A stretch of DNA of 36,716 bases from positions 1 through 36,716 of the forward strand of contig JAFVDW010000026.1 in NCBI GenBank assembly GCA_017478245.1, in the 5' to 3' direction. This DNA is from Lachnospiraceae bacterium (GTDB lineage Bacteria; Bacillota; Clostridia; Lachnospirales; Lachnospiraceae). The notes beneath the pieces were generated by a model, which did not search any database, was not told the DNA's origin, and saw nothing but the letters and a program-made list of their open reading frames with translations. Below, piece after piece: positions 1-36,716 of the stretch. Within the stretch, counting starts at the first letter, position 1, and each line of letters begins with the position of its first letter. Made by a program: the position numbers and the translations under genes.

Positions 1-333
1 CGGGAACACCACCAGTAGATCCACTTCCTTCTCCTGAATCTTGTGCTTGATATCCTCACGCTCTTCTCCCGCCTCAAGACGCTTCCATTCCAGAGGCAAC
101 TGCTGCAGACGTTCACTCAGCTCATCCGGCATATACTCCACATATGCCTTTCCCACATATTCCTCATCGTGCATGAAGGCATCCATCATGAAGGAGCCCA
201 TCAGCGTATACATCACATAAATCATCAAACCCGGCATTACAATGGTTGTCACAACCATTCGCTTATCTCCAAAAAATCTTGCCAATTCTTTCTTGACAAT
301 CGTAATCGCATCCTTTATCGCACTATTTTTCAC
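1..333 (-). CDS. ABC-2 type exporter permease, NatB-like (C-terminus cut by window edge)
   Basis: The first 111 residues of a permease begin at a GTG codon preceded by an AGGTAGGTGA ribosome binding site. The start KNSAIKDAITIVKKELARFF, followed by the DKR motif and a first membrane segment (about residues 28-48), is typical of the ABC-2/NatB permease family, where a short cytoplasmic helix precedes the first membrane span and a large extracytoplasmic loop follows. It begins 17 bases after the stop of the adjacent ATPase, so the two are co-transcribed and should form one exporter. B. subtilis NatAB exports sodium, but substrate cannot be told here. The frame is open to base 1; the rest lies outside the window. 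Confidence 0.85.
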   Translation of the reverse strand, partial: MKNSAIKDAITIVKKELARFFGDKRMVVTTIVMPGLMIYVMYTLMGSFMMDAFMHDEEYVGKAYVEYMPDELSERLQQLPLEWKRLEAGEEREDIKHKIQEKEVDLLVVFP

Positions 334-350
334 AGAATATCACCTACCTT

Positions 351-1106
351 CTACGCATAAATCTCAAAGAAACGTTCCTCAAGCGCTTTTCCTTTACAAA
401 CCTCATCCAACGAACCACATTCCACCATACTGCCATTGATAATGATTCCCACTCTGTCGCAAATCTTCTCTATCAGATTAAAAATATGGGTAGACACGAT
501 AATCGTCTTGCCCTGGCTTTTCAGATCCAACAGAAAATCCGTCACCACCTTAGCCGTCAACACATCCAAGCCGTTGGTAGGTTCATCAAAGATGATAATA
601 TCCGGATTGTGTACCATAGAGATCACCAAAGAAGTCTTCTGCTTCATACCCGTGGAAAGATTTGCCACCTTTACCTCTGCGAACTGACTGATTCCGAAAC
701 GGTCAAACATTTCTTTTTTCCGCGCATTTCGCTCTTCCGACGGCACTCCATACAGATCCGAAAAAAAGTCAAAAAGATAATTCGGTGTAAAAAATTCCTC
801 CAGCTTCAACTCACTGGTGAGAAATCCGATTTTGCCGCGCACCTCTCCGGGAGCTTTTACCACGCTGATGCCATCCACCAACGCCTCCCCGCTATCCGGG
901 CGAATCAATGTTGCAAGCATACGCAATGTTGTAGTTTTACCTGCTCCGTTAGGTCCTAAAAGCCCAAACACCTCTCCCTTATAAGCGGTAAAATTCAGAT
1001 GATTGACCGCCACCCTTCTTTTGTCCTTTGTCTTTTCCAGCTTCTGCTGCTTCGCTGACAAAATGAAGGTTTTACTAAGATCCTGTACCTGTAAAATTTC
1101 TTCCAT
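351..1106 (-). CDS. natA: ABC transporter ATP-binding protein, NatA-like
   Basis: A 251-residue ABC ATPase that would power the permease encoded just downstream. Visible motifs are Walker A GPNGAGKTT, the signature LSTGMKQ, Walker B IIIFDEPTNGLD and the H-loop STH. The DEPTNGLD and TGMKQK forms are typical of the NatA / ABC-2 exporter ATPases rather than importers. An insertion of charged residues (about 18-31, LEKTKDKRR) follows the first strand, a feature of NatA-like proteins. The open frame extends 113 codons further upstream across the TraX gene, but the ATG at 1106 has an AGAGGG ribosome binding site and gives the normal family length. It follows the TraX-family gene by 38 bases and is probably in the same transcript. 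The natA symbol is by family similarity; ion specificity is not shown. Confidence 0.88.
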   Translation of the reverse strand: MEEILQVQDLSKTFILSAKQQKLEKTKDKRRVAVNHLNFTAYKGEVFGLLGPNGAGKTTTLRMLATLIRPDSGEALVDGISVVKAPGEVRGKIGFLTSELKLEEFFTPNYLFDFFSDLYGVPSEERNARKKEMFDRFGISQFAEVKVANLSTGMKQKTSLVISMVHNPDIIIFDEPTNGLDVLTAKVVTDFLLDLKSQGKTIIVSTHIFNLIEKICDRVGIIINGSMVECGSLDEVCKGKALEERFFEIYA

Positions 1107-1144
1107 ATTCCCTCTTTTCCGTGCGGTTGACGCACACCTTTCAT

Positions 1145-1957
1145 TTATATAACTGACTGCCCTGCAATGCCAAGCATCATACAGATGAAATAGATCAGCA
1201 ACAGGTGCAGCGGATAAAACAAATAGAAAAAATACTTTAACCGCATGCCCCGCTTCCCATTGTAGAGTGCCACCGCTATAAATGCCAAGGAAGCCGGTTT
1301 CTCCCACAAAAAGGAAATTGCCCCCACCGCAACCTGCTCCCATTTTAAATAGCGGAACAGATATAGCAGCATGATACAGACTACTCCCTTTGCACCATAA
1401 TCTGTGCGCAGCAGCTCTGCAACGCCTGCCATGGGCGCGGTACACAAAACAGTAATCAGCAGAGCGCCTATATATTGCATATACAACGGTTTTTCATCCA
1501 ACAGTTTCTGTGTCAGCCAATCAGCCCCAAACATTGCCAGAAAACCGCACAGTAGCGTAAAGAACACATTCTGATACCCGAATTCCAATACCGTTCCGGA
1601 AAATGCAAGATCAAAGGGTATCTCCGATGCTATCGCAAAAATACCCAGCCGCAGCGCATATTTAAGAGCGCTGTGCGTCCATTTAAAGCCCTCCACCAGC
1701 AAAAAACAATAGATTGGAAAAGCCATTCGCCCAATCCCTCGCATGATCCTATATAATATATACAAGCTCTGCCACTGCTCTCTGCTCATACCAAAGCAGT
1801 TGGTAATCAGAATCCTTCCTGCCAACCCCAATCCCAGATGGTCTATGAGCATTGAGACCACCGCTATCCACTTTAATGTGCTGCCGCTCAGTCCCCATTT
1901 TTTTTCGGGCATCTGTATGGCTCTGCCGGGAGCGCGCATTTTTACTATTTCACTCAT
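1145..1957 (-). CDS. TraX family integral membrane protein
   Basis: A 270-residue protein with about seven to eight hydrophobic segments. The motifs KWIAVVSMLIDHLG near residue 30, FPIYCFLLVEGF near 97 and SEIPFDLAF near 131 are the hallmarks of the TraX family, named after the F-plasmid pilin N-acetyltransferase. In Firmicutes the family is chromosomal and its acyl-acceptor is not known, so no conjugative role is implied. The start has an AGAGGAAG ribosome binding site 6-7 bases upstream. It is the first gene of a probable three-gene transcript with the NatAB-like exporter, behind a promoter at 2028-2056 that carries a long inverted repeat. Confidence 0.88.
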   Translation of the reverse strand: MSEIVKMRAPGRAIQMPEKKWGLSGSTLKWIAVVSMLIDHLGLGLAGRILITNCFGMSREQWQSLYILYRIMRGIGRMAFPIYCFLLVEGFKWTHSALKYALRLGIFAIASEIPFDLAFSGTVLEFGYQNVFFTLLCGFLAMFGADWLTQKLLDEKPLYMQYIGALLITVLCTAPMAGVAELLRTDYGAKGVVCIMLLYLFRYLKWEQVAVGAISFLWEKPASLAFIAVALYNGKRGMRLKYFFYLFYPLHLLLIYFICMMLGIAGQSVI

Positions 1958-2006
1958 TTTCTTCCTCTTACAACATTTCTTAGGAATATCCTTTTTTTAC
2001 AATCCA

Positions 2007-2034
2007 TTGTTGTATTATGCAATTAATACAATAA
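2007..2034. promoter_or_regulatory. 28-bp inverted repeat, candidate operator
   Basis: Two 11-base arms (TTGTTGTATTA at 2007-2017 and TAATACAATAA at 2024-2034) pair with one mismatch around a 6-base spacer. The right arm overlaps the -10 of the promoter at 2028-2056, a position where a bound repressor would block transcription. The TGTATTA/TAATACA shape resembles sites of GntR-type (YtrA-like) regulators, but no regulator gene is in the window, so the family is a guess. Confidence 0.5.
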
Positions 2035-2056
2035 CACACTTTTACTCATTTGACAA
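2028..2056 (-). promoter_or_regulatory. Promoter of traX-like / natAB-like operon
   Basis: On the minus strand TTGTCA (2051-2056) and TATTGT (2028-2033) are separated by exactly 17 bases, as expected for a sigma-A promoter. It lies about 70 bases upstream of the TraX-family start, and its -10 overlaps the inverted repeat at 2007-2034. Confidence 0.5.
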
Positions 2057-2076
2057 TAGTTTTTTTTGCACGATAA

Positions 2077-2122
2077 AACCCCGGAACGTTCCATTTATTA
2101 TTTCATCGAATCCTCCGGGGTT
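2077..2122 (-). terminator. Stem-loop after aldo/keto reductase gene
   Basis: Perfect 9-bp stem (AACCCCGGA with TCCGGGGTT) around a 28-base loop, followed on the minus strand by TTTTAT. It lies 30 bases past the stop of the aldo/keto reductase gene and before the TraX promoter. The long loop and short U-run make it a moderate candidate. Confidence 0.5.
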
Positions 2123-2151
2123 CCCATTCTCTCTTCCAAATGATTATTTTC

Positions 2152-3330
2152 TTACCAGAATTTAAATTTCCGCATGACGCTCACCGCAGCACGCAAATAA
2201 GGAGGCTGCAGCTCCTTTTGTGCATCTTTCAGTTTCTGTCGTATGGCGATATGCTGAGGGCAATGTTGCTCACACTTGCCGCATTCCACACAGTTACGGA
2301 TGTCACTCATCTCTTTCTGCAGTGCTATAATCTGGGCATATTCAAATCTTCCCGACCACTTGTTTTCCATATACATCTGATTATAACACCGAAAAGCGGT
2401 AGGGATATCTACCCCTTTCGGACAGGGCATACAATAGTTGCAGCCTGTACATCCCACCTTCATTTTGGCTCCTATCGCCGCTTTCACCTTGTCAATCAGA
2501 AGCTGATCCTCTTTCGTAAATTCTCCCACCTGCACTTCTGATGCCACCCGCACATTCTCTTCCACCATCTCTGACGAGTTCATGCCTGACAGCACACAGG
2601 TTACCTGGGGCTGATTCCACAGCCAACGAAATGCCCACTCTGCCGGTGTACGTTTTCGAGGATTCTCCGCAATGATCTTTTTTGCCTCCTCCGGCAGCAA
2701 ATCCACCAGTTTCCCTCCACGCAAGGGCTCCATGATGATCACAGGGATTCCTTTTGCAGCCGCCGCTTCCAACCCCTTTCGCCCCGCCTGACTGTGCTCA
2801 TCCATGTAATTATACTGAATCTGACAGAAATCCCAATCATAGTCCTCCAGGATTTTTAAGAACATTTCTGTGTTGCCATGAAAAGAAAAGCCTATATTGC
2901 GGATCTCGCCGCTTTTCTTTTTGTCTGCCATCCAAACTTCAATGCCCAGATTCTTCAATTTTTCCCATGCCGCGATATCTGTCAGCATATGCATCAGATA
3001 ATAATCAATATAGTCTGTCTTCAGACGGCTAAGCTGCTCTGTAAAATATTTATCAATCGCAGCCCGTGACTTAATCAGGTATTGCGGAAGCTTTGTTGCA
3101 ATCATCACCTGTTCTCTGCAATGATTGCGCTCCAAAATTTCCCCCAACGTCACTTCACTGCCCGGGTAAATATAAGCCGTGTCCAGATAATTGACGCCCA
3201 GTTCAATGGCACGCATCACTTCCCGCTCTGCCTTCTCCAAATCAATACTGTTGCCCTTCTTGCTAAAGCGCATACAGCCGTAACCCAAAATAGAAATCTG
3301 TTTTCCGAATTTATCCTGCCGATACTGCAT
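2152..3330 (-). CDS. Aldo/keto reductase with C-terminal two-cluster ferredoxin domain
   Basis: A 392-residue cytoplasmic protein. Residues 1-270 are an aldo/keto reductase barrel with the expected catalytic residues: Asp and Tyr in YLDTAYIYP (about 50-57), Lys in ATKLP (about 80) and His in YLMHML (about 113). The C-terminal part carries CTGCNYCMPCP (about 297-307) and CVECGKCEQHCP (about 353-364), which bind two [4Fe-4S] clusters. This architecture is common in strict anaerobes; the iron-sulfur part suggests electrons may come from ferredoxin rather than NADPH alone, an inference. Substrate unknown. The start has GGGGTGAAG upstream. It follows truA by 28 bases and is the last gene of the engB operon. 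Confidence 0.9.
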   Translation of the reverse strand: MQYRQDKFGKQISILGYGCMRFSKKGNSIDLEKAEREVMRAIELGVNYLDTAYIYPGSEVTLGEILERNHCREQVMIATKLPQYLIKSRAAIDKYFTEQLSRLKTDYIDYYLMHMLTDIAAWEKLKNLGIEVWMADKKKSGEIRNIGFSFHGNTEMFLKILEDYDWDFCQIQYNYMDEHSQAGRKGLEAAAAKGIPVIIMEPLRGGKLVDLLPEEAKKIIAENPRKRTPAEWAFRWLWNQPQVTCVLSGMNSSEMVEENVRVASEVQVGEFTKEDQLLIDKVKAAIGAKMKVGCTGCNYCMPCPKGVDIPTAFRCYNQMYMENKWSGRFEYAQIIALQKEMSDIRNCVECGKCEQHCPQHIAIRQKLKDAQKELQPPYLRAAVSVMRKFKFW

Positions 3331-3358
3331 ATCTTCACCCCACTATTTCCGTTTGCAA

Positions 3359-4111
3359 TCATCTATTGGTTTCATCATAAAATACCTTCACCAGTGTCAG
3401 TCCTTTGGCAGGCACCAGTGCTCCCGCCGCCGCCCGGCTGCCAGCCAGCAGAAGCTCCTCCATACTCTCCGGCGTCCGCCTGCCCATTCCCACTTCCAGA
3501 AGCGTCCCGACCAATATCCTTACCATGTGATGCAGGAAACCATTTCCCAAAAAGGTAAGCACTAACAGTCCATCCTGCTCGGTGATATCAATGGAATCAA
3601 TCCTTCTGACCGTAGATTTCTTTCCTTTTGTGGCGGAGGTAAAGGATTTGAAATCATGTTCCCCGCAGAGTAATGCCGCTGCTCTGCCCATCGCCTTCAG
3701 GTCCAGCTTCTCCGGTACCTCCCATGCGAACCTTCGCCAAAATACATTGGGAATACTGCTGTTAATGATGCGGTAGGTATAACATTTTCTGCTGGCATTC
3801 AGGCGGCTGTGAAAGCGAGGTGGTGCCTCACTGATCTCCACCACTGCAATATCCTCCGGGAGATAACGATTGATGTATGTCAGCATCTCCTCCACGGGCA
3901 TATCGCAGGCGGTATGAAAATTGGCAACCTGTCCCAACGCGTGAACACCCGCATCTGTTCTTCCGCTGCCCTGCACTTCAATGGTCTCTCCGCACATCCT
4001 CGAAAGCAGTACCTCCAGCTTTCCCTGTATCGTGTTGTCTGTAGAACCCTGTCTCTGCCAGCCTTGATAGCGGGTTCCCTCATATTGCAGCATCAGTCTG
4101 ATATTACGCAT
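3359..4111 (-). CDS. truA: tRNA pseudouridine synthase A
   Basis: A 250-residue enzyme that converts U38-U40 in the anticodon arm of tRNAs to pseudouridine. The family start IRLMLQYEGTRYQGWQRQ and the catalytic loop GSGRTDAGVHALGQ (nucleophile Asp at about residue 52) are intact, as are HHMVRILVGTLLEVG near the end. Length matches the bacterial family. The ATG overlaps the stop of the upstream AI-2E-family gene by 8 bases (ATGCGTAA), which points to translational coupling within an engB-permease-truA-reductase operon. Confidence 0.96.
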   Translation of the reverse strand: MRNIRLMLQYEGTRYQGWQRQGSTDNTIQGKLEVLLSRMCGETIEVQGSGRTDAGVHALGQVANFHTACDMPVEEMLTYINRYLPEDIAVVEISEAPPRFHSRLNASRKCYTYRIINSSIPNVFWRRFAWEVPEKLDLKAMGRAAALLCGEHDFKSFTSATKGKKSTVRRIDSIDITEQDGLLVLTFLGNGFLHHMVRILVGTLLEVGMGRRTPESMEELLLAGSRAAAGALVPAKGLTLVKVFYDETNR

Positions 4112-5276
4112 CCTTTGTATCCTCCTGCGCAGTCATATCCTGCAAATCCTCCATATCCGATGGATTCAATCTGCGAAAACGATTGACGCCGTTCACCAGA
4201 ATCAGGAGACTGTTCCTGGTCGTGTCAAATCCGCCCTCCTGATACATGGTGTAGACTAACAACCCCAACGGTACTGCCACGATCATCCCCAGCACACCGC
4301 TCAATTTATAGCCTACATAAAGCAAGAGCAAAGTGGGAATCGGCGGCATACCAATAGAATCTCCCACAATCTTAGGCTGAATAATCTGACGCGCCAACTG
4401 ACCCACGCCCCATATAATCAGCAGACCGATCGCCATCTGATAATCCGAACTCAATATCTTCACAATCGCCCACGGCACCATGAGGGTTCCTGTTCCGAAA
4501 AAAGGCAGCAGATCCAAAATGGCAATTCCCAGCGCGATTAACAACACATAGTTGACCCGCAGAATACTCAATCCGATCACCAAGAGCAGATACATCCAAA
4601 TCTCAATTTTTAATTGCGCCTTCAGATATCCGCCCACCGCCTTTTTCAAGCTGTGTTTAATCATCGCATAGCGCACCCGTAGAAACTTAGGACTATTGCT
4701 GCGCATCCAATCCCCCACCGCAGCCCTGTCTGCCACAAAAAAGTAGGCGGACAAAAGCGCCATAATGAGACCGATGATCATGGATGGCACTTGCTTTGCA
4801 AAATTCCCCACAGCGGCGATGGTAGGACTGCCGATCTGCCCCAACAGCTCTCCCATATAAGAACCTATTTCTCCCACGATTCCATCTAAGGTGGTCTGTA
4901 TATCCTTGGGCAGTCTGCTGTATACCACGTCCAGATTCTGCCTGATTTCGCCAAAATCCTCCTCTGTGCTTTCCCACAGTTCCGGTAGGGACTCCAACAG
5001 TCCGACACCCTCTTCAACCAATCTTGCTCCTACCAGATAGAACAAAAGTACCACCAGACCGATTACCACAATAATGACAAAGGCACTCCCTGCTTTGCGC
5101 TTTAGCTTTATCTTTTCTTCAAAAAATCGCACCATGGGACCTGCAATCCACGCAATAATGGCACCCGCCACAAAAGGCGCGAAGAACCACAGCAGTCTCG
5201 GAACCCAAAATACGATCAGCAGAAACATAATCAATGCTAAAGCCAGGTTGGTCAATGCTTTCAGATATTTTCTCAT
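4104..5276 (-). CDS. AI-2E family transporter (YtvI-like permease)
   Basis: A 390-residue membrane protein with two N-terminal hydrophobic segments (about 10-28 and 30-48), one at about 63-83, a soluble amphipathic stretch (about 85-155) and a C-terminal block of membrane helices (about 160-355) including PFFGTGTLMVPWAI and QPKIVGDSIGMPPIPTLLLLYVGYKLSG. That last segment is the conserved core of the AI-2E/YtvI family (former UPF0118). Members include exporters of autoinducer-2, sodium/proton antiporters and the sporulation protein YtvI; which applies here cannot be decided. Its ATG shares four bases (ATGA) with the engB stop and its stop overlaps the truA start, so it is coupled to both. Confidence 0.88.
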   Translation of the reverse strand: MRKYLKALTNLALALIMFLLIVFWVPRLLWFFAPFVAGAIIAWIAGPMVRFFEEKIKLKRKAGSAFVIIVVIGLVVLLFYLVGARLVEEGVGLLESLPELWESTEEDFGEIRQNLDVVYSRLPKDIQTTLDGIVGEIGSYMGELLGQIGSPTIAAVGNFAKQVPSMIIGLIMALLSAYFFVADRAAVGDWMRSNSPKFLRVRYAMIKHSLKKAVGGYLKAQLKIEIWMYLLLVIGLSILRVNYVLLIALGIAILDLLPFFGTGTLMVPWAIVKILSSDYQMAIGLLIIWGVGQLARQIIQPKIVGDSIGMPPIPTLLLLYVGYKLSGVLGMIVAVPLGLLVYTMYQEGGFDTTRNSLLILVNGVNRFRRLNPSDMEDLQDMTAQEDTKDA

Positions 5277-5893
5277 AGGGTCTCCAATCCTTCCGCTTCC
5301 TGCTCCTGCGTCTCAATAATTCCATCTAACAGCTCATAAATCTCTTCTCTGCCCTGCTTGGTAGCGGCGGAGAAAGGAATCATGATGGTGTCCTTGTCTG
5401 CACCCAAAGTCGTACGAATCAGCTTCAACTGCTTCTGGAGCTGACTACGATTGATTTTGTCCAGCTTCGTTGCAATGATAACCGGACGAAAGCCTTGATT
5501 CAATATCCAGTCATACATGATACAGTCGTTATTGGAAGGCGCATGACGAATATCAATCAACAGGAATACCGTTTTTAACTGCTTGGACTTATGAAGATAG
5601 TCCTCAATCATCTTGCCCCACTGTGCCTTGACATTTTCATTTGCCTTGGCATAACCATAGCCCGGCAGATCCACAAAATAAATTGCGTCATTTACATTAT
5701 AGTAATTAATGGTCTGAGTTTTACCCGGCTGGGAACTGGTGCGCGCCAAAGCTTTACGATTCATCAGCGCATTGATCAGCGAAGACTTTCCCACATTACT
5801 TTTTCCTGCAAATGCCACTTCCGGATGCTTGTTTACCGGCAGCTTACTGGTAATTCCACACACAGTTTCCAAACTTACATTTTTGATAATCAT
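5273..5893 (-). CDS. engB: Ribosome biogenesis GTPase EngB/YsxC
   Basis: A 206-residue GTPase of the TRAFAC class that acts in large-subunit ribosome assembly. The G1 motif AGKSNVGKSS falls at residues 29-38, exactly as in B. subtilis YsxC when the start is taken at MIIKNV (5893). G3 is DLPGYGYA and G4 is TKLDK. An in-frame ATG three codons upstream (5902) also has GGAG in front of it and is an alternative start. It sits 105 bases downstream of clpX, a conserved neighbourhood, with a GC-rich stem-loop between the two. Confidence 0.95.
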   Translation of the reverse strand: MIIKNVSLETVCGITSKLPVNKHPEVAFAGKSNVGKSSLINALMNRKALARTSSQPGKTQTINYYNVNDAIYFVDLPGYGYAKANENVKAQWGKMIEDYLHKSKQLKTVFLLIDIRHAPSNNDCIMYDWILNQGFRPVIIATKLDKINRSQLQKQLKLIRTTLGADKDTIMIPFSAATKQGREEIYELLDGIIETQEQEAEGLETL

Positions 5894-5972
5894 GTTTTCC
5901 ATCCTTTCTCCAGGAAGCATCCAGCCGCTTATAAATGTGTTCTCCCTTGAGAATTTTCTTATAGTTTGACAA

Positions 5973-5994
5973 ACGCCGCCTATAAAGGCGGCGT
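5973..5994 (-). terminator. GC-rich stem-loop between clpX and engB
   Basis: Perfect 8-bp stem ACGCCGCC / GGCGGCGT with a 6-base loop, starting 5 bases past the clpX stop. On the minus strand it is followed by TTTGTC only, so the U-run is weak. It may be a partial terminator or an mRNA-end stabiliser rather than a full stop. Confidence 0.5.
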
Positions 5995-5998
5995 ATCT

Positions 5999-7261
5999 TT
6001 ACCTTGCTTTCTTTATCACTTCTCTGTGCACAGTGAGAGGCTCACTTTCTCCGTTCACGGCTTCCTTCGTAATCACACAGCTTTCAATGGTCTCGTCCGA
6101 AGGAATCTCGTACATGGTGTTCATCATCACGCTTTCCATGATAGAACGAAGTCCTCTGGCACCGGTCTTTCTCTCAAATGCCTTATCAGCAATCGCATCA
6201 ATCGCATCCTGTTCAAAGGTGAGTGCCACATCGTCCATCTCAAACAGCTTCTGATACTGCTTGATCAAAGCGTTCTTGGGCTCTTTCAAGATTCTCACCA
6301 GCGCCTCTCTATCCAATCCCCGAAGTGAAACGCAGATGGGTACACGTCCCACAAACTCCGGAATCAATCCAAACTTCACCAAATCCTGCGCCGTTACCTC
6401 CTGCAGCAGATCGCTCAGCTCCTTGGTAGATTTCTGAGAAACCTCTGTATTAAAACCAATAGACTTTCTGTCCAGTCTGGACTCTACAATCTTATCCAAG
6501 CCGTCAAAGGCACCGCCACAGATAAACAAAATATTGGTGGTATCAATCTGAATCAATTCCTGATGAGGGTGCTTTCTGCCTCCCTGGGGAGGTACACTGG
6601 CAACAGTACCCTCCACAATCTTTAACAGCGCCTGCTGCACACCCTCGCCCGAAACATCACGGGTAATGGACACATTCTCGCTTTTCTTGGTAATCTTATC
6701 GATCTCATCAATATAGATAATACCATACTGCGCGCGCTCTACATCATAATCCGCCGCCTGAATAAGCTTCAGCAGGATATTTTCCACATCCTCGCCCACA
6801 TAACCTGCCTCTGTCAGTGTAGTCGCATCCGCAATCGCAAACGGCACATTGATAATCTTCGCCAAAGTCTGCGCCAGATAGGTTTTACCAGAACCGGTAG
6901 GACCTACCATAATAATATTACTCTTCTGCAATTCTACATCGTCCAGCGTCTTAGGCGCCATCACTCTCTTATAATGATTGTAGACTGCTACAGACAGAAC
7001 CTTCTTTGCTTCCTCCTGACCAATGACATAGTCATCCAGAAAATCCTTGATTTCCTTTGGCTTGAGCAGATTAATTTCAGGATGCTCGGTCTCCTCAACC
7101 ATTTCATCCTCCAGCTCCTCATCCAAAATATCTGAACAGATATCTACACACTCATCACAAATATATACCCCTGCGGGTCCCGCAATCAGCTTACGCACCT
7201 GTTTCTGGGATTTACCACAGAAGGTACATCTAATATCACTACCGGAAATCTTTCCTGCCAT
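5999..7261 (-). CDS. clpX: ATP-dependent Clp protease ATP-binding subunit ClpX
   Basis: A 420-residue AAA+ unfoldase that feeds substrates to ClpP. The N-terminal zinc finger has four cysteines (CTFCGK at 13-16 and CDECVDIC at about 35-38). Walker A is GPTGSGKT, Walker [11 protein letters not shown], the substrate-gripping pore loop is GYVGEDVE, and the RKH loop is GGRKHPHQE. These are all canonical. Length is normal. The ATG has AGGAG 11 bases upstream with a second AGGA closer. It lies 56 bases after clpP. Confidence 0.98.
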
Positions 7262-7317
7262 TTCCTATACTCCTAAGCTTATTATACTATTTTTATAAGA
7301 ACTACCACCTACTGAAA

Positions 7318-7911
7318 TCAGGCATTCACATCATGTGAAGTGATGACCTTATCAATCAATCCATATTCGCATGCTTCTTCCGCGCTCTTCCAATTATCGC
7401 GTTCTGTGTCGGCAGCAATCGTCTCGTAATCCTTACCGGTGTTCTCTGCCAACATGCGATTCAGCTTCTCCTTCGTGCGCAAAATATGCTTTGCTGCAAT
7501 CTCAATCTCCGTAGCCTGACCCTGCGTACCGCCAAGAGGTTGATGAATCATGATCTCCGCATTGGGAAGTGCATATCTCTTACCCTTTGCACCGCCGGCA
7601 AGCAGGAATGCTCCCATACTTGCTGCCATACCGATACATACAGTAGACACATCGCACTTGATATAACGCATGGTATCATAGATAGCCATGCCTGCTGTCA
7701 CGCTGCCGCCGGGGCTGTTGATATAAAGGTGAATATCCTTCTCCGGGTCCTCTGCCTCCAAAAAAAGCAACTGTGCCACTACAATGCTTGCACTGGTATC
7801 ATTTACCTCCTCACCCAGGAAAATAATTCTATCTTTTAACAATCTGGAATAAATGTCGTAGGATCTTTCACCTTTACTTGTCTGCTCAATGACATAAGGT
7901 ACTAAACTCAT
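7318..7911 (-). CDS. clpP: ATP-dependent Clp protease proteolytic subunit
   Basis: A 197-residue serine peptidase forming the ClpXP chamber. The catalytic triad is visible: Ser in GMAASMGAF (about residue 98), His in MIHQPLGG (about 123) and Asp in TERDNW (about 172). The open frame extends 22 codons upstream, but the ATG of [10 protein letters not shown] at 7911 has a GGAGTGAGG ribosome binding site and is the family start. A sigma-A promoter lies at 7943-7971 and the tig terminator at 8017-8051, so clpP (with clpX) can be transcribed on its own. Confidence 0.98.
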
Positions 7912-7942
7912 ATTAACCTCACTCCTTTCTGCTTTCGGGAAA

Positions 7943-7971
7943 ATCATATCCCAGAATACGCAGCTTTTCAA
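7943..7971 (-). promoter_or_regulatory. Promoter of clpP
   Basis: TTGAAA (7966-7971) and TATGAT (7943-7948) on the minus strand, 17 bases apart, 32 bases upstream of the clpP start. No CtsR or CIRCE operator was recognised around it. Confidence 0.7.
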
Positions 7972-8016
7972 TAGCATTTCTGCGTATTTAATAAAATTTT
8001 AAGCGAAATAAACTTA

Positions 8017-8051
8017 GAAAAGTCATACCTTACGGGAAGGTACAACTTTTC
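8017..8051 (-). terminator. Terminator-like stem-loop between tig and clpP
   Basis: GAAAAGT-CA-TACCTT-ACGGG-AAGGTA-CA-ACTTTTC: two perfect stems (7 and 6 bp) separated by a symmetric CA/CA internal loop with a 5-base hairpin loop. It starts 18 bases past the tig stop. The downstream minus-strand sequence is AT-rich but lacks a strict U-run. Confidence 0.6.
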
Positions 8052-8069
8052 GCAGTCTTTTGTAATCTA

Positions 8070-9407
8070 TTACTCTTCTGTAGCTTCAGCAGCTTCTTTT
8101 GCCTTCTTGGACTTGGTAGCTTTGGCTTCCTTTGCATGCTCAACTACGAATTCCACTGCCTTCTTCACACAGATATCTTCTCTTACCTGCTTCGCACCAT
8201 TCTCACCCAGAAGCTCCTTCACCTTGTCTGCTTCCATCTGATATGCGTCAGCCATGGTCTTGATTTCATCCTCGAAATCCTCGTCAGATGCTTCCATCTT
8301 CTCTGCTGCTGCAACTGCCTCCAAAACCAGACGAGACTGGATTCTCTTAAGTGCCTGCGGCTTGACCTGTTCAATCAGGCCTGCGGCTGTCATACCTGTG
8401 AACTGCATGTACTGCTCCATGGACAAGCCCTGTGACTGAATACGCTGCGCAAACTCCTCAACCATCTGTCTCTGCTGTGTCTCAACCATTGCATCGGGAA
8501 TATCCATCTGAGCTTCCTCGATGATTGCATCAATCACTGCGTCCTCTTTTGCTTCCTTAGCTGCCGCTTCTTTTTTCTCTGTGAGCTGCTTCTTAACATC
8601 CTCTCTGTACTCAGCCAATGTATCGAACTCGGAAACCTCGCTTGCGAACTCATCATCCAGCTCAGGAAGCTGCTTCTCCTTAATTTCCTTCACGGTGCAT
8701 TTGAATACTGCAGGCTTACCGGCAAGCTCAGATGCGTGATAATCTTCAGGGAAGGTAACATTTACATCGCATTCCTTGTCGAGCTCTGCACCGATCAGCG
8801 CCTCCTCGAAGCCCGGAATAAATGCGCCGGAGCCGATAGTCAAAGGATAATTCTCTCCCTTTCCGCCCTCGAATGCCACACCGTCTACAAATCCTTCAAA
8901 GTCAATGATGGTCATATCGCCGTCTTTTACTGCTCTGTCTTCGATGGTAATGGTTCTCGCGTTGCTCTCTCTTTCCTTCTCAATCTCAGCGTCAATCTCT
9001 TCCTCGGTAACTGCCACTTCAATCTTGTCAATCTTTACACCCTTATAGGTGCCAAGTGTTACCTCCGGCTTCAAAGCAACCTCCGCAGTGAAAATAAAGG
9101 GCTTTCCTGCCTCAATCTGTACTACATCAACCTTGGGGGAAGATACGATATCCTCTGTGCACTCCTCCAAAGCTTTCTCATATGCCTCAGGGATCAGCGC
9201 ATTCGCTGCATCCTCATAAAATACTTCCTTACCGTACATCTGCTCAATCATCTTGCGGGGTGCCTTTCCCTTGCGGAAGCCCGGAAGACTGATTCTGTTC
9301 TTATTCTTCTGATAAGCGCCCTCAAGCGCCTTCTCCAACTCTTTTGCAGACACCTCAATGGTCAATTTTGCCATGTTCTTCTCTAACTTTTCTACCTGTA
9401 AACTCAT
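8070..9407 (-). CDS. tig: Trigger factor chaperone / peptidyl-prolyl isomerase
   Basis: A 445-residue ribosome-associated chaperone. The ribosome-docking signature GFRKGKAP is at about residues 43-50, the FKBP-like isomerase domain spans about 155-245 (GDMTIIDFEGFVDG, FIPGFEEALIG), and the helical C-terminal arms follow. The protein ends in a Lys/Ala/Glu-rich tail (KATKSKKAKEAAEATEE), a little longer than usual. AGGAGG stands 10 bases before the ATG. A strong promoter lies at 9486-9514. Placement before clpP and clpX is the conserved Firmicute order, linking folding of new chains to their degradation. Confidence 0.98.
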   Translation of the reverse strand: MSLQVEKLEKNMAKLTIEVSAKELEKALEGAYQKNKNRISLPGFRKGKAPRKMIEQMYGKEVFYEDAANALIPEAYEKALEECTEDIVSSPKVDVVQIEAGKPFIFTAEVALKPEVTLGTYKGVKIDKIEVAVTEEEIDAEIEKERESNARTITIEDRAVKDGDMTIIDFEGFVDGVAFEGGKGENYPLTIGSGAFIPGFEEALIGAELDKECDVNVTFPEDYHASELAGKPAVFKCTVKEIKEKQLPELDDEFASEVSEFDTLAEYREDVKKQLTEKKEAAAKEAKEDAVIDAIIEEAQMDIPDAMVETQQRQMVEEFAQRIQSQGLSMEQYMQFTGMTAAGLIEQVKPQALKRIQSRLVLEAVAAAEKMEASDEDFEDEIKTMADAYQMEADKVKELLGENGAKQVREDICVKKAVEFVVEHAKEAKATKSKKAKEAAEATEE

Positions 9408-9485
9408 TGTTACATTTCCTCCTTAAATTACCTGTGTCGAATCTATATCACCGTTCCAAGTGGACACAATCACAGTCATTTTACG

Positions 9486-9514
9486 ATTATATCATAGAAT
9501 CCCAAAAAACTCAA
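9486..9514 (-). promoter_or_regulatory. Promoter of tig
   Basis: TTGAGT (9509-9514) and a perfect TATAAT (9486-9491) on the minus strand with 17-base spacing, about 75 bases upstream of the tig start. The -35 hexamer overlaps the stop codon of the upstream ABC-transporter gene (9511-9513). Confidence 0.75.
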
Positions 9515-10875
9515 ATGTTTTCTTTCTCAAACCCAATATGGGTAGCAATCACCAGAGTCCTTCCCTGTCTCCGCTCCTCGATATACGTCTCTGCACGTCT
9601 TCTGGTATCGGCATCCATTCCCGTAAAGGGTTCATCCAACAGCACTATATCTGCGTCCGCCTCCATAGCACGCACCAACGCAACCCTGCGCTTCATTCCC
9701 CCGCTGAGACTGCCGCAAGGCTGATACAGCGCTTCCGGCTCCAGAACACGCTCCAGCGCCTTCCTCGCGCCGGGCACATTTCCTGTGACTAACGCCACAT
9801 TGCAGACGGCACTGTACTCCTCGCAAAGTCTGTCCTCTTGAAACATCATGCTCACACGTCCATCGCAGGTCACTGTTCCCTCATCCGGATGCTCCAAACC
9901 ACCAATCAGGCGCAGCAGCGTTGTCTTGCCACTGCCCGATGGATTCCGCAGATAATTCACACTTCCCTGCTCATAGCAAAGCGTTACGTCTGAATGAACT
10001 ATCCTGTCACCATATTTTTTTGTCACTCTTTCGCAAGTTATTGTCCCGCTACCGCCGGAAACATAATTTGTATGTTCCTTTGTTTTCTCTGCCAAACCAG
10101 CTTTGACTTCCACCGGCATAGAAAGTGTCCAGATAAAAAAACAGCGCACCAGCCACAGCAGCAGTTTTTCAAAGCCAATACTTAATAGGATAATCACTGC
10201 TGTCCATGCAAACACATCTCCTGTGGCAAGATAAATTTTAGACAGATAAAGTCTCTCTCCAATGGAGTAATCCGGAGTCCCGATGACCTCTGCCGCCACT
10301 CCTGCCTTCCAACACATACCCAGCGCTGCTTTCAGTCCGCTCAGCACAAAGGGACGTAATGCCGGTCGATATATATATAAGAAACGTCTTCCCGCCGGAA
10401 TTCGGAATACATTCGCCATCTCCAGAAGCTTCTTGTCCACATTGCGAAGTCCTTCCAATGTATTGAGATAAATTCCCGGCAGCACCACCAAAAAACTGAT
10501 AATTACTGCCAAAACAGAAGCTCCCCACCAAATCAACAGCAATACCACAAAGGAAACCACCGGTATTGTCTTGATTAAGCCTACCACAGGAGACAACAGC
10601 TCTTCTACAAACCGGAAGCGATAGCTTAACACTGCCAGCAATACGGCTGTAACGAATCCCAACGCAAAACCGCTCCCGATACGTCCCAGAGAGGTCAGTA
10701 TCACTCTCCAAAATGTCGGCTCCCCTAATAATGATAAAAAGCTACGAAACGCCGCAATCGGCGGCACCAACAGTATAGAATTATCCACCATTACAGCCGC
10801 CAACTGCCACACGAGAAACCAAAACAGTAAAACAGCCCCTCTTCGTAGCCATATCTTATGTCTCTCAGGGAACAT
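9511..10875 (-). CDS. Fused ABC importer: permease + ATPase in one chain (SsuC-SsuB/TauC-TauB type)
   Basis: A 454-residue protein with two functions normally on separate genes. Residues 1-265 form a permease with about six membrane segments and the cytoplasmic coupling region LEGLRNVDKKLLEMANVFRI, as in the nitrate/sulfonate/taurine/thiamine-precursor importers. Residues 280-454 form an ABC ATPase with Q-loop FQEDRL, signature LSGGMKRR, Walker B IVLLDEPFTGMD and H-loop IATH. Walker A reads NPSGSGKTT: the first glycine of GxxxxGKT is replaced by Asn. The ATPase is short (about 175 residues), ending just after the H-loop. No stop or start codon separates the halves. The ATG at 10875 has GGAGGAAGG upstream and overlaps the stop of the binding-protein gene by 11 bases. 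Substrate unknown. Confidence 0.88.
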   Translation of the reverse strand: MFPERHKIWLRRGAVLLFWFLVWQLAAVMVDNSILLVPPIAAFRSFLSLLGEPTFWRVILTSLGRIGSGFALGFVTAVLLAVLSYRFRFVEELLSPVVGLIKTIPVVSFVVLLLIWWGASVLAVIISFLVVLPGIYLNTLEGLRNVDKKLLEMANVFRIPAGRRFLYIYRPALRPFVLSGLKAALGMCWKAGVAAEVIGTPDYSIGERLYLSKIYLATGDVFAWTAVIILLSIGFEKLLLWLVRCFFIWTLSMPVEVKAGLAEKTKEHTNYVSGGSGTITCERVTKKYGDRIVHSDVTLCYEQGSVNYLRNPSGSGKTTLLRLIGGLEHPDEGTVTCDGRVSMMFQEDRLCEEYSAVCNVALVTGNVPGARKALERVLEPEALYQPCGSLSGGMKRRVALVRAMEADADIVLLDEPFTGMDADTRRRAETYIEERRQGRTLVIATHIGFEKENI

Positions 10876-11839
10876 AATAGAAGCCTTCCTCCGGCAATGC
10901 TCCGCCAACAGACGCCGGTGCCTGCTCAAAAAGCACCTGCAGATACCCCTCCAATGCCTGCTTCATATCCTGTCCTGTCACGCATGTTATATTACATTTG
11001 GGAATTGCCTTCTCAGCAATGGGCTCCTTCGCAATAATCTCCGCTGCCACCGCATACTTAGCTCCTGTAGCAGGGTCTGCATTGATAGCGTCCGTGCTCT
11101 CGGCATGCTCCTTCAAAAAGGTTTTTACCGCTTCTTCATTTTCCTGTAGGAAAGCATTTCTCACTACTGTCACACCTGTAACAAGACTGCTGCCATGCTC
11201 ACCCTGCAGTGCATTCCACTCCTGATTCATATCCAAAACCACGCTCAGATTCTCGTTTTGGGCACATGCAACTGTCACAAACGGTTGGGGAAGCAGACCG
11301 ATTGCATCGGGATTCTCTGCGAGCAGCGCTGCCACCTCCGTTGCTTCAGACTTATACTCCAGTGTATAATCATTCTCTTCCAGTCCATTTCCACTCAAAA
11401 CATAATGCAGCACATAATCCGGCGTTGCTCCCTTACCGGTCAGATAAATGGTCTTACCGCTCAAATCTGAAACACTTGTTATTGTTGTATCTCCCGACAC
11501 CATATAAAGCACGCCCAGTGTGTTAATGTCAATGACACTCACACCTCCCTCTGTTTTGGAGTAAAGTACAGAAGCCACATTGGCGGGAACTAATGCCATA
11601 TCCAACTCCCCTTTCACCATCAAAGGGAGCAGCTCATCCGCTGCGGCTGCCATTTGAAATTCATAGGAATTCTTACTATCTCCCTGCCTGCTCTCTTCCA
11701 TCAGATACAGCAGACCAAGAGAAGTAGGTCCCTTCAAAGAACCAATTCTGATAGTCGCCGTGTTCTCATTGGCACCACATCCTGTAAAGACCATACATAA
11801 CAACACAAATGCTAACACCAAACTCAAAAACTTTTTCAT
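10865..11839 (-). CDS. Substrate-binding lipoprotein of the fused ABC importer (NMT1/SsuA-like)
   Basis: A 324-residue lipoprotein. A signal peptide of about 20 residues ends in the lipobox FTGC (Cys 21), so the protein is anchored outside the membrane. The mature part follows the SsuA/TauA/NMT1 pattern: IRIGSLKGPTSLGLLYL, then DELLPLMVKGELDMALVPAN and LSGKTIYLTGKGATPDYVLHYVL. The ligand (sulfonate, nitrate, thiamine precursor or riboflavin precursor) cannot be read from sequence, and no riboswitch was recognised upstream. It starts with an AAAGGATG ribosome binding site and overlaps the permease-ATPase gene by 11 bases, so the two are one importer operon. Confidence 0.88.
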   Translation of the reverse strand: MKKFLSLVLAFVLLCMVFTGCGANENTATIRIGSLKGPTSLGLLYLMEESRQGDSKNSYEFQMAAAADELLPLMVKGELDMALVPANVASVLYSKTEGGVSVIDINTLGVLYMVSGDTTITSVSDLSGKTIYLTGKGATPDYVLHYVLSGNGLEENDYTLEYKSEATEVAALLAENPDAIGLLPQPFVTVACAQNENLSVVLDMNQEWNALQGEHGSSLVTGVTVVRNAFLQENEEAVKTFLKEHAESTDAINADPATGAKYAVAAEIIAKEPIAEKAIPKCNITCVTGQDMKQALEGYLQVLFEQAPASVGGALPEEGFYYVP

Positions 11840-12032
11840 ACTACTTTCATCCTTTCTTTTTATTGTACTATTTTCATTCTCTTTTTCTCACATCTTTGTT
11901 CATTTTAACAACTCTTTCACTATAGCAGAAAAATACAAATCTTACCATAATATTTTTTTAATTTCCGCCAATAATAATACCAAGATAAGCAACGGGAACA
12001 ACTTAGCTCGCAAATCAAGCCGGATGACTCGA

Positions 12033-12067
12033 TTTCAAGATAAGTTTTTCCGTAACTTATCTTGAAA
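12033..12067 (+). repeat. 14-bp perfect hairpin in the leader of the spore-protein gene
   Basis: Arms at 12033-12046 and 12054-12067 are perfect reverse complements (TTTCAAGATAAGTT) around a 7-base loop, ending 24 bases before the ribosome binding site of the spore-protein gene. No U-run follows on either strand, so it does not look like a terminator; it may stabilise the mRNA or bind a regulator. Confidence 0.7.
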
Positions 12068-12104
12068 ATAGAGCAACATGTCATAGTACTAGGAGGTGAA
12101 ACAA

Positions 12105-12302
12105 ATGGCAAACAGAAGTAATAGAACTGAGGTTCCTGAGGCAAAGGCAGCATTGGATCGTTTTAAGACTGAGGTTGCATCTGAGCTTGGTGTAAATCTG
12201 AAGGAGGGTTACAATGGTGACCTTACTTCTAAGGAAGCAGGAAGCATCGGCGGTGAGATGGTTCGTCGTATGATTAAGAAGCAGGAAGAGCAGATGAAAT
12301 AA
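12105..12302 (+). CDS. Alpha/beta-type small acid-soluble spore protein
   Basis: A 65-residue protein of the SASP family that coats and protects DNA in dormant spores. The GPR protease cleavage region KTEVASELGVNL is visible near residue 20, and the conserved C-terminal GSIGGEMVRRMIKKQEE follows. The ATG at 12105 has a strong AGGAGGTGA site; an ATG three codons upstream lies inside that site and is unlikely. The gene stands alone on the plus strand between a divergent ABC-importer operon and a convergent GGDEF-EAL gene. SASP genes are normally sigma-G controlled in the forespore; a CATAATA (11945-11951) resembles a sigma-G -10, but no matching -35 is seen. Confidence 0.97.
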   Translation: MANRSNRTEVPEAKAALDRFKTEVASELGVNLKEGYNGDLTSKEAGSIGGEMVRRMIKKQEEQMK

Positions 12303-12323
12303 GCTCCCGGCTCTAAAATAGAG

Positions 12324-12349
12324 AGAGGATGTCCATAGGGGCATCCTCT
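12324..12349 (+). terminator. Terminator of the spore-protein gene, probably shared with the convergent gene
   Basis: An 11-bp stem with one G-U pair (AGAGGATGTCC / GGGCATCCTCT) and a 4-base loop, followed by TTCTTATT on the plus strand. On the minus strand it also folds and is followed by CTCTATTTTAG, so it can serve the GGDEF-EAL gene ending at 12372. Confidence 0.85.
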
Positions 12350-12371
12350 TTCTTATTCCTATTTTCCACAA

Positions 12372-14045
12372 TTATTGATTGTTCACATATTGCCAGCGGA
12401 ACTGTTCAAACGGGCAAGGTCTGCCAAAGTAAAATCCCTGAATATAATCCGGCTCGATCTCGCAGATTTTAGAAAACTCCTCCTGCGTCTCTATTCCTTC
12501 GATACATAGCTTTAAATCAATACTGTGTACCATATCAATCATATGCCGCAACAAATTCTTCTCGTAATCATTATGCAACGCCTTGAACGTAAAACCTCTG
12601 TCAATCTTGATGGAATCCGGATTCAGATTGTATAGATAATGGAAATTGGAATAACCTGTTCCAAAATCATCCAAGGCTAACAAGACACCACTTTCCCTCA
12701 ACCCCTCACAGAACTTAATGAAGGATTCATTTGATTCCAAAAAACCGCTTTCTGTCAACTCTATGACAATACTTCCCGGTCTGAGACGATACTTTTCCAC
12801 GCCAACCAGAATTTCCGCCATTACATTACTCTTTAAAACCTGTATATAAGACAAATTAACAGAAATACGGAAATCCGGTATTGTCTTTTGCAGTTCGCTG
12901 CAGGCTCTCATCGCCTGATGCAGCACCCATTTCCCCACCGGTATGATTAATCCACTCTCCTCCAGAAGCGGGATAAACTCTGCCGGGGATATACTTCCCA
13001 ATTCCTCAGAGTAAAAGCGCAGCAGCGTTTCGGCACTGGCTATCCGATTGGCATTGATATCGACGATGGGCTGGAAATACACTTCAAATCCCTTGCAGCC
13101 ATCATTGACCGCCTTTCGCATAATCTGAATAATCTTTCTCTTCCTGCAGAATGAATCATAGTCTCTCTGATCAAATACATAACAGCGATTGCGCCCCCGA
13201 ATTTTTGCCTCATTTAATGCAAACTCCGACAGCTTCATGAGATTGGAGTAGGATTGGTCTGCAATCTCCTCTAAATTCAGAATTCCCGCAGAGGTTGTAT
13301 AAAACACCTCATAGAAGTTGCTTTCAATAAACGCATCAATGGTACTGCGTATTTTTTTATATAATCTTTTTGCATCCCTCGCGCCATTTGCATCAAAATC
13401 TATCAGCATAAATTCATCTGCCACAATCCGGAACAGCTTCTGCCGGGGTTCAATGACTGCCTCTATACATTCTGCGGTCTTACGCAAAATCATATCACCA
13501 TAATCCATGCCACGGTTTTCATTGATCTCTTTGAAGTTATCAATTCCCAGACGCAGCATATACCCCTTCATTCTCTCCACGCCGTGAGCCTGCGTCACCT
13601 GGCGCAGACGCAATTCGCCCATAAGCCCGCTCACATTATCTGCCGTCTGCTGTCTGCCGATCTCATTAATACACCCGACCAACAGTTCCGCCTTCCCATT
13701 CTCATCCTTTAAAACACGTCCACGACAATTAATCCAAACAGTATCACCCTTTTTATCAAGCCATCGATACTCCATATCGTGAATCTCTTTTTGTCCAAAT
13801 CTAAGCGCCCGAAGATCCTCCGCCAGCAACGGATAATCTTCAGGATATACAAACTTCTCCAACTCTCTCAATACATTATTAAATGGATTAGTGGAAATGT
13901 TGAATCTCTCCAACGCACTGGATGAAATAGAAAATGTGTCTTGTAAATAGTCATACACATATAGATAATCATCCATACTGCTGTTCAACAATTCAATAAT
14001 ATCACGAAATTGTTCTGCTGTTACTCTGTCCGCGCTCTTATCCAT
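12372..14045 (-). CDS. PAS - degenerate GGDEF - EAL protein (probable c-di-GMP phosphodiesterase)
   Basis: A 557-residue cytoplasmic signalling protein without membrane segments. Residues about 20-130 are a PAS fold (EYRWLDKKGDTVWINCRGRVLKDENG). A GGDEF domain follows (about 150-300), but its signature reads VADEF rather than GGDEF, so it should not make c-di-GMP; it may bind GTP as a regulatory domain. The EAL domain (about 310-555) keeps its catalytic residues: ETLLR for EALLR, ELTES, DDFGTGYS, KIDRGF, EGIET and QGFYFGRP. The likely activity is hydrolysis of c-di-GMP, sensed through PAS. The start has AGAGGTGAG upstream and a promoter at 14103-14131. The gene appears monocistronic. Confidence 0.93.
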   Translation of the reverse strand: MDKSADRVTAEQFRDIIELLNSSMDDYLYVYDYLQDTFSISSSALERFNISTNPFNNVLRELEKFVYPEDYPLLAEDLRALRFGQKEIHDMEYRWLDKKGDTVWINCRGRVLKDENGKAELLVGCINEIGRQQTADNVSGLMGELRLRQVTQAHGVERMKGYMLRLGIDNFKEINENRGMDYGDMILRKTAECIEAVIEPRQKLFRIVADEFMLIDFDANGARDAKRLYKKIRSTIDAFIESNFYEVFYTTSAGILNLEEIADQSYSNLMKLSEFALNEAKIRGRNRCYVFDQRDYDSFCRKRKIIQIMRKAVNDGCKGFEVYFQPIVDINANRIASAETLLRFYSEELGSISPAEFIPLLEESGLIIPVGKWVLHQAMRACSELQKTIPDFRISVNLSYIQVLKSNVMAEILVGVEKYRLRPGSIVIELTESGFLESNESFIKFCEGLRESGVLLALDDFGTGYSNFHYLYNLNPDSIKIDRGFTFKALHNDYEKNLLRHMIDMVHSIDLKLCIEGIETQEEFSKICEIEPDYIQGFYFGRPCPFEQFRWQYVNNQ

Positions 14046-14102
14046 AACTCACCTCTTACACCGTCCATGGTATTTTTTCGCAAACAATCTGCTACATAAT
14101 AA

Positions 14103-14131
14103 ATAATACCATAAATAGGAATTCTTATCAA
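14103..14131 (-). promoter_or_regulatory. Promoter of the GGDEF-EAL gene
   Basis: TTGATA (14126-14131) and TATTAT (14103-14108) on the minus strand, 17 bases apart, about 58 bases upstream of the start codon. Confidence 0.65.
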
Positions 14132-14182
14132 CTTCTTTGTGTATTTTTTAACAAAATAATTCTATTTCCCATACTATATTGG

Positions 14183-15019
14183 TTAAAACAGACAAATATT
14201 TTTCAAATAACAATAGTTATCCAAATCTCTTGTAGATATATTTTTTAAGAATTTCATGAATCTGCGCATTTTATGATTTTGCCCATCCAAAATACTCAGA
14301 GAATACAGCACATACCGCATATCCGGAATCCGCTCCTCAATCTCAAAGCGCACACACTGTTCCAACAGCTCCCTCCACTCTCTCCTATGCTTCTTTCGCA
14401 CCTGTTGTAATGTTTTTCCCCACCCGTATACATCCGTATATGGTCCACATGGCATATTTCCAAGCATCTGCTCTGGCGCCGCATATCCCTTACTGCCGGC
14501 AATGGTTCTTTCTCCCACATCCGCAACACATCCCAGATCAATCAGTTTTATGCTTCCGTCTTCCCGTATAATGATGTTTTCCGGTTTTAAGTCGCGAAAA
14601 ATTACCGGTGGATGACTCTCATGAAGAAATCGCAGTCCTTCCGCCAACTCCCTTCCTATCCGAAAAGCCTGCGCCTCACTCATACTGCCGCGTCGTTGGA
14701 GCAGCTCTGCAAGTGTAGCTCCCGCTACATACTCCATAACCAACACCGCCCATTCACCCTCTTCAAAATAATCATAATATCCGGCAAACAAAGGATGCCG
14801 AATACGCTTCAATACTTCCGATTCCCTCTGTAACAGCTTCCCCTGCGTACTCACCTTGCATGCCACAAATCTCCTTTTTTGTTCATCCCATGCCCGATAG
14901 ACATTGGCAAATGCCCCCTGCCCCACCATCAATACCTCTCTGTAATTTCTTTTGTAGAGCACTTGTTCCTCTAAAGTCAAATTTACATTTAACATTTTAT
15001 CATGATTGCCACACCGCAT
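14183..15019 (-). CDS. Soluble Ser/Thr protein kinase (Hanks type)
   Basis: A 278-residue kinase. It shows the glycine loop VGQGAFANVY (about 29-38), the ATP-binding Lys in FVACKVS (about 50), a catalytic loop FRDLKPENII (Phe for His of HRD, Asp and Asn kept), LIDLGCV in place of DFG (the Asp is kept), and GYAAPEQ in the P+1 region. It should be active. There is no transmembrane helix and no PASTA domain, so it is not the PrkC wall-sensing kinase; it would act in the cytoplasm. The ATG at 15019 has AAAGGAGCGG at ideal distance; the next ATG (14995) has none. The gene overlaps the upstream PP2C-like gene by 31 bases, indicating coupled translation. Substrate unknown. Confidence 0.92.
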   Translation of the reverse strand: MRCGNHDKMLNVNLTLEEQVLYKRNYREVLMVGQGAFANVYRAWDEQKRRFVACKVSTQGKLLQRESEVLKRIRHPLFAGYYDYFEEGEWAVLVMEYVAGATLAELLQRRGSMSEAQAFRIGRELAEGLRFLHESHPPVIFRDLKPENIIIREDGSIKLIDLGCVADVGERTIAGSKGYAAPEQMLGNMPCGPYTDVYGWGKTLQQVRKKHRREWRELLEQCVRFEIEERIPDMRYVLYSLSILDGQNHKMRRFMKFLKNISTRDLDNYCYLKNICLF

Positions 15020-15636
15020 GCTCCGCTCCTTTCTGCTGCGACTGTTCCAAGCTCCTGCAATCTTTTCTCCATTTGTTTCTCTGTATACAATTCTCTCACA
15101 GCAAGACATTGTTCCAGTTCCTCCCTGCGCAATGTGGCAAAAAAGGGCGCTGTCCCAATGACAACTCCGATTCCCTCCTGCACATCTCCACAGCGCATCC
15201 ATCCCTTTTGTATCTCATCCAAACGCCTGATACAACTCCTATTAAATCTTGTTTGCAACAGGTAGCAATGGCTTTTTCCCCAGCCAAAGCACCAAAGCTT
15301 TTCCTCTACACACAACAGACCTGTCATATTTAATTTTTCCTTCGCTCCTATTTTAGAAACATCATCAATAACATCCGTTACTATATTTTTCAACGCAGAC
15401 TGTAGTCTTTCATAACCGTTTTCTCCTCGTTTTTTGCATGCTTTCAGACCGGTACGTCTGAACCAATCCAAAAGCTTCGTGAGCACATACTCTGTTGCAG
15501 AAGGACAATCCTGCACTTGACAGACCACTGCCAAAAGAACGGACTGTTCGTTCCTCTTCCCTTTCAACTGCTGCAATAAGAGACCGGAATCCTGGGTCTT
15601 ACTGTGCTGCCAGTAATATGTAGTTAAATAATTCAT
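14989..15636 (-). CDS. PP2C-like protein lacking catalytic residues (probable pseudophosphatase)
   Basis: A 215-residue protein with the strand pattern of a PP2C phosphatase: QDSGLLLQQL, then SVLLAVVCQVQD, then LNMTGLLCVEEKLWCFGWGKSHCYLL, and finally GACGVAIMIKC. In active PP2C enzymes the second block contains DGMGG and the third GDSR, and a late DN pair binds metal. Here these read CQVQD, GKSH and GACG, so the metal-binding aspartates are gone. It is therefore more likely a regulator of the overlapping kinase than a phosphatase. The ATG at 15636 has GGAAAGGA upstream; the frame is open 24 codons further. The PP2C relation is my reading of weak similarity, supported by the kinase neighbour. 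No signal peptide. Confidence 0.65.
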   Translation of the reverse strand: MNYLTTYYWQHSKTQDSGLLLQQLKGKRNEQSVLLAVVCQVQDCPSATEYVLTKLLDWFRRTGLKACKKRGENGYERLQSALKNIVTDVIDDVSKIGAKEKLNMTGLLCVEEKLWCFGWGKSHCYLLQTRFNRSCIRRLDEIQKGWMRCGDVQEGIGVVIGTAPFFATLRREELEQCLAVRELYTEKQMEKRLQELGTVAAERSGACGVAIMIKC

Positions 15637-15758
15637 AAAAATCCTTTCCGCACCGTTTAATCGGCACATTAATTTAAACTTATGGATATTTTTAAATGTT
15701 TTTTTCATATTTTTGATATTTTTGATATTTTATTTTGTTTGAGATGATTTATAAAAAT

Positions 15759-15782
15759 GGGCAGAAGCCCTCGCTCCTGCCC
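15759..15782 (-). terminator. Terminator at the end of the rseP operon
   Basis: GGGCAG / CTGCCC stem (6 bp) with a 12-base loop, followed on the minus strand by ATTTTTATAAAT. It starts 8 bases past the rseP stop and closes the long envelope cluster. Confidence 0.8.
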
Positions 15783-15789
15783 GCATGAA

Positions 15790-16860
15790 TCAATGTATAA
15801 ACACATTGGAAAGATCATTAAAGAATACGAATACCATCAAAATCATAAAGAACATCAGACCAACGAAATGTACAAGCCCTTCTTTCTCCGGCGATATGGG
15901 TTTCCCCCGAATCACCTCTAACAGCAAAAACACAAGCCTTCCTCCGTCCAGAGCCGGCAGAGGAAGCAGATTCAGCACACCCAGATTGACTGACAACATC
16001 AATGTAATATTCAACATCTGCATCAGCACGATCAATCCGCCATACTCCTTCGTCTCCTCATAAGATTTACCTACTACATTCACAGCGATTCCCACCGGGC
16101 CCGCCACATCCTGCCTTGTAACTCTTCCTCTCACCAACATACCGAGACTCTTGTAGGTCATCTTGACATTGAACAACATTTCATACCAGGAATATTTAAT
16201 TCCATCCAGCCCCTGCAGTTCTTTTACCGTATTGTTGCTGACTCCCAGAAGATATCTCTCCTCTGCCTGATAATACTCTGGTGTAAGAGTAGCAGAATAC
16301 TTCTCCCCTTGGCGCTCATAAACCACCGCAACATCACCGCCAGTATAGAGCTGCATAAACAGAGATATTTCCTTAAACTGATGGATTCTCTCTCCGTTGA
16401 GCGATACGATTCTGTCTCCTGCCTGCAAGCCTGCCTGCTCTGCCGCACTGCCCACAGTAACCTCTGTCACCACAGGCTCTCGAATCGCCAATACCGTATT
16501 TACCAAAATGAGTGCTATTATAAAAGCCAGAATAAAATTAAAAAGCGGTCCCGCCACTACTGTGGCAATTCTAGCCCATACATTCGCATTCGGAAATGCT
16601 CCGGGATTGTTTTCCCCTTCCTTGTTATTTAATCCGTCTTCTCCCTCGAACATGCACGCGCCTCCGATGGGTAAAAGCTTTAGAGAATATTTTGTCTCAC
16701 CTTTTTGAAAAGAGAACAAATCCGGTCCCATACCTACTGCAAATTCCACCACATGAATACCGTTGCGCTTAGCAATGATAAAATGCCCAAATTCATGAGA
16801 TACTACCACTACTCCAAATATAAGAATAAACAAAATAATTGTAATCAGTGTATCAATCAT
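15790..16860 (-). CDS. rseP: Site-2 protease family zinc metalloprotease RseP
   Basis: A 356-residue intramembrane protease. The zinc motif HEFGH lies in the first membrane helix (about residues 22-26); a PDZ domain (about 130-205, VTVGSAAEQAGLQAGDRIVSLNG) follows; and the second active-site motif LPALDGGRLVF is near residue 305. In bacilli the orthologue RasP cleaves anti-sigma factors and remnant signal peptides. The ATG overlaps the dxr stop by four bases (ATGA). The placement after cdsA and dxr is conserved across Firmicutes. An ECF-like sigma factor is encoded 7.4 kb away, but without a membrane anti-sigma partner beside it. Confidence 0.96.
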   Translation of the reverse strand: MIDTLITIILFILIFGVVVVSHEFGHFIIAKRNGIHVVEFAVGMGPDLFSFQKGETKYSLKLLPIGGACMFEGEDGLNNKEGENNPGAFPNANVWARIATVVAGPLFNFILAFIIALILVNTVLAIREPVVTEVTVGSAAEQAGLQAGDRIVSLNGERIHQFKEISLFMQLYTGGDVAVVYERQGEKYSATLTPEYYQAEERYLLGVSNNTVKELQGLDGIKYSWYEMLFNVKMTYKSLGMLVRGRVTRQDVAGPVGIAVNVVGKSYEETKEYGGLIVLMQMLNITLMLSVNLGVLNLLPLPALDGGRLVFLLLEVIRGKPISPEKEGLVHFVGLMFFMILMVFVFFNDLSNVFIH

Positions 16861-18005
16861 AGCTTCACCTTTCCTGCAATATATTCATACACCTCCTGCT
16901 CTGTACGCAGGATTTCCTCCACTGTAGGGTTATCAATCCTTGTGTGCTGCACCATGGATTCTTCGATTAACTCCGTTATCTGCAAATAAGTAATCTTACG
17001 TTCAAGGAAAAGTCCCACCGCCTTCTCGTTTGCCGCATTGTAGACAGTAGGCATACTTCCACCCTCTCTTGCCGCTCTATACGCCAGCGCCAACCCTTGA
17101 AAGGTATCTGTATCCGGCTTTTCAAAAGTAATTCCTCCCAATTCAAAGAAGTCCACTCTTTTCCCCTCCATCGGACGTCTATCCGGATAAAAGAGTGCGT
17201 ACTGAATCGGCAGCTTCATGTCCGGTACGCCCAACTGAGCGATAATCGCCCCATCCACATACTCCACCATCGAATGAATAATACTCTGAGGGTGTACTAC
17301 CACCTGAATTTGATCCAGCTCCACATCAAAGAGCCATTTTGCCTCCATGACCTCCAACCCCTTATTCACCAAAGTGGAGGAATCAATCGTAATCTTACGT
17401 CCCATCGCCCAATTCGGGTGACGCAGCGCATCCTCCACGCGTACTTTCTCTAAGTCTGCTCTGCTTTTTCCCCGAAACGGTCCTCCTGAAGCCGTCAGCA
17501 AAATCTTGGATAATCTCCTCTTGGGCTCTCCGTTTAAGGATTGGAAAATAGCACTGTGCTCACTATCCACCGGCAAAATCGACACTCCACATTTCTTTGC
17601 CAATGGCATAATAATATGTCCCGCTGTCACCAATGTCTCTTTATTGGCAAGGGCTATATCCTTCCCTGCCTCAATCGCTGCGATGGTAGGTCTGATACCA
17701 ATCATTCCCACAATGGCGGTAACTAATACCTCCGCCCCCGGCAATACAGCAATTTCCAACAGCCCCTCCATGCCTGCAACGACTTTCACATTCAGATCCG
17801 CCACTCGTCCACGCAGCTCCTTCGCCGCCTCTTTTGTCCACATTGCAACCAACTGCGGCTGAAACTCCCGAATCTGTTTTTCCATCAAATCCACACTGCT
17901 GCCTGCTGCCAAGGCTACCACCTTCAAATCTGGATTCGCCTGTACAATTTCCAAGGTCTGTGTGCCGATAGAGCCTGTAGAGCCCAATATCGCTATATTT
18001 TTCAT
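16857..18005 (-). CDS. dxr: 1-deoxy-D-xylulose 5-phosphate reductoisomerase
   Basis: A 382-residue NADPH enzyme making 2-C-methyl-D-erythritol 4-phosphate, the first committed step of the MEP isoprenoid route. Motifs: the nucleotide loop LGSTGSIGTQTL (7-18), ALANKETLVTAG (about 122-133), LPVDSEHSAIFQ (about 148-159), LTASGGPF, and NPTVEEILRTEQEVYEYI at the end. The ATG at 18005 has GAGGAG at 9 bases; the ATG three codons upstream abuts that site and is unlikely. Its isoprenoid product supplies UppS, encoded in the same cluster. A palindromic mobile element sits in its 5' leader at 18037-18124. Confidence 0.97.
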   Translation of the reverse strand: MKNIAILGSTGSIGTQTLEIVQANPDLKVVALAAGSSVDLMEKQIREFQPQLVAMWTKEAAKELRGRVADLNVKVVAGMEGLLEIAVLPGAEVLVTAIVGMIGIRPTIAAIEAGKDIALANKETLVTAGHIIMPLAKKCGVSILPVDSEHSAIFQSLNGEPKRRLSKILLTASGGPFRGKSRADLEKVRVEDALRHPNWAMGRKITIDSSTLVNKGLEVMEAKWLFDVELDQIQVVVHPQSIIHSMVEYVDGAIIAQLGVPDMKLPIQYALFYPDRRPMEGKRVDFFELGGITFEKPDTDTFQGLALAYRAAREGGSMPTVYNAANEKAVGLFLERKITYLQITELIEESMVQHTRIDNPTVEEILRTEQEVYEYIAGKVKL

Positions 18006-18036
18006 ACCGTACATCTCCTCTTACAAAGTTCTATGT

Positions 18037-18124
18037 TAGGCGTTTGCAAAACTCCTATAATTGTTCATAAATTGTGCAATCGTACAATCATCACAACATC
18101 TGAAGGGAGTTTCGCAATTACCTA
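18037..18124. mobile_element. Small palindromic element (MITE-like), copy 1, 88 bp
   Basis: Terminal inverted repeats TAGGCGTTTGCAAAACTCC (left) and GGAGTTTCGCAATTACCTA (right) match at 15 of 19 positions. It is flanked by near-identical direct repeats, AGTTCTATGT at 18027-18036 and AGTTCTATAT at 18125-18134, which look like a target-site duplication. It shares its ends and the inner TTGTGCAA/TCGTACAAT stretch with the 227-bp copy at 23998-24224. No coding capacity. It lies between cdsA and dxr, so it is transcribed within that operon and can fold into a long hairpin. Confidence 0.75.
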
Positions 18125-18135
18125 AGTTCTATATT

Positions 18136-18161
18136 CAGGTACTTACGAAACTCTTATATGG
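18136..18161. repeat. Isolated half of the palindromic element
   Basis: CAGGTACTTACGAAACTCTT resembles the element's left end (TAGGYRNTTGCGAAACTCC) and directly follows the target duplication of copy 1. No matching right end was found, so it is a decayed or partial copy. Confidence 0.45.
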
Positions 18162-18174
18162 TTATTGGGGGAAA

Positions 18175-19002
18175 CTACATCCGCAGTAACAGCATCGTCA
18201 GAAAATAAACCATCGGCGCTGTTACAATCATGCTGTCAAAACGATCCATGATTCCTCCGTGTCCGGGAATCAATTTTCCATAATCCTTAATGTGATTGTT
18301 TCTCTTTATGGCAGATGCAGCCAGGTCTCCCACCATGCTCATCACAGCACCTGCCGCACAGATAAATGCCATAATTGGAACAACAGGTTGATCGGGCAAC
18401 ATCTGCCGCAATACAAAATAACCATAAATTGCGCCAATCAGTGCTGCCCCTGCAACACCTCCGATGCAGCCCTCAAGAGACTTATGGGGACTAAGCACAG
18501 GGAAAATTTTCTTCTTTCCAATCAGTTTGCCCACCGCATAAGCACATGTATCACATCCCCATGAGCTGATCAATATCAGCCACACAGTGTAAAAGCCTAC
18601 GTCAGATACCTCCCTTGTCAGATAGACAAAGGAAAGCATGACCGGCGCATACAAAAAAGCAAATACACTGGACACAACCTGAGACGCTTGAAATTTCGGG
18701 AACAGAATGACATACAGAAACATCTCTGCCATAAACACAGCTACAATACTCATGAAAAGATAGGTACTATCAGTTCCAAAATACATCGCCGCATAATATC
18801 CTACAATTCCCAACATTCCTACTAGCTCTAAACCATTCAGCTTTTGTTCCTTGGTTGCACATAGCAACGCCTTCGTCAGTTCCTTATAGGCAATCAATGA
18901 AATGACGAGCAACGTCAGCGCCAGTGGCAATCCGCCCACTCCCATCATCAAAAGTGCTATCGCCAATAACACGATTCCACTCGCTAATCTTGTCAAAAAC
19001 AT
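18175..19002 (-). CDS. cdsA: Phosphatidate cytidylyltransferase (CDP-diglyceride synthase)
   Basis: A 275-residue membrane enzyme that makes CDP-diacylglycerol from phosphatidic acid and CTP for phospholipid synthesis. About eight membrane segments are visible. The family signature SAIKRNNHIKDYGKLIPGHG with GIMDRFD following is intact near residue 240, and the WGCDTCAYAVGKLIGKKK block near 150 is also typical. The start uses AAGGAGGAATAG, which contains the stop codon of uppS, so the two genes are translationally coupled. Confidence 0.97.
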   Translation of the reverse strand: MFLTRLASGIVLLAIALLMMGVGGLPLALTLLVISLIAYKELTKALLCATKEQKLNGLELVGMLGIVGYYAAMYFGTDSTYLFMSIVAVFMAEMFLYVILFPKFQASQVVSSVFAFLYAPVMLSFVYLTREVSDVGFYTVWLILISSWGCDTCAYAVGKLIGKKKIFPVLSPHKSLEGCIGGVAGAALIGAIYGYFVLRQMLPDQPVVPIMAFICAAGAVMSMVGDLAASAIKRNNHIKDYGKLIPGHGGIMDRFDSMIVTAPMVYFLTMLLLRM

Positions 19003-19006
19003 AGGT

Positions 19007-19726
19007 CTATTCCTCCTTCAGACCGCCATATCTTCTGTCTCTATGATTGTATGCTTCTACCGCCTTTTGCAATTCTTCTTTTGTGAAATCCGGCCATGGC
19101 TCCGGCGTTAAATAAAATTCAGTATATGCCAACTGCCACAACAAAAAGTTGGATATCCTCTGCTCATTACAAGTACGAATCAACAAATCCGGCTCCGGAA
19201 TCCCTGCTGTATCCAAGTTTTCGGAAAGCATCTCCTCGCTGATATCATCCGCCTGCAACGCCCCTCTTTCCACTTTATCCGCAAGCTTCCTAAATGCACG
19301 CACAATTTCATCCCTGCCGCCATAGTTAATGGCAATCTGAAAATGAAGTCCATCATTCTCCCTTGTGGCTGCCTCCAACTCTGCAATACGAGAGCGAATA
19401 TCCTCATCCAGCCCCGTCTTATCTCCCAGCACACGCACACACATGCGATTTTTAGCCGCGGTTTTCAAACAAGTCTTCATATAATTGCGCAGCAGCTTCA
19501 TCAGCGCGTCCACTTCCTCACGGGGACGATTCCAGTTCTCTGTGGAAAAAGCATAAACCGTCAGATACTGAATCCCCATCTTATATGCTTCCTCACAGAT
19601 TACCTCTACGGTCTTGGCGCCTTCTACATGCCCGTAATTTCTAGGCATTCCCTTTGCCTTCGCCCAACGTCCGTTTCCATCCAATATAATCGCCACATGC
19701 TGTGGAATCTTCAATTCTTCCTCCAT
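19007..19726 (-). CDS. uppS: Isoprenyl (undecaprenyl) diphosphate synthase
   Basis: A 239-residue cis-prenyltransferase producing the lipid carrier for cell-wall synthesis. HVAIILDGNGRWAKAKG (catalytic Asp at about 15-16) and VYAFSTENWNRP are canonical. The substrate-binding motif usually reads RTSGEQRISNF; here it is RTCNEQRISNFLLWQ, so Ser-Gly is replaced by Cys-Asn while the Arg and Glu ligands remain. The ATG at 19726 has GAGGG 8 bases upstream and gives the usual length; an in-frame start 22 codons upstream exists but lacks family residues. It lies 4 bases before cdsA. Confidence 0.96.
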   Translation of the reverse strand: MEEELKIPQHVAIILDGNGRWAKAKGMPRNYGHVEGAKTVEVICEEAYKMGIQYLTVYAFSTENWNRPREEVDALMKLLRNYMKTCLKTAAKNRMCVRVLGDKTGLDEDIRSRIAELEAATRENDGLHFQIAINYGGRDEIVRAFRKLADKVERGALQADDISEEMLSENLDTAGIPEPDLLIRTCNEQRISNFLLWQLAYTEFYLTPEPWPDFTKEELQKAVEAYNHRDRRYGGLKEE

Positions 19727-19810
19727 ACGCCAATCCCTCTTTTGACCCAATCTCTCAATACTTGCAAAAAAGGGCGGGTCTTGCTTCCGCATTACCGCCC
19801 CGCAGTTCCA

Positions 19811-20362
19811 CTATACCGTCATGATCTCTTTGGATTTTGTCTCCATCAATGTATCAATCTCTTTAATGTATTTGTCCGTAAGCTTCTGAAGCTGTTCCTC
19901 TAACTGCTTGATCTCATCCTCCGAAACCTCAGTCTTCGCAAGCTTCTTAAACGCATCATTGCCATCTCTGCGGATGTTGCGGATCGCCACCTTCCCATCC
20001 TCTGCTTTCTTCTTGACCTCTTTCACCAGATCCTTTCTGCGCTCCTCTGTAAGCTCCGGAAATACCAGACGAATCACACTACCATCGTTAGACGGATTGA
20101 TTCCGATATCAGATGTCAATATAGCTTTCTCAATCTCGCGAATTAAGGATTTCTCCCATGGAGCAATCTGAATGATACGCGCTTCCGGCACCGTGATATT
20201 GCCCACCTGCTGAATAGGGGTGGGAGTTCCGTAATAGTCCACTCTCAATTTATCAAGCACATGTGGATTAGCACGTCCTGCGCGAATCGTGGCATAATCT
20301 GCCTCCAAAAACTCATATGCTTTTTTCATCTTGTCATCATACTGCTGTAATCTTACGTCCAT
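19811..20362 (-). CDS. frr: Ribosome recycling factor
   Basis: A 183-residue factor that splits post-termination ribosomes with EF-G. The family core is intact: ATIRAGRANPHVLDKLRVDYYG, TPTPIQQVGNITVPEAR, and the C-terminal helical arm LVKEVKKKAEDGKVAIRNIRRD. Length is exact for the family. It begins 8 bases after the pyrH stop, the nearly universal bacterial pairing. Confidence 0.98.
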   Translation of the reverse strand: MDVRLQQYDDKMKKAYEFLEADYATIRAGRANPHVLDKLRVDYYGTPTPIQQVGNITVPEARIIQIAPWEKSLIREIEKAILTSDIGINPSNDGSVIRLVFPELTEERRKDLVKEVKKKAEDGKVAIRNIRRDGNDAFKKLAKTEVSEDEIKQLEEQLQKLTDKYIKEIDTLMETKSKEIMTV

Positions 20363-20370
20363 AAATCCTC

Positions 20371-21066
20371 CTATACCAAAACCTTGGTTCCGTTAAATTT
20401 TCCTTTTATCGTATTCACAATACTATTCTCTTCATTCAATCCGAACACCCACATGGGCATCCTGTTATCTCTTGCAAGAATCGATGCCGTCATATCTACC
20501 ACCTGCAGATTCTTGGCAATAACCTCATCAATGGTAACTTCTGTGTACTTCTTCGCATCGGGGTTCTTCGCCGGGTCAGCATCATATACACCGTCAATGG
20601 CTTTTGCCAGCAAAATCACATCCGCATCCACCTCAATGGCACGAAGCACCACACCGGTATCTGTAGAGAAATAAGGATGTCCCGTACCGCCTGCAAAGAA
20701 GACAACCATTCCCTTCTCAAAATACTTATTGGCTCTATCCTTTGAAAACAGTTTCGTGAAGGAACCACACTCAAAGGGAGTCAAAATGTTCGTAGCCATT
20801 CCCTCAGAGCGGAATATCTCCGACACATAAATACAATTCATGATTGTAGCCAGCATTCCAATCTGATCTGCCTTCGTACGATCAATACTCTCACTGGAGC
20901 GACCACGCCAGAAATTTCCACCGCCAATCACAATCCCAACCTGTACGTCGGCATCCACCAGTTCTTTCACTTGCAAAGCAACTTTTCTGACGGTATCCTC
21001 ATCAAATCCCGTCTTTTTGTCACCTGCCAGTGCCTCGCCGCTTAGTTTCAGCAAAATTCTTCGCAT
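20371..21066 (-). CDS. pyrH: UMP kinase
   Basis: A 231-residue amino-acid-kinase-fold enzyme converting UMP to UDP. Motifs: RILLKLSGEALAG (5-17), VGIVIGGGNFWRG (about 43-55), and AKAIDGVYDADPAKNPDAKK, the uridylate-specific loop, near 157. The ATG at 21066 is preceded by GAGG at 6 bases; a TTG two codons upstream is possible but less well placed. It follows the bactofilin gene by 37 bases. Confidence 0.98.
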   Translation of the reverse strand: MRRILLKLSGEALAGDKKTGFDEDTVRKVALQVKELVDADVQVGIVIGGGNFWRGRSSESIDRTKADQIGMLATIMNCIYVSEIFRSEGMATNILTPFECGSFTKLFSKDRANKYFEKGMVVFFAGGTGHPYFSTDTGVVLRAIEVDADVILLAKAIDGVYDADPAKNPDAKKYTEVTIDEVIAKNLQVVDMTASILARDNRMPMWVFGLNEENSIVNTIKGKFNGTKVLV

Positions 21067-21103
21067 TTCCAACCTCGTTTCCGTGTATCAAGCACACTTA
21101 TGT

Positions 21104-22633
21104 TTATTTTGCCTTCTTAAATTCCGGTTTGTAATCATCAAAGAAGGAAGTAGGATTGACCTCCGCATAGCACTGAGAACACATACCCTCAATAACCGCA
21201 CCATTGTTAATCTGTACGGATTTAGATTTGATATTGCCCATCACGATAGCGGAAGTATCCAAAATAACCGGTCCCTGCACATCGATATCGCCCTTTACCG
21301 CACCGGCAATCACCGCACTGGTGGCTGTGATATTACCGATAATAACCGTACTGGCACCTACCTTTACCGCACCATCGCTTACAATTTCACCGCTGATCTG
21401 TGCCCCCTCTGCGTAAATCTCTGACGCCTTGGAATTGCCATTGAGGTGTCCGGTAATATTTAATTTTCCATATACATCAACATTACCATTGACAGTACCC
21501 ACAACTTCCACAGACCCCTCTGAAAATATATCACCTGTTATGATCATACCTGCTGTGATAATGGATGTCTCATCAACCGCTACTCTGTTCTCAACTGTTT
21601 CCATCTTTTCCTCTACTCCTTTATATTCTTCTGCAAGCTCTTCCACCTGCTCTGCAATTTCTTCCACTACGATTGGTTCTTCCGACGGCTCTACATCAGC
21701 CAACGCCTCCCGAAATACTTCTTCGCTTGTGTCTTCTACCCCACGCTCTTCAATCACACTTTCTGCAATTATGCTTTCTACTGCTGTACTCTCTTCTGAC
21801 AAACTATCCTGCAGCGTTTCTTCTACGGTCTCGACCGCACTCTCTTCGATGACAGTATCTTCCGCCGTCTCTCCTGCAACCTCTTCGATTGCACTCTCTT
21901 CCGCCGTCTCCTCTGCAACCTCTTCGATTGCACTCTCTTCCGCCATCTCTCCTGCAACCCCTTCGATTGCACTCTCTTCCGCCGTCTCTCCTGCAACCTC
22001 TTCGATTGCACTCTCTTGCGCCGTCTCCTCTGCAACCTCTTCGATTGCATCTTCTTCTACCGCTTCTTCCATCACACCGTCTTCTGTAATTCCGGTTATT
22101 ATACCATCCTCCATCGCGTCTTCCGAAACAGCGTCTGCCGGTTCGTCCTGTTCTTCTTCAGAAGAGTTCATGTATTCTCCTGCAAAAAACGCTTCTGCTT
22201 GTGCAGTAAGCTCCTCAAAAGAAATGACATGTTCGTTCTTCTTATCCTTCTGTGATTCCTCCTCCAGCATCCGATCCAACATATCGGACAAATTCATCTC
22301 TTCTTCCTTTTCAATTTCAGGTTCCGTGACGATTTCATCCGTTTTGAGTTCTTCTGCCTCCGGCTCCTCTGCCATTTGCTCTTCTGTTTCCACAACATCT
22401 GGCACGTCCTCGAAAAATTCCTCCGAGTCAGCATCTTCCTCCGGCAATTCAATGGAATCAATATGCTTCAACATTTCATCCAGAGAAATCTGCCCCTCTA
22501 TACCTTCCGTATCATCTACAGGAACATCCTCTGAATTAAATTTTTCTTTTTCAATTAATTCATCTTCCGTGGTCGGTATCAGCTCATTGACCGCTTGTGA
22601 TAAATCTTCCTTCAAGTCTGAGAAAAAACCCAT
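21104..22633 (-). CDS. Bactofilin (polymer-forming cytoskeletal protein) with long acidic repeat arm
   Basis: A 509-residue protein. The last ~155 residues (from about 350) are a bactofilin beta-helix of short repeats: ITGDIFSEGSVEVVGTVNG, VDVYGKLNITGHLNG, AQISGEIVSDGAVKVGAS, TAVIAGAVKGDIDVQGP. Bactofilins polymerise without nucleotide and scaffold wall enzymes. Residues 1-345 are extremely Glu/Ala/Val-rich and likely disordered; residues about 196-260 are five 13-residue repeats of the AIEEVAEETAEES type. Typical bactofilins are 100-200 residues, so the arm is exceptional. A cysteine pair (CSQC) lies near 484-487. It starts 6 bases after the polysaccharide deacetylase gene, and the deacetylase is a natural client. 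Confidence 0.9.
   Translation of the reverse strand: MGFFSDLKEDLSQAVNELIPTTEDELIEKEKFNSEDVPVDDTEGIEGQISLDEMLKHIDSIELPEEDADSEEFFEDVPDVVETEEQMAEEPEAEELKTDEIVTEPEIEKEEEMNLSDMLDRMLEEESQKDKKNEHVISFEELTAQAEAFFAGEYMNSSEEEQDEPADAVSEDAMEDGIITGITEDGVMEEAVEEDAIEEVAEETAQESAIEEVAGETAEESAIEGVAGEMAEESAIEEVAEETAEESAIEEVAGETAEDTVIEESAVETVEETLQDSLSEESTAVESIIAESVIEERGVEDTSEEVFREALADVEPSEEPIVVEEIAEQVEELAEEYKGVEEKMETVENRVAVDETSIITAGMIITGDIFSEGSVEVVGTVNGNVDVYGKLNITGHLNGNSKASEIYAEGAQISGEIVSDGAVKVGASTVIIGNITATSAVIAGAVKGDIDVQGPVILDTSAIVMGNIKSKSVQINNGAVIEGMCSQCYAEVNPTSFFDDYKPEFKKAK
21852..22046. repeat. Five tandem 39-bp repeats inside the bactofilin gene
   Basis: Units at 21852-21890, 21891-21929, 21930-21968, 21969-22007 and 22008-22046, nearly identical at the DNA level, each adding 13 residues in frame. 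The low divergence suggests recent expansion by slippage or recombination, so copy number may vary between strains. Confidence 0.9.
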
Positions 22634-22639
22634 GGTAAA

Positions 22640-23632
22640 TTACCCCTCCATTCCTTCCTTTGTTTCCAAACTTCTATGCTGAATCGGAGCAGTGTCCTCC
22701 GTAATCGGCAATATCTCTGTATTTTCCATCTCCAAAAGCTTTTCTATGATGATAGGCAATGCTTCCACTGTCGTCCGCTTATCCGCCGCATCATGCATCA
22801 GGATGATCGAAGTATTTAAAACATCCACATTCTGTATGCTGTTTTTCACAATCTCCTGCACCCCAGGATGCCTGCTGCTTGCATCCTGCGCCGCCACATT
22901 CCAATCATAATAAGTGACGCCCTGCGCATCCAGATAAGCAAACAACTCCTCCATCGGCGTCTTGCTCACAGTGTTAGAGCTTCCACCGGGGAACCGGTAT
23001 ATCGTACTCCGTATTCCTGTTACATCATACAGGTAATCCTGAAGTCGTTTAAAGTCCTCTGCAAAGCTCTCTTCCGACTCATACAGTTCGCTGTATTTAT
23101 GACTGTACGAATGCATTCCCAGAGAATGCCCTTCCTCCACAATTCGTTGAAGCATCTCCTGAGAGTATTCATCCTCCTTACCCACCACAAAGAACGTAGC
23201 CTTTATATCATATTGTTTCAAAATATCAAGAATATCATCCGTATAGATGCTCGGTCCATCATCAAACGTCAAATAGACCTTATGATGCGTGGCACTCCGC
23301 TCCAATACCCCAGTGGTTTCAGCTCCCTGGGGATTCTGTATCTGCGCTCCGCTCATGGACTCCTCTTCATTGCCGCCATCTACGGTGACTTGCACGGCCA
23401 TCTCTGCCAACCGTTCCGCCTGCTGCTGTTGTTCCAACAGCAGACTAATCTGCGCCAGTCTTTCATCCATAGACTCTAAGCTCTGATTCAGATACCTCAC
23501 TCGTCCGAACAGAAATATGCAACACACTATGGGAATCATCAGGAGCGTCATCCATACCAGAATAATCATCTTTTTTAACCGCTGCACTCTTTTTCTTCTG
23601 ACAGTCGGGCTTTGTTTATTTTCTTCTGACAT
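22640..23632 (-). CDS. Membrane-anchored polysaccharide deacetylase (NodB domain)
   Basis: A 330-residue protein with one N-terminal membrane helix (about 22-43, signal-anchor), a coiled-coil-like stretch (LNQSLESMDERLAQISLLLEQQQQ) and an extracellular NodB domain. The metal and catalytic motifs are present: TFDDGP, GHSLGMHSYSHKY, the RFPGGSSN motif, YYDWNV and ILMHD. It probably removes acetyl groups from peptidoglycan or a related glycan, as PgdA does. The ATG at 23632 is preferred; a GTG two codons upstream is also possible, both with a weak GAG-type site. It is followed after 6 bases by the bactofilin gene. Confidence 0.92.
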   Translation of the reverse strand: MSEENKQSPTVRRKRVQRLKKMIILVWMTLLMIPIVCCIFLFGRVRYLNQSLESMDERLAQISLLLEQQQQAERLAEMAVQVTVDGGNEEESMSGAQIQNPQGAETTGVLERSATHHKVYLTFDDGPSIYTDDILDILKQYDIKATFFVVGKEDEYSQEMLQRIVEEGHSLGMHSYSHKYSELYESEESFAEDFKRLQDYLYDVTGIRSTIYRFPGGSSNTVSKTPMEELFAYLDAQGVTYYDWNVAAQDASSRHPGVQEIVKNSIQNVDVLNTSIILMHDAADKRTTVEALPIIIEKLLEMENTEILPITEDTAPIQHRSLETKEGMEG

Positions 23633-23739
23633 ATTCACTCACACTCTATTTTTGCATAAAAAGGGGCTTTTACACAGCACTCCCGTATCAGTATAGCATA
23701 TTCCCCTTTTTTCGGAAAGCAAAAAATTAAAAAAAGTAG

Positions 23740-23961
23740 TCATCCCACTGATATTCTTTTTTCCACATAACATCCTTTAATGAATTTATGGAAAAAAATA
23801 TCAGGAGATGACTCCCTTTTAAAACGATACCATAACTCCTCAGGCACCTCATAATATCGAATAATTTGTCCATCCTGGGCAAATTCTACCTCCAGAAGCG
23901 CCCTCTGGGCATCATATCCTGCCGACGCAATCGTCATTGTGGCAAATTTAAAGCGGAACAT
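23740..23961 (-). CDS. KTSC domain protein
   Basis: A 73-residue protein matching the KTSC fold: ATMTIASAGYDAQRALLEVEFAQDG, then a YYEVPEELWYRF block and SPDIFFHKFIKGCYVEKRI. KTSC domains are found alone or attached to some lysyl-tRNA synthetases, and their role is unknown. The ATG at 23961 follows a strong GGAGGGAG site; an in-frame start 12 codons upstream overlaps it. The palindromic element at 23998-24224 lies only 36 bases upstream, so it may supply or disrupt the promoter. Confidence 0.85.
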   Translation of the reverse strand: MFRFKFATMTIASAGYDAQRALLEVEFAQDGQIIRYYEVPEELWYRFKRESSPDIFFHKFIKGCYVEKRISVG

Positions 23962-23997
23962 AACACATTCTCCCTCCCTCTCACATAAGCTACCCAA

Positions 23998-24224
23998 TAG
24001 GCGCTTGCGATACTCCTATATTTGCTCATAATATTGTGCAAATCGTACAATTCCATAGCAGACACGCTCTCGCTCCAACCTCCCCGTAACGTCACATAAG
24101 GCGCCCGGCACTTACAGTGCCATAGTACGCCGCCTAAGTGCCGACGGCTCGCTAGGGTCTGCGTATGGAAATGTACACCTTGCACAATCACAACCATATC
24201 AGAAAAGAGCTGCGCAATCGCCTA
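23998..24224. mobile_element. Palindromic mobile element (MITE-like), copy 2, 227 bp
   Basis: Begins TAGGCGCTTGCG and ends CGCAATCGCCTA, flanked by a perfect 11-bp direct repeat AAGCTACCCAA (23987-23997 and 24225-24235), a clear target-site duplication. The inverted-repeat arms extend inward for about 66 bases: GTACAATTCCATAGCAGAC at 24045-24063 pairs with GTCTGCGTATGGAAATGTAC at 24157-24176. The centre holds further hairpins (GGCACTTA 24107-24114 with TAAGTGCC 24135-24142). It has no transposase and would need one in trans. It fills most of the 309-base gap between the KTSC and sigma-factor genes; the transposase family is not identified. Confidence 0.85.
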
Positions 24225-24270
24225 AAGCTACCCAAAGCTTCTCTTATATATGACAGGTTTTATCAATTTG

Positions 24271-24732
24271 TTACAATAAATTTCTAATTTTTTCCCGCAT
24301 GCGACACAGGCGCACTCTCATGTTTGCTTCCGTTATCCCCTCCAGTTTTGCCATCTCCCGATGGGAAAATCCCCACACAAAATGTCGTTCAAATCGTTTC
24401 AGCTCCTGCTTGGAGAACGTCTGATGGAGCAACAGCTCTAATTCTTTCCGGCGATATTCCATCTCCTCCCGTCCCATTTTCATCCATCCCTCGTCCATCT
24501 GCACCGTATGCTGCAGCGTTCTTTCCCATTCATGAATCTTATACTTTGCCACAAGCTTAAGCCACCCCACCTGATTAGGGTGAACCAGAAGACGGTCATA
24601 CTTCTGCCACGCCACTGTAAAAGTGTCTTGCACAATATCTTCCGTAAAATCTTTCTGAAGCAATCTTTTCTCTACATATCGGCACAGTTCATCATAATGC
24701 TCTTTATAAAACACTGTAAAACTTTCCTTCAT
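24271..24732 (-). CDS. RNA polymerase sigma factor, ECF-like
   Basis: A 153-residue two-domain sigma-70 protein. The region-2 block reads YVEKRLLQKDFTEDIVQDTF, continuing TVAWQKYDRL (about 19-48), and region 4 reads SKQELKRFERHFVWGFSHRE with the HTH MAKLEGITEANMRVRLCRMREKI (about 105-150). Group 4 (ECF) factors have this layout. The start has AAGGGG very close to the ATG plus GGGGG 12 bases away. It follows the small Xre gene by 17 bases; no membrane anti-sigma gene is adjacent, so control may instead be through the Xre protein. Regulon unknown. Confidence 0.9.
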   Translation of the reverse strand: MKESFTVFYKEHYDELCRYVEKRLLQKDFTEDIVQDTFTVAWQKYDRLLVHPNQVGWLKLVAKYKIHEWERTLQHTVQMDEGWMKMGREEMEYRRKELELLLHQTFSKQELKRFERHFVWGFSHREMAKLEGITEANMRVRLCRMREKIRNLL

Positions 24733-24749
24733 TCCCCTTAAATATCCCC

Positions 24750-24995
24750 CTATTCAATTTCAGGCTCCAGTTCTTCCCCAAACATATCATCATTAAAAAA
24801 ATCCCGAAGTGGTATTTCGAGACCATTACAAAGCTTGGCTATCGTCACCACTCCGGTATTTGCGCTGTTTCCATACATAATATTTTTCACAGTGGAAGGG
24901 GCGACGCCGGATAGATACGCCAGCCCGTTCACCGAGATTCTCCGCTCCCTGCAAATCCCCTTGATCCTGCTCACAACCGCCTGCTGTGTCTTCAT
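24750..24995 (-). CDS. Small Xre-family DNA-binding regulator
   Basis: An 81-residue protein that is almost entirely one helix-turn-helix of the Cro/C1 type: RIKGICRERRISVNGLAYLS, then GVAPSTVKNIMYGN, then VTIAKLCNGLEIPLRDFF (residues 10-67), with an acidic tail EELEPEIE. The ATG has AGAGGA 6 bases upstream. It shares a transcript with the sigma-factor gene downstream and could be its regulator or an autorepressor. No clear promoter was found upstream. Confidence 0.88.
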   Translation of the reverse strand: MKTQQAVVSRIKGICRERRISVNGLAYLSGVAPSTVKNIMYGNSANTGVVTIAKLCNGLEIPLRDFFNDDMFGEELEPEIE

Positions 24996-25221
24996 CTTTT
25001 GTCCTCTTTTGTATGTATTTCACATCATATGATTTATTTGACTTTTCAGCCATCCGAGATTTTACATAATCCACTTAACCAATGTAGCCCTTATATGGTC
25101 TATTTTAGCTATCATATAACTGTATTATAAAATCCTCCACACTCTTTACAGTTATTAAATTATATTTCCCTTGGTGCATGCACTGAAGCAGCCATTTTTC
25201 TATCCAAAACACTTCCTATAC

Positions 25222-25250
25222 TTGCATAATTTTGCAACTTATACTATAAT
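25222..25250 (+). promoter_or_regulatory. Promoter of the DAHP synthase gene
   Basis: TTGCAT (25222-25227) and a perfect TATAAT (25245-25250) with 17-base spacing. Transcription would begin near 25257, leaving a leader of 20-45 bases, too short for a T-box or other attenuator. In the rest of the 307-base gap before the gene (24996-25221) I see only AT-rich sequence. Confidence 0.8.
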
Positions 25251-25302
25251 AGGTTCGTTTAGAAAGGGCACCAAACCAATGGTGTATAAAAGGTACAATA
25301 TT

Positions 25303-26331
25303 ATGAGTTTTCAATTCATGCATAAGCTTCCGACACCGGAGTATATCCGCGAAGAATATCCCCTGCCGGAAGAATTAATGAAAGTTAAAGAACAACGCGA
25401 CGCAGAAATCCGCGATGTCATCACCGGCAAGAGCAATAAGTTTCTGGTAATCATCGGTCCCTGTTCCGCAGATAACGAGGATTCTGTCTGTGATTATGTG
25501 AATCGCCTTGCAAAGGTGAATGAGAAGGTGAGTGACAAGCTGATTCTGATTCCCAGAATTTATACCAACAAACCCCGTACCACCGGAGAGGGCTACAAGG
25601 GAATCGTACATCAGCCCGACCCTGAGAAGAAGCCGGATTTCCTTGCAGGTCTGATTGCCATGCGCAAGATGCACATTCGTGCATTCTCCGAAACAGGCTT
25701 AAGTGCTGCCGACGAGATGCTCTATCCTGAGAACTGGGGGTATCTGTCCGATATCCTCTCCTATGTTGCCATCGGCGCCCGCTCCGTAGAGGATCAGCAG
25801 CACCGACTGACCGTCAGCGGCTTTGATATTCCCGCAGGTATGAAGAACCCTACCAGCGGTGATCTCTCCGTTATGTTGAATGGTGTATATGCAGCACAGC
25901 ACCCTCATCATTTCATTTACAGAGGCTGGGCTGTTCGAACCAGCGGCAATGAGCTTGCCCACACCGTCCTTCGCGGAGCCAACAACAAGCACGGTCAGAA
26001 CCTGCCCAACTACCACTACGAGGATTTGAATCTTTTATTGGATATGTACAACAAAATGGATCTGGTGAATCCCGCAGCAGTGATTGATTCCAACCACTCC
26101 AACTCTAACAAGCAGTTTGAGCAGCAGATTCGTATCGTCAAGGAAGTAATGCACAGCCGCAAGCTGAACCCTGATATCCACAAACTGGTAAAGGGTGTCA
26201 TGATTGAGAGTTATATTGAGGAAGGCTGCCAAAAAGTTGGCGGTGGAGTTTACGGCAAGTCCATCACAGACCCTTGCCTTGGATGGAACGATACTGAGAA
26301 GCTGATTTACGATATTGCAGAATACGATTAA
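25303..26331 (+). CDS. 3-deoxy-7-phosphoheptulonate (DAHP) synthase, class I (AroG/F/H type)
   Basis: A 342-residue enzyme joining phosphoenolpyruvate and erythrose 4-phosphate, the first step to aromatic amino acids. It is of the E. coli AroFGH kind, which is feedback-inhibited in other bacteria. Motifs: VIIGPCSADN (metal Cys), RIYTNKPRTTGEGYKG, DSNHSNSNK (metal His), MIESYIEEG (metal Glu) and SITDPCLGW (metal Asp). The ATG at 25303 has AAAGG at 9 bases; an ATG eight codons upstream (25279) with AAAGGG is a real alternative. It is one of three plus-strand genes and converges on spoIIM with only 6 bases between the stops. Confidence 0.95.
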   Translation: MSFQFMHKLPTPEYIREEYPLPEELMKVKEQRDAEIRDVITGKSNKFLVIIGPCSADNEDSVCDYVNRLAKVNEKVSDKLILIPRIYTNKPRTTGEGYKGIVHQPDPEKKPDFLAGLIAMRKMHIRAFSETGLSAADEMLYPENWGYLSDILSYVAIGARSVEDQQHRLTVSGFDIPAGMKNPTSGDLSVMLNGVYAAQHPHHFIYRGWAVRTSGNELAHTVLRGANNKHGQNLPNYHYEDLNLLLDMYNKMDLVNPAAVIDSNHSNSNKQFEQQIRIVKEVMHSRKLNPDIHKLVKGVMIESYIEEGCQKVGGGVYGKSITDPCLGWNDTEKLIYDIAEYD

Positions 26332-26337
26332 TCGACC

Positions 26338-26970
26338 TCAGAAAATTTTTAATAATCCCTGTAGAAAATAGGGATTGACATAGCTTTCCAGCACACATCC
26401 CAAAAGGAACAGTGCCAGAATCCCTAATAATTGCAAGATACAACGGGGCAGGAGAAAATTTTCTCTTGCCTCATTTTTTATCCTCTTCTGAACATATATC
26501 CACTGAAAGACCCGCTCTCCCCACCGCAGCAAAAGCACAAATGCCGGAATATAAATCAAAAATTGCGGCAATAGCCCGACGCTCAGCAACAAAATCCCCT
26601 TCAAACTATAGCGGGTCACTGCTACCGACAAGAGCACTCCTCCACAAACCCCATACCACAGTGCAATGCCTCCACATACCACGAGTCCCAGATAGGTTGT
26701 GGAAAGAATGGCAATACACAACGCTGTGCCTAATCGCTGTTTCAGACAATAGTAAAAGAGAACACCGCTGTCAACCGTCATATATTTCATGTCGTACAGT
26801 GTGTTCTCATCCAAAATTCGTGTATTATTCGGCAAAAAATCCTTTCCGAGTCTCACCATGATAATCCCCGCAAAGAGTCCTGCCATAAACAATGCTGCAA
26901 TGGGCAGTCTTTCTATTTTGCTCAATTTTACCTTCTGCATCAAATGTGTGGGTAATCCCTTCAAACGCAT
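26338..26970 (-). CDS. spoIIM: Stage II sporulation protein M-like membrane protein
   Basis: A 210-residue protein with five or six membrane segments. An N-terminal helix (about 24-42, FMAGLFAGIIM) is followed by an exposed loop and then a block containing VGLLPQFLIYIPAFVLLL, typical of SpoIIM. In B. subtilis SpoIIM anchors the DMP complex that strips septal wall during engulfment and is made under sigma-E. Its near neighbours are metabolic genes rather than spoIID/spoIIP, so the role rests on family match. A sigma-E-like promoter candidate is at 27022-27051. The start has GGAAGGG upstream. Confidence 0.85.
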   Translation of the reverse strand: MRLKGLPTHLMQKVKLSKIERLPIAALFMAGLFAGIIMVRLGKDFLPNNTRILDENTLYDMKYMTVDSGVLFYYCLKQRLGTALCIAILSTTYLGLVVCGGIALWYGVCGGVLLSVAVTRYSLKGILLLSVGLLPQFLIYIPAFVLLLRWGERVFQWIYVQKRIKNEARENFLLPRCILQLLGILALFLLGCVLESYVNPYFLQGLLKIF

Positions 26971-27021
26971 ACACCCTTCCGCCGTTTCCTCTTTCTTGGG
27001 ACAACGATTATCCCCTCCATC

Positions 27022-27051
27022 ATTTTATGCAGACCGGATACTATCTTATAA
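27022..27051 (-). promoter_or_regulatory. Sigma-E-like promoter candidate for spoIIM
   Basis: On the minus strand CATAAAAT (27022-27029) fits the CATAnAnT form of a sigma-E -10, with TTATAAG (27045-27051) 15 bases upstream as a loose -35. It lies about 50 bases before the spoIIM start. The -35 is weak. Confidence 0.35.
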
Positions 27052-27058
27052 CTATATT

Positions 27059-27595
27059 TTAAATATTATATTTCGCCGCATACGCGAGCACTCCACAGAT
27101 GGTCTTAGCATCCTGTATTTTGCCTGTGAAAATCATCTCCTTCAATTCATCCACAGAGTACACTTCCACATTGATATACTCATCCTCGTCCAGATGCTGC
27201 ACGCCCGGACGCAAATCCTTTGCCAGATAGATATCAATCTTTTCATTGCAAAAAGCCACTGTCGTATAAATAGAGGTCAAGAGCTCCGCACTGTCGCTGA
27301 TATAACCGGTCTCCTCCTGCAATTCCCGAAGCGCAGCCACCCCTGTCGGCTCCTCTCTGCCGTTTAATCCGCCGGCAGGAAGCTCTATGGTCTCTCTCTC
27401 CAACGCGTTGCGATACTGACGCACCATCAACAGCTTGCCGTCCTCACGGACTGCCACCACTGCTGCGGCACCCTTATGATCGATCAGATCCCATTTCGCC
27501 ACATTACCGTTGGGAATCTGCATCGTATCCTGATAGTAATCAATGATAGCACCCTTGGCAACCAGTTCTCTCTTTAATCTCCTGATCTCTTCCAT
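27059..27595 (-). CDS. NUDIX hydrolase, ADP-ribose pyrophosphatase type
   Basis: A 178-residue enzyme. The NUDIX box is complete: GGLNGREEPTGVAALRELQE followed by ETGY (about residues 80-103). The upstream strand pattern AAAVVAVREDGKLLMVRQYRN and the downstream acidic stretch are of the ADP-ribose pyrophosphatase group, which hydrolyses ADP-ribose and related nucleotide sugars. The ATG at 27595 has GGAGGAAGG upstream; the longer frame starts inside the aminotransferase gene. It follows that gene by 13 bases and is probably co-transcribed with it. Confidence 0.92.
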   Translation of the reverse strand: MEEIRRLKRELVAKGAIIDYYQDTMQIPNGNVAKWDLIDHKGAAAVVAVREDGKLLMVRQYRNALERETIELPAGGLNGREEPTGVAALRELQEETGYISDSAELLTSIYTTVAFCNEKIDIYLAKDLRPGVQHLDEDEYINVEVYSVDELKEMIFTGKIQDAKTICGVLAYAAKYNI

Positions 27596-27608
27596 TGTCC
27601 TTCCTCCA

Positions 27609-28892
27609 CTACTGTGCAAGCAATTTCTCCACGCTAACCAGCTTCACACACAGCACAAACAGGTCTGCTGCCTGTGCCATCTCCTCCGGTGTCGGGAAAG
27701 AAGGTGCAATACGAATATTACTGTCCTTAGGATCCTTTCCATAGGGAAACGTAGCACCCGCGCCGGTCATTACCACTCCCGCTTCCTTACATTTTGCTAC
27801 GATTGCCTTCGCGCAACCTTCCATAGCATCAAACGAGATGAAATAACCACCATTCGGATTGGTCCAAGTACCGATTCCAAGACCTGCCAGTTCTCTGTTC
27901 AACACCGCAAGCACTGCCTCAAACTTGGGTCTGATCAAATCTGCATGCTTTCTCATATGTGCCCTCATGCCATCAATATTCTTGTAATAACGCACATGAC
28001 GCAACTGATTGATCTTGTCATAGCCGATGGTCTGAATGGTCATTGATTTGCGAATATTGTCCAAATTGGCTTTGGAGGAAGCCACTGCTGCCACACCTCC
28101 GCCGGCAAAGCTGATCTTGGAAGTGGAGCAGAACTCGTATACCATATCCGGATTGCCCGCCTTCTCACACTCACTCAAAATCTCCAAAATCTCATCCTGT
28201 CTGTCGTCGTACAAATGATGAATTGCATATGCGTTATCCCAGAAGATACGGAAATCCTTGGCTGCAGGCTTCAAAGCAGCAAATCTTCTCACCGTTTCAT
28301 CAGAATAAGAAACGCCGGTAGGGTTTGCATATTTCGGCACACACCAGATACCTTTTATACTCTCATCCTCTGCCACTAATTTCTCCACTATGTCCATATC
28401 CGGTCCTTCCGGGGTCATGGGAACGGTAATCATCTCAATACCGAAATGCTCCGTAATTGCAAAATGTCTATCATAACCGGGGGCAGGGCACAAAAATTTA
28501 ACCTTTTCTAATTTACACCAGGGTGTTCCGCCCAACACACCGTGCGTCATACAACGGGATACAGAATCATACATGATAGGCAGACTGGCATTACCACACA
28601 CAATCACATTCTCCGGAGACACACCCATGATATCTGCCATCAGCTTCTTAGCCTCGGGAATACCATCCATCAAACCAGAGTTGCGCACATCTACCCCTGC
28701 CTCTGTCTTCATATCACTCTGAGAGGTAAATACATCCATAATATCCATTACCATGTCAAGCTGTGCGATAGAAGGCTTACCTCTGGACATATCCAGCTTC
28801 AACCCCTTACCCTTTGCATCCTCGTAAGCGGCACTTAATTCCTTTTGTAATTCCAACAACTCTTCTCTGCTAAGTTCCTGATATGCTTTCAT
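27609..28892 (-). CDS. Aspartate aminotransferase, AspT type (class Ic)
   Basis: A 427-residue PLP enzyme. It follows the Corynebacterium glutamicum AspT sequence along its whole length: LKLDMSRGKPSIAQLD, DVRNSGLMDGIPEAK, CPAPGYDRHFAITE, PTGVSYSD, the PLP-lysine motif CSTSKISFAGGGVA and the end region NIRIAPSFPTPEEM. This clade interconverts aspartate and glutamate and can serve lysine or aromatic amino acid synthesis. The ATG at 28892 has GGGAGG upstream. The weak promoter at 29027-29055 probably drives it with the NUDIX gene. Confidence 0.9.
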   Translation of the reverse strand: MKAYQELSREELLELQKELSAAYEDAKGKGLKLDMSRGKPSIAQLDMVMDIMDVFTSQSDMKTEAGVDVRNSGLMDGIPEAKKLMADIMGVSPENVIVCGNASLPIMYDSVSRCMTHGVLGGTPWCKLEKVKFLCPAPGYDRHFAITEHFGIEMITVPMTPEGPDMDIVEKLVAEDESIKGIWCVPKYANPTGVSYSDETVRRFAALKPAAKDFRIFWDNAYAIHHLYDDRQDEILEILSECEKAGNPDMVYEFCSTSKISFAGGGVAAVASSKANLDNIRKSMTIQTIGYDKINQLRHVRYYKNIDGMRAHMRKHADLIRPKFEAVLAVLNRELAGLGIGTWTNPNGGYFISFDAMEGCAKAIVAKCKEAGVVMTGAGATFPYGKDPKDSNIRIAPSFPTPEEMAQAADLFVLCVKLVSVEKLLAQ

Positions 28893-29026
28893 CTTTCCTC
28901 CCATTCCGACATGCTTTACATGCCCAAACCCGACTTAGTTATCGTCTATAGTCGCCAACGAAACATCCTTGTTTTCCAGGCTCTTCATCTCGTGGTATAA
29001 TCGTATACAATCATACACCAAACTTT

Positions 29027-29055
29027 ATCATACTATAAGATAACGCATTGTACAA
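29027..29055 (-). promoter_or_regulatory. Weak promoter candidate of the aminotransferase-NUDIX operon
   Basis: TTGTAC (29050-29055) and TATGAT (29027-29032) on the minus strand, 17 bases apart, about 135 bases upstream of the start. The -35 matches consensus at only three positions. Confidence 0.35.
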
Positions 29056-29128
29056 GACTAAATTTAAAGAATTTTTTGATGGACTATTTCGCACATCTCT
29101 TATTTTCCAATCCTCTCATAAAGAAAAA

Positions 29129-29154
29129 CAACCGAGTGATTGTTCACCCGATTG
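29129..29154 (-). terminator. Terminator of the acidic lipoprotein gene
   Basis: On the minus strand CAATCGGGTGA pairs with TCACTCGGTTG over 11 positions (two G-U pairs) with a 4-base ACAA loop, followed by TTTTTCTTTATG. It begins 28 bases past the lipoprotein stop. Read on the plus strand it has two mismatches, so the direction is clear. Confidence 0.85.
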
Positions 29155-29182
29155 CTTTTATAGTATCGTCACTTTATCTTTT

Positions 29183-30007
29183 TTAGGGAATATACTCTAT
29201 TGTAACGTAGCTGAGCACTCCATTTTGGAACTCAAAAGTATAGGAGCTTCCGTGCATGTACTTCTCTGATTCATGAGTGTAGGTATATCTGTCAGAATAA
29301 TATCCATTGTCACCATCATAGTGATAGGTATCATCCGGCTCTCCGGCTTTTGCTTCCAGATCTTCCAATGTAAGCCCCAAAGGGAAATCAAAGCTTAATA
29401 CATTCTGTGTTTTATCCCGATTGATGGGAAGATATATCTCATTGACATAACATTCGGAAGTGACCTGATTATCGTCAGTGTCATTGAATGTATACACCTG
29501 AGCTGCCCAATAATCAGCCAGATCAATCTTGAATCCCTCTGATTGATAATTTTTGTTCAGATTATTGCCTGCATTGGCAATATCATTTTCATCAAAAGGC
29601 ACACCGTCATCAATCATATCCTGAAGTGTCACCTGACCCAACGTGTATTTCTTACCATTTACATAAAAACACATGTCATCAAAGTTCACAAAATCTGCGG
29701 GATAGTCTGCCAGATCATAGCCTGCCTCAGCAGTATTCTCTGCGGATTCCGTGTCATCTGCATCCTCTTCCGTATTTGCCTCTTCCTCTGTTTCCTCAGC
29801 TTCATCTACAGATGCGTCCTCTGTTTCTTCTGTTTCCTCTTCTGCTTCGGCATCGTCCTCCAATGTGTCATTGTCTAAGGCTTCCTCTGTGTCAATGACA
29901 ACCTCTTCCGTCGCCTCATTCTGCTCTTTGCTGCTGTCAGAACCGCATGCCGCTAATGATACAACCATACATAAAGCTGCCGCTGTACAAAATACTCTTT
30001 TTTTCAT
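29183..30007 (-). CDS. Lipoprotein with long acidic linker, function unknown
   Basis: A 274-residue secreted lipoprotein. The signal peptide MKKRVFCTAAALCMVVSLAAC ends in the lipobox LAAC (Cys 21). Residues about 25-95 are almost all Asp, Glu, Ser, Thr and Ala, a disordered spacer as seen between membrane anchor and domain in Gram-positive surface proteins. Residues about 100-274 form a globular domain rich in aromatic residues (DFVNFDDMCFYVNGKKYTLG, LDFPLGLTLEDLEAKAGEPD-like, YTFEFQNGVLSYVTIEYIP); I do not recognise its family. Two conserved-looking cysteines occur (DMCFY, SECYV). AGGAGG precedes the ATG, with a promoter at 30053-30081 and a terminator at 29129-29154, so it is a single-gene unit. 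Confidence 0.85.
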   Translation of the reverse strand: MKKRVFCTAAALCMVVSLAACGSDSSKEQNEATEEVVIDTEEALDNDTLEDDAEAEEETEETEDASVDEAEETEEEANTEEDADDTESAENTAEAGYDLADYPADFVNFDDMCFYVNGKKYTLGQVTLQDMIDDGVPFDENDIANAGNNLNKNYQSEGFKIDLADYWAAQVYTFNDTDDNQVTSECYVNEIYLPINRDKTQNVLSFDFPLGLTLEDLEAKAGEPDDTYHYDGDNGYYSDRYTYTHESEKYMHGSSYTFEFQNGVLSYVTIEYIP

Positions 30008-30037
30008 AATAATCCTCCTATTTACAATAAATACTTG

Positions 30038-30540
30038 TTATTTATCTTGGACATTATAATCTTTTTTAAAGCAAGATGCAAGTATAATTTGTTTCAATCC
30101 TCTGAGTTCAATGTCGTTCTGCATATCCGCATCACAAGATCTGCAAGAGGAAAGTCTATGACTGACTTAAACTGCCGTTTTGTTCCTGACCATAGCACTA
30201 AAATCCGAATAGACCCTCGCCTCTGCAATCGGATTCAATGCAGCGGTGGGGTGGTCCAGAACGATCCTCGGCGTTCCTTTATATAAAGCTCTGGCTAGTG
30301 CTATTTTTGCGCTTCGCCGCCGGATATGGACACGCCCTTTTCCGAGACATCTTTATACAGATCGGTCTCCAGCCCTTCCGGCATAGATTGGTATCTTTCT
30401 CCCAAGGAAGCTTTTCTGATACATTCCTCAGCCTTTTTCGTATCATACTCCATGAATCCTTCCCAGATACTTTTTATTGGGAAGCTCCGGATAGGCAAAC
30501 AATTTCTCCAAGTGTTAATCATGCGCCAATTAAACATCAA
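30038..30540 (-). pseudogene. Decayed ABC transporter ATP-binding gene (C-terminal remnant)
   Basis: Minus-strand reading gives EYDTKKAEECIRKASLGERY, then VSEKGVSISGGEAQK and a TAG stop at 30301. Shifting frame by one base restores KIALARALYKGTPRIVLD, then HPTAALNPIAEARVYSDF; a TAA follows at about 30171 and the frame resumes with VSHRLSSCRSCD. This is the second half of a multidrug-type ABC ATPase (signature SGGEAQK, Walker B, H-loop SHR). Lesions seen are a likely one-base loss in an A run, Tyr-to-stop before SHR, and LDHPT for LDEPT (the catalytic Glu lost). The N-terminal half with Walker A and the permease are absent. It occupies most of the 627-base gap between its neighbours. Confidence 0.85.
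30053..30081 (-). promoter_or_regulatory. Promoter of the acidic lipoprotein gene
   Basis: TTGCAT (30076-30081) and a perfect TATAAT (30053-30058) on the minus strand with 17-base spacing, 45 bases upstream of the start. It is embedded in the tail of the decayed ABC gene. The -35 and spacing are the same as in the DAHP synthase promoter. Confidence 0.75.
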
Positions 30541-30634
30541 ATTACGTCATTTACGACAAGTTATGATACTTGCCATTTTCATCTATGTTTCCGAAAACAT
30601 CGATAAACACTGGATTTCCGGCACTTCAATCGTT

Positions 30635-31837
30635 CTATCTATCCTCACACACCTGAAAAATATAAAACTTCAAATAATAACTCCGATCCGCTGCCCAGAG
30701 AATCGGATGGTCGCACCCTTGCGTGCTAAATTCCACCTGACGCAATCTCTTATGAGCACCATTCGCCGCCTCGCGAATGGTCTTGGCAAACAGCTCCGGC
30801 TCCATAAAATGGGAACAGGAGCAGGTCACCAGATACCCCCCATTCTTTACAAGCTTCAAGCCCCTTAAATTGATCTCACGATATCCCTTCACCGCGTTCT
30901 TCACAGAACTTCTGGACTTGGTAAAAGCAGGCGGGTCTAAGATCACCACATCGTACTGCTCCCCCTTCGCCTCCAGTTCGGGCAGCAGTTCAAACACATC
31001 TGCACATTGAAAATGCACGCTTTCCTCCAAACCATTCAGCTTCGCATTCTCCGAAGCTTGGTCTACCGCAAGCTGTGACGCATCCACGCCAAGCACGCTC
31101 TTCGCCCCTGCGATGCCCGCATTCAATGCAAAAGAACCCGTATGGGTAAAGCAATCCAACACCTTCTTCCCCTTACAGATGCGATGGATTGCAGCACGAT
31201 TGTTCTTCTGATCCAAGAAGAATCCGGTCTTCTGCCCATCCTCCACATCCACGATATATTTTACACCATTTTCTTCTATCTCCACCTTGGTATCAAAGGG
31301 CTCCCCGATGAAGCCCTTGTAACGCTCCATGCCCTCCTGGAGGCGCACCTTGGCATCGCTGCGCTCGTACACGCCGCGAATTGTGATGCCATCCTCCTTA
31401 AGCACCTTTTTCAAGGCATCCACAATGGTTATCTTCCATCTGTCGATGCCAAGCGCCAGAGACTCCACTACCAGCACATCCGAAAATTTATCAACTACGA
31501 TTCCCGGCAGGAAATCCGCCTCCCCGAAGATCAATCGGCAACTGGAAGTATCAATGGTCTCCTTCCGATACACCCATGCGTCTCGTACTCTCTGCTCCAT
31601 GAAAGCCGCATCAATCACTGTATCCCGCTTGCGGGCAAGGATACGCACAGTAATCTTGGACTTAGTGTTAATGTAGCCATAGCCGCAAAAATATCCGTCA
31701 AAATCATGAACCTCCACCACGTCTCCGTTGTCGAAGCTCCCCATAATGCTGTCAATCTCATTGTCAAACACCCACATGCCACCAGCTTTCAGGGTGCGTC
31801 CTTCTCCCTTTTTCAAAGTCACAACTGCCTGTCCCAT
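30635..31837 (-). CDS. Class I SAM-dependent rRNA methyltransferase, RlmI-like
   Basis: A 400-residue protein with an N-terminal PUA RNA-binding domain (about 1-75), a middle alpha/beta EEHEE-like region (about 80-190) and a C-terminal Rossmann methyltransferase. The SAM-binding loop is VLDCFTHTGSFALNAG (about 218-233), the acidic residue is VLGVDAS, motif IV is VVILDPPAFTKS and the catalytic Cys region is GGYLVTCSCSHF. This is the RlmI/YccW layout; the E. coli enzyme makes 5-methylcytidine 1962 in 23S rRNA. Ribosome binding site AAAGGAGCA precedes the ATG. It appears monocistronic; no clear promoter or terminator was identified. Confidence 0.92.
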   Translation of the reverse strand: MGQAVVTLKKGEGRTLKAGGMWVFDNEIDSIMGSFDNGDVVEVHDFDGYFCGYGYINTKSKITVRILARKRDTVIDAAFMEQRVRDAWVYRKETIDTSSCRLIFGEADFLPGIVVDKFSDVLVVESLALGIDRWKITIVDALKKVLKEDGITIRGVYERSDAKVRLQEGMERYKGFIGEPFDTKVEIEENGVKYIVDVEDGQKTGFFLDQKNNRAAIHRICKGKKVLDCFTHTGSFALNAGIAGAKSVLGVDASQLAVDQASENAKLNGLEESVHFQCADVFELLPELEAKGEQYDVVILDPPAFTKSRSSVKNAVKGYREINLRGLKLVKNGGYLVTCSCSHFMEPELFAKTIREAANGAHKRLRQVEFSTQGCDHPILWAADRSYYLKFYIFQVCEDR

Positions 31838-32067
31838 ATCTGCTCCTTTTCTCCTTATTCAGTGCAACGCACCAACAATCCCTATCAGTATCTTCTTTGC
31901 TCCTATACCACTTGAAACAGTTACTATTCTATCAAATATTGTACTTTATCTCAACGTCTTTTCCGTTGTTTTAGAAAGTCAGTTCAGCAGCTCTGCGATT
32001 GCGTCATAGTCCTCCTCCGTTCTTCGCTTTTTTACAGCAGAATAGTGCGCAGAAATATTATATCATA
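31838..32067. other. Intergenic gap with a possible gene-end remnant
   Basis: No gene was found. On the minus strand a 24-codon open stretch ending at a TGA at 31979-31981 reads NISAHYSAVKKRRTEEDYD, then AIAELLN; it has no start codon and looks like the tail of a lost gene, though chance cannot be excluded. The remainder is AT-rich leader sequence for the flanking divergent genes. Confidence 0.3.
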
Positions 32068-32083
32068 GTTAGTTGCACCTAAC
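32068..32083. promoter_or_regulatory. 16-bp quasi-palindrome over the glycosyltransferase -35, candidate operator
   Basis: GTTAGTTGCACCTAAC is symmetric at all but one base pair (GTTAGKTGCAMCTAAC). It covers the -35 hexamer at 32073-32078, the usual place for a MarR- or TetR-type repressor site. No such regulator is encoded in the window. Confidence 0.5.
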
Positions 32084-32101
32084 AGCATAAAATGCTACAA
32101 T
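32073..32101 (+). promoter_or_regulatory. Promoter of the glycosyltransferase gene
   Basis: TTGCAC (32073-32078) and TACAAT (32096-32101), 17 bases apart, 38 bases upstream of the start codon. The quasi-palindrome at 32068-32083 overlaps the -35. Confidence 0.55.
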
Positions 32102-32138
32102 GAAATATACATAGATACATGAGAAAGGAATGCAAGCC

Positions 32139-33425
32139 ATGAAGATTACTGCTGTTTCTGTGGGAACCAGAGGAGATGTGCAGCCTCTGATAGAATTAGG
32201 TGTAGAGCTGCGCGGGCGGGGACACGATTTTCGCGTAGCTGCTCTGGAAAAATTTCGCCCCCTTGCGGAGGAGAAGCATGTGCCTTTTCTGCATCTGGAC
32301 GGAGATGCGGACCGCGTGATGCAATTATTGGTCACAGATTATGTGACAAGTGCGGATTTTATGAATGGATGTAAGACCTTATACCGGGAGACTCCCCGAT
32401 TTATGGATACGCTGATGGAAGCAATCGAAGGCTCCGATCTCGTACTGTACGGAATCCTGTCCGGCTTCGCAAGGCATGTGTGTGACTATTATGGAATTCC
32501 CTGTGCCCGCTATTTCTATAGCCCTTTTGACAGGACGAATCTATACTCCCTGTACACTGTGAAGCACGACCATCCTCTGGTGGGCATGAGCTATGCGATG
32601 ATCGAACCGGGCATGAACCTGCTGACCTGTCAGTTGGTGAACAACTGGCGCAAGGAACATGGGCTGAAAAAATGGCGCATGACGGACGATTATCGCGTCC
32701 AAAATGGCAAAAAGGTGCTGACCTTTTATCCGGTGACACCCCTCTTTATGCCACCGGATTCCAAATGGGAAGAACATATTCATGTGACCGGATACTGGTA
32801 TCATCCCCAGGCGGATGCCGCAGATTATGTCCCCGCTCCCGAACTGGAACGTTTTCTCACAGCAGCCAAAAACGATGCCGAAAAACCTATCTTCATCTGC
32901 TTCGGCAAGGCACAATCTCCCGAGCTCGCCAAACTGCAGCGGCTTACACTGGAAGCCCTGCGGGAGACAAAGCTCCGTGCCATTGTCCAGGCAGATCAGA
33001 TAACAAAAGAGGAGCAGACTGCCTTAACCAACCATTCCAACGATAGCCAACTATATTTCGTGGACAACATCCCCTATAGTTGGATTTTCCCACGGGTAAA
33101 GGCAGTGGTGCATCATGGCGGCAATACCACCAACGGTCTGGGCATCCGTGCCGGCTGTCCGACCCTTGTGATTCCTCTTGCCCTGGATCAATACTTTTAT
33201 GGACGTACCATTCACGAAAACGGTTGCGGTCCCGCCCCGTTATATATCCGCAAAAAGCTCTGTTCCAAAGCACAATTAAAGTCCGCCCTCCTAGACCTTG
33301 CAAGCGGCAGATATGACCGCCGTGCCGGGGAGCTGTCCGCTCTTCTTCGCCGTGAAAACGGCTGTAAGGATGCGGCTGATATCATAGAGCACTTCCTTGC
33401 CTCTTACTCCGCGAGTTCTCTGTAA
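32139..33425 (+). CDS. UGT-like glycosyltransferase (GT1/GT28 superfamily)
   Basis: A 428-residue GT-B fold enzyme. The N-terminal domain opens with MKITAVSVGTRGDVQPLIELGVELRGRGH, the acceptor-side motif of sterol- and antibiotic-type glucosyltransferases. The C-terminal nucleotide-sugar domain has HHGGNTTNGLGIRAGCPTLV, then LALDQYFYGRTIHENGCGP; the HHGG and DQ residues bind the UDP-sugar. Related bacterial enzymes glycosylate macrolides, rhamnolipids or sterols; the acceptor here is unknown. The ATG at 32139 has GAGAAAGGA at 9 bases; one three codons earlier abuts it. Its 3' end overlaps the convergent MATE efflux gene by 22 bases. A pairing of a sugar-transfer enzyme and an efflux pump suggests drug or toxin handling, an inference. 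Confidence 0.88.
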   Translation: MKITAVSVGTRGDVQPLIELGVELRGRGHDFRVAALEKFRPLAEEKHVPFLHLDGDADRVMQLLVTDYVTSADFMNGCKTLYRETPRFMDTLMEAIEGSDLVLYGILSGFARHVCDYYGIPCARYFYSPFDRTNLYSLYTVKHDHPLVGMSYAMIEPGMNLLTCQLVNNWRKEHGLKKWRMTDDYRVQNGKKVLTFYPVTPLFMPPDSKWEEHIHVTGYWYHPQADAADYVPAPELERFLTAAKNDAEKPIFICFGKAQSPELAKLQRLTLEALRETKLRAIVQADQITKEEQTALTNHSNDSQLYFVDNIPYSWIFPRVKAVVHHGGNTTNGLGIRAGCPTLVIPLALDQYFYGRTIHENGCGPAPLYIRKKLCSKAQLKSALLDLASGRYDRRAGELSALLRRENGCKDAADIIEHFLASYSASSL

Positions 33426-34795
33426 GTGGACCGGATTAGTACTACCGCAATCAAAAAGGTTAGTACATCCGATACCGGCATGGAATATAACACGCCATCC
33501 AACCCCCAAAAGAGCGGGAGCAATATGGCAAAGCCCACGCCGAATACAATCTCTCGAACCATGGAAAGCACAGTGGACTCTGCCGCTTTGCCCATAGCCT
33601 GAAGGAAGATAAAGGTAGCCTTATTGACACAGGCAAATACCATCATACACAGGTAAATGCGAAACGCTTTCACAGCGAAATCCGTATAATAGGCGCTTTC
33701 ATTGGCAGCGCCGAAAATCTGTATCAACTGTTTGGGCAGCAATTCCACAATGAGCAGCGCCACTGCACCCACCGCCGCCTCTGCGGTAAGCAGCTTCGAG
33801 AAAAGCTGTCGGATTCTTGATTTTAACCCAGCCCCCACGTTATAACCGGCAATGGGAATACATCCGGCAGCCATACCCACGACGATAGAGATGACAATCT
33901 GGAAAAACTTCATCACGATTCCCACCACCGCCATAGGAATCTGCGCATACTGCTCCTGACAAAAAACCGGATCTAGCGCACTGTATTTCCGGATCATATT
34001 GTTGATGGCTGCCATAGCCGCCACCCGTGAAATCTGGGAGAGAAAACTGGTAATTCCCAAAATGAGACTCTTCTTCAGAATCGTTCCGTTCCATTTATAG
34101 TCTGCCTTCTCCGGCTTGATCAACTTCATGTGGCACAGATACCACACTGCCAAAACAGCCGTAAGAACCTGACCGATCACGGTTGCCACTGCCGCCCCCA
34201 TCATGCCCCATTTACATCCAAATATAAAAATAGGGTCTAAAATAATATTTGCCACTGCTCCCGCAAGGGTAGATACCATAGCAAATTTTGGACTGCCGTC
34301 CGCACGAATAATAGGATTCATTGCCTGCCCAAACATATAAAAGGGAATTCCCAACGTAATATAGAAAAAGTACTCCTTGGAATGTCTGAAGGTCTCCTCA
34401 TTTACCGTCCCGCCAAACATGGCAATAATCCCATTGCTAAACACCAGATACACCACGCATAATAACAGACCGCTCACCACCACTGCGACCACGGAATTAC
34501 CCACACTCTTTCTGGCAGTTTGCACCTCTTCTTTGCCCAGACTTAAGCTGACAAAAGCACAGCATCCATCACCAATCATCACTGCGATCGCCAATGCAAT
34601 CACCGTCAGTGGAAACACTACCGTATTTGCTGCATTTCCATAAGACCCCAGATAACTGGCATTGGCAATAAAAATTTGGTCTACTATATTATACAAAGCT
34701 CCCACTAACAGGGAAATGATACAGGGAATCGCGTATTTTCGCATCAGCTTTCCGATACTTTCCGTTCCCAAAAATTGATTGTTACTGTTTTCCAT
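33404..34795 (-). CDS. MATE family efflux transporter (MepA-like)
   Basis: A 463-residue protein with twelve predicted membrane segments in two homologous halves. The family start TESIGKLMRKYAIPCIISLLVGALYNIVDQIFI and the later MNPIIRADGSPKFAM and LQAMGKAAESTVLSM are characteristic of the DinF/MepA branch, which exports cationic drugs and dyes using sodium or proton gradients. Length is normal. AGAGGAAG precedes the ATG. Upstream are an isolated end of the palindromic element (34826-34846), a terminator hairpin and a near-consensus promoter, a layout discussed in the findings. Confidence 0.94.
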   Translation of the reverse strand: MENSNNQFLGTESIGKLMRKYAIPCIISLLVGALYNIVDQIFIANASYLGSYGNAANTVVFPLTVIALAIAVMIGDGCCAFVSLSLGKEEVQTARKSVGNSVVAVVVSGLLLCVVYLVFSNGIIAMFGGTVNEETFRHSKEYFFYITLGIPFYMFGQAMNPIIRADGSPKFAMVSTLAGAVANIILDPIFIFGCKWGMMGAAVATVIGQVLTAVLAVWYLCHMKLIKPEKADYKWNGTILKKSLILGITSFLSQISRVAAMAAINNMIRKYSALDPVFCQEQYAQIPMAVVGIVMKFFQIVISIVVGMAAGCIPIAGYNVGAGLKSRIRQLFSKLLTAEAAVGAVALLIVELLPKQLIQIFGAANESAYYTDFAVKAFRIYLCMMVFACVNKATFIFLQAMGKAAESTVLSMVREIVFGVGFAILLPLFWGLDGVLYSMPVSDVLTFLIAVVLIRSTYRELAE

Positions 34796-34825
34796 TTCAT
34801 TCTTCCTCTCTGCTAATTATTCTTT

Positions 34826-34846
34826 TAGGTAATTGCAAAACTTCTG
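34826..34846. repeat. Isolated end of the palindromic element
   Basis: TAGGTAATTGCAAAACTTCT matches the right end of copy 1 (TAGGTAATTGCGAAACTCC on the complementary strand) at nearly all positions. The other end is not clear; AAAGAATATTA near 34945 and AAAGAATAATT at the 34825 side could be a degraded target duplication. Confidence 0.45.
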
Positions 34847-34880
34847 TTTTGACTTTTCTTTTACCTCTTCATATACAAAA

Positions 34881-34925
34881 AACGTATAGCGAAACAACTG
34901 GATTTACGCTGTTTCGCTACACGTT
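34881..34925 (-). terminator. Strong terminator between flavodoxin-like and MATE genes
   Basis: Arms AACGTATAGCGAAAC and GTTTCGCTACACGTT pair over 15 positions with one mismatch around a 15-base loop; on the minus strand TTTTTTG follows. It lies 68 bases past the flavodoxin-like stop and ends that operon. It also lies between a good promoter (34936-34964) and the MATE gene, so it may act as an attenuator. Confidence 0.85.
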
Positions 34926-34935
34926 TGCAAAAAGT

Positions 34936-34964
34936 ATTATAATATTCTTTTTTTGAAATTTCAA
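34936..34964 (-). promoter_or_regulatory. Near-consensus promoter upstream of the MATE gene
   Basis: TTGAAA (34959-34964) and a perfect TATAAT (34936-34941) on the minus strand, 17 bases apart. Transcription would start near 34929, only a few bases before the terminator hairpin at 34925-34881. Confidence 0.65.
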
Positions 34965-34980
34965 ATGATTTTTGAAATTT
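34956..34980. promoter_or_regulatory. 10-bp inverted repeat overlapping the MATE-side promoter
   Basis: AAATTTCAAA (34956-34965), a 5-base spacer and TTTGAAATTT (34971-34980) form a perfect inverted repeat that covers the -35 hexamer. A repressor or activator site is plausible; no U-run follows on either strand, so it is not a terminator. Confidence 0.55.
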
Positions 34981-34992
34981 GTAACATCAATC

Positions 34993-35541
34993 TTACTGAA
35001 TTGATTTACCTAACTCATACGCCTGTTGCAATTCTTTCTTCCCTTTAGTATCTCCCGGTTGCGTTACATATCCGCACAGAATTTTCCCAAGGCTCCTCCA
35101 ACCGATATGCTTCTCAAGATGATCATACCAGTGTTCACTCTCTTCAAACCCCGCACCCTCGGCAGCCATGATGAGAACAGATTCCTTTTTCGGGTTTCTG
35201 TAGTCCGGATCAGCTTCTGCAATGGCAAACAAACGATCAAACGCATTTTTCAAAAAGCCCGAAAGGAACCAGTAATAAAGTGGAGATGCCAATACAACTA
35301 CATCTGCCTCTCTGTACAGAGGATAAATCTGTTCCATATCATCTCTCTGTGTGCAGGGATGCTCAAAATCTTTACCGCCATGCCAACACCCAAGACATCC
35401 ATTCATCTTCATTCGGGACAGTTGAAACTCCGTCACCTTATTTCCTGCTTCCTCCGCACCTCTTTTGAACTCCGCTGTCAGCGCAGATGTATTCCCCTTC
35501 GGACGCGGGCTGCCGTTCAGAATAATAATGTTCTTTGCCAT
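34993..35541 (-). CDS. Flavodoxin-fold FMN-dependent NAD(P)H reductase family protein
   Basis: A 182-residue cytoplasmic protein. The FMN phosphate loop is ILNGSPRPKGNTSAL (7-21) and the isoalloxazine-side motif is ASPLYYWFLSGFLKNAFDR (about 85-103). A CLGCW pair near residue 49-53 is the segment that carries cluster or redox cysteines in iron-sulfur flavoproteins, here with only one further Cys (HPC). It probably transfers electrons or reduces quinone- or nitro-type compounds. It starts 3 bases after the nitroreductase stop and is the last gene of a three-gene operon. Confidence 0.88.
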   Translation of the reverse strand: MAKNIIILNGSPRPKGNTSALTAEFKRGAEEAGNKVTEFQLSRMKMNGCLGCWHGGKDFEHPCTQRDDMEQIYPLYREADVVVLASPLYYWFLSGFLKNAFDRLFAIAEADPDYRNPKKESVLIMAAEGAGFEESEHWYDHLEKHIGWRSLGKILCGYVTQPGDTKGKKELQQAYELGKSIQ

Positions 35542-35544
35542 ACC

Positions 35545-36063
35545 TTACAATTCCTCCACAAACTCAGAGATACCCCGATATACGTCATGCCACGGAGCAT
35601 ACGGCACACAATCCATTGTTGCATACCCCACCGGAAGCAGACAGATCGGCTTGATATGAGACGGAAGCCCGAACGCCTTAGCTACTGCTTTTACATCGAA
35701 CAGACGAACCCAGACAGAGCCTACTCCCTGTTCCCATGCTTCCAACATCATATGTGTACATACAATACTGCAGTCCATCTCGCCTGAACTGTATCCGGGT
35801 TCTGTTTGACTTTTCCAGGTAAGGCTCTCGTCACTGCAGATCAGAAATACCATCGGTGCTCCGTAAATGCATCGGCAGAGACGATTGATCTTCGTCATCG
35901 CCTCATCGCTTTTCAGCACATAAATCCTCTGTGGCTGAAAGTTTACCGCTGTCGGTGCAAGCTGTGCCGCCTTTAAGATGCGATCAATCTTTTCCTGCTC
36001 CACAGGTCTGTCCGAAAAGGAACGGACGGAATATCTCCCGGCAGCAAGTTCTAAAAAACTCAT
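35545..36063 (-). CDS. Nitroreductase family protein
   Basis: A 172-residue FMN enzyme with the family opening ELAAGRYSVRSFSDRPVEQE, then ILKAAQLAPTAVNFQPQRIYVL, and the later MMLEAWEQGVGSVWVRLF and PICLLPVGYAT. The two RxSxRxF and QPxR regions bind FMN phosphate and ring. These enzymes use NAD(P)H to reduce nitroaromatics, quinones or enones. The length is typical of the shorter clade. GGAGGTGAC precedes the ATG. It lies 18 bases after the NTF2-like gene. Confidence 0.92.
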   Translation of the reverse strand: MSFLELAAGRYSVRSFSDRPVEQEKIDRILKAAQLAPTAVNFQPQRIYVLKSDEAMTKINRLCRCIYGAPMVFLICSDESLTWKSQTEPGYSSGEMDCSIVCTHMMLEAWEQGVGSVWVRLFDVKAVAKAFGLPSHIKPICLLPVGYATMDCVPYAPWHDVYRGISEFVEEL

Positions 36064-36081
36064 GCTGTCACCTCCGAATCA

Positions 36082-36450
36082 TTACTGATACTGATGGAAC
36101 ACCTTGGCAATGATCTTCCACTGACCGTCTTCTTTAATGAGGTTATGGAAATCTGTGAATGCCAAACCATGCCAGTCTTCCAGTGTCACACGCACAACTG
36201 CAGCCGTCCCTTCAATGCTGAGAACATCAACCCTTACCTTTGTCTCCGGCGCCGCTCCGAAGGCATCCACCGCTCCATAAAGCGCCTCTATAGAGCCGTT
36301 GTAATACTCACCATTCAGATAGCCATACATCAGAGCATTCTCCGTAAAAGCAGGCTTCATAATCTCGCTTTTACCTTCTTTGCAGGCATCCGTATACTTC
36401 GCAACCGTCGCCAAAACCTCTTCATAATCCACCACTTTTGTCTTATCCAT
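36082..36450 (-). CDS. NTF2-like / SnoaL-like small protein (putative lumazine-binding family)
   Basis: A 122-residue protein with the cone-shaped NTF2 fold pattern: VLATVAKYTDACKEGKSEIM, FTENALMYGYLNGEYYNG, then VDVLSIEGTAAVVRVTLEDW and FTDFHNLIKEDGQWKIIAKVF. This end region matches the Lumazine_bd_2 group often found beside reductases; ligand and activity are unproven. The ATG at 36450 has AAGGAG 8 bases upstream; an in-frame start at 36489 is less likely. It is the first gene of the operon with the nitroreductase and flavodoxin-like proteins, all potentially flavin-related. Confidence 0.88.
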   Translation of the reverse strand: MDKTKVVDYEEVLATVAKYTDACKEGKSEIMKPAFTENALMYGYLNGEYYNGSIEALYGAVDAFGAAPETKVRVDVLSIEGTAAVVRVTLEDWHGLAFTDFHNLIKEDGQWKIIAKVFHQYQ

Positions 36451-36509
36451 GATATCGTCTCCTTCATTGTCTTGATTGATAATTGACATTTTTGTCTGTC
36501 ATGAATATA

Positions 36510-36537
36510 ATTATAGCCAGAATACTAATTTTTACAA
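36510..36537 (-). promoter_or_regulatory. Proximal promoter of the NTF2-nitroreductase-flavodoxin operon
   Basis: TTGTAA (36532-36537) and a perfect TATAAT (36510-36515) on the minus strand with a 16-base spacer, about 60 bases upstream of the first start. Confidence 0.55.
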
Positions 36538-36568
36538 GAACGCACTTTTTTGTGATATACTATCAAAA

Positions 36569-36598
36569 TGTATAGTTAGTCCAGCGGTGATATGTCAA
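36569..36598 (-). promoter_or_regulatory. Distal promoter of the same operon
   Basis: A perfect TTGACA (36593-36598) and TATACA (36569-36574) on the minus strand, 18 bases apart. The inverted repeat ACTAT-N8-ATAGT (36559-36576) overlaps the -10 and may be an operator. Confidence 0.5.
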
Positions 36599-36716
36599 GA
36601 GTAAATTGAAATTGTTTTTGGGTTATTTTCATATCATTCGCTGAAAAAAGGGTAACCTTAACAAGCCCTGCGAGATCTGCTTTTTGAAGCAGGGTATTCA
36701 TCAGCAGGAATAGATA

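Follow-up and report, generated by a model that had tools for sequence, protein, structure and literature searches.

A short mobile element of Lachnospiraceae carries a conserved structured core that recurs between four types of ends

The window analyzed here is a 36,716-nucleotide stretch of DNA from the draft genome of a Lachnospiraceae bacterium (G000; 2.49 Mb in 119 contigs, 95.29% complete). A 227-bp element occupies positions 23998–24224, between two minus-strand genes, one sigma-factor-like (both of its Pfam matches score under the curated cut-offs) and the other with a KTSC domain. It starts with TAGGCG, finishes with CGCCTA, and is flanked by exact copies of AAGCTACCCAA at 23987–23997 and 24225–24235, so that the palindromic element with a perfect 11-bp target duplication reported in a preliminary description of this DNA is correct in both its ends and its flanks. 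Terminal inverted repeats lie at 23998–24016 (plus strand) and 24206–24224 (minus strand). Folded as RNA, the plus strand reaches −75.5 kcal/mol against −54.2 for shuffled sequences (z −5.4) and the minus strand −97.6 against −72.8 (z −5.5); the nested hairpins noted earlier in the center of the element are real. A second, 88-bp copy lacking this center was found at 18037–18124, with flanks that match at 9 of 10 bases. Searching the window for the end pattern with up to three mismatches yielded 4 matches against 0.01 expected, namely, the two termini of each of the 227- and 88-bp copies. The earlier count of two full and two partial members of one family thus stands for the full copies, which form two size classes of a single family, and is not established for the partial ones: the sites at 18136 and 34826, proposed as single ends, are not counted because they carry 5 and 4 mismatches, respectively, and a further site at 20223 also has 5.

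We denote the family with TAGGCG ends F1. BLAST of the 227-bp query against its own genome hit 16 places, 12 of them long, and the end pattern occurs at 41 sites in this genome (1 for the reversed control); the relative G089 has 110 end sites when no more than one mismatch is allowed. Flanks resembling target-site duplications (TSDs) were identified for 53 of the 80 F1 end pairs; re-dealing the right flanks 50 times gave 2.06 such pairs on average and never more than 4. The scored duplications span 9 to 14 bp, and 47 of the 53 are 10 bp or longer; we read this as a duplication of about 10–12 bp of target, to within a base or two because the ends are TA-rich. The F1 family has therefore moved, and the proposed non-autonomous transposition with target duplication, as well as the expectation of further copies in the genome, is borne out. 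The terminal inverted repeats, duplications above chance, 12 long dispersed copies, and a length of 227 bp, too short for a transposase gene, are the attributes of a MITE.

At the site of insertion, the KTSC gene adjoins the sigma-like gene in 3 of 24 loci from relatives, L308 (G010), L315 (G014), and L323 (G028), and the core of the element described below is absent from all three, which fits an insertion at the window site. A clean empty site is not available because the DNA of these relatives is too diverged, the best sigma-like relative being 45% identical.

Ten small F1 copies, 78–113 bp in length, lack the long form, and 8 of these have TSD-like flanks, as do 42 of the 65 long copies; because the core-less copies are also flanked by duplications, movement requires no core in cis. 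Sequences of the core-less copies, read by eye, include at least two different junctions. An origin of the long form by later insertion of the core into an 88-bp element was considered and rejected, deletion being likelier given the differing junctions, and the small forms look like deletion derivatives at the sequence level. The preliminary description had also offered the scar of an internal deletion as an explanation of the center of the long element; the relationship appears to be the reverse, with the 227-bp center being a conserved fold and the core-less forms looking derived.

A search for the transposase partner, using PF01609 (DDE_Tnp_1) and Y1 profiles on draft genomes, identified no transposase gene between F1 ends in the stretches inspected. 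PF01609, the domain that a partner would carry if the element were of the IS4 type raised in the preliminary description, had no matches in the genome of the window or in G089; it matched in 8 of 18 genomes searched (one of the 18, G117, belongs to another family), and the inverted repeats around 12 PF01609 loci lack TAGG ends. Pairs of terminal inverted repeats 450–4000 bp apart were sought in the loci, with the inspection covering L235, L271, and L281, all of which enclose ordinary genes, and leaving out L225, L227, L228, and L258. Widely spaced end pairs in G089 likewise hold ordinary genes between separate small elements. The HUH transposase Y1_Tnp (PF01797), present in 49 of the 138 genomes of the genus, had no match in the draft genome of the window.

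The center of the 227-bp form matches our covariance model R2 on the minus strand (24030–24186, including the inner arms; 100.5 bits) and, judged by sequence comparison, is a conserved fold. The core is a structure of about 100 nt that is common to relatives of the same genus and consists of a P1 helix, a three-way junction, a P2 arm that extends into P3, and a two-base-pair hairpin (P4) with a GNRA-type tetraloop; the P3 loop comprises seven bases, most often GTATTTT. In the window copy, all on the minus strand, the inner P1 helix pairs GCAGAC (24157–24162) with GUCUGC (24058–24063), as assigned from the alignment, P4 is GC-GAGA-GC (24066–24073), and an extra hairpin lies within the P3 loop (24106–24121), a feature also present in the aligned long copies of the same genome. 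Among 30 sequences from the genus, 30 of the 41 pairs change on both sides, with a covariation score of 0.381 against 0.156 for shuffled alignments. In a broad alignment of 118 rows and 116 distinct sequences, which leans toward the model because it was fitted to the first version, 40 of the 41 pairs covary, and the score is 0.729, compared with 0.186 for shuffled and no more than 0.110 for slid versions. The P4 loop follows the GNRA rule in 111 of these 116 sequences, and the sequence of the outer arms varies freely, yet 94.9% of their cells are paired. The minimum-energy fold of the single window copy (minus strand) departs from the consensus inside the core, so the core fold rests on comparison. 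An RNA structure, the other explanation originally given for the center, agrees with this covarying fold. No Rfam family matched the window at gathering scores, and a permissive search of five loci (E up to 5) returned only miRNA, lncRNA, and snoRNA names, outside the core.

Using the first covariance model (R1), we identified the core in at least 101 of the 138 genomes of the genus and, across the family, in at least 168 of 397 genomes and 148 of 334 genera; these are lower bounds, given that at most 23 or 8 candidates were scored per genome and that stricter filters were applied. Model R2, run on a sample of 391 genomes of the class, gave 11 positive genomes, all Lachnospiraceae, in a sample of this one class with five further, negative genomes of the family and at most 375 genomes outside it. 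The core is thus spread through one bacterial family. It is not essential, since under the filters applied no core was detected in 37 of the 138 genomes of the genus; at the other extreme, G369 harbors 41 matches. Among the 80 matches listed, 60 have titles that name Lachnospiraceae or genera placed there, some of which we take to belong to this family, and 20 do not, nine of these naming Gastranaerophilales. G048, which is of the same genus as the genome of the window, is identical to Acetatifactor sp. SC0310_comb_2 over two stretches that were compared, and Acetatifactor is a member of Lachnospiraceae. The JAMPHU contigs (L172, L183, and others) bear the title Candidatus Gastranaerophilales, and their cores match the Lachnospiraceae model; perhaps, they come from a mislabelled bin. 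Plasmids yielded no match, and no viral contigs were found by the pattern; positions 561–683 of MT839508.1, an unannotated 4.2-kb record titled Bacteriophage sp., match weakly, at 72.6% identity across 58% of the query.

The core is present in mobile elements with four types of ends, F1 and three others. Ends of the F2 type (GTTACTGTTCACAC) form 16 pairs, 15 of which enclose a core and 13 of which have TSD-like flanks (shuffled mean 0.035), with 8 bp the commonest duplication length (5 of 13). All six pairs of F3 ends (GTTACAGTTCAGCC) enclose a core, and three have TSD-like flanks of 7–8 bp (shuffled mean 0.155). The six pairs of F4 ends (GTGTCAAAAGCC) also all enclose a core; within 3 bases of the pattern one is TSD-like (shuffled mean 0.0), and with an end shift of up to 9 bases, applied after the narrow shift had given this single case, five of the six are (8, 8, 8, 9, and 11 bp; shuffled mean 0.0). 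Several of the F2–F4 pairs come from the same genome, and F2 and F3, which are alike in their ends, may constitute one family. By eye, cores within one end type are more alike than cores of different end types, which suggests a common descent of ends and core. In G481, the cores at L145, L146, L149, and L151 are flanked, again by eye, by repeats resembling GGGGACAGTCCCCAA..TTGCAC, possibly a further end type. The occurrence of the core in families with four end types could be taken to indicate that it aids the movement of its own element, through synapsis, target choice, or guiding, by analogy with elements that contain an RNA or a hairpin. We regard such a role as improbable considering the duplications around the core-less copies and the lack of a Y1 (HUH) match in the genome of the window.

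Cores that are close to each other show a preferred arrangement. Of 337 matches, 28 neighboring pairs lie within 600 bp of each other: 21 in the order (−,+), 6 (−,−), 1 (+,+), and none (+,−). One (−,−) case, L176, is the shadow of a plus-strand match at 3759, which corrects the inverted pairs to 22 (−,+) against 0 (+,−). In 37 further contigs, we found five (−,+) pairs (L263, L267, L278, L279, and L282), one (−,−) pair (L272), and no (+,−) pair. Altogether, 27 inverted pairs stand 5′ to 5′, one of them (L129) including a weak fragment and several from a single genome, against none in the opposite arrangement. Inverted pairs were seen in L183, L172, L234, L195, L229, L006, L140, L150, G581, G495, and G423, among others. 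Head-to-tail arrays of cores with periods of 137 and 164 bp occur in G301 (L152, 717–995; L153, 484–1148), and a long, near-perfect palindrome of another kind is located close to a copy of the element in L002 (1846–1915).

Single copies of the core are informative with respect to constraint. A more sensitive search of 35 genomes picked for few or no matches gave one copy in 24, two or more in 8, and none in 3. In four of the genomes analyzed (G081, G191, G166, and G165), a full copy adjoins a gltB-like gene for the large subunit of glutamate synthase; a gltD-like gene was matched on the other side of the copy in G081, G191, and G165 but not in G166, which has a second, partial core match elsewhere. 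Given this synteny, the copies beside gltB appear to be vertically inherited. At this single syntenic site in four species, the 98-nt core is 95–99% identical in all six species pairs, whereas in five of the pairs the flanks are 17–38% and the gltB DNA 74–82% identical; in the close pair L354/L355, the flanks are 70 and 81% and the gltB DNA 95% identical. The arm of about 23 bp differs widely between L350/L351 and L354/L355, and its pairing is kept save for one mismatch each. Of the observations made, the nearly unchanged core beside gltB is the strongest indication that the fold is under selection.

This conservation bears on the possibility that the element is a plain selfish MITE, with a functionless fold produced by palindrome correction (template switching) during replication and shared by descent only. 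Palindrome correction is a known mutational process, and no linked gene was found among the open reading frames within 3 kb of cores at 154 loci; Pfam named four of the five largest clusters of such frames, all of them ordinary (ABC transporter, histidine kinase, oxidoreductase, and response regulator). An origin of this kind leaves unexplained both a core at 95–99% identity, loops included, beside hardly alignable flanks and the conservation of unpaired loops in 116 sequences, and we give it little credence. The conserved core probably does something. Most of the other single copies occupy differing genomic places. The syntenic pairs L092/L093 (closely related, with few differences) and L352/L353 (almost without differences) are uninformative, and L054/L197, L127/L373, and L051/L356 gave no convincing alignment; of the remaining syntenic set, L331/L365 was left unaligned, and four further pairs are the same place fetched twice. 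A terminus-like site was also considered, for G293, whose single copy is at 1.924 Mb and whose skew switches sign at 1.63–1.80 Mb, and was dropped because copies in other complete genomes are scattered.

Action as RNA and action as DNA can be weighed by comparing the numbers of G-U pairs and A-C mismatches. In the outer arms of the 116 sequences, G-U outnumbers A-C by 66 to 19 in 1465 cells, and an earlier count over 182 unique matches gave 106 to 34. In the core helices, the corresponding numbers are 52 and 42 in 3199 cells and, in the earlier count with all core helices taken together, 74 and 81. A wobble control on tRNAs gave 8 G-U and 0 A-C in 147 pairs, from seven tRNAs, which are too few. 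Together with the strand-specific loop rule in P4, the G-U excess in the arms favors RNA of the minus strand. Action as DNA could nevertheless account for the near equality of G-U and A-C in the core helices, which are Watson-Crick paired, for the lack of a rule of orientation toward genes, and for the lack of a minus-strand promoter in a sigma-70-type scan. Specifically, for 102 cores classed with a crude open reading frame finder, the two neighboring genes were opposite/opposite in 45, same/same in 28, opposite/same in 21, and same/opposite in 8; both orientations being common, the constant orientation to a downstream gene expected of a cis-regulatory RNA was not observed. The core might then be an extruded cruciform or a single-stranded hairpin bound by a DNA-binding protein, with RNA uninvolved; mini-hairpins of the GCGAAAGC type are very stable in DNA too. 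Against the GNRA tetraloop on one strand in nearly all sequences and the arm wobble pairs, we consider structured DNA unlikely, albeit less so than the preceding alternatives.

The sigma-70-type scan of 23900–24400 detected no minus-strand promoter, and no intrinsic terminator (a GC-rich hairpin followed by a T run) was found in the same interval. By eye, TGTAAYAAA followed by CATATA is common to the window (24236–24300, minus strand), L308 (~1975–2020), and L323 (~1985–2030); this motif, which the scan does not report, stands just upstream of the insertion and is perhaps a promoter of another sigma type for the KTSC gene. Given this position, the insertion may have placed the element in the KTSC 5′ leader, the core then being oriented in the sense direction.

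The closest known repeat families share some of these features and differ in others; BOX elements, for instance, have another modular build. Bacterial MITEs, as outlined in PMC10969869, resemble the 227-bp element in being short, without a transposase gene, and present in many copies with terminal inverted repeats and a target duplication; the element differs in its covarying three-way-junction core, which is found with different ends. MRSC-65-2 is structured as well and reaches dozens of copies in a genome, and in PMC11109978 the authors leave its action as RNA or DNA undecided; it is described there as a single long stem with UYCCGG repeats from diverse phyla, whereas our core is branched, has a GNRA-type hairpin, is confined to one family in the class-wide sample, and contains no UYCCGG repeat in its consensus. 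REP and REPIN sequences with their RAYT partners are also palindromic and interspersed, and inverted pairs occur, but they are defined as palindromes of 20–40 bp (PMC3116915, PMC3733652, PMC8266576); the present element instead has a much larger core, roughly 100 nt built around a three-way junction, along with target duplications, and its own genome gave no Y1 match. Pneumococcal BOX elements, compared by description rather than directly (PMC3049150), are interspersed structured repeats as well, from another taxon. Among the entries listed by the literature searches, none describes such an element; these searches did not extend to the supplementary motif list of PMC8040213, which reports 3161 candidate motifs, and the core motif may be among them.

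Taken together, these observations make it likely that the 227-bp element is MITE-like, is moved in trans, and carries a conserved fold that is recognized by a host factor. In this scenario, a transposase that duplicates about 10–12 bp of target would act on the ends TAGGYRNTTGCGAAACKC, and the cargo between them would comprise self-paired P1 arms of free sequence, the three-way junction, the P2-P3 arm with its seven-base loop, and the GNRA-type hairpin. The form seen by the host factor would more likely be RNA of the minus strand than DNA, whether single-stranded or cruciform, and the fold would be retained by more than one kind of transposon because the cell benefits from it or is at least not harmed by it. 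A more far-reaching proposal, which we advance tentatively, is that the core is an undescribed class of structured RNA in Lachnospiraceae, useful and single-copy in some species, that has become cargo of transposons with different ends and duplication lengths and has been amplified to tens of copies elsewhere.

As one more MITE family, the element would be unremarkable; its interest lies in a fold that is conserved and strand-specific, recurs in elements with four end types, and stays nearly identical beside gltB. For a structured nucleic acid present in 168 of 397 sampled genomes of this major family of gut bacteria, the lack of an Rfam match would mean that annotation has missed something substantial. 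Should differently ended transposons share the core as a functional RNA, mobile elements and non-coding RNA would be tied together in Lachnospiraceae, a connection open to direct testing in genomes with a single copy, of which the low-count set of 35 contains 24.
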